Below are positions 1-64,000 of a DNA stretch of 64,000 nucleotides, piece after piece. The notes beneath the pieces were generated by a model that had not been told where the DNA came from, did no database searches, and saw nothing but the letters and a program-made list of their open reading frames with translations. A program made the position numbers and the translations under genes. Source of the DNA: an uncultured Ardenticatenia bacterium (GTDB taxonomy: Bacteria > Chloroflexota > Anaerolineae > 4572-78 > NAK82); assembly GCA_937127125.1 (NCBI GenBank), contig CAKZLO010000010.1, positions 114,097-178,096 on the forward strand, in the 5' to 3' direction. Positions within the stretch are counted from its first letter, which is position 1. Every line of letters starts with the position of its first letter.

Positions 1-794
1 TCGCTGTCTATTTACTCACTCCTAGTCTGGTGTTGGACAATATCGCTCATTCAACCTTGGAGGTCGGTGAGGTCTGGCAAATTGTCGCGTTGGCCTTCCT
101 CAATAGTCTCCTTATGGTGGTACTGGGTATAGGCATTTGTCGCCTGCTGAGCTTTGAACGCGACTTAGCGACCGGATTTATCCTCGCGGTTGCCCTTCTG
201 AACACGGGGAATTATGGTCTTCCGATCAGTGATTTCGCCTTTGGGAAGGAGGGCCTGCAACGGGCGGTGATTTTCTTCCTGGCGTCCTCGGTGTGGACGA
301 ATACGGTCGGCATCTACGTTGCCTCACGTGGCACTGGTACAGCACGCCAAGCAGTGCTTAATGTCCTGAAGGCCCCCCTGATCTATGCGATGGTGGCCGG
401 ATTCATTCTTAACATAACAAACACTGCACTACCTCTCCCTTTGGAACGCGCAGTCAGCCTTCTCAGTCAGGCAACAGTGCCCTTTATGTTGGTGGTATTG
501 GGATTGCAGCTATCCCGTACCTCACTCACCGGACGACTAGCACCCTTGGGGCTGGCAGTGTTTGTGATGCTCGTCATTGGTCCATTGCTCACCATCGGTC
601 TGGCAGCTCTGCTAGGTGTTTCTGGTTTGGCACGTCAGGTAAGTGTGTTGCAGGCTGCTATGCCCACTGGTGTGATGAGCAGTGTGTTGGCTACACTGTT
701 TGGTGGTGATGCCCGGTTTGTCGCTGCAACCATACTCCTGAGCACGCTCGCTAGCATGGCTACCCTCACTGTATTGCTGGCGTATCTGATGTGA
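1..794 (+). CDS. AEC (auxin efflux carrier) family transporter, 5' truncated by the window edge
   Basis: Frame is open to the window start (AVYLLTPSLVLDNIAHS...); multi-TM protein with AEC-like 'NTGNYGLPISDFAFG' and 'AAMPTGVMSSVLATLFGGD' motifs. Confidence 0.85.
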   Translation, partial: AVYLLTPSLVLDNIAHSTLEVGEVWQIVALAFLNSLLMVVLGIGICRLLSFERDLATGFILAVALLNTGNYGLPISDFAFGKEGLQRAVIFFLASSVWTNTVGIYVASRGTGTARQAVLNVLKAPLIYAMVAGFILNITNTALPLPLERAVSLLSQATVPFMLVVLGLQLSRTSLTGRLAPLGLAVFVMLVIGPLLTIGLAALLGVSGLARQVSVLQAAMPTGVMSSVLATLFGGDARFVAATILLSTLASMATLTVLLAYLM

Positions 795-814
795 GCCGAT
801 CAACATAAAGCAGG

Positions 815-843
815 TTGTAACATTCTTATGGCTGTGCTACGAT
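815..843 (+). promoter_or_regulatory. Putative sigma70-type promoter TTGTAA-17-TACGAT
   Basis: Read directly; upstream of the CDS at 875. Confidence 0.4.
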
Positions 844-874
844 AGGGCGCGTGGGGATCGCTACGAGAAGAGAT

Positions 875-2788
875 ATGTTAAAGAATCTCAGGGTCTCGTC
901 CTGCACTGCTAGTCTTCCCTCGGTGGCTGCCGTCTTGCTTTTCTCTGTGTTCATATGGTTGCCATTGTTGTCACCCGCTTATTTTTTCAATGCGCACGAT
1001 GCACCTCACAGTGTCTTCTTCCTAGTCGAGTTTGACCAGACGCTGCGCGATGGTTACCTGTGGCCACGGTGGTCACCTGATTTCGCTTTCGGTTATGGTT
1101 ATCCTTTGTTTAATATCTATGCTCCATTGGCCTTTTATGCGGCGGAGTTGCTCCATCTGCTGGGGTTGAGTTTTGTTGAAGCTGTCAAAGGTGTATACGT
1201 GTTGGCCACTATTGCAGGGGGGCTGGCCATGTACGGTTTCCTGGCCCAGCTTGTAGGACCATCGGCCGGTATCTTGGGCGCAGTTGTTTATATGTGGGCT
1301 CCCTTTCATTTATTAGAGCTCTATGTTCGCAGTGCCTTCCCTGAGTATGTCGCCTTGGCGCTCCTCCCGATGACGATGTGGGCTTTCACAAACTTGGTTA
1401 TGCATCCTAACGCAAGGCGTGTGGCGTGGGCAGCGCTTGCCTATGGCTTGCTGGCATTGACACACCATGCTTCTTTGTTCACCTTCACCCCATTTCTGGC
1501 GTGCTATCTTCTGTTCCTTCTGGTGGTGAACCTTTGGACGAAGAGCAATGTAGGCGGCTGGTCGAGGGCTCAGCTTATAGATATCCTGGTAAGGCCAATG
1601 AGTAAGGTGCTGGCTGCCGCAGCCTTGGGCCTTGGGCTGGCTGCTATCTACCTGGTGCCCCTAGTAGCTGAATTGCGTTATGTGAAAGTCGAGCAGTGGA
1701 CGGCCTACAGCTATGACTACCGTCAACACTTCGTTTACCCTGCGCAGCTCTTGTCCCCGTTCTGGGGATACGGTTATTCCGGCCCTGGTTTGCAGGATGG
1801 AATGTCGTTTCAGCTGGGCGTCAGCGCAGCGAGCTTGGCTCTCTTAGGCGGATGGCTGACAATCGGCGATCTGGTGCGTAGAGGCTTGCGCCGAGTTTCT
1901 CCGGATGGGCCTGGACAAGAAAAGGTGTATGCCTACAGCTCGACGTGGCCTAAGATGATTTCGCTCTTTATGTTGGCATCCGCGTTGTCAGTCATATGGC
2001 TGATGTCCCCATCTGCAGAAGCACTCTGGAGGGCGCTCCCGATTGCCAGCTTGGTGCAATTTCCCTGGCGTCTGCTGGGGCTGTTAATCTTTATGCTATC
2101 GGTAGTAGCATCTACACTAGGGCATTCTTTCTTTGCCGGTCGCATTCAATGCAAGACTGCGGGGGGAAACCTAACAGCCGAGCAGTCACTACGGATGCAA
2201 TCAACAGTGCTTGTACCTATAGAGCTGCATATTCTGTGCTGGGTGATCGTGTTGACATCTTTTGCGTATGCTTTGCCTCAATACACGGAGGTGGAGAGTT
2301 GGCGCGAGACTCCTCAGGCAGTTGTTCGCTGGGATCGCTTTTCGCCTGCCGACCGTGTGGCAATGGTAGCAGTCACAGAGGAACAGCCCACGACCAGTCC
2401 GATGGAAGCCCAATACATGACGGGTGATCCTTTGCAAGTGGCGACTATTGTGCGGGGTGAGGGCACACTTGAGACGCTGCGCCACGGAGGAGCATCGGAC
2501 GAAGTGCGTCTGCACGCCCTTACTCCTGTTACTGTGCAGTTTTACACTTATGACTACCCGGGCTGGCAAGTAATCTTGAACGGGGTGCCCATTCCTCATC
2601 GCCACGAGGCGCCTTATGGGCTGATTACGGTGGACGTGCCTGCTGGCGAGCATCATCTGCTGTTACGTATGGGGAGCACTCCGCCACGCTTAGCTGGTGG
2701 ACTCACTAGCTTGGCCTCTGGTGCCACAATCCTGTTGTTTCTTATACGACACAGCTGGCCCCAACTATTTCGGCAACGCTATGAATGA
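875..2788 (+). CDS. Large polytopic membrane protein (6-pyruvoyl-tetrahydropterin-synthase-related / YfhO-like)
   Basis: Many TM segments, 'NAHDAPHSVFFLVEFDQTLRDGYLWPRWSPDFAFGYGYPLFNIYAPL' signature; ORF track starts at GTG 851, but ATG 875 fits better with the putative promoter at 815-843. Confidence 0.7.
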   Translation: MLKNLRVSSCTASLPSVAAVLLFSVFIWLPLLSPAYFFNAHDAPHSVFFLVEFDQTLRDGYLWPRWSPDFAFGYGYPLFNIYAPLAFYAAELLHLLGLSFVEAVKGVYVLATIAGGLAMYGFLAQLVGPSAGILGAVVYMWAPFHLLELYVRSAFPEYVALALLPMTMWAFTNLVMHPNARRVAWAALAYGLLALTHHASLFTFTPFLACYLLFLLVVNLWTKSNVGGWSRAQLIDILVRPMSKVLAAAALGLGLAAIYLVPLVAELRYVKVEQWTAYSYDYRQHFVYPAQLLSPFWGYGYSGPGLQDGMSFQLGVSAASLALLGGWLTIGDLVRRGLRRVSPDGPGQEKVYAYSSTWPKMISLFMLASALSVIWLMSPSAEALWRALPIASLVQFPWRLLGLLIFMLSVVASTLGHSFFAGRIQCKTAGGNLTAEQSLRMQSTVLVPIELHILCWVIVLTSFAYALPQYTEVESWRETPQAVVRWDRFSPADRVAMVAVTEEQPTTSPMEAQYMTGDPLQVATIVRGEGTLETLRHGGASDEVRLHALTPVTVQFYTYDYPGWQVILNGVPIPHRHEAPYGLITVDVPAGEHHLLLRMGSTPPRLAGGLTSLASGATILLFLIRHSWPQLFRQRYE

Positions 2789-2988
2789 GTAAGGTGACTG
2801 ATCAGGGCGAAGGCGCATTGCAGTGATACCCTTGATAAAATTACAAGAACAAGGCGTTCTTGCTCTTCGGGTTATGTTGGTATACTATGCCTTTGCCTCT
2901 TATGGTATGATATTGATCAATTGATAGAGCTTATCCAAAGCAGAGTGTAATCCGAGAAACCCGCTATGACCCCCTGTTGGCTTAGGAG

Positions 2989-3795
2989 ATGCTCCCAAAG
3001 ATAAGTCCACTTGAGTTTGTGCGCGCCATCGTGCGTATCGTGACAGCGAAGCCTCACGTTCCTTCGACAGTGCAGGGCAATCCACTGCTCAAAACCATTC
3101 TCGGGCGTCGCAGTATAAGACACTTTAGTGAGCGTGAGATTCCTGATGATGTCTTTACTGCCATTCTCGAAGCTGGCCGGCTGGCACCGTCTACGGTCAA
3201 TCTGCAGACATGGGCGTTTGCTGTTTTTACCGCGCAGTCATGGCAGCAATTTTTCGGGCGCCCTATCCCGTTCAATGGTCAGCGTGCTGTGATCGTACTT
3301 GGCGACGCACATTGGAACAAGGCAATCGCCGACATGTTCTCTGATAGTCCCTTGGTGACCTACACGGTGGCGGTGATCAACGCTTCTCTGGCGGCAATGA
3401 CCATGAATCTGGCCGCTGAATCACTGGGGGTTTCTTCTGTTATGCTGTCGGAGACAGGGCGTACTGGCTTCTTGGATGCCGGTTACTTGAAACAGAAACT
3501 GGCATTGCCAGATGGGGTTTTTCCTTTGATGACCATTGTCTTCGGTTATGCCAAAGGTCCATATCCCCCCATGCCGCCGAAGCTACCGCTTGATCAGATT
3601 TGCTTCACCGGTCAATATCGTGGGGTCAGTCCAGCAATAGCTGAGGATTGGCTAAAGCAGATGATCGCCGGCTATAAAGCGGCGTATCCACTTTCCTCAT
3701 TTGAACGACAGCTCCACATCTATCGTGCCAAGATCGGACAGGCGGAGCAAGACCTCTCCAGAATGGTGTTCCGCCGCGACAGGCGATTAGATTAA
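2989..3795 (+). CDS. Nitroreductase family protein
   Basis: 'ILGRRSIRHFSEREIPDDVFTAILEAGRLAPSTVNLQTWAFAVFT' nitroreductase N-terminal motif. Confidence 0.85.
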   Translation: MLPKISPLEFVRAIVRIVTAKPHVPSTVQGNPLLKTILGRRSIRHFSEREIPDDVFTAILEAGRLAPSTVNLQTWAFAVFTAQSWQQFFGRPIPFNGQRAVIVLGDAHWNKAIADMFSDSPLVTYTVAVINASLAAMTMNLAAESLGVSSVMLSETGRTGFLDAGYLKQKLALPDGVFPLMTIVFGYAKGPYPPMPPKLPLDQICFTGQYRGVSPAIAEDWLKQMIAGYKAAYPLSSFERQLHIYRAKIGQAEQDLSRMVFRRDRRLD

Positions 3796-5184
3796 CTCTT
3801 CCTCGGCCTTGGTAAGTGCATAGTCTAGGATTTGCAATCCTTCCATCATCTCGGCACGCGAGATGATCAGCGGAGGAGCTATGCGGATCGTACTTGTGCC
3901 ACATCCTAGCACCAAGAGACCGTGCTCAAATGCGAGGTGAACCGCCCGGTCGCGAAGTTCCTTAGCGGGCTCACGAGTTGCTTTGTCCTTGACCAGCTCA
4001 AGTCCAATCATCAAGCCCTTGCCGCGCACATCACCAATGCTGGGGTGACGAGCGGCCATTTCTTTAAGCACCTCAAGCGCATAGTCTCCCTGTATCCGGG
4101 CGTTCTCCAGACCTTCGTCTTCGATGACCTCAATAGTGGCGAGTGCTGCAGCACATGCCAACGGATTGCCCCCGTATGTGTTACCATGGCTTCCCGGCGG
4201 CCAGTTCATCAATCTGCGACGGGCAATCGCAGCACCCAAAGGCATACCACTCGCAATTCCTTTAGCTGTGCAGACAATGTCGGGTTCTACATCCCAATGC
4301 TCAATTGCCCACCATTCCCCAGTACGCCCCATCCCGGATTGTACCTCATCCACGATCAACAGGATGTCATAGCGATCACATAGCGCACGGAGATGATGGA
4401 AGAAGCTGTTCGCTGGAACAATGTATCCCCCTTCACCTAAGATCGGCTCGACCAACACAGCGGCTACCTCTTGGGGAGGCACCAATTGCCGAAAGATGAC
4501 CTGCTCGATGTAATTCACAACCGTCTCGCCGTAGTCTTCGTCTTCTGGATGCATAGCTAACACAGGACGATAGGGGTCGGGAAAGGGAACGTGCACCACA
4601 TCTGGCATGGTACCAAAAAACCTGTACCGATGGGCCACCTTGCTACCATTGAAGGCTAACGACCCCATCGTCCGCCCGTGGAAAGCGCCGAGGAAGCCGA
4701 TGAAACGATGGCGGCCAGTATGATAGCGTGCCAGTTTGATGGCTGCTTCGATTGCTTCGGTACCTGAGTTGGTCATAAATGACATAGCTTCTTCCTCGAA
4801 GGGTGCCAGCTCGTCGAGCTTTTCGGCCAGCTGCACCCACAGCTCGTGGTAGTAATCCGAAGAGATGTGGATGAATCGTTCGAGCTGTTGTTTGATTGCT
4901 TGTACTACCTTGGGATGGCAGTGCCCGGTGGAATTGACCGCGACACCTGCTGCAAAGTCCAGGAATCGGTTGCCATCCACATCAAACACTTCGCAGCCGC
5001 GGCCGTATGCCATTACAAACCCATAGTCACGTGGATAGGATGGTGAAATCACTTGCGCATCGCGACTGATAAGCGCGCGGGCCTTAGGACCAGGCACGTT
5101 CAGTCGGACCAAATCTTGCATTTGCCTGGGCACAGCGAACTGCTCATCTGAATGGGTGGATACGTTTCTCACCTGTGTTGTCAT
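3787..5184 (-). CDS. Class-III PLP aminotransferase (4-aminobutyrate / acetylornithine type)
   Basis: 'LLIVDEVQSGMGRTGEWWAIEHWDVEPDIVCTAKGIASGMPLGAAIAR' PLP-lysine motif; 465 aa. Confidence 0.9.
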   Translation of the reverse strand: MTTQVRNVSTHSDEQFAVPRQMQDLVRLNVPGPKARALISRDAQVISPSYPRDYGFVMAYGRGCEVFDVDGNRFLDFAAGVAVNSTGHCHPKVVQAIKQQLERFIHISSDYYHELWVQLAEKLDELAPFEEEAMSFMTNSGTEAIEAAIKLARYHTGRHRFIGFLGAFHGRTMGSLAFNGSKVAHRYRFFGTMPDVVHVPFPDPYRPVLAMHPEDEDYGETVVNYIEQVIFRQLVPPQEVAAVLVEPILGEGGYIVPANSFFHHLRALCDRYDILLIVDEVQSGMGRTGEWWAIEHWDVEPDIVCTAKGIASGMPLGAAIARRRLMNWPPGSHGNTYGGNPLACAAALATIEVIEDEGLENARIQGDYALEVLKEMAARHPSIGDVRGKGLMIGLELVKDKATREPAKELRDRAVHLAFEHGLLVLGCGTSTIRIAPPLIISRAEMMEGLQILDYALTKAEEELI

Positions 5185-5253
5185 AGTTGTGCAATTCCTT
5201 CCCGGTATCCCAGCGGTAGTGTGCTCTGCTACTAAGCGTGTTATGCCAACATA

Positions 5254-6063
5254 TCAATGTTCTCTAAAACCAAGACGTCCCGAAATGAGCCGACCAGCCT
5301 GTCGTACAAGGTCAATGAACTCTGGCATACGTCCCGCATTCAGCCGTGTGATCGGGCCGCCAATGGAAACCGCGGCCACCACATTGCCATCGTGGTTGTG
5401 TATTGGTGCGCTGACTGCTACATAGCCATCTTCAAGTTCCTCGATCGCTGTGGCATAGCCTTGCGTCCTGATCAAGGCCATTTGCCGTTCTAGCTCCTCC
5501 AAGTCGGTAATGGTCTTATCGGTCAGGCGTTGCAGCGGTGGACGTAGACGTGCGACACGCTCCTGTGTCGGCAGGAATGCCAGGAGCAGCTTCCCAGTAG
5601 AAGTCGCATGGGCTGGATGCCGCGTGCCAATAGTCTGCCATGGTGCCAGCAAGTGACTGGCAGGGATTTCTTCTAGGATGAGCACTTGATCGTCCACCAG
5701 AACTTCCAACGTTGCAGCTTCACCTGCTGTGCATGCCAACCACTCCAGCTCACTATAGCCCGCAGAACGCAAGTCGTTGGAACGCAGCGCTCGTCCTCCC
5801 AAGGCAATGGCTTCAGGACCCAGTCGGTAGGCCCCAGTGCGCGAATCGCGCATCAGCAGGCCTTCGTCTTCCATGGCGCTTAACAGCCGGTAGGCGGTGG
5901 CCTTATTCATCTCCGCTGCACGAGCTAGATCTTTTAGCCGCCACTCAGGATGCGCATCAGTGAACATCTTGAGCAAGCGAATAGCCCGTAATACAGATTG
6001 GGTGCCAGCGAGCGCGCGCGATCGTGTCATATATTGTAACACCATCTCATATATTGAATCCAT
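5254..6063 (-). CDS. IclR family transcriptional regulator
   Basis: N-terminal wHTH 'SVLRAIRLLKMFTDAHPEWRLKDLARAAEMNKATAYRLLSAMEDEGLL' plus IclR effector domain; start may be an internal ATG (MTRSRALAG, ~6027). Confidence 0.9.
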   Translation of the reverse strand: MDSIYEMVLQYMTRSRALAGTQSVLRAIRLLKMFTDAHPEWRLKDLARAAEMNKATAYRLLSAMEDEGLLMRDSRTGAYRLGPEAIALGGRALRSNDLRSAGYSELEWLACTAGEAATLEVLVDDQVLILEEIPASHLLAPWQTIGTRHPAHATSTGKLLLAFLPTQERVARLRPPLQRLTDKTITDLEELERQMALIRTQGYATAIEELEDGYVAVSAPIHNHDGNVVAAVSIGGPITRLNAGRMPEFIDLVRQAGRLISGRLGFREH

Positions 6064-6257
6064 TTTACTCAGCTCTAAGTCCTTGTCAAGCGCGCACTCT
6101 TGCTTGCTGCGGCAATCTCTGCCAAGAAGGTGTTCGAAAACTCTCGAGTTGGTGTATCAGCTGCTCTGTCCTCCTGTGCAGATCTAATCGAGCATTAAGA
6201 AGGGAGATCCCTCAGTGTTGGTGTACTCTGATCTTGAAGCTTGCCACCTAGGTAGGG

Positions 6258-6295
6258 GTTGCATAGAATTAAAAACTATATGCCGATTGGTTTGA
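6258..6295 (+). repeat. 38-bp direct repeat, copy 1 (GTTGCATAGAATTAAAAACTATATGCCGATTGGTTTGA)
   Basis: 35/38 identical to 6333-6370, period 75 bp. Confidence 0.85.
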
Positions 6296-6332
6296 TATTA
6301 CGCCAGTTATGTATCCAAATGCGGGCGTGGTG

Positions 6333-6370
6333 GTTGTATAGAATTAAAAACTAGATGCCGATTGATTTGA
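6333..6370 (+). repeat. 38-bp direct repeat, copy 2 (GTTGTATAGAATTAAAAACTAGATGCCGATTGATTTGA)
   Basis: 35/38 identical to 6258-6295. Confidence 0.85.
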
Positions 6371-6540
6371 ATACCTGAGTTCACCAGAGGGGCGATGCGA
6401 TGTGGTGTTTGCAGCGCTAGAGCTAGTCAGCTCTGGAGATATGCTGTTCCTTCTGGAGAGAGTGGGGGATCCCTGCTAGGAGAACATGGTTTGCCCTTTC
6501 TTCAGTTGACGAATTACTTTTTTCTTGAGGAGTGAAGGGT

Positions 6541-7350
6541 ATGCACATTTCGCTGGAGAATCGAGTGGCTGTGGTGACTGGGGGTGGCCAGGGACTTGGT
6601 CAAGCCATCTGCCAACGTCTGGCACAGGAGGGATGCGATGTAGTGGTTGCCGACATAAATGCAGAGACTGCTTCTCGTACTGCCTCTGAGCTTAATGCGT
6701 ACTATAAGCAAGCGGGACAAACTAACCGGCGTGCCATCGCGATGCGCGTGGATGTGACAAACGAAGATGAAGTTGCAGCTTTGGTGGATCGGACAGTGCA
6801 AGAGTTCGGCCGGCTGGACATCTTCGTTGCCAACGCGGGTATCTTGATCTCTGGGGAGATTGATCAGTTCCCGGCTGAGAAGTGGGAAGCCGTCATCCGG
6901 GTGAACCTCATTGGTTACTTTCTGTGTGCCAAGCATGCTTGCCGGGTTATGAAGCAACAACGAAGTGGCACCATTATTCAGATCAACTCGAAATCGGGTA
7001 AGAAGGGTAGCTATAAGAATTCTGCGTACTCCGCCTCCAAGTTCGGTGGCATTGGCTTGACACAAAGTCTGGCGCTGGAAATGGCTGAATATGGTGTGCG
7101 GGTGAACGCAATTTGCCCCGGGAATCTCTTGGACTCTCCGTTGTGGGTAAGCTCTTTGTACAGTCAATACGCCAAAAAGTGGGGCATTAGTGAGGAAGAG
7201 GTGCGTCGCAAGTATCTCGAGCAGGTGCCCCTTGGACGCGGCTGCACTTATGACGATGTGTGCAATATTCTGGTTTATCTGGCGTCTGACGAAGCGAGCT
7301 ATATGACGGGGCAGGCAATTAATGTAGCCGGTGGGCAGGAGATGCACTGA
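6541..7350 (+). CDS. SDR family oxidoreductase, sorbitol-6-phosphate 2-dehydrogenase (SrlD)-like
   Basis: 'VVTGGGQGLGQAICQRL' Rossmann motif; 'IIQINSKSGKKGSYKNSAYSASKFGGIGLTQSLALEMAEYGVRVNAICPGNLLDSPLW' closely resembles SrlD. Confidence 0.85.
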   Translation: MHISLENRVAVVTGGGQGLGQAICQRLAQEGCDVVVADINAETASRTASELNAYYKQAGQTNRRAIAMRVDVTNEDEVAALVDRTVQEFGRLDIFVANAGILISGEIDQFPAEKWEAVIRVNLIGYFLCAKHACRVMKQQRSGTIIQINSKSGKKGSYKNSAYSASKFGGIGLTQSLALEMAEYGVRVNAICPGNLLDSPLWVSSLYSQYAKKWGISEEEVRRKYLEQVPLGRGCTYDDVCNILVYLASDEASYMTGQAINVAGGQEMH

Positions 7351-7352
7351 GT

Positions 7353-7763
7353 ATGCTTCTGGAATATCGCGTTGACCAGCTGCAACGTGTGCTGGCTAAC
7401 CTGTGCAAGAGCTTAGAAGGAGCACGCGCAGCAGTGGTGGTCAGCGTTGAGGGTCTGGTGGTGGCTTCGTACCCGCCCGGGGACGGGTCGTTCCTGGGCG
7501 AGGGAATGACCGATAGCTCCCAGGTGGCGGCAATGGCCTCTATCATGCTGTCGCTGGCAGAGCGGACGTTGGTGCGACTTGGTCTTAGTGACGATGGAAT
7601 CGAACGACTCCTGATCGAGGGCTGTCGGGGCAGTGTCATCGTGCTACCAGTTGACCATGAAGTGGCTATTGCTGTAGTATTGGAAAAGGAAGCCAAACCG
7701 GGTGTGGCATTCCACATTATCCCGCGCGCTGTGCAGCAGGTGCAACAGATTCTGAAGCGATAG
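7353..7763 (+). CDS. Roadblock/LC7 domain protein
   Basis: 'LEGARAAVVVSVEGLVVASYPPGDGS...DSSQVAAMASIMLSLAERTLVRLG...SVIVLPVDHEVAIAVVLEKEAKPGVAF' roadblock pattern; starts 2 nt after the upstream stop codon. Confidence 0.75.
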   Translation: MLLEYRVDQLQRVLANLCKSLEGARAAVVVSVEGLVVASYPPGDGSFLGEGMTDSSQVAAMASIMLSLAERTLVRLGLSDDGIERLLIEGCRGSVIVLPVDHEVAIAVVLEKEAKPGVAFHIIPRAVQQVQQILKR

Positions 7764-7834
7764 CTGCTTATCGTCAGAATCGTGCTCTTTTCTCACTCGG
7801 GCGGAGGATCCTTCTGAAAAGACAAAAGATCGCT

Positions 7835-8833
7835 TTATCCTTTTTCCTCTTCGCGCGATCCAGAAGTGGGGTAGGAGGATACACAGGTCGAGAGAACCTG
7901 AGTGGCGCCGGCCCGCTCCAGTGCTTTGCTCACGGAAATGATGTTTTCCTCTTCCACGAGGGCGATCACGAAACCACCTTGTCCGGCGCCTGAGAGTTTA
8001 GCTCCCAAAGCGCCTGCAGAACGCGCTGCTGTGAGCAGCCTTTCCAGAGCGGGCGCGGAGACGCCCAGCTCCTCCAGCAAAGCTTGATTCTCGTTCATAA
8101 GCGGTCCAAGAGCCCGCCATTCTCCCTTGAGAATCGATTCCCTGGCCGCACGCACAACCGCTGCGATGCCGTCAAACAGGGCCTCATACCGGACACGCTC
8201 GACCTCCCAATGTTGACGCACTTCGCGGACTACCTCGCGCGTTGCACTCGCTACGCCGGAGTCGGCGATTACCAGGTGAAACGGATTGCTAACCTTCAAC
8301 AGCTCGACCGGTTCACCTCGCACATAGTACACAGGCTGCTGGTAGGCGATCACGGTGTTGTCAATACCGCTGGGCGTCCCGTGGAAGATTTTTTCCACCT
8401 CAAACACCAGACGTGAGGTCTCCTCTGGGGATAATGGATAATCGAGATAGGTCGCTAGTGCTCGGATAATCGCTGTTGCCACGGCTGCGCCGCTGCCCAG
8501 ACCACGCGCAATCGGAATAGTGGATGATATCGTAATGATCAGGTCTGGTTCCGGAGGGGTGACCATCCCCATGTGAGTCAGCCCAATTGTGACCACAACA
8601 CACAAAGGATCACCAGGCGGAGCTTCTCTTATGGGGTAGTAACAGCCCTCCCGGCCCTTCTCCGCAGCGGGCAAGTTGCAGCACTCGAGCCAGATGCCGC
8701 TGCCTTGCTCGCCCGGTCGTACTGTGGCGCACGCCTCCACCCCATCCACTGGCACAGCAATAGCAGGCCGTCCGTACACCACGGCATGCTCGCCGAATAG
8801 GATCACTTTTCCTGGCGCCGTCCCTGTCGCCAT
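7835..8833 (-). CDS. mvk: Mevalonate kinase (GHMP kinase)
   Basis: 'APGKVILFGEHAVVYGRPAIAVPV', 'PIARGLGSGAAVATAIIRAL', 'GIDNTVIAYQQPV', 'AGALGAKLSGAGQGGFVIAL'. Confidence 0.92.
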   Translation of the reverse strand: MATGTAPGKVILFGEHAVVYGRPAIAVPVDGVEACATVRPGEQGSGIWLECCNLPAAEKGREGCYYPIREAPPGDPLCVVVTIGLTHMGMVTPPEPDLIITISSTIPIARGLGSGAAVATAIIRALATYLDYPLSPEETSRLVFEVEKIFHGTPSGIDNTVIAYQQPVYYVRGEPVELLKVSNPFHLVIADSGVASATREVVREVRQHWEVERVRYEALFDGIAAVVRAARESILKGEWRALGPLMNENQALLEELGVSAPALERLLTAARSAGALGAKLSGAGQGGFVIALVEEENIISVSKALERAGATQVLSTCVSSYPTSGSREEEKG

Positions 8834-8953
8834 CGTGGTAGCTCGTCCTGGAAAAATTGCTGCCGGGATAGCGGGTATAGGAAAGATTATCTGCTCTACA
8901 CCCTTCGCTTATCCCGGCAGCTTCGTGTAAGCCTATACAGGAAGCAATCCCAT

Positions 8954-10711
8954 TTAGAACAGTCCCACTACGCGGCCATCATCGGTCAAATCCACCTGCA
9001 TAAAGGCTGGGCGTGAGGGCAGACCGGGCATCGTGCGCATTTCACCGCATAATGGATAGATGAAACCGGCACCCACGCTGGCGCGCACCTCTCGGACTGG
9101 CAGAGTGAAATTGGTCGGCACACCCTTCAGGTTGGGATCGTGGCTGAGGCTCAGGTGTGTCTTGGCCATGCAAATAGGCAAGTTGCCGAAACCTGCTTTT
9201 TCATAAGCTTCGATCTGCTGATTGGCCAATGGTGTGTAGTCCACTCCATCTGCGCCGTATACTTTGGTGGCAATAGTCTCAATTTTCTTCTTGATTGGCC
9301 AGTCAAGCGGGTAAAGGAAATCGAAATGGTTAGGTTGCTCGCTTGCGGAGATCACTGCCTCGGCCAGCTCGATGGCGCCGGCGCCTCCATTGGCCCAGTG
9401 ATCCGATGGCACTGCTGCGTAGGCACCTGCTTCCTCGGCAATGCGTTTGACAAGCTTCAGCTCAGCTTCTGTATCATGCTTGAATCGATTGATGGCCACC
9501 ACCACCGGAATCCCAAATAGCTTGACAATCTGGATATTCTTCACCAGATTAGCGCATCCCTTTTCCAACAGAGGCAGGTTCTCTTCAGTGTAGGCTGGGT
9601 CAAGCGGACGCCCAGGAATAACCTTTGGACCGCCTCCATGCATCTTCAAAGCGCGAACCGTAGCGACAAGCACTACTACGCTGGGGATCAGTCCTGAGTA
9701 GCGACACTTGATGTTGAAGAACTTCTCCATCCCGATATCCGCGCCGAATCCGGACTCGGTGACCACGTAGTCCGCAAGCTTGACAGCAATTTGATCGGCG
9801 ATAATGCTGCTGTTGCCATGGGCGATATTGGCGAAGGGGCCTGCATGCACAAAGGCGGGAGTACCTTCTAGCGTCTGCATCAAGTTGGGCATAATGGCAT
9901 CCTTCAGCAGCACGGTCATGGCACCGGCAACACCTAGCTGTTCTGCCGTTACCGGCTCACCAGCAACATTCTGCGCCACTACGATGCGCCCCAGCCGTTG
10001 ACGCAGATCTCGCAAACCGGTAGTGAGCGCAAGGATTGCCATAACCTCACTGGCGACGGCAATGTCAAATCCTGTCTCACGTGGCACGCCATCGTTACGG
10101 GCACCCAGACCGATTACAATCTTGCGCAGCGCGCTATCATTGACATCTACTACCCGATTCCATGTGATGGTGTAGGGATTGATGCGCAACGGATCCAGGC
10201 CGGTCACTTCCTTGAAGCGTTCGCCTAGGTTGCGTTCGTGGAGCATACGAGCATCAATCGCTGCTGCTAGCAAGTTGTTCGCTGCCGCTACGGCGTGGAT
10301 GTCGCCGGTCAGATGCAGATTGAAATCCTCCATCGGCACGATCTGGCTGTAGCCACCTCCAGCGGCACCGCCTTTGATGCCAAAGGTGGGTCCTTGAGAG
10401 GGCTGGCGAATGCAAGTGATGATCCTCTTGCCTAAATGAGCACCTAAAGCTTGACTGAGACCTACCGTGGTAGTCGTCTTCCCCTCGCCCAATGGGGTTG
10501 GTGTGATCGCTGTCACATCGATGTATTTTCCTTGGGGGCGATCTTTAAACTTCTCGAGCACATCCAAGTGAATCTTGGCTTTGTACTTGCCATAGAAATC
10601 CAGGTCGTCCTCGGTCAAGCCGATCGACTCTGCCACCTCTTTGATGGGCCGCAAGATAGCAGCCTGGGCAATTTCAATGTCGCTCGGGACTGGATGTTTG
10701 ATTTCGATCAT
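8954..10711 (-). CDS. fhs: Formate--tetrahydrofolate ligase
   Basis: '[25 protein letters not shown]', '[39 protein letters not shown]'. Confidence 0.97.
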
Positions 10712-10849
10712 AGCGCCTTCTCCCTTTCGTCTTGATCTGGACTGCTTTAATAGAGCTAGAGTTTCGTGGTCACACTGAATATAGAGTCGGGGACCTGCAG
10801 AATGTCTGTCTCATGCTATGCAATCGGGAATCATGCCGAGTATTAAGAA

Positions 10850-10878
10850 ATGATAACATGGGCACGGACACTTGTCAA
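10850..10878 (-). promoter_or_regulatory. Putative fhs promoter TTGACA-17-TATCAT (minus strand)
   Basis: Reverse complement of 10873-10878 is TTGACA; of 10850-10855 is TATCAT. Confidence 0.6.
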
Positions 10879-10930
10879 AAGGCTCCAGTCTACAGAGGCC
10901 CAGAAGGGCTTCTTGTGTTGGGCACCTAGC

Positions 10931-10958
10931 TTGACAATCATTTTTTCTTTGTTATAAT
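10931..10958 (+). promoter_or_regulatory. Putative ACR3 promoter TTGACA-16-TATAAT
   Basis: Consensus boxes upstream of the ACR3 CDS, followed by TTCGATGATCGTTGAA (possible ArsR site). Confidence 0.65.
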
Positions 10959-11148
10959 TTCGATGATCGTTGAATTATTATATCGCTGTCCTTTGTGATT
11001 AAAGCCAGAATATGGTTAAACGACCGTAAGGCCTGTCTGGTGCTGTGTTGGCCAAACGGGCAAGCAGGATTACCTATGGTTTAGGATTTCAGCAAGTATC
11101 GAAAAGTCAAGTCGGATCGCCACGTTTGATTAGCAGGAGCAAGATGAG

Positions 11149-12276
11149 ATGACAACGGTTTCGCAGGTAGTGCTCAGATCGGTGGGCCGGAGCGTGGTCG
11201 GGCAGCTTTCGTTGCTTGATCGTTTGCTGCCGCTCTGGATTTTCGTCACGATGGCAATTGGGGTTGGTATCGGTGCTGTAGCTCCAGGCATTAAGGAGGT
11301 GTTCGATGCACTAAGTATTGGCACTGTGTCGGCACCCATTGCTCTTGGCCTCCTGTGGATGATGTATCCGGTACTGGCCAAGGTGAAGTATGAAGAGCTA
11401 GGTCGCATCACCCAGGCCGGTCGTCAATTCAGTGTCTCGCTAGTGCTCAACTGGCTTGTCGGACCGGCAGTGATGTTTGGACTGGCGTGGCTGTTCTTGC
11501 CCAATGACCCCGGCTTCCGTACTGGGTTGATCATTGTGGGTCTAGCGCGTTGCATTGCTATGGTGCTTATTTGGAATCTACTTGCCGGCGGCGACAACGA
11601 ATACTGCGCCGTGCTAGTGGCACTTAACTCAGTTTTCCAGATCCTCATGTACAGCCCCTTGGCCTATATATCTCTCAAAGTGGTACCCGAATGGCTGGGA
11701 TTTCCTGGCACAGTGGTCAACATCACGATGTGGGACATTGCAAAAAGCGTGCTGATCTTTTTGGGCATCCCGTTAGTGGCGGGGATTCTCACTCGTTTCT
11801 ATTTCCTGAAGCGGCGTGGCAAAGAGTGGTATGAGGCGCAGCTGATGCCACGCTTGGGCCCTACTGCGCTGGTTGGTCTGCTGTTCACCATCGTGGTTAT
11901 GTTCGCTATGCAGGGCGATCGTATTCTGGCCCAGCCATTGGATGTGCTGCGCGTCGCTGTCCCTCTGGTGGTATATTTCGTTTTAATGTTTTTCCTGTCC
12001 TTTGGCTTGTCGGCGCTCTTGGGTTTCAGTTACGAGATGGCAGCCACCCAATCGTTCACTGCTGCCAGCAACAACTTCGAGCTGGCCATCGCTGTCGCTG
12101 TGGGCACCTTTACCATTACCTCACAAGAGGCGTTGGCGACAGTGATTGGGCCACTGATTGAAGTGCCAGTGCTGATTGGTCTGGTGTATGTTGCGCTATG
12201 GATGAAACGCACCTGGTTCCAAGTTGCTCGAATGCAGTTGGCGACGGTACAAAGCACCCCGGTTGTAGACTCATGA
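11149..12276 (+). CDS. acr3: ACR3-family arsenite efflux transporter
   Basis: 'LDRLLPLWIFVTMAIGVGIGAVAPGI', 'LVGLARCIAMVLIWNLLAGGDNEYCAVLVALNSVFQI', 'AATQSFTAASNNFELAIAVAVGTFTITSQEALATVIGPLIEVPVLIGLVYVAL'. Confidence 0.95.
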   Translation: MTTVSQVVLRSVGRSVVGQLSLLDRLLPLWIFVTMAIGVGIGAVAPGIKEVFDALSIGTVSAPIALGLLWMMYPVLAKVKYEELGRITQAGRQFSVSLVLNWLVGPAVMFGLAWLFLPNDPGFRTGLIIVGLARCIAMVLIWNLLAGGDNEYCAVLVALNSVFQILMYSPLAYISLKVVPEWLGFPGTVVNITMWDIAKSVLIFLGIPLVAGILTRFYFLKRRGKEWYEAQLMPRLGPTALVGLLFTIVVMFAMQGDRILAQPLDVLRVAVPLVVYFVLMFFLSFGLSALLGFSYEMAATQSFTAASNNFELAIAVAVGTFTITSQEALATVIGPLIEVPVLIGLVYVALWMKRTWFQVARMQLATVQSTPVVDS

Positions 12277-12348
12277 ACCGTTCAGTGGATAAGATGAGCA
12301 CATCAAGGTAAGGGTGTGCTGCAGATAATAGTATGATGTAATGTAGGT

Positions 12349-12816
12349 TTGCTAATGACAGAAGACGGGAACGATGTAACGTTATTGATGGAGCAGCGAC
12401 CTGACCGGACTGAGCTCATGAGGCTGTTGCGGGCGTTGGCCGATCCAAACCGTCTGCGCATCTTTGAGTACTTAATGGAGGGTGACTCCTGCAACTGCGA
12501 GCTAAACGAGAAGTTAGGTCTGCCGTCCAACCTGCTTTCGCACCATCTGCGTGTGTTGCGTGAGGCTGGACTAATCACGAGTCGACGTGACATCGTGGAC
12601 AATCGTTGGATTTACTACTCAGTGAATCGCGAGGCGGTGGCGAGGTGGCGCAGCTGGTTTGCGTGGTTTTTCGATCCCAAGCGCGTACGAAAGCGCGCTG
12701 TACTGTGCGGGCCAGAAGGAGCTTTGACCGTAGTGAATGGAGATCGATCAGCGGTAGGTGCTGGTCTTTGCACTGTTAGGTTCGCTGAGGAATACAGGAA
12801 GGATAGAAAGAGATGA
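12349..12816 (+). CDS. arsR: ArsR/SmtB family metalloregulator
   Basis: 'LMRLLRALADPNRLRIFEYLMEGDSCNCELNEKLGLPSNLLSHHLRVLREAGLI'; CNC Cys pair where As-sensing ArsR proteins carry CxC. Confidence 0.9.
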   Translation: MLMTEDGNDVTLLMEQRPDRTELMRLLRALADPNRLRIFEYLMEGDSCNCELNEKLGLPSNLLSHHLRVLREAGLITSRRDIVDNRWIYYSVNREAVARWRSWFAWFFDPKRVRKRAVLCGPEGALTVVNGDRSAVGAGLCTVRFAEEYRKDRKR

Positions 12817-13541
12817 GCCGACGAATTGCTGTGTTTAGTGACATTCACGCCAATCTGCCTGCTCTGGAAGCGGTTCTGGCTGATATGAGATCACGTGGTC
12901 TGACAGAACGCTATTGCCTGGGCGATCTGGTAGGCTATGCCACCTTTCCCAACGAGGTGGTAGCGCTTATTCGTGACCTTGGCATCCCGACTGTTATGGG
13001 CAATTATGATCAGGGTGTGGGCAACGACAGTGATGACTGTGGGTGTGCGTACAAAACCCCAGAAGCAAAAGCGCTGGGCAATCGCTCGATCGCATGGACG
13101 AATGAGCATACAACGGCGGAGAGCAAAGCCTTTTTACGTGGCCTGCTGCCAGATATTCGGTTGCAGTTGGGCGATTTGCGCCTGGCGCTGGTGCACGGCA
13201 GCCCCCGCAAGATTAACGAGTACCTTTTTGTTGAGCGGCCTGACGCAAGTCTCGAGCGGCTGCTCGATTTGGCAGAGGCAGATGTGTTGGTGTGTGGGCA
13301 TACGCACCTGCCATATCATCGTGTTCTCCCAAGCGGGCGTCACGTGGTCAACGATGGAAGCGTGGGCAAACCGAAGGATGGCGATTCGCGCGCCTGTTAC
13401 GCAGTGGTGGAAGCGGACGGTCGTGATTTGCGCGTGAGCTTTGCACGCGTGGAATACGATGTGGAGCGCACTGCGCAGGCGATTGAATCGAGTGCGATGC
13501 CGCGCGAATTTGCGGCAATGCTGCGCACAGGGATGGGTTAG
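12813..13541 (+). CDS. Metallophosphoesterase family protein (YfcE-like)
   Basis: 'RIAVFSDIHANLPALEAVLADM', 'GDLVGYATFPNEVV', 'MGNYDQ', 'LVHGSPRKINEY', 'VCGHTHLPYHR'. Confidence 0.9.
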   Translation: MSRRIAVFSDIHANLPALEAVLADMRSRGLTERYCLGDLVGYATFPNEVVALIRDLGIPTVMGNYDQGVGNDSDDCGCAYKTPEAKALGNRSIAWTNEHTTAESKAFLRGLLPDIRLQLGDLRLALVHGSPRKINEYLFVERPDASLERLLDLAEADVLVCGHTHLPYHRVLPSGRHVVNDGSVGKPKDGDSRACYAVVEADGRDLRVSFARVEYDVERTAQAIESSAMPREFAAMLRTGMG

Positions 13542-13707
13542 GGGAGGGTATAAAGCTGCGAAGACGGAGGCGTTGGACCTCGCCCCGGCTGGATTGTGGC
13601 GGATGGCACTGGCTTAAGCGGATGTATGAACACACAGCTGAAGCTGGTGGGCAGGCCTGTCGCTCAAGTCAGAGTACCAGTGTCTTCCTGAAGCAAGGAG
13701 AGAGTTA

Positions 13708-15183
13708 GTGGAAGTTTTCGATGTCGCGGCCAAATTGGTCCAGGGTGGTCTGGGTAATCTGGCTGCCTATCTGGCGGCGCACGTGCTGCTTTGCTTGCTG
13801 CCAGCCTTCTTTATCGCCGGTGCGATGTCGGCATTGTTGCCTAAGGAGGCGATTACACGTTTTTTGGGGCGTTGTACACCCAAGTATGTATCCTACCCAG
13901 CAGCGGTGTCGGCTGGTTCACTGCTGGCTGTCTGCTCGTGCACCATTGTTCCCTTGTTTGCCGGCATCTACAAGAAAGGCGCCGGGTTGGGACCTGCCAT
14001 CACCTTCCTGTTCTTCGCGCCGGCGGCCAATATTCTGGCGCTGGCGTATACTGGCGTGGCGATCGGGCTCGACCTCGCCGTTGCACGCATGCTGCTCGCG
14101 CTTGCTTTCGGTATCGGCATTGGCATGATTATGGCGCTCATCTTCAGCCGTTCAGACATCGCACACGCTCAGGAGAACGACCGAGGTTTTGCCGGACACG
14201 GTCGTATTCCGCGCCGGTCGTGGGCGCTGATCTTGATCCTGGCAGCGTTGCTGTTGTTCGGAACGCTGAAGTTGAACGCGCTCACAGACAACTATGCCTT
14301 CGTGAACCTGCCGGTCGGCGGAGTGGACCGCTTTCAGGCGACACTGTACCAGCTGGTGCCGTTCGATCCCACCCAGGGCGAAGAGGGGGTCAGTGTGCAG
14401 GGCGCCATCCTTATTGGGCTGCTGGCAATCATCGGTGCTTTGGCGTGGCGGGGACTGAATCGAGTAGACGAGGGCTTCAACCGCTGGACGTGGGTGACGT
14501 TGGGTCTCGTTGTCCTGACACTCTTGGTGGCGGCTACGAACATGATGCCTTACGACGGCGGCCTCGTGGTATATTTCCCGGGCAAGTTCTTCGGCGTCGC
14601 CGCTGCCTTGCTCGCAGTGACGTTCGTTGCGTGGCGTTTCTTTGATCCTTATGAGATTCAGGAGTGGCTGTGGGAATCTTGGCGCTTTGTCAAGCAAATC
14701 TTCCCGCTGCTGCTCGTAGGCGTCTTTGGGGTAGGCATCGCTCGCCAGCTCATACAGCCTGACTGGATTCAGTTCCTGGCTGGCAGCAATACTGTATCGG
14801 GCAACCTCGCCGGAGTGGCCTTCGGCGTTTTCATGTACTTCCCCACGTTGGTCGAGGTGCCGATTGCCAATATGTTCTTGAGTCTGGGGATGCATCGTGG
14901 TCCACTGCTTGCCTACCTGATGGCCGATCCGGAACTGAGCCTGCAGAGCATCCTGATGGTGTCGGCCATCATCGGACGGACCAAGACTTTTACGTACGTC
15001 GGATGGGTGGCGCTGTTCAGCACGCTGGCTGGGCTGCTGTATGGCATGCTCGTCGATGGCGCCAGCCTGTGGCTGAGCGCTGGTTGTGTGTTGGCACTCT
15101 TGGCCGTGCTCGTGGCCAGTTTGTGGTTGATTGGGCGGCGTACTCGACCAGTGCCTATACCTGTTCGTGAACACCCATCGTAA
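13708..15183 (+). CDS. Permease, ArsP-like (DUF318)
   Basis: GTG start; 'FIAGAMSALLPKEAITRFLGRCTPKYVSYPAAVSAGSLLAVCSCTIVPLFAGIYKKGAGLGPAITFLFFAPAANILAL' DUF318 permease motif with CSC. Confidence 0.88.
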   Translation: MEVFDVAAKLVQGGLGNLAAYLAAHVLLCLLPAFFIAGAMSALLPKEAITRFLGRCTPKYVSYPAAVSAGSLLAVCSCTIVPLFAGIYKKGAGLGPAITFLFFAPAANILALAYTGVAIGLDLAVARMLLALAFGIGIGMIMALIFSRSDIAHAQENDRGFAGHGRIPRRSWALILILAALLLFGTLKLNALTDNYAFVNLPVGGVDRFQATLYQLVPFDPTQGEEGVSVQGAILIGLLAIIGALAWRGLNRVDEGFNRWTWVTLGLVVLTLLVAATNMMPYDGGLVVYFPGKFFGVAAALLAVTFVAWRFFDPYEIQEWLWESWRFVKQIFPLLLVGVFGVGIARQLIQPDWIQFLAGSNTVSGNLAGVAFGVFMYFPTLVEVPIANMFLSLGMHRGPLLAYLMADPELSLQSILMVSAIIGRTKTFTYVGWVALFSTLAGLLYGMLVDGASLWLSAGCVLALLAVLVASLWLIGRRTRPVPIPVREHPS

Positions 15184-15254
15184 AAGTGGACATTCATCGT
15201 GGAAGTCATAGAAAGAGCAGCTCGCCAAATACCAGATGAAAGGAGCCTGATGCA

Positions 15255-15497
15255 ATGGAAGTAAAGATCCTGGGCACAGGATGCCCCAAGTGCAAGCGGT
15301 TGGAGGAGCTGGCGCGCGAGGCTGTAGCCGAAGTGGGTGTGCCGGTAGAGATCATCAAGGTAACGGATATGGATGCCATTATGGCATATCCGATCATAAG
15401 CACACCTGGTTTGGTCATCAATGAGGAACTCAAGTCATCGGGTCGCCTGCCGCGCAAGGAAGAGATTGTTGCGTGGCTTAAAGAGAGCAAAGGGTAG
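15255..15497 (+). CDS. Thioredoxin-fold small redox-active disulfide protein
   Basis: 80 aa; 'MEVKILGTGCPKCKRLEELAREAVAEVGVPVEIIKV...PIISTPGLVINEELKSSGRLP' (CPKC motif, cis-Pro). Confidence 0.9.
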   Translation: MEVKILGTGCPKCKRLEELAREAVAEVGVPVEIIKVTDMDAIMAYPIISTPGLVINEELKSSGRLPRKEEIVAWLKESKG

Positions 15498-15634
15498 CGG
15501 GGAAGACCACCGTTTATAGTTTTCTTTAAGACTCGGTGGTTTACCCGATGTCTTGACGATCTGCTGTGAGGAAATTTTATAAACGACGAGGGGGGACTAT
15601 AGAATGTGTGTCTTGTTAGAGTACTGTTGCGATC

Positions 15635-15877
15635 GTGATGATCCCTCTAGGACCTGATTTTGAGAGGCACCCTTGGGCGACGCCTATAGAGGTCTCTCAG
15701 CCGTTGCCTAGGACGAACTGTAAGTTTTGTGATGAGCCACTATGCCTCGCGTTTGTCTTGAAGTTGGTAACCGGTCAGATGAATCCGCAGAACTGTCCCC
15801 CGATCCGCAAGCTTGCCTGTACCGAACAGCTGACTATCTCGCGGGAACGGTTGGGCAATATGCCGGCACCGGGTTGA
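15635..15877 (+). CDS. Small protein with Fes4-type [4Fe-4S] domain
   Basis: 'PLPRTNCKFCDEPLCLAFVLKLVTGQMNPQNCPPI' = C-x2-C-x4-C-x16-C, as in the N-terminus of corrinoid Fe-S protein large subunits. Confidence 0.7.
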   Translation: MMIPLGPDFERHPWATPIEVSQPLPRTNCKFCDEPLCLAFVLKLVTGQMNPQNCPPIRKLACTEQLTISRERLGNMPAPG

Positions 15878-15901
15878 TTGTAGCTCTGATGAGGTGACAC
15901 A

Positions 15902-16708
15902 ATGTATCGAATTTGGCAACTTATTCTCGGAGTGTTGGGGCTCGCTATTGTATACATTGGGGGCATATCATCAATCGCCCCCAGAGCTCATTCTTTTGTT
16001 GCGCCGTATGCAACACAGGCGACCCCGTCCCCTATACCTATTTCCAGCCCGACGTTAACAGCGGTGAGTAGTCCGACCATTGCACCGTCAGTCACCCCGA
16101 TAACCACCCCAACGCCTTTGCGGCGGTCGCTCACTGGTCTGGTAAGGACATTTGCGCTCGTACCAGAAGAAAGTACGCTCACCTACACTGTCACACAGGT
16201 GCTGTTAGGAGAGGGGGGACGCACTGAACAGGTTGTCGGTAGCACGCACCAGCTGGCCGGCCAGTTCGCGCTCAACTACGACGACCCAACTGCTAGTAGT
16301 TTTGGGTTGATAACTGTCAATCTTAACACACTGGACAGCGGCAATCGCGAACGCGACGAAGCGTTGCGTTCCGACTGGTTAGAGTTTGCACGTTTTCCCT
16401 TAGCCTACTTTTGGATTAAAGAGGTGCGCGACTTCCCACTAGATTTTCGTCCAGCCCAACCACTGAATTTCCAATTGGTGGGCGATCTGACCCTAAAAGA
16501 TGTCACCCGTACTGTGGTGTGGGATACAACCGCCACCTTATCGGTGGATCGGATCGAAGGCATTGCCACCACTCGTATTGATTTGGCCGACTTTGGCATA
16601 CCGCTTCCCAGGATGCCAGGTTTGATTGAGGTGACAGACGGGGTGACGGTGACAGTGGATTACACGTTCAAAATGGAGCAACCACTGCCCCCGTCGGGTG
16701 GCTCCTGA
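15902..16708 (+). CDS. Membrane-anchored YceI-like domain protein
   Basis: N-terminal TM, Pro/Thr/Ser linker, then 'ALVPEESTLTYTVTQVLLGEGGRTEQVVGSTHQLAGQFALNYDDP...LNFQLVGDLTLKDVTRTVVWDTTATL' YceI pattern. Confidence 0.8.
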   Translation: MYRIWQLILGVLGLAIVYIGGISSIAPRAHSFVAPYATQATPSPIPISSPTLTAVSSPTIAPSVTPITTPTPLRRSLTGLVRTFALVPEESTLTYTVTQVLLGEGGRTEQVVGSTHQLAGQFALNYDDPTASSFGLITVNLNTLDSGNRERDEALRSDWLEFARFPLAYFWIKEVRDFPLDFRPAQPLNFQLVGDLTLKDVTRTVVWDTTATLSVDRIEGIATTRIDLADFGIPLPRMPGLIEVTDGVTVTVDYTFKMEQPLPPSGGS

Positions 16709-16851
16709 GGGTAAGCCTTGCTGCCCGTGGGGCAGCATCATCAATGTCTAATATTGGGTGTATCGGCTACGCAATGTTAATGCACCATAACCATGTTCAC
16801 GAAAGCCCCAATCTGTGAGATGGCAAGTTCTATAAAGGAATAAAGGACGAC

Positions 16852-18051
16852 ATGTCAACTAATGTAACAGAGCGCGTGCTAAGAACATTGAATGGGCAGA
16901 CACCTGATCGTATTCCCTTTCTCGTTCGTCTGGATGTATGGTATGCCTGTCACAAACGTGCGGGCAGCATACCACCTGAGTTTCGTGATATGTCACTGGA
17001 GGCCATCCACCATGCATTGGGAGTAGGGCGCCAGCGCTTCGTGGTTCCCTTTCGGTGGCGATTGCGCGGTGTTGATATGACTGTCACGTTTAACGGTGCT
17101 GAGGTTTTCCGCGAACACGAACCGGTTGTTGAGCTGATCTGTGGATCACATGAGTGGGTCAGGGCAGATCAGGCGGGTGAAACGGTCACTCACTATGAGA
17201 CACCAGTGGGTTCACTGAGGACGTGCCACACTCTGTCGCTTTTGGGTGTGCAGAGTGGCACGGAGCCTTATCTGAAGGAGCATTTTATAAAAGAAGATGC
17301 CGACTACCGAGTAGTGGAGTATCTGATCGAACATGCTGAGTATATGCCTGTGTATGAGAGCATCTTGGAGGAACAACGTCGATTAGAAGGTATCGGTTTC
17401 GTTATTCCCTTGTTGCCGCGCATCCCTTTCCAGCAAGCATTGCTTGAATATCTGGGCGAGATGTCGCTATTCTACGCCCTACATGACAGCCCACGCCAGG
17501 TCGAGCGCCTACTTCAACTGCTAGATGAACAACTTGTAAATGTTTTGCATCATATGGAGGAACTCTATGTCCCTTACGTAGAGTTTCCTGATAACTTGCA
17601 TGGCCTGATGACAAATCCTTCGCTGTTCCGGACCCATTGCCTGACAGCATACCAACGCTACTGTGATATCCTACACGCTCAGGGCAAAAAAGTGGGTAGT
17701 CACACCGATGGAGATGTTAAACCTCTGCTGAAGTTGCTGAAAGAGTCTGGTTTGGATGTATGCGAGTCGTTCTCGCCTGCTCCATTGACCAGCTGCACTT
17801 TTGATGAGGCTTGGAATGCTTGGCAAGGCAAACCGATGATCTGGGGCGGTATCCCTTCCCCTTTGTTGGAGGAACGTACTGATGAGCAAGTGTTGTATGA
17901 GTATCTGGAGCACTTGCTCGCCACGGTTGGATGGCAACCAATCGTCCTCTCCGTCGTGGATATGGTGATGGGCCATAATTCTCCGGAACGTATCCGCTCC
18001 ATCGCGAGGCGGTTGGAACACCACATCATTACTACACCCGATATTGCCTAG
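16852..18051 (+). CDS. Uroporphyrinogen decarboxylase (URO-D) family protein / methyltransferase-like
   Basis: 'MSTNVTERVLRTLNGQTPDRIPFLVRLDVW', 'AQGKKVGSHTDGDVKPLLKLLKESGLDVCESFSPAPL' URO-D fold motifs. Confidence 0.8.
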   Translation: MSTNVTERVLRTLNGQTPDRIPFLVRLDVWYACHKRAGSIPPEFRDMSLEAIHHALGVGRQRFVVPFRWRLRGVDMTVTFNGAEVFREHEPVVELICGSHEWVRADQAGETVTHYETPVGSLRTCHTLSLLGVQSGTEPYLKEHFIKEDADYRVVEYLIEHAEYMPVYESILEEQRRLEGIGFVIPLLPRIPFQQALLEYLGEMSLFYALHDSPRQVERLLQLLDEQLVNVLHHMEELYVPYVEFPDNLHGLMTNPSLFRTHCLTAYQRYCDILHAQGKKVGSHTDGDVKPLLKLLKESGLDVCESFSPAPLTSCTFDEAWNAWQGKPMIWGGIPSPLLEERTDEQVLYEYLEHLLATVGWQPIVLSVVDMVMGHNSPERIRSIARRLEHHIITTPDIA

Positions 18052-18283
18052 GGTTACCCCGCCCGAATTCCTAGACCAGGGCTCTGAAACTTTTTCAGCA
18101 GAGAGGTAGTGTAATAATGCAGCACTTCCGAATACTTGCATAAACGACTATCTAGCGTTTACAATGCAATGCAATGCGGTTACTGAGAGTGCGTTCATCA
18201 GATGACAGTGTAAGTGGACACTGTATTTTTTCTTGATACGCCAGAGTCTGAGACATTGAGGAAATGAAGGGGAAAGACTGCCT

Positions 18284-18871
18284 GTGAGCAGTTCTGATCC
18301 GGTTGTCAACCAAAAGCAGCCAATTGAGTTCGGGTGGCTCGGTAGGTTGATCGTTCTGGCTTGGCGGCTTGGGCTGGGACGTTGGGTACCACTATGGTCT
18401 CCACTTGCGGGGCAGTTAATGGTTCTAGGACACAGCGCGCGCAAGGGAGGCCGAAACCATTTTATCCCAGCACATTATGCTCTCGTAGATGGCGAAATAT
18501 ATTGCCTGCCCACTTTCGGAGATCGGTGCGGTTGGTATCGTAATGTGCACACCAGTCCGGAGGTGGAAATATGGCTGCCGGACAGCTGGTGGGCAGGTAT
18601 TGCTGAAGAAGTCACCGATTCACGGCTGCGCATACCCTTGTTAAGACAGGTTCTGCTTGGTAGCGGTTTGTTTTGCCAGGCAGCTGGTCTTGAGCCGCAT
18701 ATCATGACCAACGAGGAGTTAGACGCTGCTACACGCCACTTTCGGCTGATCCGCATAGTCCGTACGCGCCCGTGTACCGGAAGAGGAGGGCCTGGCGAGT
18801 TCGGCTGGATCTGGCAGGTGACAACAATGGTCTTGTTGTTAACTCTGTTGTTCCGTCGTAGGAAAGAATGA
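18284..18871 (+). CDS. Nitroreductase / deazaflavin-dependent (DUF385-like) family protein
   Basis: 'SARKGGRNHFIPAHYALVDGEIYCLPTFGDRCGWYRNVHTSPEVEIWLPDSWWAG' resembles DUF385 family; C-terminal TM. Confidence 0.6.
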   Translation: MSSSDPVVNQKQPIEFGWLGRLIVLAWRLGLGRWVPLWSPLAGQLMVLGHSARKGGRNHFIPAHYALVDGEIYCLPTFGDRCGWYRNVHTSPEVEIWLPDSWWAGIAEEVTDSRLRIPLLRQVLLGSGLFCQAAGLEPHIMTNEELDAATRHFRLIRIVRTRPCTGRGGPGEFGWIWQVTTMVLLLTLLFRRRKE

Positions 18872-18916
18872 GAACTCTGGACTCTTTGACAGAAACCCTT
18901 GGACTTGGGTGTGGTT

Positions 18917-20479
18917 ATGAGTGAAGAACTGGGGACCTCGTCGGAAAAAGCACGTGATGAAGCAGTGCGAGCACTCAATGGTCGCCTTGGTTTAACACCT
19001 CAACAGATTTCAGCGCTCAAGCTGAGCGACGTGCACTTGGCGACACGTTCCCTGACACTCGCGGTTGATGATTATGCTGCGTTTGGTGAATTTCAGGAAA
19101 AGCCCCAAGCCCTGACGCTGGATGATGAGACACAGCGCGCATTGATTGCATGGCTGGTGGTCAGACCAGATGGTCCTAACGACCATCTCTTCCCGGGACG
19201 CGAGCTGGACGGCCTCGATACCGCTGTGATCGAGCACATCATAGGGGTCATAGTGGCGGAGAGGGGGGCTTTATCGGAGCAAGTACAGCAGGTACCAGCG
19301 AGTAAGACAGAGGAAGTGCCGTCTGGAACAGGGGCACCTCCTGTGTCTGAGCCAACGCAGCAGGAAGCCGTCAGTTTGCGTGAGATCGAAGCGTTACGTG
19401 AGGAGCTGGCCGCTGTCGACGAAGGCTGGTCACCAGTGTCAAAGCCAGAGCCCGTTGGCCCTGCAGCGGCGCGCCCGGGAGTGGAAGGAGCACCAACTTC
19501 TATTCCGGAAGCAATCGTTCGACGACCCGAACCTGGCGCACCGGCACAGCCTTCGCCTCCACCTCCACCACCACGTCCTCCTCGTCCAGCTGTGAGTGCG
19601 CGGTCTCGCCCAGTGCGTCCTTCTGCGCCTAAGCCGCTGCCGGCTCCAACTCCTGGTGTCCCTAAGGCATCTGCTAAGAAAGCAGCGCCGGCGCCCATGC
19701 CGCGACCCATTGAGGAAACCTCGGAAGAAAAGCAGCGACCATTCTCCCCTATCCTCGCAGCCGTTGCAGCTATTGTCGTGATCGCCTGCTGTGCAGTCCC
19801 GATCGGGTTGGTTGCACTGACTGTGGGTGGCGAAGGAGTGAATGAGTTGATAGCGCGAGTTCTTCCTGCTGGCGTGTTTGGTTCAACAGCAACCCCTACG
19901 CCGCTGCCCACTGAGACGCCGACCCCCACGTCCACTGCGACACCTGTGCCGACTGAGACCCCGACACCCACTTCGGTTCCTACGGATACTCCAACACCAA
20001 TTATTGAGCAGCCCCCTACACCCACACCAATCATCATTGTGGTCACTGCCACGCCGACTCCGGAACCTCCACCGAAGCCGCGACCTGCTCCGACGGAGAC
20101 ACCAGTACCGCCTGAGGCATCGGAGGAAACCGGATCGCCGGAAGCTTCATATAAGTATGATGCGCCCAAGCTACTTGAGCCGGAGAACAATGGTAAGATA
20201 GGGGGATCATTGGCCTATCTGAAGTGGGAACCGGTCGGCACATTGGCCGAAGACGAATGGTACGCAGTGCGTCTGATCTATTTGCAGCAGGGGCAACCAG
20301 TATACCAGGGGGATGACATTAAGGAGACGACGTGGCGTGTACCCGAACGATTCTACTACCAGGCTGACGGTCCAGCGTTGTTATACCGTTGGTACGTGTA
20401 CGTGGAAAGAAAGAATCCGGACGGGACAACTACTCAACTGAGCCCTAACAGCGAAGAATTTGTCTTCCGCTGGGAATGA
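18917..20479 (+). CDS. Membrane protein with truncated tyrosine-recombinase-like N-terminal domain, Pro/Thr-rich linkers and C-terminal extracytoplasmic domain
   Basis: 'GRLGLTPQQISALKLSDVHLATRSLTL...QALTLDDETQRALIAWLVVRPDGPNDHLFPGRELDGLDTAVIEHIIG' parallels integrase catalytic-domain N-half; TM 'ILAAVAAIVVIACCAVPIGLVALTV'; TPTPTPTE linker. Confidence 0.75.
   Translation: MSEELGTSSEKARDEAVRALNGRLGLTPQQISALKLSDVHLATRSLTLAVDDYAAFGEFQEKPQALTLDDETQRALIAWLVVRPDGPNDHLFPGRELDGLDTAVIEHIIGVIVAERGALSEQVQQVPASKTEEVPSGTGAPPVSEPTQQEAVSLREIEALREELAAVDEGWSPVSKPEPVGPAAARPGVEGAPTSIPEAIVRRPEPGAPAQPSPPPPPPRPPRPAVSARSRPVRPSAPKPLPAPTPGVPKASAKKAAPAPMPRPIEETSEEKQRPFSPILAAVAAIVVIACCAVPIGLVALTVGGEGVNELIARVLPAGVFGSTATPTPLPTETPTPTSTATPVPTETPTPTSVPTDTPTPIIEQPPTPTPIIIVVTATPTPEPPPKPRPAPTETPVPPEASEETGSPEASYKYDAPKLLEPENNGKIGGSLAYLKWEPVGTLAEDEWYAVRLIYLQQGQPVYQGDDIKETTWRVPERFYYQADGPALLYRWYVYVERKNPDGTTTQLSPNSEEFVFRWE
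19884..20120 (+). repeat. Low-complexity Thr/Pro-rich coding region (TPTPLPTETPTPTSTATP...)
   Basis: Repeated acc/ccg/act/cct codons; translation is a TP/ETP repeat. Confidence 0.8.
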
Positions 20480-20692
20480 CATCTTAGTCTACCTATCACC
20501 CCCAATTGCTTTTCTCTGATCAAGTTGAGCAACCACGCTTCTGACGCGTGCTGTTGTTTCGCAGGCAGGATGACTTCGTGGCAGATGAATTTCTCTGTTG
20601 TTTGAGAACTGTTGATCCGTGAGTGTTTCAGCACCCGGTGCAACGCTTCGTGTAGGCTCTTTTTATGCAGGCGCACTTTTCCCATCTTGGTC

Positions 20693-21985
20693 TCAGCGCT
20701 GGCGCGCAGCTAGCCAGCCGGGACGTATGAAGCGCCCTAAGATATCACCGTCGCTTCGCGTGGTGGCCTGGTAGACTTCTGCTACCAGGCATTCACCGTT
20801 CGGAGCGCATGCCACGGCTGGCTCTAACTGTTTGCCTGTTCCCTGGTCTATGGCAAATCCAGTGCTGTGTGATGTATCTTGCTCCTCCAGTACGTGATAG
20901 CCATACACGTCTGCTTCCCAACGAGTAGAGCTTGCGTAGCAAGAGACGACCAGGTAACCATACCCTTCACTGTAAGCGACATCTGGATCATAGTGCTCAT
21001 CGAAAAGATGGTCCATGAGCAATGTTCCGCCTGGTTTTCCGATAGCAACCCCGGAACCGTCTATTCGTTGGAGATACAGATCAATGTACTCAGTGGAGGG
21101 CGGCGGCGCCTGCAGGTAACGCACTGGCCAGACCACCAGGTATTCATCCGCTCCGGTGGTCACAACTGGGGGGAGTGCGTGGAGAGCGGCAGTGTGTTCC
21201 CACAAGGGATATTCTGTGCCAAGACTCGAAAGGTCACCAGGCATTGATCTGAAGCGTACGTCTGCGGGGCCGTCGGCTTCGAAGAGATAGGCAAGCAAAT
21301 AACGGTCTTGTATCGCGTTGTAGGCCACATCAGCCATAGCACGCTGTTCGCCGGTTAGTCCGCTCACTTCTATGGCATCTCCTAACCATTTCCCGCTGGA
21401 TGCCACTATTCGCCTCAACCACAAGCTGGCGTCGAAGCGGTCGCTTCGCTCTGTCCAGACCAGCAGATACTCATCGGAACGGACGTTGTAGGCGACCGCT
21501 GGGTGGGTTTCCGCACGTTTTGTGGCAGCAACCGCGATAGCATCGTGCGCTTGCCAGACGGTCTCTCGGTACAGGCGCGTTGCAAATACATCGTAACCTG
21601 TGAGCCCATGCCAACAGGTGAAGACTACCATATATTCGTCCTGCGTCGGGTTGTAGACTGCGCGTGGTTGATAGCAATAGCGCCCTGGATAGCTGGTGAC
21701 CAAGAAGGCATCTGTCATACGCCCGTCGCGACTTACGTGGCGTGCCCAAATGTCACGCGTGGTAGGGTTGCGCCGAGTGGTCCACAATACCAGGAATTCT
21801 TGATGGCGGCTGTTGTAGACCACCCGCGGTTCATTATTCGGGTATGTATCTACCCAAATGGATACAGGTACACTGATCTCACGGAAGCTGATTGGCTGTG
21901 CAGCTAGACACGGAGCGCTCCAGAGGAGTAGAGCTACACCTATATGTGTTACTGCGATGCCCCAAATGGTAGATCGACCAATCAC
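20693..21985 (-). CDS. Secreted protein of seven ~55-aa repeats, probable beta-propeller
   Basis: Signal-like N-terminus; repeats on 'AVYN...DEYLVVWT' (YNSRHQEFLVLWT, YNPTQDEYMVVFT, YNVRSDEYLLVWT, YNAIQDRYLLAYL, TGADEYLVVWP, YSEGYGYLVVSC, CAPNGECLVAEV). Confidence 0.75.
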   Translation of the reverse strand: MIGRSTIWGIAVTHIGVALLLWSAPCLAAQPISFREISVPVSIWVDTYPNNEPRVVYNSRHQEFLVLWTTRRNPTTRDIWARHVSRDGRMTDAFLVTSYPGRYCYQPRAVYNPTQDEYMVVFTCWHGLTGYDVFATRLYRETVWQAHDAIAVAATKRAETHPAVAYNVRSDEYLLVWTERSDRFDASLWLRRIVASSGKWLGDAIEVSGLTGEQRAMADVAYNAIQDRYLLAYLFEADGPADVRFRSMPGDLSSLGTEYPLWEHTAALHALPPVVTTGADEYLVVWPVRYLQAPPPSTEYIDLYLQRIDGSGVAIGKPGGTLLMDHLFDEHYDPDVAYSEGYGYLVVSCYASSTRWEADVYGYHVLEEQDTSHSTGFAIDQGTGKQLEPAVACAPNGECLVAEVYQATTRSDGDILGRFIRPGWLAARQR

Positions 21986-22272
21986 CAGATACCCTCTTCA
22001 TAACTGAACTGAGACAAACACCCCGAGGACTGAATCACTCTCTCGTTCTTCATAGTGTTATGAAAAAGTATTCTCAGTATATGACAGCTTGAACCTATGT
22101 TCTGGTTCTGGAAACATCATAGCACGCATCTGAGCAAGGATACAATGCGGTGGAACAGTGTAGTGCACATTTTCCGAAATGTATTGTGCATGGTGGCCTT
22201 GACTGTTGTGGAGAGGCATTTCATCCCGTTCGTTCATGATTAGACATAAAACGAACTGTCTCTGAAAACCAC

Positions 22273-22301
22273 TTGCTCGCTTGAAGATAAAATGCTATAG
22301 T
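22273..22301 (+). promoter_or_regulatory. Putative murE promoter TTGCTC-17-TATAGT
   Basis: Read directly, 22273-22278 and 22296-22301. Confidence 0.45.
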
Positions 22302-22322
22302 TAGTGTGGTGAGGTGGTTTTG

Positions 22323-23879
22323 ATGGAGCTTCTGCGTCTCCTGGACTCGCTGCCTTCATACCAGATCCAGTGGGGTGACCCAAGTGCCAACGTAACTGCC
22401 TTGGTGTGGGACTCGCGCCGGGCGTGTCCCGGCAGCCTGTTTGTCGCCTATCGTGGCGTGTCGACGGACGGACACGCGTTCATCGGGCAAGCGCTTGGAA
22501 ATGGCGCGCGGTGTGTGATTGGCGAGAGAGACTTCCATGAGGTGTCATCCGGTTTGGGGCAAAGCTGGGACCACGAAATGGTCTATGTGCGTGTGCCTGA
22601 CGGGCGAGAAGCGTTAGCGTGGCTCAGTGCTGCATGGCACGGTTTCCCAGCACGTCGAATGGTCACAGTGGGTGTAACGGGAACGGATGGCAAGACCACT
22701 ACCGTTAACTTGCTCTATCATATTCTTCGTGCGGATGGACGCCGGGCGGGGATGGTCAACACAGTTGGTGCTGTTTTTGGGGATAGGGTGATTGACACAG
22801 GTCTCCATACGACCACTCCGGATGCATATAGCTTGCAGGAGTTGCTAGCTAACATGGCATCCGACGATGTAAAAGTCTGTGTCCTAGAAGCCACCTCACA
22901 TGGGCTTGCACAACATCGCGTGACCGCCTGTGACTTCGATGTGGCTGTCGTGACGAATATAACCCACGAGCATCTGGACTTGCATGGTACATTGGAGGCT
23001 TACAGAGCTGCCAAGGCGAGATTGTTTGCAGCGCTGAGCACAGCTGTTCGCAAACCGGGCGTGCCCAAAGTTGCTATCCTGAATAGGGATGACAGCTCGT
23101 ATGAGTACTTGCGTGTGCACCCAGCTGATGTGACACTTACTTATGGGGTGCACGAGTGCGCAGATGTAAGAGCAAAACAGATGCACTGTACCTCAGAGGG
23201 GATCCGGATGCTTATTGAGTCTCCCTATGGGGTTTTTCCTGTACAGAGTCCTCTGGTCGGTAGCTTTAATATGTTCAACATGTTGGCTGCTGCAGCTGCA
23301 GGGCTGGCGCTGGGAGTATCACCTGAGGCAGTGCAACAAGCTTTCAGTGAGTTCCGGGGTGTGGCAGGGCGCATGGAACGCGTGGAGCAGGGCCAGCCTT
23401 TTGTTGCAATGATTGACTTCGCTCACACACCTAACTCGTTGTGCCAAGCTCTGGGAGCGGCACGCGGGATCGCTGCTCCTGGAGGACGTGTCATCGTGGT
23501 GTTTGGATGTGCCGGTATGCGCGATGTGGAAAAGCGCGGATTAATGGGACGTGTTGCGGCTGAGATGGCCGATTATGCCATCCTGACGGCGGAGGATCCA
23601 CGTACCGAACCACTCGACTCCATTCTGGAGGCCATCGCTGATGGGTGCCGTCAGGGAGGAGGTGTTGAGGGCAAGACGTTTGAACGGGTGCGCGACCGAG
23701 GAGCAGCTATAGCACGTGGAGTTGCACTAGCGAGGCCTGGCGATGTGCTCTTGGTGTGTGGCAAAGGACACGAACGTAGCATGTGTTTCGGCGACATAGA
23801 ATATGAATGGGATGATCGTGCTGCCCTGGTACTGGCCCTAAATGGGAAGGTTATGAATACCTTGCCCACTGCGCTTTGA
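22323..23879 (+). CDS. murE: UDP-N-acetylmuramyl-tripeptide synthetase (MurE)
   Basis: 'VTVGVTGTDGKTTTVNLLYHIL', 'VLEATSHGLAQHRV', 'NITHEHLDLHGTLEAYRAAKARLF', 'GCAGMRDVEKRGLMGRVA'. Confidence 0.94.
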   Translation: MELLRLLDSLPSYQIQWGDPSANVTALVWDSRRACPGSLFVAYRGVSTDGHAFIGQALGNGARCVIGERDFHEVSSGLGQSWDHEMVYVRVPDGREALAWLSAAWHGFPARRMVTVGVTGTDGKTTTVNLLYHILRADGRRAGMVNTVGAVFGDRVIDTGLHTTTPDAYSLQELLANMASDDVKVCVLEATSHGLAQHRVTACDFDVAVVTNITHEHLDLHGTLEAYRAAKARLFAALSTAVRKPGVPKVAILNRDDSSYEYLRVHPADVTLTYGVHECADVRAKQMHCTSEGIRMLIESPYGVFPVQSPLVGSFNMFNMLAAAAAGLALGVSPEAVQQAFSEFRGVAGRMERVEQGQPFVAMIDFAHTPNSLCQALGAARGIAAPGGRVIVVFGCAGMRDVEKRGLMGRVAAEMADYAILTAEDPRTEPLDSILEAIADGCRQGGGVEGKTFERVRDRGAAIARGVALARPGDVLLVCGKGHERSMCFGDIEYEWDDRAALVLALNGKVMNTLPTAL

Positions 23880-23968
23880 AGGGTTGTTCGTTTGTGAATG
23901 GAAAAAGGTGACGTCGCTGGGGAAATTGTCAGATCTTTGGGAGGGAGGTCGTTCGTCGTTCGAACATC

Positions 23969-23997
23969 TTGAGCAAAATCAAATAAAGGTGTAAAAT
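23969..23997 (+). promoter_or_regulatory. Putative spoVS promoter TTGAGC-17-TAAAAT
   Basis: Read directly upstream of the ATG at 24049. Confidence 0.4.
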
Positions 23998-24048
23998 TTA
24001 GTATTAAGAAAGGCACTGAGCGATGCACCAATTCAAGGAGGCTCACCC

Positions 24049-24309
24049 ATGGACGTCATCAAGGTATCAGCCAAGTCCCGTTCAACAGCGGTAGCTGGCG
24101 CGATTGCAGGCGTCATCCGAGGGACCGGTCGCGCCGAAGTGCAAGCCATTGGTGCCGGAGCAGTAAATCAGGCGATCAAGGCAATCGCGATTGCCAGAGG
24201 ATATCTGGCCCTTGAAGGCCTGGATGTTATCTGTATCCCTTCCTTTGCCGAGGTAGATATTGAAGGACAGGAGCGGACAGCCCTCAAGATTGTAGTTGAA
24301 CCGCGCTGA
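24049..24309 (+). CDS. spoVS: Stage V sporulation protein S (SpoVS) family
   Basis: 'MDVIKVSAKSRSTAVAGAIAGVIRGTGRAEVQAIGAGAVNQAIKAIAIARGYLALEGLDVICIPSFAEVDIEGQERTALKIVVEPR'. Confidence 0.97.
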   Translation: MDVIKVSAKSRSTAVAGAIAGVIRGTGRAEVQAIGAGAVNQAIKAIAIARGYLALEGLDVICIPSFAEVDIEGQERTALKIVVEPR

Positions 24310-24350
24310 ACTTTTATCTTAATTGTCAAATGCCTGATATGGGCACCTGC

Positions 24351-25196
24351 TCAGTTCGAGGATCTGCCGCCCGAACGGGTGGGGCGCTTTTGCTCAGCGA
24401 GGGGTGTTACCTCGTTGGCTTTGACCTCTACCATGAGCTCATTTTGCAATTCCACCGTCAGCGTTTCGGTCAGGACATTCAAGCTAACGATGGTGCCTTT
24501 TCCGTGAGGGGTGCTCACCACGGAACCAACTTTCGGCATAGATTGCTTGATCTCAGCATAAAGCTCGTTCTCGAACTTCAGGCAGCAGAGCAAGCGGCCA
24601 CACACCCCCGATATTTCAGTAGGTGTTAGGGGTAGGTCTTGTTGTTTTGCCATTTTGATGGAAACAGGATGAAATTCGGTGAGCCACGAGGCGCAGCACA
24701 ACTCCCTTCCACAGACTGCGTAGCCACCAAGCAATTTCGCCTCATCACGAGCACCCACTTGTTTCATTTCTATGTGTGTCTTAAGTGATTTCGCCAGCTG
24801 ACGCACAAGCTCACGAAAATCCACCCGTTCTTCTGCCACAAAGGAGATCACTAGCCGCTCACCATTGAAGCTATACTCTGCCTTTATTGCCTTCATTGGG
24901 AGTCCCAGCTCGGCGATTTTTTCCCGGCATTTGGCCAGCGCAGCAGCCTCCTTGTTGTGAAATTCTTCTGCAATAACCAGATCGATAGGAGTGGCGCGTC
25001 GGATAATCGGCTTCAGCTTCCCTTTGATCTCATCATCGCTGATCATCGTGGGGGCCATCACGACCCAGCCGAGCTCCTCACCTTGGACGGTTTCCACGAT
25101 AACCGGATCACCAACTTTCAGGTCGTTTACCGCGCCAGGGCTAAAGTAATACATCTTGGTACAAGGCTTGAAGCGGACTCCTACAACCTCGGCCAT
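24351..25196 (-). CDS. PSP1 domain protein (RicT/YaaT-like)
   Basis: 'VDFRELVRQLAKSLKTHIEMKQVGARDEAKLLGGYAVCGRELCCASWLTEFHPVSIKMAKQQDLPLTPTEISGVCGRLLCCLKFE'. Confidence 0.95.
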   Translation of the reverse strand: MAEVVGVRFKPCTKMYYFSPGAVNDLKVGDPVIVETVQGEELGWVVMAPTMISDDEIKGKLKPIIRRATPIDLVIAEEFHNKEAAALAKCREKIAELGLPMKAIKAEYSFNGERLVISFVAEERVDFRELVRQLAKSLKTHIEMKQVGARDEAKLLGGYAVCGRELCCASWLTEFHPVSIKMAKQQDLPLTPTEISGVCGRLLCCLKFENELYAEIKQSMPKVGSVVSTPHGKGTIVSLNVLTETLTVELQNELMVEVKANEVTPLAEQKRPTRSGGRSSN

Positions 25197-25211
25197 TTAA
25201 TCGCTAGCTCT

Positions 25212-26195
25212 CTACCTCTTTTCCTCCACCCGTGGCCAACTAAGCAACAACACTTCGATAGCTAACCGCGTGTTCACGTTCTGCTCAAGACCTCGCGTCA
25301 CAAATTCGATTTGTTCCACCATACGGCGTGCTTCATCAAGTGTAACGTTTTGTGCCTGCGCACGCAAACGTTCCGACTGATCAATGTTGCGCAGGGGAAC
25401 GTCTGCTCCTGCCTTGACCAGTAGGATATCATGCCACCAGCTGCCCCATAACATCAGAGTCTCTTCCAATAGCTTGGGGTTACGACTGAGCGCAGCGGCG
25501 TATGTCAGGCGTTGCGTTCGGGTCCGGTGTAGCAGGTTGAATGTCTGTTCCATGAGATCCTCGCGCCGGCTCAGAGCCTCGCGATCCTGGAATACGCTTA
25601 CCGCCCATCCGATGCGCCCTCCAGATAGGTGTGCGAGCAGTTCTGCTAAAGTGGCCTCGACACCCCACCGAGAGATCAGAGCTTGTTGCACTTGGTCGAT
25701 TGGAAGAGGCCGTAGCCACAAGAGCTGGCAGCGAGAGATAATGGTGGGTAACAGCTGATCCACACGTGTTGCCGTTAATAGCAGCACGACATAGGAGGGC
25801 GGTTCTTCTAAAGTCTTGAGCAGGGCATTAGCGGCTTCGGCTGTTGCTCGCTCAAACTCTGAGAGAATGGCGACACGCCATCGTCCTTCGTATGGTAGCA
25901 AGGAGAGCTCGCGTTGCAGCTCTCGCACTTGATCGATCTTGATGGGTTGGCCAGGCGCATCAAGGATGCGCACGTCGGGATGATTACCTGTCATCACACG
26001 GCGGCAAGACGAGCACACCTCACAGGGCATCGGGTTGGCTGCAGTACATTGCAACGCTTGGGCTATAACACGCGCCAACGTTGTCTTGCCAATGTTAGGC
26101 GGGCCAAGCAGAAGAGTCGCATGGGATATGCGACCAGCTTGCCATCCATTAAGGAGAAGTTGTAATGCCCACTCGTGGCCGATCAAAGCACCCAT
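25212..26195 (-). CDS. holB: DNA polymerase III delta' subunit
   Basis: 'ATLLLGPPNIGKTTLARVIAQAL', 'CEVCSSCRRVMTGNHPDVRILD', 'AEAANALLKTLEEPPSYVVLLL'. Confidence 0.92.
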   Translation of the reverse strand: MGALIGHEWALQLLLNGWQAGRISHATLLLGPPNIGKTTLARVIAQALQCTAANPMPCEVCSSCRRVMTGNHPDVRILDAPGQPIKIDQVRELQRELSLLPYEGRWRVAILSEFERATAEAANALLKTLEEPPSYVVLLLTATRVDQLLPTIISRCQLLWLRPLPIDQVQQALISRWGVEATLAELLAHLSGGRIGWAVSVFQDREALSRREDLMEQTFNLLHRTRTQRLTYAAALSRNPKLLEETLMLWGSWWHDILLVKAGADVPLRNIDQSERLRAQAQNVTLDEARRMVEQIEFVTRGLEQNVNTRLAIEVLLLSWPRVEEKR

Positions 26196-26217
26196 TCACG
26201 CACTCAAGAAGATGCTC

Positions 26218-28119
26218 TCATCCACCTTCGCCAGTACCCACCAGGTAGACAGCTCGCCACGGACGATAATGGCTTACAAATTCGTCTTGGTGAATAACGA
26301 CCCCGTCTTGTGTGACAGTCCGCCTTACCGTTACTTTTGCCCCTTCTTTCTGCCACTCCACTTGTTTTACCGTGCCCTTGGGCAACTTGGGATCTTGCTG
26401 ATACTCAGGGGCCCCGGGACTTGTCACATTCTCTATCAGGGGACCCTCCACGGCGACTTGGCGATTGATAGGAGTTCCATAGAAGCGGAATGTCAATGTG
26501 CCTGCCTCTCGGTCTACATAGGTCTGAATGAGGAGAGGGTGGTTTGTATCGTTGCGAAACTTGAAGTCTATGTTGGGCGCATATATGGTGGCATCCAGGC
26601 CGGGTCCAAACTCTATCTCATACCAGCTTACGCGGTAGCCGTGAGCCCACCGCTCGACAATGTCGAAGCCCCCAAAGAATGCGGCACGAAAAGCGGTTGT
26701 CGAGACTTGGCAAACGCCCCCGCCAATTCCGACTGCGGTGCGATCTCCCCATATGATCAAGGAATTCTCGAACCCCTGTTCAGCCGTAACTGGTCCTAAG
26801 TGCTCGTTGAACGAGAAGATGGCGCCTGGTGGCACCACAATGCCATGGAACTTGCTGGCTGCTACCTGAATGTTGCGTACACGTGCTTCCGACGAGCCTT
26901 TAAAGGTTGTGGTGGCTTCGGCCACAACATCTATAAAACTCATTTCGCTCAACGCTTCTGAGTGCACTGTCGGCATAATGGTGTGCACTGGTAGCTCAAG
27001 GTGATGTTTGGGGTGGTTAAGCAATTCAGCAATTAGCGCAAGAGATTGTTCTATATCGAGTGCATAACCAACCTGACTCGGCTGTAACACTGAGACCATC
27101 TTGCTCTGGGGGTCGATTTGAAAACGTGCGTTAACAGGAGTCTGATCCACTTCGCTGGCCATATCTTTCAGGAAAGATCGCCACTTATCCAAGTCAAAAC
27201 TTACTGCAATATGTCCTGCGCCGTTCTGGGACACCTCTTCCTGAATAATTAGCATAGCGCTCAGCTCATTTGGAGGAATAACGCGCTCAACTTTACGATC
27301 CGGCAATGTCACACTAAGCACTAACGGGGCACTCAGCAGCGTTTGAACAATCTGATAGGCTGGTTCAATCTCGGTAATAGCAGGTGGTGTTTCACGCACG
27401 ACCAGGTCCACTGGAGCCAGATCTCGCAAGACTGCGCGTTGATGGATAAGCTCTCGAGTAGCTTCCATATCAACGGCGAGGCCATTCTGTGCTGGCAGGG
27501 CTATCACGGTGAGATCTGGTTGAATAATTAGTTCCGCATCACGCGCTGTACGGTCAATCTGACGAGCGATCTCGGCTAGCAGAGCGTTAGCTGGTCCGCT
27601 GTCATAACGGATAACAACATCCACCTCGGCACCGAAGAATAGTGCCCTCAGCTGTTCCAGCATGTTGCTCACCATATTACTGCGGCGACCGAACGCGTAG
27701 GCATGTGCAACCGCCTGGGATACATCCAAGACTGCACCCGCTTGGCGCACTGAAGCAATCCAGGTCTGTTGTCCATAGCGAAGGACTATAGGAAAGTTGA
27801 GATAGCTCTCGGTGCGTGTCGTGAGCGCGACGAGCGCCTGTGTGCGTGTCATGCCACCTAGTTCGACTCCCAGTGCGCGTACGCCGATAAAGATGCGGTC
27901 CAGGAACACTATCTGATAAAGCACCACGGCCAGGAAGATAGCTATCAGCAGACTGGCCAGGATGATCACTCCAGCTGCAAAGGCGTGCCGCATAGCTCTG
28001 GCAGCTCTGACATGGCCCTGTGGCAGCTGCAGGACGCGGGCGGGTAATTCGACCGTCTGTTCCTGGACTTCTTTCATCGCTTTTTCCCCAACATGACAAG
28101 GATTGTAGTGCAGGCACAT
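26218..28119 (-). CDS. VanW family protein with N-terminal TM and peptidoglycan-binding-like repeats
   Basis: 'TTTFKGSSEARVRNIQVAASKFHGIVVPPGAIFSFNEHLGPVTAEQGFE...IGGGVCQVSTTAFRAAFFGGFDIVERWAHGYRVSWYE' VanW; likely start is MKEVQEQ (~28077). Confidence 0.92.
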   Translation of the reverse strand: MCLHYNPCHVGEKAMKEVQEQTVELPARVLQLPQGHVRAARAMRHAFAAGVIILASLLIAIFLAVVLYQIVFLDRIFIGVRALGVELGGMTRTQALVALTTRTESYLNFPIVLRYGQQTWIASVRQAGAVLDVSQAVAHAYAFGRRSNMVSNMLEQLRALFFGAEVDVVIRYDSGPANALLAEIARQIDRTARDAELIIQPDLTVIALPAQNGLAVDMEATRELIHQRAVLRDLAPVDLVVRETPPAITEIEPAYQIVQTLLSAPLVLSVTLPDRKVERVIPPNELSAMLIIQEEVSQNGAGHIAVSFDLDKWRSFLKDMASEVDQTPVNARFQIDPQSKMVSVLQPSQVGYALDIEQSLALIAELLNHPKHHLELPVHTIMPTVHSEALSEMSFIDVVAEATTTFKGSSEARVRNIQVAASKFHGIVVPPGAIFSFNEHLGPVTAEQGFENSLIIWGDRTAVGIGGGVCQVSTTAFRAAFFGGFDIVERWAHGYRVSWYEIEFGPGLDATIYAPNIDFKFRNDTNHPLLIQTYVDREAGTLTFRFYGTPINRQVAVEGPLIENVTSPGAPEYQQDPKLPKGTVKQVEWQKEGAKVTVRRTVTQDGVVIHQDEFVSHYRPWRAVYLVGTGEGG

Positions 28120-28191
28120 CTCCTTGACAAGATGTTGGGATCTCCCATTTAGCCTCAGGCATAAGTTGCAAATGGCTCAGTACAGGTCGCA

Positions 28192-28220
28192 TTGACATAC
28201 GGAGCACGGTGCGTTATCTT
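28192..28220 (+). promoter_or_regulatory. Putative promoter TTGACA-17-TATCTT upstream of the GlnE-like gene
   Basis: Read directly. Confidence 0.45.
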
Positions 28221-28264
28221 TTCCTTGTAAAGAGCGCAAGCAGATCGATCGAAGGAATGCCTCT

Positions 28265-31200
28265 GTGATGGTTACTTCGGCAAGCGATGGAGGGTATCAG
28301 CAGCTGTTGAAATCGATATCGTTCTCTAATCCGGCGGCGGCGTGCCGGGCGCTGGAACGTACGTTCGGGTGGTGTGATGATTCAGAGATAACATCTCGAG
28401 TATCAGCACATCTGAATGCAGCGCTGTCTGCGGCAGCTGACCCCGACCGCGTGCTAATCAATCTAGAGCGTTTCATTGCGGCGGCGACAGAGCGTCGCGC
28501 GCTCTGGCTTGCCCTGGCGGCCACGCCCCGTCCTTTGGACATGCTGGCTACCCTTTTCGCGGGCAGCCAGTTTCTCACTGAGATCCTATTGCGTCACCCA
28601 GAGTACTTCTGGCAACTTATGGAACGTCGTTACCTGACGCGTTGCAAAAGTCGCGAGCAATTATATCACGAAGCCCGCGCCGTGCTCGCCCAGCAACCAA
28701 CTGTGGAAGCCCAGTTAGACGCTCTGCGACGTTATCAACGTCGTGAGTTGCTACGTATCGGTGCGAGTGATCTGTTCGGTTTTCTAGATTTGCCTTCGGT
28801 TACCAAACAGCTTTCTTACCTCGCCGACACCATGATACGCCTAAGCCTAGAGGTTGCTGCCAGACAAACAGGCACCCCGCTGGATGGTTTTGCAGTAATT
28901 GGCCTAGGCAAATTGGGGGGTGAGGAGCTGAACTACAGCTCTGACATAGATCTGCTCTTCGTAACCGGTGGTGATCCGAGCAGCTATCAACGGCTCGGTG
29001 AACGCTTGGTCGATGCGCTCTCACGCGTTACGGCAGGCGGATTTTTGTACCGGGTGGATATGCGGCTGCGCCCTTGGGGTAGCAGTGGCATGCTGGTGTC
29101 TTCCCTGTGTGGATACGTCAACTACATGCACCAGCACGCACATGCGTGGGAAAAGCAGGCGCTCTTGAAGGCACGATTTGTGGCGGGCGATGAACAATCT
29201 GGTGCAGCATTCCTTCGCTGTGCCGAAGAGATTTTGTTCGATGCGGGGAACTCACGCAGTCTGTGTGTCGATATCCACACGATGAAACAACGGACCGAGG
29301 CATTCTTGAAGGCGCTCGGCCGCCTGTGGGGTGAGGTGAAGCTGGGCATCGGATCAATCCGCGACGTCGAGTTTGTGACCCAATACCTCCAGCTCGTGCA
29401 CGGCACGAGTAAGCGTCATCTCTATTGTCCCAACACGTTGGAGGCTCTGCATCGCCTGGTGTCGAGTGGGGTATTGGCGCCCGATCACTATTGCATACTT
29501 GCAGATGGATATGTCTTCTTGCGCACTGTGGAACACTATCTGCAAATGATGGAATATCGTCAGACCTCTACGTTGCCCCGCGATACCAAAGCTTTACAGT
29601 ATCTTGCGTGGCGGTTGGGCTTCCACGGAGCACATGCGGATGAGGAGCTGCTATTGCGTTACGAGCAACACAGCACAGCAATTCGCAGTGTGTATCAGCA
29701 CTTCCTAGAAGGAGGATATATGACAGAAGCTCGCCCATCCTGCACGATGGGGCCATCTTATGAGGTCGATCGCCACGTAGCACGTATGGACGCCTCCTAC
29801 AGCAACATTTTCAGTCAAGCGGAGATTGCACGCCATGCAGCTTTGGCTGAGTTGCTGAATGATGAGAATCTGGTCGAGATAGACGTGCAGCCGTTGGAGC
29901 AGAACCGTTGGCGTGTCACGGTGGTGGCGTATGATTATCCGGGTGAGCTCTCTCTTATCTGCGGTCTACTCTTCGTCTACGGTTTTAGCATTCTGGACGG
30001 CTATGTTTTCACTTATGAGCCACTGCCAGGAGAGCACGAAGCCGATGGGATATCACAACCCTCCCAAGGTTCACAACTAGACAGTGCCAGGAAGATCGTG
30101 GACGTGTTCACCGTTGAGCCAGTGCGTGGCGACAGCAATGTTGATTTGTGGTATAGCTACCGGAACGACCTAGCAGCTTTGCTGCGTATGATGCAAACCG
30201 GTGAACGCCGCAAGGCACGTGGTGAGCTGGCTAAACGCGTTGCGGCAGTTATGCGAGAAACGGACAAAGTGCCTGCAACGTTGTATCCGGTGGACATTGA
30301 GATCGACAATACAAGTTCCTCTCGTTACACTGTGCTCACAATTGAAACACCCGACACACCAGGGTTCTTGTACGAGTTTTCTAACGCGCTGGCAATCAAT
30401 CGCGTCTACATCGCACGGGTAATCGTCTCTTCGGTCGGAAATCGTGTGCGGGATGTGTTGTACGTAACCGACGAGCATGGCCAGAAGATCACTGCGCCGG
30501 AGAGACAACGTGAGCTGCGTGCCGCTACTGTGCTTATCAAGCATTTTACACACTTGCTGCCACATTCACCTGACCCTGAAACAGCATTGCTCCACTTCAG
30601 AGAGTTCCTTGCCCAGCTGTTCACACGGCCAAATTGGCCAGATGAGCTTGCCTCATTGGAACGTCACGATGTACTAGACGCGCTGGCACGTTTGTTGGGG
30701 GTTAGTGAGTTCCTGTGGGACGATTTTCTGCGGATGCAGTACGCCAACTTGTTCCCTGTGGTGCGTGATGTGGATGCCTTATCAATAGCGCGCTCTCAGG
30801 AGCAGCTGCGCGAAATGCTCCGCCGCGAATTGGCAGCTGCCCCAGATAGTACCACACGACGCGACGTGCTAAATGCCTTCAAGGATCGCGAGATGTTTCG
30901 CGCGGATATGCGCCACATTTTGGGCTACATTACGGAATTCGGCCAGTTTTCCTCAGAACTCACTGACCTGGCTGAAGTGGTGGTCGAGGCTGCCGTTGAA
31001 CTGTGCGAGGATGAGCTGCGAGCTCGTTATGGCTTGCCGTTGCGCGCGGATGAGCAACCGGCTCAACTGTGTGTGTGTGCTTTGGGTAAATTCGGGGGGC
31101 GCGAGCTGGGGTTCGCCTCGGACATCGAGCTCATGTTTGTGTTTCAAGGTGGTGGCCAAACTTCTGGCCCTCAGCGAATCAGCACAGCAGAGTATTATGA

Positions 31201-31912
31201 GCGGCTGGTGCAATCTTTTGTCGCCGCAATACGCGCCCGCCGTGAGGGTACTTTCCACATCGACTTGCAATTGCGACCATACGGCAAACATGGAAGCATG
31301 GCAGTGCCTCTGGAAGCGTTTCGACGTTATTTTGCGCCAGAGGGCGAAGCATGGGCCTATGAGCGTCAAGCGCTGGTCAAATTGCGCCCTATATTTGGCG
31401 ATGTGGCATTGGCACGCGAGATTGTCGCACTGCGCGATGCGTACGTGTACCGCGGCGAGCCGTTTGATGTGGCGGCTATGCGCGCAATGCGCGAACGGCA
31501 GATACGCCACTTGGTAGCTGGGGGCACATTGAATGCTAAATTCAGCCCGGGTGGTCTCGTGGATCTCGAATATATTGTACAAGCCCTGCAGATTAACCAT
31601 GGGGCGAGTAATCCTGCTTTGCGCGAGACTAACACTGGCCGCGCCCTGACCGCATTGGCAGAGGCAGGTATCCTGTCTCCAGAGCAGTACACGTGTTTGC
31701 GTGAAGCGCTCATCTTCTTGCGCCGGCTTATCAATGCGTTGCGAGTGGTACGTGGCAATGCACGCGACCTGACGGTGCCGCCAGCCGACAGTGAGGAATT
31801 TGCCTTCTTGGCGCGTCGGTTGGGTTACGGTAAAGAGATCGCTCGGCTGCGTGAGGATCTGCTACGCCATACTGGCAATGTCCAAGAGCTGAGTCGCCAG
31901 CTGTTGGGTTAG
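28265..31912 (+). CDS. glnE: Glutamine-synthetase adenylyltransferase (GlnE)-like protein with two internal ACT-like domains
   Basis: Two NTase modules ('FAVIGLGKLGGEELNYSSDIDLLFV', 'LCVCALGKFGGRELGFASDIELMFV') each followed by a GlnE helical motif ('GSIRDVEFVTQYLQLVHG', 'GGLVDLEYIVQALQINHG'); ACT-like segments 'WRVTVVAYDYPGELSLICGLLFVYGFSILDGYVFT' and 'YTVLTIETPDTPGFLYEFSNALAINRVYIARVIV' between them. Confidence 0.88.
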   Translation: MMVTSASDGGYQQLLKSISFSNPAAACRALERTFGWCDDSEITSRVSAHLNAALSAAADPDRVLINLERFIAAATERRALWLALAATPRPLDMLATLFAGSQFLTEILLRHPEYFWQLMERRYLTRCKSREQLYHEARAVLAQQPTVEAQLDALRRYQRRELLRIGASDLFGFLDLPSVTKQLSYLADTMIRLSLEVAARQTGTPLDGFAVIGLGKLGGEELNYSSDIDLLFVTGGDPSSYQRLGERLVDALSRVTAGGFLYRVDMRLRPWGSSGMLVSSLCGYVNYMHQHAHAWEKQALLKARFVAGDEQSGAAFLRCAEEILFDAGNSRSLCVDIHTMKQRTEAFLKALGRLWGEVKLGIGSIRDVEFVTQYLQLVHGTSKRHLYCPNTLEALHRLVSSGVLAPDHYCILADGYVFLRTVEHYLQMMEYRQTSTLPRDTKALQYLAWRLGFHGAHADEELLLRYEQHSTAIRSVYQHFLEGGYMTEARPSCTMGPSYEVDRHVARMDASYSNIFSQAEIARHAALAELLNDENLVEIDVQPLEQNRWRVTVVAYDYPGELSLICGLLFVYGFSILDGYVFTYEPLPGEHEADGISQPSQGSQLDSARKIVDVFTVEPVRGDSNVDLWYSYRNDLAALLRMMQTGERRKARGELAKRVAAVMRETDKVPATLYPVDIEIDNTSSSRYTVLTIETPDTPGFLYEFSNALAINRVYIARVIVSSVGNRVRDVLYVTDEHGQKITAPERQRELRAATVLIKHFTHLLPHSPDPETALLHFREFLAQLFTRPNWPDELASLERHDVLDALARLLGVSEFLWDDFLRMQYANLFPVVRDVDALSIARSQEQLREMLRRELAAAPDSTTRRDVLNAFKDREMFRADMRHILGYITEFGQFSSELTDLAEVVVEAAVELCEDELRARYGLPLRADEQPAQLCVCALGKFGGRELGFASDIELMFVFQGGGQTSGPQRISTAEYYERLVQSFVAAIRARREGTFHIDLQLRPYGKHGSMAVPLEAFRRYFAPEGEAWAYERQALVKLRPIFGDVALAREIVALRDAYVYRGEPFDVAAMRAMRERQIRHLVAGGTLNAKFSPGGLVDLEYIVQALQINHGASNPALRETNTGRALTALAEAGILSPEQYTCLREALIFLRRLINALRVVRGNARDLTVPPADSEEFAFLARRLGYGKEIARLREDLLRHTGNVQELSRQLLG

Positions 31913-32033
31913 CTGTTGTCCAACCTTCGTTCCCTTTTCGGGGCGCTCCGAGCTGCACAAGGATAGGCTGGGAACGGCCCAGATCGAGCACAGGGGCTTC
32001 AAGATCTCTGTCATCTTATAACTTTTGATAGAT

Positions 32034-32062
32034 TTGACACGACACGCACGCGTCTATTATAT
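32034..32062 (+). promoter_or_regulatory. Putative promoter TTGACA-17-TTATAT of the glutamate synthase cluster
   Basis: Boxes at 32034-32039 and 32057-32062. Confidence 0.5.
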
Positions 32063-32078
32063 TGGCGCGCAATATAAT
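32056..32078. promoter_or_regulatory. 23-bp inverted repeat ATTATATTG-GCGCG-CAATATAAT overlapping the putative -10
   Basis: Perfect 9-bp arms read directly. Confidence 0.7.
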
Positions 32079-32380
32079 GCTTCTATTGCTATATGCTGCC
32101 CTCGAAAGAGTGTCAGCCGCTCGTCTCGCTGCCGAGACCCCCAAGGACGACGTCGTTGCCTGTAAACATAGTATCTTTGCGCCATACTTTGTGCGAATCG
32201 GGACAAAGGCACAAAAAGTGAGTTTATGCATCTCTATAGTAAGATAACAGGGTTAAAGGGAATTCCACCGAGTGGGTGCAAAGGTGTTTTCGTAGCTTTG
32301 AGTGCACTGTCCTCTTGTATTCTGGCAAAAACATAGATGGCTGGAACGGAGATCTCGCGCAAACAGGGGGATAATCATTT

Positions 32381-34021
32381 ATGATCCAATGGCCAAAGTC
32401 CAATGACGTTTTAGGCACCAACAATCGCGGTGATGCCACCGAATCGGGCCTTTGTACGTTGTGCCGCTCGGATTGCAAGGGACGATGTGAAACTTGGTTG
32501 GCCAGCTTGCGTGGTCGTAGTCTCTTATATCCGCGCAGTTTCGGACATGTTACAGCAGGTAGCCGCAATCTCACTCATGTTGGTGTCAGTTACAATGCGC
32601 TGCGTATCCAAGGTTACAGCTATGGTGCTGTGGGCTTGCCGCCCGGACTGTCAAACTCGCCGGAAGACTGTATTTTCCCGAATGTGCGGCTTGAAACGGA
32701 ATTCGGGTGGCTTGTCAAGACCAAATGTCGCATGCCTTTGATGACTGGAGCTCTGGGTTCTACTTTCGTTGCAGCCAAGTACTGGGATCCGCTAGCTATT
32801 GGGGCAGCATTGGTTGGCATCCCCATTGTTGTTGGGGAGAACGTAGTCGGTGTTGATCAACAGGCGGAAATCAAGGACGGGCGCGTCGTTAGATCGCCAG
32901 AGCTGGATCGTCGTGTGCAGACCTACCTGCGTTACTATGATGGCTACGGCGCCATCTTGGTGCAGATGAATGTGGAAGACACGCGTAACGGTGTGGCGGA
33001 GTATGTCATTGAGCGTTACGGTGATCATGCCGTTATTGAGCTGAAATGGGGCCAGGGTGCGAAAAATATCGGTGGCGAGATCCAGGTCACCAATATCGAG
33101 TATGCCCGTTTCCTCAAGCAGCGCGGCTATCTAGTTGATCCTGATCCAGATAAGTTGGAAGTACAGGAAGCATTCCGTCACGGCGCCATTCGCTCCTTCG
33201 CTCGACATAGCCGGTTGGGTTACACAGATCTCAACAACGCCAATGCGGTGCGGGAGGCATTTATGGAACAAATCGCCTATCTGCGCCGATTGGGATATAA
33301 GCGCATTACTCTTAAGACTGGTTCATATGGTATGGAAGCCTTGGCTATGGCGATCAAATTCGCTACGGAAGCACAGCTGGATCTTCTCACCATAGATGGC
33401 TCGGGCGGTGGCACTGGTATGAGCCCTTGGAATATGATGGAGCACTGGGGTGTGCCTTCAATCTTTTTGCATGCCAAGGCTTATGAATATGCTTCCATTT
33501 TGGCAAGTAAGGGGAATCATATAGTGGACATGGCTTTCGCCGGGGGGTTGGCGCGCGAGGATCATATCTTCAAAGCACTGGCTCTGGGCGCTCCTTACAC
33601 GAAGCTCGTCTGTATGGGACGAGCGCTTATGATCCCCGCCTTCCTGGGCTCGAACATTGAAGGGGCACTTAACCCTGACGTCCGCGAAAGAGTGCACGGC
33701 AATTGGGATACCCTGCCTCCTAATATGGTCGAATTTGGCACGCAGCCCGAGGAGATCTTTGCAGGTTACTACGATGTACGTGCCAAAGTGGGCGCTGAGG
33801 AGATGAAGAATATCCCATATGGTGCCGTTGCATTGTGGACTCTGGCAGACAAGCTGGCAGCTGGCTTGCAGCAGCTGCTGGCAGGAGTCAGGAAATTCTC
33901 TGTTTCAGAGATCTCACGGCAGGATCTCTTCTCCGGAAACCGGGAGACTGAGCGTGAGACTGGTATTCCTTTTATGACCGATGTACAGGATGATGTAGCT
34001 CGAGCCATTTTGGAGATGTAG
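32381..34021 (+). CDS. Stand-alone FMN-binding glutamate synthase (GltB central/FMN domain)-like protein
   Basis: 'GQGAKNIGGEIQV', 'LTIDGSGGGTGMSPWNMMEHWGVPSIFLHAKAYEY', 'MAFAGGLAREDHIFKALALGAPYTKLVCMGRALMIPAFLGSNIEG'; N-terminal CTLCRSDCKGRC. Confidence 0.88.
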   Translation: MIQWPKSNDVLGTNNRGDATESGLCTLCRSDCKGRCETWLASLRGRSLLYPRSFGHVTAGSRNLTHVGVSYNALRIQGYSYGAVGLPPGLSNSPEDCIFPNVRLETEFGWLVKTKCRMPLMTGALGSTFVAAKYWDPLAIGAALVGIPIVVGENVVGVDQQAEIKDGRVVRSPELDRRVQTYLRYYDGYGAILVQMNVEDTRNGVAEYVIERYGDHAVIELKWGQGAKNIGGEIQVTNIEYARFLKQRGYLVDPDPDKLEVQEAFRHGAIRSFARHSRLGYTDLNNANAVREAFMEQIAYLRRLGYKRITLKTGSYGMEALAMAIKFATEAQLDLLTIDGSGGGTGMSPWNMMEHWGVPSIFLHAKAYEYASILASKGNHIVDMAFAGGLAREDHIFKALALGAPYTKLVCMGRALMIPAFLGSNIEGALNPDVRERVHGNWDTLPPNMVEFGTQPEEIFAGYYDVRAKVGAEEMKNIPYGAVALWTLADKLAAGLQQLLAGVRKFSVSEISRQDLFSGNRETERETGIPFMTDVQDDVARAILEM

Positions 34022-34129
34022 GACACCAGGCCTGTTTCTCAAAGTTTGTTTCCTAATTAACTCTTGGTTTGTCTGCGCGACGGGGCGTGCTGGTTTTCGA
34101 TGGGATTCGATGTAGGAGAGGTTGGTCGT

Positions 34130-37100
34130 ATGGATCTATGGAATGAGGGGTCGTGGCATGGCACGCTCTACGCGCCGCGTTTCGAACACGCTGCGTGTGG
34201 AATAGGGTTCGTCGTAAATGTTAAAGGAGAAAAATCCAACGCGGTAGTTCGCCAGGCGCTTACGATGTTGCGCAACATGGCGCATCGAGGAGCTACCGGA
34301 GCGGATCCTAACACGGGGGATGGCGCCGGCATCATGCTCCAGATCCCTCACACTTTCCTCAAGAAAGCATGCTGGGAGATCGGGATCGACCTGCCACCTC
34401 CAGGTCAATACGGAGTTGGTATGCTTTTCCTATCCCCTATGGACAAAGCGCGCAGCGAACGCATTTGCGAAAGATGTCTGGAGCAGATTGTACAAGAGGA
34501 GGGACAACGCGTATTGGGGTGGCGTACTGTGCCCACAGATGCCACCTGTCTGGGTGAAACGGCACGTGCCTCTAAACCGTTTGTGCGCCAGATCTTCATT
34601 GGCCGCGATCCGCGTATCGAAGATGATATGGCCTTTGAGCGCAAACTCTATGTTATTCGCCGCCGCATTGAGAACGAAATCCGGCGACGGCGGATGCTGG
34701 ATCTAGTCAGTCGTCCGGGACAGCTGCCGTTCGGCTCGTTTTTCTATGTGAGCAGCATGTCACACCGGACAATTGTTTACAAGGGGATGCTCACGGCGAC
34801 ACAGCTCGAGCTATTCTACCCTGACCTTTCCCACCCCGCGATGGAGTCGGCGCTAGCTCTGGTGCATTCGCGCTTCAGTACCAACACTTTTCCTAGCTGG
34901 GACCGTGCCCATCCCTATCGCATGATCATCCACAATGGCGAGATCAACACGCTGCGTGGCAACGTGAACTGGTTTCATGCCGGACAGGCGATGTTCAAGT
35001 CTTCCCTCTTCGGCGAAGATTTGCAAAAGGTGTTGCCCATCATTAACCCGGAAGGGAGCGATTCGGCCATTCTCGATAATGTAGTCGAGTTTCTGGTGCT
35101 AAGCGGTCGCTCGCTGCCTCATGCCATCACGATGCTAATACCTGAGCCTTGGTCGCGCCACGAGAGCATGAGCGATGAAAAACGTGCTTTCTACGAGTTC
35201 CACAGCACCCTGATGGAACCATGGGATGGACCAGCAGCTGTTGCGTTCACCGATGGGATACAGGTGGGTGCTGTGTTGGATCGCAACGGGCTGCGACCTG
35301 CACGCTACTATGTCACCCAGGACGACATAGTTATTATGGCCTCCGAGGTGGGTGTGCTGGACATTCCGCCTGAACGTGTGCTCTACAAAGGTCGCCTGGA
35401 ACCGGGACGCATGCTGCTCGTTGATACTGCGCAAGGGCGCGTTATCAGCGATGATGAGATCAAACATCAGATCGCTGGTGCACAGCCATATCGCCAACGG
35501 CTTAACCAGTACCTAGTGGAGCTGGAACGTCTGCCGTCTAAAAATGATGCTGTGCCCCCTATACCGGACCACGCGAATATTGTACTCCGTCAGCGAGCAT
35601 TTGGTTATACATATGAAGACGTGCGTCTCCTGATAGCACCAATGGCTGAGCAGGGTGTCGAACCGATAGGATCGATGGGCAACGATGCCCCTTTAGCAGT
35701 GTTATCGGAACGGCCTCAGCTGCTTTATAACTATTTCAAGCAATTGTTCGCCCAGGTAACAAATCCCCCCATTGATGCAATCCGAGAAGAGCTGGTCACG
35801 TCCACCGAGCTGATGTTGGGCAGCGAGGGCAACTTGCTTGAGCCGGGTCCGGAGAGCTGTCGTCAGATCAAGCTCTCTTCCCCTATCTTGACCAACTCAG
35901 AGTTAGCGCGACTGCGACACATTGATTGGCCTGGGTTCAAGTCGCGCACGTTGCCCATCTTGTTCAGTCCCACAGGTGGTGGCGCAGCACTGGAAGAAGC
36001 TATGGAGGAAATCTATCGACAAGCTGATGCCGCCATCGAAGATGGCATCAATATTCTCATCCTGTCTGATCGGGACATTGGTTCGGATAAGGCAGCTATT
36101 CCAGCACTATTGGCGGTCTCGGGTTTGCATCATCATCTGATCCGACATGGCACACGTACCCGGGTCAGCTTGGTGGTGGAGTCTGGCGAGCCGCGTGAGG
36201 TGCATCACTTTGCTACTTTGCTTGGATATGGCGCTTCAGCTGTTAATCCCTACTTGCTATATGAGACTGTGGCCGACGCGATTCGCGAAGGCTTGATCAA
36301 CGGTATCGATTATGAGCAAGCAGAGAAGAACGTGGTGAAGGCGCTCGTCAAAGGTGTGCTCAAGATCGCCTCTAAAATGGGCATCTCTACATTGCAAAGC
36401 TACTTTGGTGCCCAGATCTTCGAGGCAGTCGGTCTGCATCAAAGCGTCATCGACCGCTATTTCACGTGGACGCCATCGCGTATTGGTGGCGTCGATATTG
36501 ACGTGATTGCCCAGGAAGCAGTGTTACGCCATCGGCGCGCCTTTGCAGAACGCCAGCCGGACGATTTCGCATTAGACACCGCGGGAGATTATCAGTGGCG
36601 TTATGATGGCGAATACCATCTGTGGAATCCTGAGACGATCTACAAACTGCAGTTGGCATGCCGAACCGGAGATTACACGGTCTATAAGGAATATGCCCGG
36701 CTGATTAACGATCAAACGCAGCGCTTAGCGACCCTGCGGGGCCTGCTTGATCTCAAATTTGCAAGCGAACCGGTGCCATTGGATGAGGTCGAGTCAGTGG
36801 AATCGCTGGTCAAACGTTTCAAGACGGGAGCAATGTCTTATGGCTCGATCAGCAAAGAGGCACATGAGGCGCTGGCCATCGCGATGAATCGCATTGGGGG
36901 CAAGAGCAATACGGGTGAGGGGGGTGAGGACCCGGCACGTTACAACCCCGATCCGAATGGTGACTCGCGCAATAGCGCCATCAAGCAGGTAGCTTCAGCT
37001 CGGTTTGGGGTGACCAGTGAGTATCTCGTCAATGCCCAAGAGATTCAGATCAAGATGGCTCAGGGAGCTAAGCCGGGTGAAGGAGGGCAGCTACCTGGCC

Positions 37101-38773
37101 ACAAGGTGTACCCCTGGATCGCAGAGGTGCGCCATTCAACGCCCGGGGTTGGCCTCATTTCGCCGCCGCCGCATCACGATATCTACTCGATCGAGGATTT
37201 GGCACAACTGATCCATGACTTGAAGTGTGCCAACCCGGAAGCGCGCATCAGTGTGAAGCTGGTCTCGGAAGTGGGAGTAGGCACCATTGCTGCTGGGGTG
37301 GCGAAAGCGCGTGCCGATGTAGTGCTTATCAGCGGCTATGATGGTGGCACCGGTGCCGCGCCCCAGTCTAGTATTAAGCATGCCGGTCTGCCTTGGGAAC
37401 TGGGCTTAGCAGAGACACACCAGACGCTTGTGCTCAATGGGCTGCGCGATCGCATCGTGGTTGAGACTGACGGTCAGCTTAAGACTGGCCGTGACGTAGT
37501 CATTGCAGCGTTACTTGGCGCGGAGGAATTCGGCTTTGCCACTGCCCCGTTGGTTGCTCTAGGTTGTGTGATGATGCGGGCTTGCCATCAGGACAATTGC
37601 CCGGTTGGAATCGCCACGCAGAATCCAGCGCTGCGTCGCAATTTCGCCGGCGATCCCCAACATGTGGTCAATTTTATGTACTTCGTAGCTCAGGAAGTGC
37701 GTGAGTTGATGACCCGTCTGGGATTCCGCACCCTTGAAGAAATGGTGGGACGCACAGACCGATTACAGGTGCGAGAGGATGTATCGCACTGGAAGGCGAA
37801 GCACCTTGACCTATCCACCATCCTCAAACAGCCTGACGTACCAGCGACAGTGGGACGATACTGTCGTGTGAGTCAGGACCATGGATTGGAGAAAACCCTT
37901 GATTACCGTGTGTTGCTTGAGCTGTGCCGACCAGCTTTAGAACATGGTGTTCCGGTGGTGGCGACTTTGCCAGTGCGCAACGCTGACCGTGCGGTCGGTA
38001 CAATGTTGGGAAGTCGTGTCACACGACGGTATGGCGGTGCCGGCCTGCCCGAGGACACCATCCGGCTGTATTTTGAGGGTTCAGCCGGCCAGAGCTTTGG
38101 GGCTTTCATTCCACGCGGTCTGACATTCTACCTTGAGGGGGAAGCCAACGATTATCTCGGCAAAGGTCTCTCAGGGGGCAAGATTATCGTCTATCCGCCT
38201 GCTGGCAGCAGGTTCGTTGCCGACGAGAATATCATTATCGGCAACGTCGCACTGTATGGTGCCACCAGTGGTGAAGCTTATATATGCGGCGTGGCCGGTG
38301 AGCGCTTCTGCGTGCGCAACAGTGGTGCATCGGCAGTTGTAGAGGGAGTGGGCGATCACGGATGTGAGTATATGACCGGCGGGCGTGTAGTGGTGTTAGG
38401 CAAGACAGGACGCAATTTCGCTGCCGGGATGTCGGGAGGCATCGCCTATGTCTTTGATGAAGATGGCAACTTTGCCCAACGTTGCAATTCAACGATGGTC
38501 TGGATGGAACGCTTGGAAGATCCAGATGAGATCGAGCAAGTGCGCCAGATGATTGTGCGGCATGCCGAATACACTCGCAGCCAGAAGGCCCAGAAGCTGT
38601 TGGAATACTGGGCTGAGGCAGTAACCAAGTTTGTAAAGGTAATGCCTAAGGATTACAAGCGCATGCTGGAAGCAGTTGCGCGTGTTAGAGCGCAGGGTGT
38701 GTCCGAAGAACAGGCGTATATGATCGCATTCGACCTCAATAAGATGGACAGTGCAAGGATAGGTGGTAACTAG
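34130..38773 (+). CDS. gltB: Glutamate synthase large subunit
   Basis: '[18 protein letters not shown]' (class II GATase), '[37 protein letters not shown]', '[21 protein letters not shown]', '[15 protein letters not shown]', C-terminal GXGXG domain. Confidence 0.97.
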
Positions 38774-38795
38774 AAACGGATAAGGTGGCGTGAGG

Positions 38796-40304
38796 ATGGG
38801 TAAGCTGACAGGTTGCCTGGAGATTGAACGTCGTTTGATGTCATTCCGATCACCAGAGGAACGCCTTAGGAATTGGGAGGAGTTTCACCTTCCCACTGAT
38901 GAGGAGGTGTTACGTGCCCAGGCAGTGCATTGCATGGACTGCGGCACACCTTTCTGCCACACTGGCACTATGCTGAAAGGAATGGTGTCGGGATGTCCCC
39001 TTCATAATCTTATTCCAGAATGGAATGATCTGGTCTCCCGCGGTCTATGGCAACAAGCTTTTGAGCGGCTGCTAAAGACTAACAGTTTTCCCGAGTTCAC
39101 TGGCCGAGTGTGCCCGGCGCCCTGTGAAGGATCATGCGTCAGAGGCGTCAACGACTTGCCAGTTGCCATTAAAGAAATCGAGTACGCCATCGTCGAGCGT
39201 GGCTTTTCTGAGGGTTGGTTACAACCTTGTCAGCCGCGTGTTCGGACAGGCAAGCGTGTCGCGGTAGTGGGTTCTGGGCCAGCCGGCCTGGCGTGTGCTG
39301 AGCAGCTCAACCGCGCTGGTCACATGGTAACTGTGTTTGAGCGTGCAGACCGCGCTGGCGGCTTATTGATGTATGGCATCCCCAATATGAAGCTGGACAA
39401 AGCTGTGGTGCAGCGTCGTATTGAGCTGATGAGCAAGTCTGGTATCGTCTTTGTCACCAGCACCGAAGTAGGACGAGATTACCCGGCTGAGCGTTTGTTG
39501 CGCGAGTTTGACGCAGTAGTACTGTGTAGTGGTGCCACACGACCTCGGGATCTGGCGGTGGGAGGACGACATTTGCGCGGGATCTACTTTGCAGTGGAAT
39601 ACCTGACGGAAGCTACACGCAGTCTCCTGCGGACGGGATGTGCTGATCCAGGATCGGAGAGTCCTCTCAGTGCTCGCGGCAAGGACGTGGTGATCATCGG
39701 CGGTGGTGACACTGGCACCGATTGTGTCGCCACCGCGTTGCGACAAGGTTGTCGTAGCGTGGTACAGTTCGAAATACTGGAACGGCCACCGAATGCACGT
39801 CAACCTGACAATCCATGGCCGGAGTGGCCACGAGTGTATCGGTTAGACTACGGGCACGAGGAGGCCGTCGCACGCTTCGGGGCTGATCCACGACAATATG
39901 CCACCACGGCCAAAAGATTCGAGGGTGATGCGACGGGACATGTGAAGGCAGTACATACGGTGCGCGTCGTATGGATACGGGATCAGGAAAGCCAGGGTCG
40001 TCCTACGCCGCGGGAATTGCCTGGTAGTGAACAAGTGTGGCCGGCTCAGCTGGTGCTGCTGGCTATGGGCTTCTTAGGGCCGGAGGAGCATTTGCTTGAT
40101 CAGCTAGGCATTGCTCGTGATGCACGCTTAAATGTCAGGACTCTCTCCGGCAGCTATCAGACCAATGTCCCTGGAGTGTTTGCTGCTGGAGACATGCGCC
40201 GTGGTCAGAGCTTGGTTGTATGGGCCATCCGGGAAGGACGCGCTGCTGCGTATGAATGTGATCGCTATCTAATGGGCGAAGCGAATTTGCCTTGGGTGGT
40301 CTAA
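38796..40304 (+). CDS. gltD: Glutamate synthase small subunit
   Basis: 'AVHCMDCGTPFCH..GCPLHNLIPEWNDLVSRGLWQQAFERLLKTNSFPEFTGRVCPAPCEGSCVRG', 'VAVVGSGPAGLACAEQLNRAGHMVTVFERADRAGGLLMYGIPNMKL'. Confidence 0.97.
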   Translation: MGKLTGCLEIERRLMSFRSPEERLRNWEEFHLPTDEEVLRAQAVHCMDCGTPFCHTGTMLKGMVSGCPLHNLIPEWNDLVSRGLWQQAFERLLKTNSFPEFTGRVCPAPCEGSCVRGVNDLPVAIKEIEYAIVERGFSEGWLQPCQPRVRTGKRVAVVGSGPAGLACAEQLNRAGHMVTVFERADRAGGLLMYGIPNMKLDKAVVQRRIELMSKSGIVFVTSTEVGRDYPAERLLREFDAVVLCSGATRPRDLAVGGRHLRGIYFAVEYLTEATRSLLRTGCADPGSESPLSARGKDVVIIGGGDTGTDCVATALRQGCRSVVQFEILERPPNARQPDNPWPEWPRVYRLDYGHEEAVARFGADPRQYATTAKRFEGDATGHVKAVHTVRVVWIRDQESQGRPTPRELPGSEQVWPAQLVLLAMGFLGPEEHLLDQLGIARDARLNVRTLSGSYQTNVPGVFAAGDMRRGQSLVVWAIREGRAAAYECDRYLMGEANLPWVV

Positions 40305-40361
40305 GCGTCAGAGAACACCCAACTTTGCTTTCTGGAGTGGCTGGGCGGAGGGCAAGAAAAG

Positions 40362-40394
40362 AAACAGCGTCACCGCAATTTGGTGACGCTGTTT
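40362..40394. terminator. Bidirectional intrinsic terminator between gltD (+) and the SWIM gene (-)
   Basis: Perfect 13-bp stem AAACAGCGTCACC-gcaattt-GGTGACGCTGTTT with A-rich and T-rich flanks. Confidence 0.9.
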
Positions 40395-40413
40395 TGGATT
40401 TGGTCGTGCTGGA

Positions 40414-40668
40414 TTAGGCTGGGAGGGCGGTGGCAACCGCTGGTTCTACCATTCCTCTAAGGATCCGTTCCAGGGTCATCACGTGGCTGCATACCCCGCG
40501 CGCTGCAAAGAAGTCACAGTCACAACTCCATTGCCCTGCGTGATAACCTACCATATGTACTTTGTGATCTCCGGCAAAATGTACTTTAAACTCCTGAAAT
40601 GTGATGCGATCTGGCTCCTGAGCATATCGCATAGCCTTTTCGATCTTGCCGATCATGCTCGAGTCCAT
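40414..40668 (-). CDS. SWIM zinc-finger domain protein
   Basis: 'MDSSMIGKIEKAMRYAQEPDRITFQEFKVHFAGDHKVHMVGYHAGQWSCDCDFFAARGVCSHVMTLERIL' (CxCx7CxH); start chosen at 40668 with AGAAAGGGG upstream. Confidence 0.85.
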   Translation of the reverse strand: MDSSMIGKIEKAMRYAQEPDRITFQEFKVHFAGDHKVHMVGYHAGQWSCDCDFFAARGVCSHVMTLERILRGMVEPAVATALPA

Positions 40669-40986
40669 TGATCTACCCCTTTCTGGAAGAATAATAGCCC
40701 CTGTATGAGGCTGGCCGACAAACAAAAAAGAGCACTGGGACATAGAATCAATCCCACTGCTCGGAACAACCTCTATCCAATTGTTGTGGTTCAGGAGATT
40801 CATGGCCGATGTATTCTCCCCCACCTCTATATCTAGTATACACCGATACGAGAGGTGTTGTCAATGCCTGAGAGAGGTGACTTAGGGCGTTTCAACCTGA
40901 AAATTTTTTTACTTTGCCACCCGGTTATGTCCCTCATCCGCCAGAAGATACAGAGGGCAGAGAAGTGTCGCCGTCCACCTTTGGCT

Positions 40987-42669
40987 TTATGAGCTGGCGC
41001 GCACACGTGCACGCAGCTCCTTGAGTCTTTTCATTACATCGTTGGCACCGCGACCGAAGTAATCGTGCAACGTCAAATACTCGCGGTAGAGCTGGTCATA
41101 AACACGCTTATGCTCAGGTATAGGATGGTACGCTTCCTCACGCAACGAAGCCATGCGTTTGCAGGCCTCAAATATGGAGACGTAACCACCGACCTCGGGA
41201 CCAGCTGCCACGGCACCATGCATTGCAGAGCCAAGCGCACCACCTTGATGTGTGCCAGCAATGTGAATGGAACGTCCTGTCACATCAGCATAGATCTGCA
41301 TCAATAGCTTGTTGCGATCCGGCAATCCTCCAGTTGCCACAATTTCATTGACAGGCACGCCTGAAGCCTCAAATGTTTCAATAATGACTCGCGTCCCATA
41401 AGCGGTAGCCTCGATGAGAGCGCGGTAGATTTCCTCAGGCCGCGTTGCCAGGGTAGCTCCCAACAACATGCCAGTCAGATCTACATCCACGAGAACGCTA
41501 CGATTTCCGTTCCACCAATCCAGCGCGATCAGCCCACTTTCACCTGGTTTCAGCTGGCTGGCTTTCTCTTCCAGCAGCTTGTGAATGTCCATGTTGCGTG
41601 TGCGCGCTTCATTTTCATACGCGGCTGGTGTAGCGTTCTCCACGAACCAGGCGAAGTGGTCGCCCACACACGATTGCCCTGCCTCATAGCCGAAGAAACC
41701 TGGCACAATCCCGTCCTCCACGTAGCCACACATGCCGGGTACGATGTGTTCCTCTGTCCCAAGCACCATATGGCAGTTGGAAGTGCCCATAATGATCACC
41801 ATGCGCCCCGGCTCGACCACCGTGGATGCAGGCACAGCAACATGAGCATCCACATTGGCAATTGCCACTGCCGTTCCGGGCTTCAGACCGGTCCACTCGG
41901 CGGCCTGCGCAGTCAAGCCACCTGCCTTTGCGCCGAGTGGATACAGCACCCGCGACATCTTCTCGTCAATAATGTGTTCCATGCGCGGGTCGAGCGCCTT
42001 AAAGAAATCATTGGGCGGGAAGCCTTCTCGTTTAGACCAGATGGCTTTGTAACCCGCCGTGCACATGTTGCGCTTCTCCACACCAGTGAGCTGCCAGACC
42101 ACCCAGTCAGCGGCCTCGATCAGGCGATCCGCCGCTTCGTAGATCTCCGGGTCTTCGTCCAATATCTGCCAGGACTTGGGGAAGAACCATTCTGAGCTGA
42201 TCTTGCCGCCATAGCGATCCAGAAACTTATACCCCAATTCACGTGCGATCTGATTAAGTCTGTTGGCCTCTGGCTGGGCAGCATGGTGCTTCCACAGTTT
42301 CACCCAAGCATGGGGACGATTGCGATACTGCGGCAGGAAACACAGAGGTGTGCCATCTGCTTTGGTGGGTAACATCGTGCATGCAGTGAAGTCGATACCT
42401 ACCCCGATCACGTCTTCAGGGGCTACCCCGCTCAGTTTGAGCACTTGGGGCACCGCTCGCTTGAAAACCTCCAGATAGTCGTTAGGATCCTGCAATGCCC
42501 AATCCGGTTCCAGTGGCACGCCACTCTCTGGCAGTCGCTCGTCGATAACCCCATTGGCATAAGGGTGCACCGCCGTGGCAACTTCACGGCCATCCGCCAC
42601 GTCTACCAGCAGCGCGCGACCGGACTCGGTTCCAAAGTCAATGCCGATCGTGTACTTCGCTTTGCCCAT
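40987..42669 (-). CDS. araB: Ribulokinase (FGGY family)
   Basis: '[42 protein letters not shown]', '[22 protein letters not shown]', '[71 protein letters not shown]'. Confidence 0.95.
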
Positions 42670-42779
42670 CTCTACCTCACTGTCTGCAATGTTCTAAATG
42701 TTGTCGCTATAAGTGCTACATGTGCTGTGTATTGTTGGGTTCCTATGGGAATGTTCGGCAGTGGCACGCCACGCGTCTT

Positions 42780-43802
42780 TCAACGCAGCCGCCGGCTCAG
42801 GACTGTTTGCAGTGAGACAGACATCACAATGATCAGGCCATAGATCAGTTGGGTCCAGAAGCCGGTGAGTCCGGCGGCAACAATACCGGCATTGATTGCG
42901 CCGATGATGAAGGAGGCCACCAGGGTTCCGAACACTGTGCCTGTTCCACCGAATACTGAAGTGCCTCCTAAGAAAACTGACGAAAGGGTGCTAAGCAGAT
43001 ACCCTTCTCCCAACGTGGGCCAGAAGTACAACACCTCCAAGCTAACTACTACTCCAGCAAAAGCAGCAGCCACGCCCATAATGGCAAAAACCAGCGTCTT
43101 GACACGTGGCACATTGACACCCATCAAGCGAGCACTTTCAACGTTGTCACCCGAGAGATAGACATGTGCCCCAAAACGATGCCTGTTGAGAAAGAACCAT
43201 ACTAAAATTGCCACAATGATCGTCCATATCATTTGCGCCGGGATTAGACCAAATAGGCGCCCCACTAGACCGGTATGGAGCACCCCCCCTATAGCCGAAG
43301 TGAGACCGGTGCCATTGCCACCAGTGATCACTAGCACCACACCCCTCCAGAAGAACTGGGTGCCGATTGTGGCCACCAGCGAAGGGATACCGATGCGCAC
43401 CACGATGACGCCATTGATTAGTCCTGCTACCAAACCAGCAGCCATGCATGCGATAAATGCTAAGATATGGCTACCGGTGGAGACCAGAACCAATGCGTAG
43501 ACCGTCATGCCAAACGCCATAATAGAAGGGAAGGAAAGGTCAATCTCACCTGTGATGATCACGAGTGTGAGCGGCAGTGCCATCAGAGCGAAGAACGGGG
43601 TAGTTGACATATAGGCAGCGTAGATCGGAAAGGACAAGAACGTCTTGGGCGACCCAATCAAAAACAGCAACCAGACGAGGACGCCCACCAGCACGATGCC
43701 GATCTGCATAGCATAACGTCGTACGAACCGCGACAATTTTCCCCTTGCCGTCTCCGACGGAATCTCAGCTGAAAACTTTTCTATCTCACCGACTCTGTTC
43801 AT
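42780..43802 (-). CDS. Sugar ABC transporter permease (RbsC-like)
   Basis: 'TGEIDLSFPSIMAFG', 'AGLINGVIVVRIGIPSLVATIGTQFFWRGVVLVITGG', 'VFLGGTSVFGGTGTVFGTLVASFIIGAINAGIVAAGL'. Confidence 0.92.
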   Translation of the reverse strand: MNRVGEIEKFSAEIPSETARGKLSRFVRRYAMQIGIVLVGVLVWLLFLIGSPKTFLSFPIYAAYMSTTPFFALMALPLTLVIITGEIDLSFPSIMAFGMTVYALVLVSTGSHILAFIACMAAGLVAGLINGVIVVRIGIPSLVATIGTQFFWRGVVLVITGGNGTGLTSAIGGVLHTGLVGRLFGLIPAQMIWTIIVAILVWFFLNRHRFGAHVYLSGDNVESARLMGVNVPRVKTLVFAIMGVAAAFAGVVVSLEVLYFWPTLGEGYLLSTLSSVFLGGTSVFGGTGTVFGTLVASFIIGAINAGIVAAGLTGFWTQLIYGLIIVMSVSLQTVLSRRLR

Positions 43803-43901
43803 AAAGATGCACTCCTGTAGCACATAGCGTGTGCAAGTCCAGAAATATTCATTCACAACCACCAGTAGGAGGGGTTTCACCACCTCGGCACTGGCCGAAT
43901 G

Positions 43902-44660
43902 CTATTCGAGCCTCCCGGTTTGTGCTACATGCTGCAATTTGGCAATCAGATTATCCAGGGTGATCTGATCCTTGAAAAACTGCCCCTTGACTTGTCCTCT
44001 GTCCAGCACCACAATCCGATCTGCTACCGGGTAAACATGGAAGATATTGTGGTCAATGAAGATAGCTGATTTACTAGCCTCCTTAATTCCATTGACGAAG
44101 TCCAACGCCTTGCGCGTCTCCGAGAGCGACAGTCCCATTGTTGGCTCATCTAGAATAATTAGCTCCGCCTGGAAGTAAAGCGCCCGCACAATGGCAACAC
44201 CCTGGCGCTCACCACCGGACATCGTTTTGACTGTCGAATCGGGGGTGATCGCTTTGGAGGTGAAGCCCATATGGCTCTGCATGAGACGAGCTGTCTCACG
44301 CCGCATACCCTCCACGTCTAGTACACCGAAGCGATTACTCAGCTCGCGCCCCATGAAAATATTTCTCCATAGCGACTGTTGGTCCGCAAGCGCTCGCTCC
44401 TGATAAACGACCTCGATGCCTAGCTCGCGTGCTTTCGCTACTGTCATCACGTCTACCGGCTGGCCTTTCCAGAAGATCTGCCCTCCTGGGTCCGGGCGAT
44501 GATATCCGGTAATGATCTTTACCAGAGTGGATTTGCCGGCACCGTTGTCGCCCAGCAATCCTACCACTTCATTGTACCCGACTTCAAAATTGACGTTGTG
44601 CAGCGATTTGACCTCGCCAAACGTCTTGCTGATGTTGACCATTTGCAACAGGTATTCCAT
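43902..44660 (-). CDS. Sugar ABC transporter ATP-binding protein (single ATPase domain)
   Basis: Walker A 'GLLGDNGAGKSTLVKIITGYHRPDPG', signature 'MSGGERQGVAIVRALYFQAELIILDEPTMGLS'. Confidence 0.95.
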   Translation of the reverse strand: MEYLLQMVNISKTFGEVKSLHNVNFEVGYNEVVGLLGDNGAGKSTLVKIITGYHRPDPGGQIFWKGQPVDVMTVAKARELGIEVVYQERALADQQSLWRNIFMGRELSNRFGVLDVEGMRRETARLMQSHMGFTSKAITPDSTVKTMSGGERQGVAIVRALYFQAELIILDEPTMGLSLSETRKALDFVNGIKEASKSAIFIDHNIFHVYPVADRIVVLDRGQVKGQFFKDQITLDNLIAKLQHVAQTGRLE

Positions 44661-44779
44661 CGCCAGTTATTCCCTTTAAAGGATGCGGTGTGGAACTAGT
44701 TGGTGTTGTTGAACCTAGTTCCACACCGCTCAAGATGCTAGAATCGATCCGTGTTAATCAGCACCGAACGGAGCACAGG

Positions 44780-45799
44780 TTAGCGAATCTCTTTCTCCGC
44801 CAGAGGGGCCAGGAAGTCAATATTGCTCTTGTCCGCGAAGCCACCGCCAGTGTCAATGTGCAGACCGGAGAAACCATACACCTTGGTCAAGCAAACCTGC
44901 AGGATCGGCAGATAGCCTTGCAGCCATGGCTGCTGATCGATTACCAAGTCTGTCCAGCCTCCCTTGATGGCTGCTGTCGTAGCGGGCGACAGGTCAAAGC
45001 CAGCGCCGTAAATGTCATCTGGGCCTTTGCCTGCAGCCTTCAGGTAAGTCTCCAGCGTCGCAGTCAAGCCACCATGATCCGTGACAACCAGCTTAACATC
45101 AGGGTGAGCAGACACGTAGCCAGCGAAGGTGGGTGTGCCAGCAGCAGGATCTTTGTTGGTGGCTGCGTCGATCTCAATGTAATCCACGACCAAGCCAGCC
45201 TTCTCCAATGCATCAATGACACCCTTAGTGCGCAGGCCGCGCGTTGGCTGGGACAGCAGACCCCAGACCATCGCCCTGTCACCCTCTTTCAGTCCGAAGC
45301 GCTTGACCGCCTCAGAACCAAGAGCAAACCCCGAGCCATAAAGGTCCTGACCAACATAGCCGAAACCTTTTGAGGCGTACTTCTCTTCCATCTTCGGCAG
45401 CGTTGTGTTCTGGCTGGTCACAATGATGCCCTGCGCGATGGCATCCTCAATGAGAGGATCAAACGCTTCGTCACCCGGGTGTCCCATCACGCAGATGCCA
45501 TCCGGTTTGGTGGCTGCTACCTCGCGAAACTGCTGGATCATCTTCTGGGGATCCCAGTCCGAGAAGACATAGTCCACGGTGGGGCCTAGATCCAGCTGGG
45601 CCTGCTTGGCACCATTATAGACATTGTTTGCAAAGACACCACCCGCAGGACCACCGGGGAAGAAGACAATCCGAACACCCTTGCACCATTTCTCGACGGG
45701 TTCAGTGGCTGGTGGCTTTGCAAGCGCTGCAGAGGTTGACAACAATAACGCCAGCACCACCATAACACCAATCATCAGGCTGAGCTTTCTCGCGTTCAT
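44780..45799 (-). CDS. Sugar ABC transporter substrate-binding protein (periplasmic-binding protein 1 fold)
   Basis: Signal peptide; 'KPDGICVMGHPGDEAFDPLIEDAIAQGIIVTSQNTTLP', 'DDIYGAGFDLSPATTAAIKGGWTDLVIDQQPWLQGYLPILQVCLTKVYG'. Confidence 0.92.
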   Translation of the reverse strand: MNARKLSLMIGVMVVLALLLSTSAALAKPPATEPVEKWCKGVRIVFFPGGPAGGVFANNVYNGAKQAQLDLGPTVDYVFSDWDPQKMIQQFREVAATKPDGICVMGHPGDEAFDPLIEDAIAQGIIVTSQNTTLPKMEEKYASKGFGYVGQDLYGSGFALGSEAVKRFGLKEGDRAMVWGLLSQPTRGLRTKGVIDALEKAGLVVDYIEIDAATNKDPAAGTPTFAGYVSAHPDVKLVVTDHGGLTATLETYLKAAGKGPDDIYGAGFDLSPATTAAIKGGWTDLVIDQQPWLQGYLPILQVCLTKVYGFSGLHIDTGGGFADKSNIDFLAPLAEKEIR

Positions 45800-45922
45800 G
45801 TTTTCCTCCTTTGGAAACTGATCAAAATGGCCAAACTGTATCAGGTGCTATGCTACAGTGTGCCAGGAAAACAAGACACCTGGCATGTCGAACTGATGCA
45901 TCTCATCTCTGTTGGCTGCGCA

Positions 45923-47056
45923 TCACCTCCCTTCTGATGCTGCACTGGACGAAAGGTGAGAATGACGAACGTCCGAGCGAAATTGATCTGCCTGTCCGAC
46001 TGCGTAGTCAGCGTGGTCGGCTGCTATTGAGCTCTCGCGCACAATCAGCTGAGGCTTCAACCAGATCACGTCTGCCGTTCGCATTTCCTCGTCCAAGTGT
46101 TGACTGGCTTCGATCATTGCAACAACGCGTTGCACCGCTGTGCGACCCAAGGCGTACAGATCTTGATGCACTGTAGTAAGAGGCGGCCACAGATAAGCGG
46201 CCTCGGGAACGCCGTCGAAGCCGACTACCGCCAGGTCGCGGGGAATACGCAATCCTTTGCGACACGCCACTGAAAGCACACCAAATGCCATCTGATCGTT
46301 TGCTACGAAGAGGGCCTCCATATTGGGATACTGCTCCAATAGGCGCAGGATAGCCTCTTCACCACTCTTGGGCGACCAATCGCCCTCGACCCACTGTGTG
46401 TCGTCTACACTTATACCGGCTTCTGCCAAGGCATCCCGCCAGCCAGCCATACGCTGGCGTGACTCCCACCAGGCCATAGGACCAGCAATGTGCCCGATAC
46501 GACGATAACCCTGTTGCAACAGATGCTCGGTTGCTATGCGACCGCCCAAGTAGTTATCCACTGCGACGACGCTCACCTCGGGCTGAGGATGCATCGTGAG
46601 AAAAATGATAGGCACAGGTAGAACGGGCAAGCGTTCACCCATCCATGCATGGTTGCTTCCTACCTCGGGAACTGCCCAGATAACTCCGTCAACTTGCCTG
46701 GCCAGCAAAGCATCCAGGATGGGCATCGTTTCATCCGCTTCGAAATGTGGCAATACTTTGAGCAAAAGCGAATAGCCCATTGCCTCAGCCTGATCTGTGA
46801 TGCCGTTCAGTGTATATGCTGGCCCGATATAGGTCAGTCCAGCAGTGACCACTCCCAATGTATGGCTGCGGCGGCGAATTAGGCTGCGTGCCAATGCATT
46901 TGGCTGGTAGCCCAGTTGTTCGATTGCCTTCAGTACACGCTGCCTTGTCTCGGCAGCTACATCAGGACGCCCGTTAATCACTCGAGAGACAGTCTGCGTC
47001 GATACACCTGTCTGTTCAGCTACCTGCTTAATTGTAACTCGTCGCCTGCCTAGCAT
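45923..47056 (-). CDS. LacI family transcriptional regulator
   Basis: 'RVTIKQVAEQTGVSTQTVSRVINGRPDVAAETRQRVLKAIEQLGYQPNALARSL' LacI HTH. Confidence 0.96.
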   Translation of the reverse strand: MLGRRRVTIKQVAEQTGVSTQTVSRVINGRPDVAAETRQRVLKAIEQLGYQPNALARSLIRRRSHTLGVVTAGLTYIGPAYTLNGITDQAEAMGYSLLLKVLPHFEADETMPILDALLARQVDGVIWAVPEVGSNHAWMGERLPVLPVPIIFLTMHPQPEVSVVAVDNYLGGRIATEHLLQQGYRRIGHIAGPMAWWESRQRMAGWRDALAEAGISVDDTQWVEGDWSPKSGEEAILRLLEQYPNMEALFVANDQMAFGVLSVACRKGLRIPRDLAVVGFDGVPEAAYLWPPLTTVHQDLYALGRTAVQRVVAMIEASQHLDEEMRTADVIWLKPQLIVRESSIAADHADYAVGQADQFRSDVRHSHLSSSAASEGR

Positions 47057-47129
47057 AGAATATGGTCGCTACTACCAGCTTCCCTCCTCTTGCAAGATTC
47101 CCGCAAATCCAGTATCTTGCGACTTGTGT

Positions 47130-47143
47130 TAACGTTCCCGTTA
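47130..47143. promoter_or_regulatory. Putative LacI-family operator TAACG-TTCC-CGTTA
   Basis: Inverted repeat upstream of the lacI-type gene. Confidence 0.45.
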
Positions 47144-47384
47144 CCGTAAACATTCTAACATGAAAAGCTGGCAAAGTCAAGAGGGTTGGAAGATCTTCGT
47201 CCATGAGTTCGTGCAGAAAGCATAAACCTGACATCCTGGAATGAGATTGCTGTCTGCAGCCTTTGTCTTCCAGGATCTTATGAGTGTTGTCCTATCCTAT
47301 GTGCGAGCCCAAGGAATAGCCCCTTTCCACTCTCTTCGCCTGGTTCGACCTTCAGACCAAATTTCAGAGTTTCAGGGTTAGATG

Positions 47385-47413
47385 TTGACATACCCGAGAC
47401 TGTGTGTTATACT
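47385..47413 (+). promoter_or_regulatory. Copper-locus promoter TTGACA-17-TATACT
   Basis: Read directly; upstream of csoR. Confidence 0.75.
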
Positions 47414-47420
47414 TGAGCTA

Positions 47421-47440
47421 TACCCCCCCATGGGGGAGGG
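47421..47440. promoter_or_regulatory. Putative CsoR operator (TACCCCCCCATGGGGGAGGG)
   Basis: G/C-tract pseudo-palindrome just downstream of the -10 box, typical of CsoR sites. Confidence 0.7.
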
Positions 47441-47472
47441 GATGATATCACCCGGAATGGGAGAGACGAGCA

Positions 47473-47748
47473 GTGGACGAAATTTCCCAGGAGATCGTCA
47501 AGCGACTGAAAAGTATTGAGGGCCACGTGCGCGGTATCCAGCGTATGGTTGAGAATGGGGAATACTGTATCGACGTAGTCACTCAGGTGTTGGCGGTACA
47601 ACGCGCATTACAAAAAGTCAATAGCTTGGTGCTCGACCGTCATTTGCACACCTGTGTCAGCACTGCAATGAGCAGTCAGGATGCCGCTGAACGTGAGAAG
47701 GTGATCGCTGAAATCATGGACGTGTTTGAGGCGACTGGCAAATTATGA
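47473..47748 (+). CDS. csoR: CsoR-family copper-sensing repressor
   Basis: 'EISQEIVKRLKSIEGHVRGIQRMVENGEYCIDVVTQVLAVQRALQKVNSLVLDRHLHTCV'; C-H-C Cu(I) ligand pattern conserved; GTG start. Confidence 0.95.
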   Translation: MDEISQEIVKRLKSIEGHVRGIQRMVENGEYCIDVVTQVLAVQRALQKVNSLVLDRHLHTCVSTAMSSQDAAEREKVIAEIMDVFEATGKL

Positions 47749-47776
47749 AATTAAAGAAGAGAAGGTGAGTTGAGAA

Positions 47777-47992
47777 ATGATCACCGAGCGTACTTTTCGA
47801 GTGCCCAATATTTCATGTGCACACTGCGTGCACACTATCGAGCGCGAGCTAGGAGAACTACCGGGTGTTGTCTCCGTGCGTGCCAACGTGGCTGACAAGC
47901 TGGTTACAGTTGAGTGGAACGACACCCTTGTCCGCTGGGAGGATATTCGCGCGTTGCTGCAAGAGATCAACTATTCACCGGAGGCTGATTAG
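47777..47992 (+). CDS. copZ: Heavy-metal-associated (HMA) domain copper chaperone
   Basis: 'TFRVPNISCAHCVHTIERELGELPGVVSVRANVADKLVTVEWND' with CAHC. Confidence 0.93.
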   Translation: MITERTFRVPNISCAHCVHTIERELGELPGVVSVRANVADKLVTVEWNDTLVRWEDIRALLQEINYSPEAD

Positions 47993-48040
47993 ACTCCTTG
48001 GACTTCATATCAGAGACAGGGAGGGGTAGGTTAAGTTAAG

Positions 48041-48280
48041 ATGGAAGCAGAGCAGGTTAAGCTAACTGGAGAATCAGAGCAAACTCGTTCGTCACGCCTT
48101 ACATGCCGAGACTGTGCAGTGGATATCGACAAACTGCTCGCCGAAGTTGAGGCGGCTGAAGAGTCTGGGGAATCTGGAGCATCTATGGATAAGGGCAGCC
48201 ACCTTGTGTTTGATATCTCACAGCTTGGTACCCGGGCGTCAGATAGTACTTCGGAGGATACCGCTGGTGGAAGGGAATAA
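48041..48280 (+). CDS. Small acidic protein with CRDC motif, possibly a degenerate HMA-related protein
   Basis: 79-aa ATG ORF filling the copZ-copA gap; '[29 protein letters not shown]'; stop lies 1 nt before the chosen copA start. Confidence 0.5.
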
Positions 48281-48281
48281 G

Positions 48282-50573
48282 GTGAGGGTGGATCTGCCGA
48301 TCGTCGGCATGACTTGCGCCAATTGCGCTGCCACGATTGAGCGCGCGCTTACACGCAGGGTGCCCGGCGTGCTGAGCGCGACGGTCAACTTGGCTACCGA
48401 AAGAGCAACGGTGGAATATGTCCCTGGACAGGTCACACGGCAAGATTTGGTGGCTGCAATCGAGCGCGCAGGCTACAAAGTATTGGAGACCGTGGAGACC
48501 GGCCAAGAAGATGCCGAACAGGCGGCACGGACAGCGGAGATGCGTGTCCAGTCGCGCAAATTTTGGGTTGGCGTTCTCTTTACGTTGCCACTCTTCGCGC
48601 TCAGCATGACGCGCGATCTGGGGGTGTTGGGACACTGGGCACACCAGGCATGGTTCAATTGGGTGCTGCTGACTTTGGCGACGCCGGTGCAGTTCTACAC
48701 GGGCTGGGATTACTATGTTGGGGCGTGGAAGGCGTTGCGCAACCGTGCCGCTAACATGGATGTATTGGTGGCTATGGGTTCTTCGGCTGCCTACCTCTAT
48801 AGCGTAACCGTGACAGTTGCATGGGCGCTAGGGCAAACCGGCTGGGGTGACCACGTTTACTTCGAGACCGCTGCGGTCATCATCACGTTGATCAAGTTGG
48901 GCAAGCTGCTTGAGGCGCGTGCCCGAGGGCGCACCAGTGCTGCCATTCGTGAATTGATGGGACTGCGCTCCAAAACGGCGCGAGTCTTGCGTGCCGGTCA
49001 GGAGCTCGAACTCCCCATCGAGCGAGTAATCGTTGGTGATCTGGTGCTGGTACGACCAGGCGAGCGGATCCCGGTGGACGGGATTGTTCTGGAAGGGCGG
49101 TCAGTAGTGGACGAAAGTATGCTCACCGGTGAGAGCTTGCCAGTGGAGAAGCAGCCGGGCGATCAGGTGGTCGGGGCGACCATCAACAAACAGGGTTACT
49201 TGAGGATTGAGGCTCGGCGGGTGGGTGCTGAGACCGTGTTGGCCCAGATCATCCGGTTGGTTCAGGAAGCACAGGGTAGCAAGGCTCCCATCCAGCGGCT
49301 CGCTGACCAGGTATCGTCTGTGTTCGTGCCTTTTGTCATTGCTGTCGGGCTGCTGACATTCCTGGTCTGGTGGTTTGTCATCGGTGCCGGCTTCACGCCA
49401 GCGCTCATCCGGTTGGTGGCTGTTTTGGTAATTTCCTGCCCATGTGCGCTCGGCCTGGCCACACCCACTGCGGTGATGGTGGGTATCGGGCGCGGTGCGA
49501 CGATGGGTATCCTGTTTCGCAACAGCGCTGCACTCGAACGTGTACAGGCGCTCAAAGTAGTGGCGTTTGATAAGACAGGCACACTCACCGTTGGCCAGCC
49601 TGCCGTAACCGACATTGTGGCAAGTGAACGAATGCGTGCTGTGTCAGAAGTGGGTCAACAGCGAAGCTATCCCTCAGATGTCGAGACACAATTGCTCTAC
49701 TTGGCTGCCTCTGCCGAGTTGGTCAGTGAACATCCTTTGGGCGAGGCAATCGTGCGCGCGGCGCGAGAGCGTGGGCTGGCACTGACCGCGCCGAAGGAGT
49801 TCGAGGCGCTCAGTGGACAGGGTATCCTCGCCCGTGTGAATGGACATACAGTTCTAGTAGGCAGCCATGGGTTCATGGCGGACCGCTCTGTCGCTCTAAA
49901 TGGCTTAGAAATCTCTGCTGAGCAACTGCAGTCCGAGGCGAAGACGGTTATGTGGGTGGCAGTGAATGGCCAAGCAGTGGGACTTATTGCCGTAGCAGAT
50001 GTGATCAAACCCAGTTCACGTGAAGCGGTGGAGCAGCTGCGTCATATGGGCCTACGGACAGTAATGATCACTGGTGACAATTGGAACGCAGCGCGAGCGG
50101 TTGCGCGTGCTGTAGGGGTTGATCGCGTGCTGGCTGAAGTGCAGCCAGATGGCAAAACTGCTGCGATCCGACACTTGCAGGAGGAAGAGAACGGTCCCGT
50201 TGCCATGGTGGGAGATGGCATAAACGACGCCCCCGCGCTGGCACAAGCTGACCTCAGCATTGCGATGGGCAGCGGTACTGACATTGCTATGGAGACGGCC
50301 GACATAACACTTATGCGCGATGACCTACGCGCCGTGTCGCAGGCGATTGCACTCAGTCGTGCGACAATGCGCATAATTAAACAAAACTTGTTCTGGGCCT
50401 TTTTCTACAATGTATTGCTGATACCGGTGGCCGCAGGAGCCTTGTACCCGCTCGCATGGCTGCCCGAAATGTTGCGTGCGTTGCACCCGGCGCTGGCTGC
50501 GTTGGCGATGGCTTTCAGCAGCGTGACAGTAGTGACCAACAGCCTGCGCCTGCGCGGCGTCCGTCTGCAGTGA
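48282..50573 (+). CDS. copA: Cu(I)-translocating P-type ATPase
   Basis: HMA '[19 protein letters not shown]', '[16 protein letters not shown]', '[11 protein letters not shown]', '[22 protein letters not shown]'; GTG start 48282 (ORF track extends upstream to 48114). Confidence 0.96.
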
Positions 50574-50640
50574 TAATCATTTAGGTGGTTCGGAGAATAG
50601 CCTCTTAAGGGTAGTTGATAATCGGTTAAGGAGGAGTAGT

Positions 50641-50901
50641 ATGTGTTGCCACAGAGAACACCTACATCACCACAGTTGTTGCCATTGCGGTTGTTGCTGC
50701 GGCCACTGCTGCGGTTGTCACAGCGGTTGTTGTGAAGGAGGCCGTTGCACTTATGAATGCTGTGAAGCAGGAGCAAGTGGATTTCGTCGTCGGTATCGGA
50801 CGCGAGCAGAACGCATCAGCGAGTTGGAGGCATATCTGGCCGATCTAAAGGCAGAGGTGCAGGCAGTTGAAGAACACCTAAAGGAGCTACGACGAGAGTA
50901 A
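50641..50901 (+). CDS. Cys/His-rich putative copper-binding miniprotein with C-terminal coiled coil
   Basis: MCCHREHLHHHSCCHCGCCCGHCCGCHSGCCEGGRCTYECC: 16 Cys + 8 His in the first 41 aa; then heptad-like helix 'AERISELEAYLADLKAEVQAVEEHLKELRRE'; RBS AAGGAGGA; 67 nt after copA stop. Confidence 0.8.
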   Translation: MCCHREHLHHHSCCHCGCCCGHCCGCHSGCCEGGRCTYECCEAGASGFRRRYRTRAERISELEAYLADLKAEVQAVEEHLKELRRE

Positions 50902-50934
50902 AAAACACTTTCGTTACGTTTGTAGGTATAGACT

Positions 50935-50978
50935 GTGCCGTGGGAGGAGGTGAGTCTCTCCGCCCACGGCACATTTTG
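50935..50978 (+). terminator. Putative terminator of the copper locus
   Basis: 10-bp stem GTGCCGTGGG...CCCACGGCAC followed by ATTTTGT. Confidence 0.65.
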
Positions 50979-51039
50979 TCTCTAATGTGGGGCATAGAGT
51001 ATATTTGTTCACTGGGCAGCTGGATAAAAGGGATGAAAG

Positions 51040-52002
51040 ATGACAGGCGTTGTGCAGGAATGTGCCAAGAAAATTATTGAGAATGTGGAAAAGGTGATCA
51101 TTGGCAAACGCGAGGCAGTACAGGCTGCTGTCATCGCGCTGCTCTGTCAAGGTCATGTGCTGATTGAGGATGTGCCCGGTGTGGGCAAGACTATGCTGGC
51201 ACGCGCCGTCGCTCGCTCCATCGGATGCGATTTCAGTCGCATCCAGTTCACGCCTGATATGCTTCCCTCCGACGTTACTGGTGTCAACATCTTTAATCAG
51301 AAGACGCGCCAGTTCGAATTTCGTCCTGGCCCGGTTTTCGCCCAGATCGTGTTGGCGGATGAGATCAACCGTGCCACTCCCAAGACGCAAAGTGCCCTGC
51401 TTGAGGCAATGGAGGAGCGCCAGGTGACGGTGGATGGTGTGACACGACCGCTGGCACAACCCTTTCTGGTATTGGCAACGCAAAATCCCATCGAATATGA
51501 GGGCACTTTTCCATTACCCGAGGCCCAGCTGGACCGTTTCCTGTTGCGCATCCATCTGGGTTATCCGTCGCCGCGAGACGAGCTCGCCATTCTGGCGGCG
51601 CAGCAATTTGAGCATCCCATCACCCGTCTGGAGCAAGTGGTGACGCTGGATGAGTTACGATCGGCGCAGGAAGCGGTCAAACGGATCCATGTTGAACATT
51701 CTGTTCGAGAGTACGTGGTGGCGCTAGTGGAAGCGACGCGGCGACACCCGGATGTGTACTTGGGTGCCAGTCCGCGCGGCAGCTTGGCGCTTTTCAAGAC
51801 AGCGCAAGCACGCGCGGCGGTGCTGGGCCGCGACTACGTCATCCCGGACGATGTGAAAGCTTTGGCGCCTGCTACCTTGGCACATCGTCTGATCCTCAAT
51901 CCTGCCGCGCGTGTGAAACAGACGGATGCCCACTACGTGGTGCAAGAGCTGTTGCATTCCTTGCCTGTGCCAGGTGCGCGGGTGTCTGCCGCGGCGATGT
52001 GA
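51040..52002 (+). CDS. MoxR family AAA ATPase
   Basis: '[96 protein letters not shown]'. Confidence 0.97.
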
Positions 52003-53309
52003 TGGACGCCCTACGACGCAGCTGGGTTGTGATCGGGTTATGGATAGCGAGCTCGCTGCTGGCGGTTCTTTTTCCCACTGAGATCGTCAACGGCCGCGAC
52101 CTTTTCCTCAACTTGAGCTATCTTTTCGGTAGTCTGTTGATCATTTCCTACTTATGGGCGCGCTTCAGCCTGCTGGGACTGCGCGTCACACGAGAGCTTG
52201 ATTCACCGCGCGCTCAGGTGGGACGCTATGCAGAGGAGACCATCACGGTCGAGAACTATAGCATTCTGCCCAAGCTCTATCTGGAGGTTCGGGACTACTC
52301 TGATCTCCCCTTTCACCGAGCTAGCCGTGTGCTCAGCTGGCTGCCAGGTCACAGCCGACATAGCTGGACGGTGCGCACGCCGTGTTATCAGCGCGGGCGT
52401 TTCCACCTCGGGCCGTTGACGTTGTGCTCGAGCGACCCGTTCGGGTTGTTTTTCTTTCGTCGCGATATCCAACTGAGACGCGTTCTGACCGTCTATCCGC
52501 CTGCTGTCGCATTACCTGGGTTCTCTCCGGAAGTGGCAGAGCGTAGCGGCAACGTACAATACAGCTGGCATACGTATGAGATCACCTCCAATGTAGCTGG
52601 CGTGCGCGAGTACGCTCCAGGTGACAGTTTTAACCGCATTCACTGGCCATCTAGCGCACGCGTTGGGCGGCTGATTGTCAAGGAATTCGAGCGTAACGCG
52701 CTGGCCGATGTGTGGCTTTTCTTGGACATGGAGCAGCAGGTCCATGTTGCTCGGCAGGAGTACATCGAGCTCGAGGTAACCTTGCCGGCAACGCTGCACG
52801 TCTTACTGGAACGCCCAGAGACCATGCCATTCACACTGGCCACTCAAGAGTACGCTGTGACAGCAGCGGCATCGCTGGCGCGCTATTTCCTCGAGCGCAA
52901 CTGGCCGCTGGGGTTGGTCACCTATGCGCGTGACCAAAGGCGCACCCTCATTCAGCTGGATCACGGACCGCGCCAGCTCGACCACCTGCTCGCCCTGCTG
53001 GCGGTAGTGCAGCCATTGGGTAGCGTACCACTGGCGCGGATGCTGGAAGCGGAAAGTATCTATCTGACTCGCAACGCGCTGGCGATCATCATTACGCCTT
53101 CAGTGCACGACCTTAGCTGGGTAGCGGCTGTGCAACAGCTGCACTGGCGTGGTGTGCGCGTTATGGCGATCATCATCGACCCGGCCAGCTTCGTGCCAGA
53201 AAGTGCTTCCTCTGGCGCAGCCGAAATGATGCGTGCCACACTGTTGGAAAGCAATGTACTCTGTTTCACTCTCCGCCTGGGCGACCGCCTGCCGGATGTG
53301 CTCTCTTAG
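51999..53309 (+). CDS. DUF58 domain-containing protein
   Basis: '[31 protein letters not shown]', '[29 protein letters not shown]' DUF58 motif. Confidence 0.93.
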
Positions 53310-54589
53310 CTCCTTTGCACGATCGGCAGCCACAGCACAGGGGGATGCGCGCCAAACTCCACCGCTCCTACATCACACGCCGGACCGAATGGGCGCGATG
53401 CACCTCGTTGATCGGTTGCCGGACAGTTGTTCCCCTTGTCGATCACAGGGCTGCCCGGCAGAGGCATCACAGTCAGTGTCGGTCCGCCATTGTCCCCCAG
53501 CCCGGCGAGCTGGGGATCGACATTTGTCTGGTCGCTGCTCAGAGCTACAGTGAAGCAACTGTTGTCACTGATCACATTGTATCCAGCTGACGTAATACTT
53601 GCGCCGTTGTTATCGCAGTTCAGGCTGGACGCCGTGTCAGCACGATTTCGGCTATATCCCGCCACTGTGTTCTTCAGCGTGATAGTGCTCGACTCATTGA
53701 AGATGGCACCACCAATGTCAGCACGGTTGGCGTACATCGTCACATTAAGCAGCGAGTTGCCAGAGCCACTTGCTGCATACAGGCCTCCGCCGGTATCTGC
53801 TATGTTGTGGGCAAATGTGGTGTTAATTGCATTAAGAGTGCCAAAGGTGTAGACAGCGCCACCCTGTCGCGAAGGGCCAGAGATGAGAGGATTCGCCTGA
53901 TTGCTGATGAAGCTCACGTTTTCCAGGGTTAATGTCCCCGGATTTGTCTGCCAAATGGCCCCACCGACCGTTGCCTTGTTGGCGATAAAAGAGGTGTCCC
54001 GTACGGTTACTGTGCCACCTATCAGCAGCGCACCGCCCAACCTTTTCGCTTGGTTATTCGCGATGAATGAACGGTCAATGCGCAAAATCCCTAGGCTGTA
54101 GATGGCCCCACCACCGTTCAATGCCAATGTGCTCTCGGCCACGCTGTGCTCAATGCGGACGCGATATAAATCCACTGTGCCATTTGCTTGATTGTAGATG
54201 GCACCGCCTGAGCTGAATTGACCGCGAAACAACTGGATATTTCGCAGGTTCAGCGTCCCACCGCTTTGAACCAGGAAAATCTGACGCAGATTCTCACCGT
54301 CAAGCGTCACCAGGCCGCCGCCGTCAACAGTTGTTGTGATACCCGATCCGATCACTTGGGTGTTCACTTTGATGGCCACCGGGTTGGGGCCACAATTGAA
54401 GGTTACCAATCCGCCACCCACCATTTTCGCTGCGTAGGCAGCATCGTCACAGCTGGCTGGATTTCCATTGCCAACCACACCGCCGGCGTAGATCGGTGCA
54501 GCGCCAAAGATAAACCCGAGGAGAGCGAGCAGTAAAGCCCAAACCGAAAGCCGTGAACCGAACAGAGGCTGTATCAAATAGGACTCCAT
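53306..54589 (-). CDS. Secreted right-handed beta-helix / choice-of-anchor-type repeat protein
   Basis: Signal peptide, repeated 'GGAIYN...L.L.NV.F..N.A..GGA' units and C-terminal 'NNCPATDQRGASRPFGPACDVGAVEFG'. Confidence 0.88.
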   Translation of the reverse strand: MESYLIQPLFGSRLSVWALLLALLGFIFGAAPIYAGGVVGNGNPASCDDAAYAAKMVGGGLVTFNCGPNPVAIKVNTQVIGSGITTTVDGGGLVTLDGENLRQIFLVQSGGTLNLRNIQLFRGQFSSGGAIYNQANGTVDLYRVRIEHSVAESTLALNGGGAIYSLGILRIDRSFIANNQAKRLGGALLIGGTVTVRDTSFIANKATVGGAIWQTNPGTLTLENVSFISNQANPLISGPSRQGGAVYTFGTLNAINTTFAHNIADTGGGLYAASGSGNSLLNVTMYANRADIGGAIFNESSTITLKNTVAGYSRNRADTASSLNCDNNGASITSAGYNVISDNSCFTVALSSDQTNVDPQLAGLGDNGGPTLTVMPLPGSPVIDKGNNCPATDQRGASRPFGPACDVGAVEFGAHPPVLWLPIVQRS

Positions 54590-54656
54590 TGGGGGCTCCT
54601 TTAAAGGTATGGTCTGGACGACAGGCGGTCGCTCCAGAATATGTATTGTTGCATCT

Positions 54657-54685
54657 AATATATATTATATGACCAATATTGTCAA
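54657..54685 (-). promoter_or_regulatory. Putative promoter TTGACA-17-TATATT (minus strand) for the beta-helix gene
   Basis: Reverse complement read directly. Confidence 0.5.
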
Positions 54686-54856
54686 GATCTCTGCTGCACT
54701 TTTTCGTCCCTGTCCTTGCCATAGCCCATAAGGACATGCAGTCCGAAACCTCTCGTCTCTCGGATTTCCTTGACCATTGGTGGACGGTAGTGCTAAGATA
54801 AGCAAATTGAGGTTTCCAGAGCGATCAGCAGGATAATGATCACGAAGTGATCCCCG

Positions 54857-55999
54857 ATGCGGGTTGCCATAAACGGCTGGTTTTGGGATCAACCAACTAC
54901 TGGCAGCGGTCAGATGGTGCGGCAGCTCTTGCCAGCGTTACTGGAGGCAGATGGGACGCTGGAGGTCGTGCTCGTGCTGCCACACTGGGCGCTGGAACAC
55001 ACCAAGACGTTGCAGCCGCGCGTGCACGTGGTGGCAATACCATGTCACCACAGCCACATCGGTAAGGTGTGGTTCGAACAGGTAACTCTCCCACGTATGT
55101 GTGCCCGACTGCGGGTTGACCTGCTCCATGTGCCTTATTTCGCATCCCCGCTCCAACCTGTTCAGCCGACGCTGGTCACCATCCACGATCTGATCCCGCT
55201 GGTGTTACCGGCATATCGTGGTGGTCCCTTGGTGCGGCTGTATACCGCGTTGGTGGCCAGTGCGGCACGTCGAGCACACCTCATCCTGACTGATTCGGAC
55301 GCCAGCCGTCAGGACATTCTGAAGCGCTTGCGCGTTTCGGGTGATCGGGTGCGCGTCGTCCACTTGGCACCAGCGCCTTATTATCGTCCGGTGAGCGACA
55401 TTGCTGCGCTACGTGCGGTGCGCGAAAAGTACCAGCTACCGGAGCGCTTCGTCCTGTGGCTTTCCGGTTTCGATGTGCGCAAGAACGCAACAGCTGTGCT
55501 CCACGCCTACACATGGGTCACGTGCGCGTTGGGCGATGCCTATCCGCTGGTGATGGCTGGCAGCCTGCCCGCGCGAGATACCCCTCGGTTTCCTGACCCG
55601 CGACGTATCGCTGCGCAGCTGAATCTTGCCTCGACGGTGCTCTATCCGGGTTTCATCGCCGAGGAGGACAAGCCGGCGGTGTACAGTGCGGCGACCGCTT
55701 TTGTCTATCCCTCGCGTTACGAGGGTTTCGGTCTGCCTGTCCTGGAAGCGATGGCGTGTGGCACGCCGGTGGTTACCAGCAATGTGACCTCCCTCCCTGA
55801 ATTGGTCGGTGATGCCGCCTTCCAGGTGTCTCCGGAGGATACCCGCAGTCTGGGAGCCGCTATTATCGCACTGTGTGTGGACGAAGGACTGCGCGAGGAG
55901 ATGCGCCGCCGTGGGCTGGCGCGCGCCGCCAACTTCACCTGGCATCAAACTGCATCCGCGACGCTGGACGCCTATCGGTATGTGCTGCGGGCTAGTTAG
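54857..55999 (+). CDS. Glycosyltransferase family 1 / GT4-type
   Basis: 'TAFVYPSRYEGFGLPVLEAMACGTPVVTSNVTSLPELVGDAAFQVSPEDTRSLGAAI'. Confidence 0.94.
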   Translation: MRVAINGWFWDQPTTGSGQMVRQLLPALLEADGTLEVVLVLPHWALEHTKTLQPRVHVVAIPCHHSHIGKVWFEQVTLPRMCARLRVDLLHVPYFASPLQPVQPTLVTIHDLIPLVLPAYRGGPLVRLYTALVASAARRAHLILTDSDASRQDILKRLRVSGDRVRVVHLAPAPYYRPVSDIAALRAVREKYQLPERFVLWLSGFDVRKNATAVLHAYTWVTCALGDAYPLVMAGSLPARDTPRFPDPRRIAAQLNLASTVLYPGFIAEEDKPAVYSAATAFVYPSRYEGFGLPVLEAMACGTPVVTSNVTSLPELVGDAAFQVSPEDTRSLGAAIIALCVDEGLREEMRRRGLARAANFTWHQTASATLDAYRYVLRAS

Positions 56000-56341
56000 G
56001 GTCAGCTGGGCTGCCTTAAGGGCATTGCTATCAGGACAGCTGCCTACATAGCCTTGTGAACAAGGCAGTTGGCGACACATCCTGCATCGATGTCGGTCGC
56101 ACCGTCCCATGCTTGCCAGGAAGTGATTTGTGACGTGTTTCGTCACGTGCTAAAATCAAGCTGTTTTGAGCGATCTACCAGCTTTGGTATCCGCGTGCGC
56201 CGGTACAACGTGACCCACTGCCAGTAGAGCTATGTGGCACGCTTCTGCTTTCCGCATGTTGCGCAGAGGAGTGGAAGTGTGTTGGCAGCTCGCTCGAAAT
56301 ATGTCTTGGCCAGCTCGAATGAGTGAAAGGGGGAAAGACAA

Positions 56342-58846
56342 ATGGAAGATTTCGAGAAGCTCGGTATGTTCTATCTTGGGCGCCTTTATGACTTGGTAGT
56401 GGGCAAACCGACCGATCAGCTGCTTCTCTACGATTCTCGGGATCTGGTCACGCACGCTGTATGCGTGGGTATGACTGGCAGTGGCAAAACCGGTCTCTGC
56501 CTCTCTCTCATCGAGGAAGCTGCCATCGATGGTGTGCCTTCCATCCTGATTGATCCCAAGGGCGACTTGGGCAATCTGCTCTTGACTTTCCCTCAGTTGC
56601 GTGGCGAGGATTTCCTCCCTTGGATCAACGAGGACGATGCGAGAAGGAAAGGTGTTTCCCCCCAAGAATATGCAAACCAGCAAGCGGAGCGATGGCGTAG
56701 CGGTCTTGCAGAATGGGGCCAGAGTGGCGAACGCATTCAGCGTCTGCGCGACGCAGTCGAGTTTGTGATCTACACACCGGGCAGCAATGCCGGGATGCCT
56801 GTCTCGATTCTCAAGTCCTTTGCGGTGCCCGAGCAAGCGATCCTGAGCGATGATGAACTGTTGCGTGAACGCATCAGCACGACCGTCACCAGTCTGCTGG
56901 GACTGATTGGCATCCGGGCGGATCCGATCCAGAGTCGCGAGCATATTCTGCTCTCAACGATTATTGACCTGGCATGGCGGCAGGGCCAGAACTTGGATCT
57001 GCCCACACTTATCCAGCAGGTGCAATACCCACCGGTCTCTAAAATCGGCATGCTGGATGTCGAGTCGTTCTATCCCTCCAAGGAGCGCTTCGGTCTGGTG
57101 ATGGCGCTCAATAACCTGCTTGCATCGCCGGGCTTCAATGTCTGGCTTGAAGGGCAGTCGCTGGACATTGGTCAGATCCTGTACACGCCAAGCGGCAAGC
57201 CGCGTGTTGCGATATTCTCGATCGCACATTTGAGTGACCCCGAGCGGATGTTCTTCGTCTCGCTACTGCTGAACCATGTGCTGGGGTGGATGCGCGGTCA
57301 GCCGGGCACCACCAGTCTGCGTGCGATTTTGTATATGGACGAGATTTTTGGTTACCTACCGCCGGTGGAGAATCCGCCCTCCAAGCTGCCTTTGTTGACA
57401 TTGCTGAAACAGGCGCGCGCTTTCGGATTGGGCATCGTGCTCGCCACGCAGAACCCGGTGGATCTGGATTACAAAGCTCTGTCAAACGCTGGTACCTGGT
57501 GGATCGGTCGTCTGCAGACTGAAAGGGACAAGGAACGGCTTCTCGACGGTCTCCAAGGGGCTGCTGGAGGAGAGAAGCTCGATCGTGCGCAGATCGCACA
57601 AATTATAGCCGGATTGGGTAACCGCGTCTTCTTGATGAACAACGTCCATGAAGATCAGCCAGTCGTCTTCCAAACGCGCTGGGCGCTGTCCTATTTGCGC
57701 GGCCCGCTGACCCGTGACCAGATAAAAATGCTGTCGGCATCCTGGAAGGAAACGTTGCCGGCTCAGCCTGTGGCGGGGGTGTCAGCGGCATTCGCTCCGG
57801 CTGGAGAGGCAACCGTCGCGGCGGCGTCTGTTGTAGAACCTTCTCCAGCTGAAGCCGGGATAGCAACCGCATCATCGGTCATCCCTTCGGCGACGACCCC
57901 TGCGCAGCCGACCGCGCCTGCCGCGCCGGTCACCCGGCCCACTCCTCTACCACCAGACGTGCCGGTCGTCTTCCTGCCTCCAAGACCAGGGCTTGCAGCG
58001 GGTACTCCGTTGTCCTATTCGCCCGTTATCCTCGGCGTTGCGGAAGTTCGCTTCGTGGACAAGAAGATGGGAATTGACGAATCGAGGGAGATCGTTTGCG
58101 TGACCCCAATCACGGATGCACCGATCCCGGTGGATTGGGACAATGCCGAGGTTCTTGACATTGGATCCTCCGTCTTGGAAAAGACTCCCCGTCCGAATGC
58201 AATATTTACCGAGCTGCCCGCTCCTGCCAGTCAGGCACGCAACTACGCAGCATGGAGCCGCGATTTCGCCAAATGGTTGGAGCGCGAACAGTCGCTCACA
58301 TTGTGGCGCAGCACGTCCACTGGTCTCGTCTCCCGACAGGGCGAGGATGAGCGCGACTTCCGCATACGGCTGGCGCAAGTTGCGCGCGAGCGTCGCGACC
58401 AAGAGGTCGAAAAGCTGCGCAAGAAGTATGCGCCCGAACAGGCCAAACTGCAGGAGCGCCTGCGCCGCGCCGAGCAGGCATTGGAACGTGAGAAGGCACA
58501 GGCTACGACACAGGACCTCCAAACTGGCCTCACGGTATTGGGGACCCTTGTCGGTGCTTTCACAGGCCGCAAGTTGCTGAGCAGCACCACAGTAACCCGT
58601 GCCACCACCGCCGCCCGCGGCTTCACACGCTCAGCAAGAGAACGGTCCGATATCACCCGTGCTGCCGAGACGGTGGAGGCCATCAAACAGGATATTGCCG
58701 ACCTAGAGGCGGAGTTTGAGGCGGAGGTCCAGGCCTTGGAGACAAAGGTTGATCCACTGACCGAGCGCTTGGATCAAATAGTGGTCAGGCCAACCAGGAC
58801 TGGTATCTCGGTGCGTCTGGTAGCTCTGGCGTGGCAGCCTTCATGA
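56342..58846 (+). CDS. HerA/DUF87-like ATP-binding protein with long C-terminal coiled coil
   Basis: Walker A 'AVCVGMTGSGKTGLCLSLIEEAAIDGVPSILIDPKGDLGNLLL', 'AILYMDEIFGYLPP', 'LGIVLATQNPVDLDYKALSNAGTWWIGRLQT'. Confidence 0.88.
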   Translation: MEDFEKLGMFYLGRLYDLVVGKPTDQLLLYDSRDLVTHAVCVGMTGSGKTGLCLSLIEEAAIDGVPSILIDPKGDLGNLLLTFPQLRGEDFLPWINEDDARRKGVSPQEYANQQAERWRSGLAEWGQSGERIQRLRDAVEFVIYTPGSNAGMPVSILKSFAVPEQAILSDDELLRERISTTVTSLLGLIGIRADPIQSREHILLSTIIDLAWRQGQNLDLPTLIQQVQYPPVSKIGMLDVESFYPSKERFGLVMALNNLLASPGFNVWLEGQSLDIGQILYTPSGKPRVAIFSIAHLSDPERMFFVSLLLNHVLGWMRGQPGTTSLRAILYMDEIFGYLPPVENPPSKLPLLTLLKQARAFGLGIVLATQNPVDLDYKALSNAGTWWIGRLQTERDKERLLDGLQGAAGGEKLDRAQIAQIIAGLGNRVFLMNNVHEDQPVVFQTRWALSYLRGPLTRDQIKMLSASWKETLPAQPVAGVSAAFAPAGEATVAAASVVEPSPAEAGIATASSVIPSATTPAQPTAPAAPVTRPTPLPPDVPVVFLPPRPGLAAGTPLSYSPVILGVAEVRFVDKKMGIDESREIVCVTPITDAPIPVDWDNAEVLDIGSSVLEKTPRPNAIFTELPAPASQARNYAAWSRDFAKWLEREQSLTLWRSTSTGLVSRQGEDERDFRIRLAQVARERRDQEVEKLRKKYAPEQAKLQERLRRAEQALEREKAQATTQDLQTGLTVLGTLVGAFTGRKLLSSTTVTRATTAARGFTRSARERSDITRAAETVEAIKQDIADLEAEFEAEVQALETKVDPLTERLDQIVVRPTRTGISVRLVALAWQPS

Positions 58847-59207
58847 GAGTGCGATCCATCGGCTGATAAGCCATGTTAGCATGTTAGGTTGTGGGGACTG
58901 AAGTCGGGATCCTCGCATAGCAGTTCCCACCATCTGTCGAGCGCTATGTTCTGCGCCTGGCTTAGGTCGGATCCCTTGATACGTGACACAGTATTTTCTT
59001 GTCGGCGGCGAGGGTCTACATTCCTTTGGGTGCATATTTGGCACCACGATTCATGCGGGAGAACGCACGGCACCTGTGCGCCGCACAGGTCCAAGAAAGT
59101 TGCGGACGGTCTCTACCCTCTTCGCTTCCCAGGCGGTCGGTTGGCCTTTGCAAGATCTGGTGGTGTGTGATTCCGCTGCGTGAACGAGACTATCCTGAGG
59201 ACATCGC

Positions 59208-60443
59208 ATGGCCAAAACGGTTGTCATTGTGGGCACGTTGGACACGAAGGGTGCTGACCTCCAGTTGCTGCGCGATCTGATCCGGGCGCGCGGGCTGCAG
59301 ACTCTGGTGGTGGACTTCGGTGTGCTGGGCGATCCAGCCTTTCCACCTGACATCACCGCGGCACAGGTGGCTCGGGCGGGCGGCGAGGATCTGAGCGCGT
59401 TGCGCACCACGCGGGACAAAACGCGCGCTATGCGCACAATGGAACGTGGGCTGAGCACGGTTGTGCGCGAGCTGTTCGCCACGGGCCGCCTGCATGGCAT
59501 CGTCGGCATGGCAGGTGGCGGTGGCACGTCCATCGCCACGGCTGCAATGCGCCAGCTGCCCATTGGTGTGCCCAAGCTGATGGTCTCCAGCGTGGTGGCG
59601 ACCGGGGATGTGGCACAGTTCATTGGCACGCGGGACATTACGCTGATGCCCTCAATTGTGGACGTGGCAGGCGTCAATTCCATCAGCCGGCGCATCTATG
59701 CCAACGCAGCCGGTGCCATCGCTGGTATGGTGGAACAGGCTGTGCCAGCTGATCAATCAGATCGACCGATCATTGTGGCAAGCATGTTCGGCAATACGAC
59801 GCCATGCGTTATGCGTGCGCGGGAACTGTTGGAAGTCGCAGGCTACGAGGTGCTCGTCTTTCACGCCACCGGTAGCGGTGGACGCACTATGGAGGCGCTT
59901 ATCGAAGCCGGATTCGTCACTGCCTGCATGGATGTCACCACTACCGAGCTGGCCGACGAGGTATGTGGCGGGGTGATGAGCGCTGGCCCAGAGCGCCTGA
60001 TGATGGCGGGGCGCATCGGCATCCCCACAGTGATCGCGCCCGGATGTGTGGACATGGTCAACTTCTGGGCTCGCGAGACCGTACCACCTCACTACCAGCA
60101 ACGTTGCCTGTACGAGTGGAATCCCAATGTCACCCTGATGCGCACCAACCCGGACGAGAATCGTCAAATCGGCGAATGGATCGCACGGGCAGCTAATGCG
60201 GCGCAGGGGCCGGTGGCAGTTTTGCTGCCATTGCGCGGGGTCTCCCAGCTGGATAGCCCGGGCGGTCCCTTCTGGGACCCCGAGGCAGACGCGGCCTGTT
60301 TTGCGGCCATCCGCGAACATCTGCGCCCAGACATCCAGCTGATCGAAGTGGATGCCAACATCAACGATCCAGAATTCGCCGAACGGGCAGTAGGCGTGCT
60401 GCTCGATCTGCTGGCAACACGTCGGCCTGTTGCACCTCAATAG
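59208..60443 (+). CDS. Tm-1-like ATP-binding domain protein (UPF0261)
   Basis: 'TVVIVGTLDTKGADLQLLRDLIRARGLQTLVVDFGVLGDPAFPPDITAAQVARAGG', 'GIVGMAGGGGTSIATAAMRQLPIGVPKLMVSSVVATGDVAQFIGTRDITLMPSIVDVAGVN'. Confidence 0.93.
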   Translation: MAKTVVIVGTLDTKGADLQLLRDLIRARGLQTLVVDFGVLGDPAFPPDITAAQVARAGGEDLSALRTTRDKTRAMRTMERGLSTVVRELFATGRLHGIVGMAGGGGTSIATAAMRQLPIGVPKLMVSSVVATGDVAQFIGTRDITLMPSIVDVAGVNSISRRIYANAAGAIAGMVEQAVPADQSDRPIIVASMFGNTTPCVMRARELLEVAGYEVLVFHATGSGGRTMEALIEAGFVTACMDVTTTELADEVCGGVMSAGPERLMMAGRIGIPTVIAPGCVDMVNFWARETVPPHYQQRCLYEWNPNVTLMRTNPDENRQIGEWIARAANAAQGPVAVLLPLRGVSQLDSPGGPFWDPEADAACFAAIREHLRPDIQLIEVDANINDPEFAERAVGVLLDLLATRRPVAPQ

Positions 60444-60597
60444 TACCACCTAGGGTGATGCCACAATCTGGCAACAGGGATTGCCAGCTGGGAGTCAGCC
60501 TGCAGAGGGCACGCTTCGCATACTGGGTACTGGACCATCCCAATGGACTGGGCACAAGGGCGTCATATTTTACATAATATCAAGGAGGGAAGCACAT

Positions 60598-61452
60598 ATG
60601 CCCATCATACCTCGTGCTGAGATTATCGAGCGCTTGCGCGCTCAGGTTACCGCTGGACGGCCAATCATCGGTTGCGGTGCCGGCACCGGCATCTCGGCCA
60701 AGTGTGCCGAGGCAGGCGGCGCCGATCTGATCATCATCATCTACAACTCGGGGCGCTTCCGCATGGCGGGCCGCGGCTCGATGGCGGGGCTGCTGCCCTA
60801 TGGCGATGCCAATGCCATCGTGGTGGAGATGGCATCTGAGGTGTTGCCTGTAGTCAAATGCACACCCGTGTTGGCTGGGGTGTGTGGCACCGACCCTTTC
60901 CGCATCATGCCTCTCTTCCTACGGCAGCTCAAGGAGATGGGATTTTCCGGTGTGCAAAACTTTCCCACAGTGGGGCTTTTCGAGGGTAACTTTCGCGCTA
61001 ATCTGGAGGCCACCGGCATGGGCTATGACCTGGAGGTCGCAATGGTCGCCGAGGCGCATCGGCTGGATATGTTCACCGCGCCTTATGTCTTCACCCCTGA
61101 CGAGGCGCGCGCGATGACAGAAGCCGGCTGCGACCTGCTAGTAGCGCACGTCGGTACCACTGTCTCCGGTATGATCGGCGCGACAGTCGCACTGTCGCTC
61201 GATCAGGCAGTCGATGCGGTCATGACCATGGCTGAGGCCGGTTGGTCGGTGCGCAAGGATTTAATGGTCATCTGCCATGGCGGTCCCTTTGACGAGCCGG
61301 AGAACGTGGGCAAAGCGTTGCACAGGATGCCTGGCGTAGTGGGTTTCTTCGGTGCCTCCAGCATCGAACGCCTACCCACCGAACGCGCCATCCGCGGTCA
61401 GGTCGAGGCTTTCAAATCTCTCCAAATTACTTCGGGTAGGGCTGCCTCCTGA
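60598..61452 (+). CDS. Phosphoenolpyruvate hydrolase family / TIM-barrel signal-transduction protein
   Basis: ATG 60598 with AAGGAGGG; '[75 protein letters not shown]' type motif. Confidence 0.92.
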
Positions 61453-61543
61453 CTGGACATGGCTGGCATCCACGGAGGGATGCCAGCTGTGCCTTTTCCT
61501 CGCCAAAAATCGTAGCGCAGCACAAAGTTACCCGCAATATAGC

Positions 61544-61572
61544 TTGACAACGTGCGTGCTTTGTACTATAAT
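61544..61572 (+). promoter_or_regulatory. Consensus sigma70 promoter TTGACA-17-TATAAT
   Basis: Exact consensus boxes with 17-bp spacer upstream of the second iclR gene. Confidence 0.85.
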
Positions 61573-61581
61573 TTAGAATGA

Positions 61582-61600
61582 AATTCGATTTTTTCGAATT
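61582..61600. promoter_or_regulatory. Inverted repeat AATTCGA-TTTTT-TCGAATT, putative IclR operator
   Basis: Perfect 7-bp arms, 5-bp spacer, just after the -10. Confidence 0.7.
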
Positions 61601-61663
61601 GCCTTGGACATTGACTTGATCTGGTAAAGGGACATTGACGTCATCATCGCTAAGGCGACACAG

Positions 61664-62446
61664 GTGTCGGGAGCGTTGGCTAACCAGCTCAAGACCTCGA
61701 CAACGGTAGCTAAAGCTTTCGCAATTCTGGACTTTTTGGCGTCCAGCGGCGAAGGTGGGTCCTCGCTCGCAACGATTTCGTCTCAGTTCGGCATTTCCAA
61801 AAGCACTGCACATCGGTACATGACCACGCTTGAGGAGCTGGCAGTGGTCGAGCGGGATGCAAAGGATCATTTCCGTTTGGGTGTCAAGCTCATTGAGCTG
61901 GCTGCAGCTTTTCTGAGTGATCACAGTCTACGGAACGTAGCGGATCCGTTTCTTCATGAACTGGCAATCCGCACCCAGGAGACAGTTCATCTGGCAATAC
62001 CCTTCGGCGATGAGGTCGTCTATATCGCCAAGGTGGAGAGTTCCCACGCGCTGGGGCTAACTTCGCGCATTGGCGCCCGCGTGCCCATGTACTGCACCGC
62101 GTTGGGCAAAGCTATCCTGGCCCATTATCCGGCCGAGCGTATCGAGGAGATCATTCGTGCTGGGTTGCCGGCGCGAACTCTACATACAATCACCTCTCCC
62201 GAAGGATTGCTTAGGGAACTGGAACAGGTGCGCGCCCAGGGTTATGCCATTGACGATCAGGAGAACGAGCTGGGTGTGCGTTGTGTCGGTGCACCGATAT
62301 TCGACTACATAGGCAAGGCGGTTGGTGCGATCAGCGTGTCCGGGCCGGCCAACCGCATGACATTAGAACGGAGCCTCGAGTTGGCGCCTTGGGTGAGAGA
62401 CACAGCACTGGCGGTGTCTAAGCGGATGGGCTGTCGTCGTCTATAG
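61664..62446 (+). CDS. IclR family transcriptional regulator
   Basis: 'TSTTVAKAFAILDFLASSGEGGSSLATISSQFGISKSTAHRYMTTLEELAVVERD' plus effector domain; GTG start. Confidence 0.94.
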   Translation: MSGALANQLKTSTTVAKAFAILDFLASSGEGGSSLATISSQFGISKSTAHRYMTTLEELAVVERDAKDHFRLGVKLIELAAAFLSDHSLRNVADPFLHELAIRTQETVHLAIPFGDEVVYIAKVESSHALGLTSRIGARVPMYCTALGKAILAHYPAERIEEIIRAGLPARTLHTITSPEGLLRELEQVRAQGYAIDDQENELGVRCVGAPIFDYIGKAVGAISVSGPANRMTLERSLELAPWVRDTALAVSKRMGCRRL

Positions 62447-62509
62447 AAGGTGTCCGCTGTCATGCTCTGCCTGTGCCCCAGACTTGATGCAGCAGATGGA
62501 GTATGAATT

Positions 62510-63964
62510 ATGACCAAGATGCTAATCGATAGTCAGTGGGTAGCTGCCTCGGATGGCAAGTGGCATGAGGTGCGCAATCCGGGCACCGGTGAGGTGATCG
62601 ACACAGTGCCGTTGGCGACGCTGCAGGACGCCGAGCGCGCATTGCAGGCGGCACAGCGCGGCAAAGAAGCGATGGCACGGCTACCAGCTCACGCGCGCGC
62701 CGAGATCCTCTTCCGCTGTGTCGCAGCAATGGAGGCCGAAAAGGCAGCGTTGAGTGAACTCCTCGCAGCAGAAAATGGCAAGCCGATCCGTCAGACGCGC
62801 GAAGAGTTGGGTGCCACAATCCGCATTTTCCGTGGCTTTGCTGAGGAGGCCAAGCGCATCTTCGGCCGTGTGGTCCCTATGGACGCAGTGCCCGGTCAAG
62901 AGCGCCACCTCGCACTGACCATCCGTCAACCCTTGGGTGTGGTGGCAGCTATCGTACCATTCAACTACCCGGTCGAGCTCTATGCCCACAAAGCCGCCGC
63001 AGCACTCGCGGCCGGCAACGCGGTCATTGCCAAGCCGCCCAGCGACTGTCCCTTAACCTTGCTTAAGATTGCTGCATTGATGGAAGACGCTGGGCTGCCA
63101 CGTGCTGCGCACCAGATGATCACCGGACCCGGTGCGCTAATCGGGGAATTTCTGGCACGCAGTCCAAGCATCCAGATGGTCACGGTAACTGGCAGCACTG
63201 AGGTGGGAATTCAAATATCACGGTTGGCGGCTGAGCACCTCAAGAAGGTGCACATGGAGCTGGGCGGCAACGACGCAACGATAGTTTGTGCCGATGCCGA
63301 TTTGGACAAAGCTACCGATGCCGTTGTGCTCGGCCGTCTCGCGCGCGGCAACGGCCAGATCTGTTGCGCCGTCAAGCGCATCTTCGTCGAGGCGCCGGTC
63401 TACGACAAGATGGCCGAGCTGCTGACCCAGAAAGCGCGAGCACTGAAGGTCGGCAACCAGCTGGAGGAGGATACCGATGTTGGCCCGTTGATTAACGAGC
63501 GGGCAGCCCAAAAGGTGGAAGCAGTCATCAACGACGCGGTCAAGGCAGGCGCCCGCGTGACTACCGGGGGCAAGCGTCACGGGGCGTTCATCGAACCGAC
63601 CGTGTTGGTCGATGTGCCGCCCCACGTAGAACTGTTCTGCCAGGAGACGTTCGGGCCCGTCGCTCCATTGGTGGCTTTCAAGACCATCGACGAGGCAATC
63701 AGGATGGCTAACGACAGCCCCTATGGGCTGCAGGCTGCAGTGTTCACAAAGGATATTTCCCGCGCTCTGGACATCGCCTATAAGCTGGAATCGGGCGCGG
63801 TGATCATCAATTGGTCTTCGGCGCTGCGTGTGGAAAGCCTGCCCTTCGGTGGGATCAAGATGAGCGGACACGGGCGCGAAGGCCTGCACGACACCCTGAA
63901 CGAGATGACGGAACAGAAGGTGATCCTGGTCCACGACGCACTCAACGTGTTCGGGCAAGCGTAG
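62510..63964 (+). CDS. NAD(P)-dependent aldehyde dehydrogenase family protein
   Basis: 'VAAIVPFNYPVELYAHKAAAALAAGNAVIAKPPSDCPLTLLKIAALM', 'VTVTGSTEVGIQISRLAAEHLKKVHMELGGND', catalytic 'GNGQICCAVKRIFV'. Confidence 0.95.
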   Translation: MTKMLIDSQWVAASDGKWHEVRNPGTGEVIDTVPLATLQDAERALQAAQRGKEAMARLPAHARAEILFRCVAAMEAEKAALSELLAAENGKPIRQTREELGATIRIFRGFAEEAKRIFGRVVPMDAVPGQERHLALTIRQPLGVVAAIVPFNYPVELYAHKAAAALAAGNAVIAKPPSDCPLTLLKIAALMEDAGLPRAAHQMITGPGALIGEFLARSPSIQMVTVTGSTEVGIQISRLAAEHLKKVHMELGGNDATIVCADADLDKATDAVVLGRLARGNGQICCAVKRIFVEAPVYDKMAELLTQKARALKVGNQLEEDTDVGPLINERAAQKVEAVINDAVKAGARVTTGGKRHGAFIEPTVLVDVPPHVELFCQETFGPVAPLVAFKTIDEAIRMANDSPYGLQAAVFTKDISRALDIAYKLESGAVIINWSSALRVESLPFGGIKMSGHGREGLHDTLNEMTEQKVILVHDALNVFGQA

Positions 63965-63972
63965 GCAGGGCA

Positions 63973-64000
63973 ATGAGCGAGCAAGAGTACCTGCTCATGC
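63973..64000 (+). CDS. Start of a further CDS truncated by the window end (MSEQEYLLM...)
   Basis: ATG after GGCAGGG, 9 nt after the ALDH stop; too short to identify. Confidence 0.35.

Follow-up and report, generated by a model that had tools for sequence, protein, structure and literature searches.

A putative metallothionein-like protein with a variable Cys/His-rich head on a conserved coiled coil, encoded in a copper operon of Chloroflexota

Introduction

The cytosolic copper buffers of Bacteria are, to our knowledge, few: MymT, the Csp proteins, and glutathione-like thiols. MymT is a mycobacterial Cu(I) binder placed under a CsoR-like repressor. Csp is cytosolic, carries many cysteines for Cu(I), and is oligomeric through its helices. 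The Chloroflexota are largely uncultured and include hot-spring lineages. Here, we analyse a gene from this phylum, found in a window of 64,000 nucleotides, whose small product joins a head of cysteines and histidines to a coiled-coil helix. We place it in its operon, follow its relatives across genomes, and compare it with these systems.

Results

A Cys/His-rich gene closes a copper operon

The gene is the last of an operon on the + strand with the order csoR, copZ, an ORF with a CxxC motif, copA, and the gene itself. The features of the locus are as follows.

47385-47413 (+): promoter of the operon, TTGACA-17-TATACT, its second hexamer preceded by TG, match of 11/12 (promoter scan; conserved in the genomes G051, G287, and G278)
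47420-47443 (+): CsoR-box-like dyad ATACCCCCCCATGGGGGAGGGGAT (sequence, inverted repeat, conserved in four genomes)
47473-47748 (+): csoR, metal-sensing repressor (PF02583, E 1e-27; C-x24-H-x3-C ligand spacing)
47777-47992 (+): copZ-like HMA copper chaperone (Pfam and NCBIfam matches)
48041-48280 (+): ORF of 79 residues with one CxxC (LTCRDC) and no family match (conserved at this place in the genus)
48282-50573 (+): copA, P1B-type copper ATPase with a GTG start at 48282 (HMA and CPC)
50630-50636 (+): Shine-Dalgarno sequence GGAGGAG (sequence; 4 nt upstream of the ATG)
50641-50901 (+): metallothionein-like gene of 86 residues, with a Cys/His-rich head (residues 1-46) and a coiled-coil helix (residues 55-85) (translation, helix model, homologues)
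50641-50778 (+): variable Cys/His-rich head of 46 residues with 16 Cys and 8 His, predicted to be disordered without metal (composition; pLDDT <50 for residues 1-45)
50779-50898 (+): conserved GFRRRYxTRAE linker and amphipathic helix with perfect a/d heptads (alignments; predicted helix 55-85)
50923-50984 (+): stable hairpin 3' of the gene, likely terminator (folding; G051 has a corresponding hairpin behind its copy)

The case for copper control of csoR-copZ-copA is convincing as far as sequence can tell. The CsoR of the window has the ligands C32, H57, and C61 in the Cu(I)-type arrangement, with the same spacing as C36/H61/C65 in CsoR of M. tuberculosis. CopA has the CPC motif. The G/C dyad is of the CsoR-box kind and lies downstream of the promoter and upstream of csoR; its C5/G4 core and the TTGACA hexamer are conserved across four genomes, and the operon is present in all three genomes of the genus. 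An earlier note on this DNA, made from the sequence alone, had proposed an inducible Cu(I) buffer or storage peptide that oligomerises through its helix, and copper control of the operon would fit this reading. The strong ribosome-binding site and the 67-nt gap between the copA stop (50571-50573) and the ATG, which it had also described, were both confirmed. We looked within this gap for a promoter proper to the gene and rejected it: the sole promoter-like site overlaps the region of the Shine-Dalgarno sequence and start, and the gap has no CsoR-box dyad. The terminator that the note had placed at the end of the locus is partly borne out, since a stable hairpin does follow the gene (about 50923-50984; folding energy -36.4 kcal/mol, mean of shuffles -19.3, z -5.95), but it has only a short T run on its 3' side and a simple terminator scan raised no flag.

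The reading frame is under selection and its head is not a chance product

The ORF translates into MCCHREHLHHHSCCHCGCCCGHCCGCHSGCCEGGRCTYECCEAGASGFRRRYRTRAERISELEAYLADLKAEVQAVEEHLKELRRE. Residues 1-41 hold 16 Cys and eight of the nine His of the protein, exactly the composition first noticed. When the 123 nt of this head were base-shuffled, none of 20,000 shuffles reached its 24 Cys+His (maximum 11), and no other stretch of 41 residues in the six frames of the window has more than 13. Chance origin of the head is thereby excluded. The 40 C-terminal codons tell the same for the rest of the gene: compared with the two congeners, 24-26 codons show synonymous and 4-5 nonsynonymous changes, with dN of 0.06-0.08 and dS saturated. 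This dominance of synonymous change in the helix codons indicates a protein-coding gene under strong purifying selection, and together with the shuffles it rules out a chance or non-coding ORF. The AlphaFold model has a single confident helix (55-85, core pLDDT >90) and leaves residues 1-45 unstructured. The amphipathic C-terminal helix described by the earlier note is thus found again, with hydrophobic residues at all its a/d positions.

The head could have arisen by expansion of CxC/CCG codon repeats and have no role with metals, the helix alone being of importance. We consider this highly improbable. The length of the head does vary strongly among species, and some distant relatives are free of cysteine, as this explanation would have it. 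Yet the Cys codons of the window gene are mixed (7 TGT and 9 TGC), so simple codon duplication does not explain the head. Moreover, the heads of its congeners have been reordered while keeping their proportion of Cys and His, and most sampled members of the family are rich in these residues, a richness that accompanies metal operons.

The gene is an accessory of the copper operon in one genus

The other two genomes of the genus, G051 and G287, encode an orthologue. The heads of the three proteins have 45, 58, and 63 residues and allow no residue-by-residue alignment. They contain 16, 19, and 22 Cys and 8-12 His, and Cys+His make up 52-53% of each. This is as expected if selection acts on the number of ligands rather than on the exact sequence. 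G051 (L095) shows the entire order csoR-copZ-CxxC ORF-copA-gene again. The G287 operon falls on two contigs that break within copA: one (L159) carries csoR-copZ-CxxC ORF and the other copA-gene. The situation is different in G278, from another genus of the same family, where csoR-copZ-copA (CopA 69% identical) is followed by unrelated DNA without the gene. Across the family, a profile search detects the gene only in the genus of the window. Hence, the gene is an accessory of the copper operon, either acquired by that genus or lost from others. That the copper operon of a sister genus exists without it counts against a role as copper buffer, even if the copper role of the gene within this genus is well supported by its context.

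The small ORF between copZ and copA forms a set of its own. It has 79-83 residues, contains LTC(R/A), has one CxxC, and matches no Pfam family. We found it in the window (48041-48280, +), at about 1150-1400 of L095, and at 1067-1318 (-) of L159. In G278, an extra N-terminal HMA domain of CopA stands in its place.

A conserved helix defines a family across Chloroflexota

Neither the protein of 86 residues nor its relatives match a Pfam or NCBIfam family above cut-off. A profile of the helix retrieved relatives both from the class (32 of 396 genomes) and from a draw of 400 genomes of the phylum (19), and the matches in public records bear titles of Anaerolineales, Anaerolineae, and Ardenticatenia MAGs. 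Searches with the protein gave no match among plasmids, no relative among viral contigs, and chance matches only among PDB sequences. The common architecture is a conserved helix of 35 residues in perfect heptads behind a variable, usually Cys/His-rich, head. The consensus of the helix is xRRYxTRAERIxxLExYLxxLxAExQAVEExLxxL, and its a/d positions are hydrophobic in 25 of the 25 aligned rows (1.00, against 0.29-0.63 in other registers), a textbook heptad that would suit oligomerisation.

Heads are less uniform. Among the 57 family matches, 40 have at least three Cys and 38 have at least 20% Cys+His, and eight have no Cys at all. The Cys-free members are a PadR-linked protein (L092), a protein whose start is uncertain and probably truncated (L108), and otherwise the remotest matches to the helix. 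Since some distant homologues lack cysteine, it is the helix that defines the family, with the head as a usual but optional part, and the shared helix would therefore have some other core role. The earlier note had named homologues without the Cys/His region as evidence against its reading. Distant Cys-free ones do exist, which counts in part against it, though the close ones keep the head.

Relatives outside the genus adjoin other regulators and transporters

The tie to copA that the earlier note had described holds in the genus, but it does not extend to the relatives outside, which adjoin PadR or ArsR regulators and arsenite, chromate, or other transporters. At least 21 loci outside the genus have a PadR gene directly upstream; an ArsR-type regulator takes this position in seven loci and a DtxR-type one in another. 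ACR3 arsenite efflux pumps adjoin the gene in two loci, one of which also has ArsC and a small thioredoxin-like protein. A chromate efflux transporter is encoded directly downstream of a family member in three loci (L037, L119, and L125). Other transport neighbours include an ArsP/SaoE-like permease, a P-type ATPase of the proton-pump class, and ABC exporters. It counts against a role as metal buffer that many members lie beside PadR with no obvious metal transporter nearby, their neighbours being ABC exporters, PIG-L deacetylases, or genes of unrelated kinds. A PIG-L family deacetylase follows the gene directly in four loci (L093, L105, L108, and L109), three of them ArsR-linked. This is the family of BshB/MshB, and a link to the synthesis of low-molecular-weight thiols is possible.

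The adjacent PadR proteins themselves have N-terminal arms with Cys and His, e.g., MCNSHHGEQGESEERCCP or MCGNGHAAGEGCRC, that precede the winged helix. The arms follow the pattern MC..HH..CCP or MC..CxC before an RGFxQP winged helix, and the genes encoding them include those at 6209-6613 (-) of L089, 95-526 (+) of L103, 6570-6998 (-) of L104, and 5454-5852 (+) of L114, among others. Two of the chromate loci (L037 and L119) have such an armed PadR upstream of the family member. Armed PadR proteins are candidates for a metal-sensing class of PadR. The number of Cys in the arm covaries with that in the partner's head (Spearman 0.70 at n=20, p about 4e-4 by permutation), although the rows are not phylogenetically independent and the value uses four arm counts read by hand, automatic counts, for which some start codons are misplaced, giving 0.41 (p 0.07).

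These neighbourhoods bear on two further explanations. First, the protein might be a metal-sensing accessory, with a helix that docks on the repressor or pump of the operon and a head in which metal alters the interaction. Several observations go in this direction: conservation is highest in the helix and not in the head, the gene stands directly behind PadR or ArsR in most loci outside the genus and often overlaps it, and the cysteines of arms and heads covary. We nevertheless find it rather unlikely, given that CsoR in the copper operon already has a complete Cu(I) site and that three genes separate csoR, at one end of the operon, from the gene, at the other. Furthermore, the same helix accompanies PadR, ArsR, DtxR, CsoR, and various transporters, and because these are unrelated, one conserved docking surface is unlikely. 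Second, the protein could be a metallochaperone or thiol-reactive carrier that supplies the adjoining pump with soft ions such as Cu(I) or As(III). Delivery of metals of the ArsD type is a known kind of function, and the protein adjoins CopA here, with close relatives next to ACR3 with ArsC and to the ArsP/SaoE-like permease. Against this, the operon already has a CopZ-type chaperone, CopA has its own HMA domain, and the head is too rich in Cys and too variable for a defined transfer site, all of which makes such a carrier quite improbable.

Discussion

Our analysis leads us to favour, with some reserve, a reading in which the protein is a small cytosolic, metal-inducible, and oligomerising metallothionein-like metal buffer with thiol and imidazole ligands, which would serve the copper operon in this genus. 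This could involve 1) release of CsoR from its operator by Cu(I), whereupon copA and the gene would be transcribed together; 2) capture of several Cu(I) ions by the disordered head in clusters of Cys, and some His; 3) assembly of two or more chains by the coiled-coil helix, which would gather many ligands; and 4) limitation of free Cu(I) by the bound pool until CopA exports it. Since members of the family attach to other operons for metals and metalloids (ArsR, PadR, ACR3, chromate efflux), the module of head and helix is probably general, with the operon setting the inducing metal.

More broadly, this module turns up again in Chloroflexota loci for the efflux of arsenic, chromate, and other substrates, often accompanied by a Cys/His-armed PadR. 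We tentatively raise the possibility that it is a modular unit of metal defence in this phylum, where the armed PadR (or ArsR) would sense the metal and the coiled-coil protein would sequester it with an evolvable head, the gene moving among copper, arsenic (arsC-acr3), chromate, and other efflux operons. If these proposals are true, a widespread family in which an unchanging coiled coil bears a fast-evolving metal-binding head would represent a novel design for the sequestration of metals, Chloroflexota would have a metallothionein of their own, and PadR proteins would be indicated as metal sensors. A layout of this kind, with the head set on a scaffold, is easily tested and could be re-engineered for metal capture.

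How does the family compare with known systems? Its nearest likenesses in databases concern the helix. DUF5320 (PF17253), to which no function is assigned, also consists of small proteins with a C-terminal coil; it does not match the protein of the window at E up to 1, and it gives weak matches in six of 38 relatives (best E 4e-6), for which the helix seems to be responsible. The coiled-coil region DUF7310 (PF23991) matches the protein of the window with E 2e-4 and 22.1 bits, below the cut-off of 40; the helix is similar and the matched region has no Cys/His head. Both are possible distant relatives of the helix, below cut-off.

Membership of the Csp family (DUF326, PF03860) was rejected: the protein has no match to it and the three genomes of the genus have none. 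The cysteines of Csp face the interior of a four-helix bundle, whereas those of our protein are outside the modelled helix. SmtA (Metallothio_Pro, PF02069) was likewise rejected, with no match at E up to 1, in agreement with the initial impression that this is not a classical SmtA. As a separate matter, each of the three genomes of the genus has a single sub-threshold match to Metallothio_Pro, which lies elsewhere (L162, 1471-1710 (+), in G000:C14; L163; L164). The L162 protein has 79 residues (CSNC...CCTGCAQGGPCTCDY) and is possibly a distinct SmtA-like protein of the same organism.

In the open-licence papers that we searched, the family is undescribed, and it is apparently a genuine metallothionein-like family in a new architecture. 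It resembles SmtA/BmtA in being small, rich in Cys, endowed with His, and expected to be induced by metals, and it resembles MymT, by description, in its small size, its many cysteines, and the Cu(I) binding and CsoR-type control that we propose, while NCBIfam returned no MymT match. Its composition fits the functional class of metallothioneins, whose members bind several d10 metal ions by clusters of Cys. It differs from SmtA/BmtA by dense CC, CxC, and CCC runs in a disordered head, in place of a zinc-finger-like fold, and from both SmtA/BmtA and MymT by the coiled-coil tail to which this head is attached.
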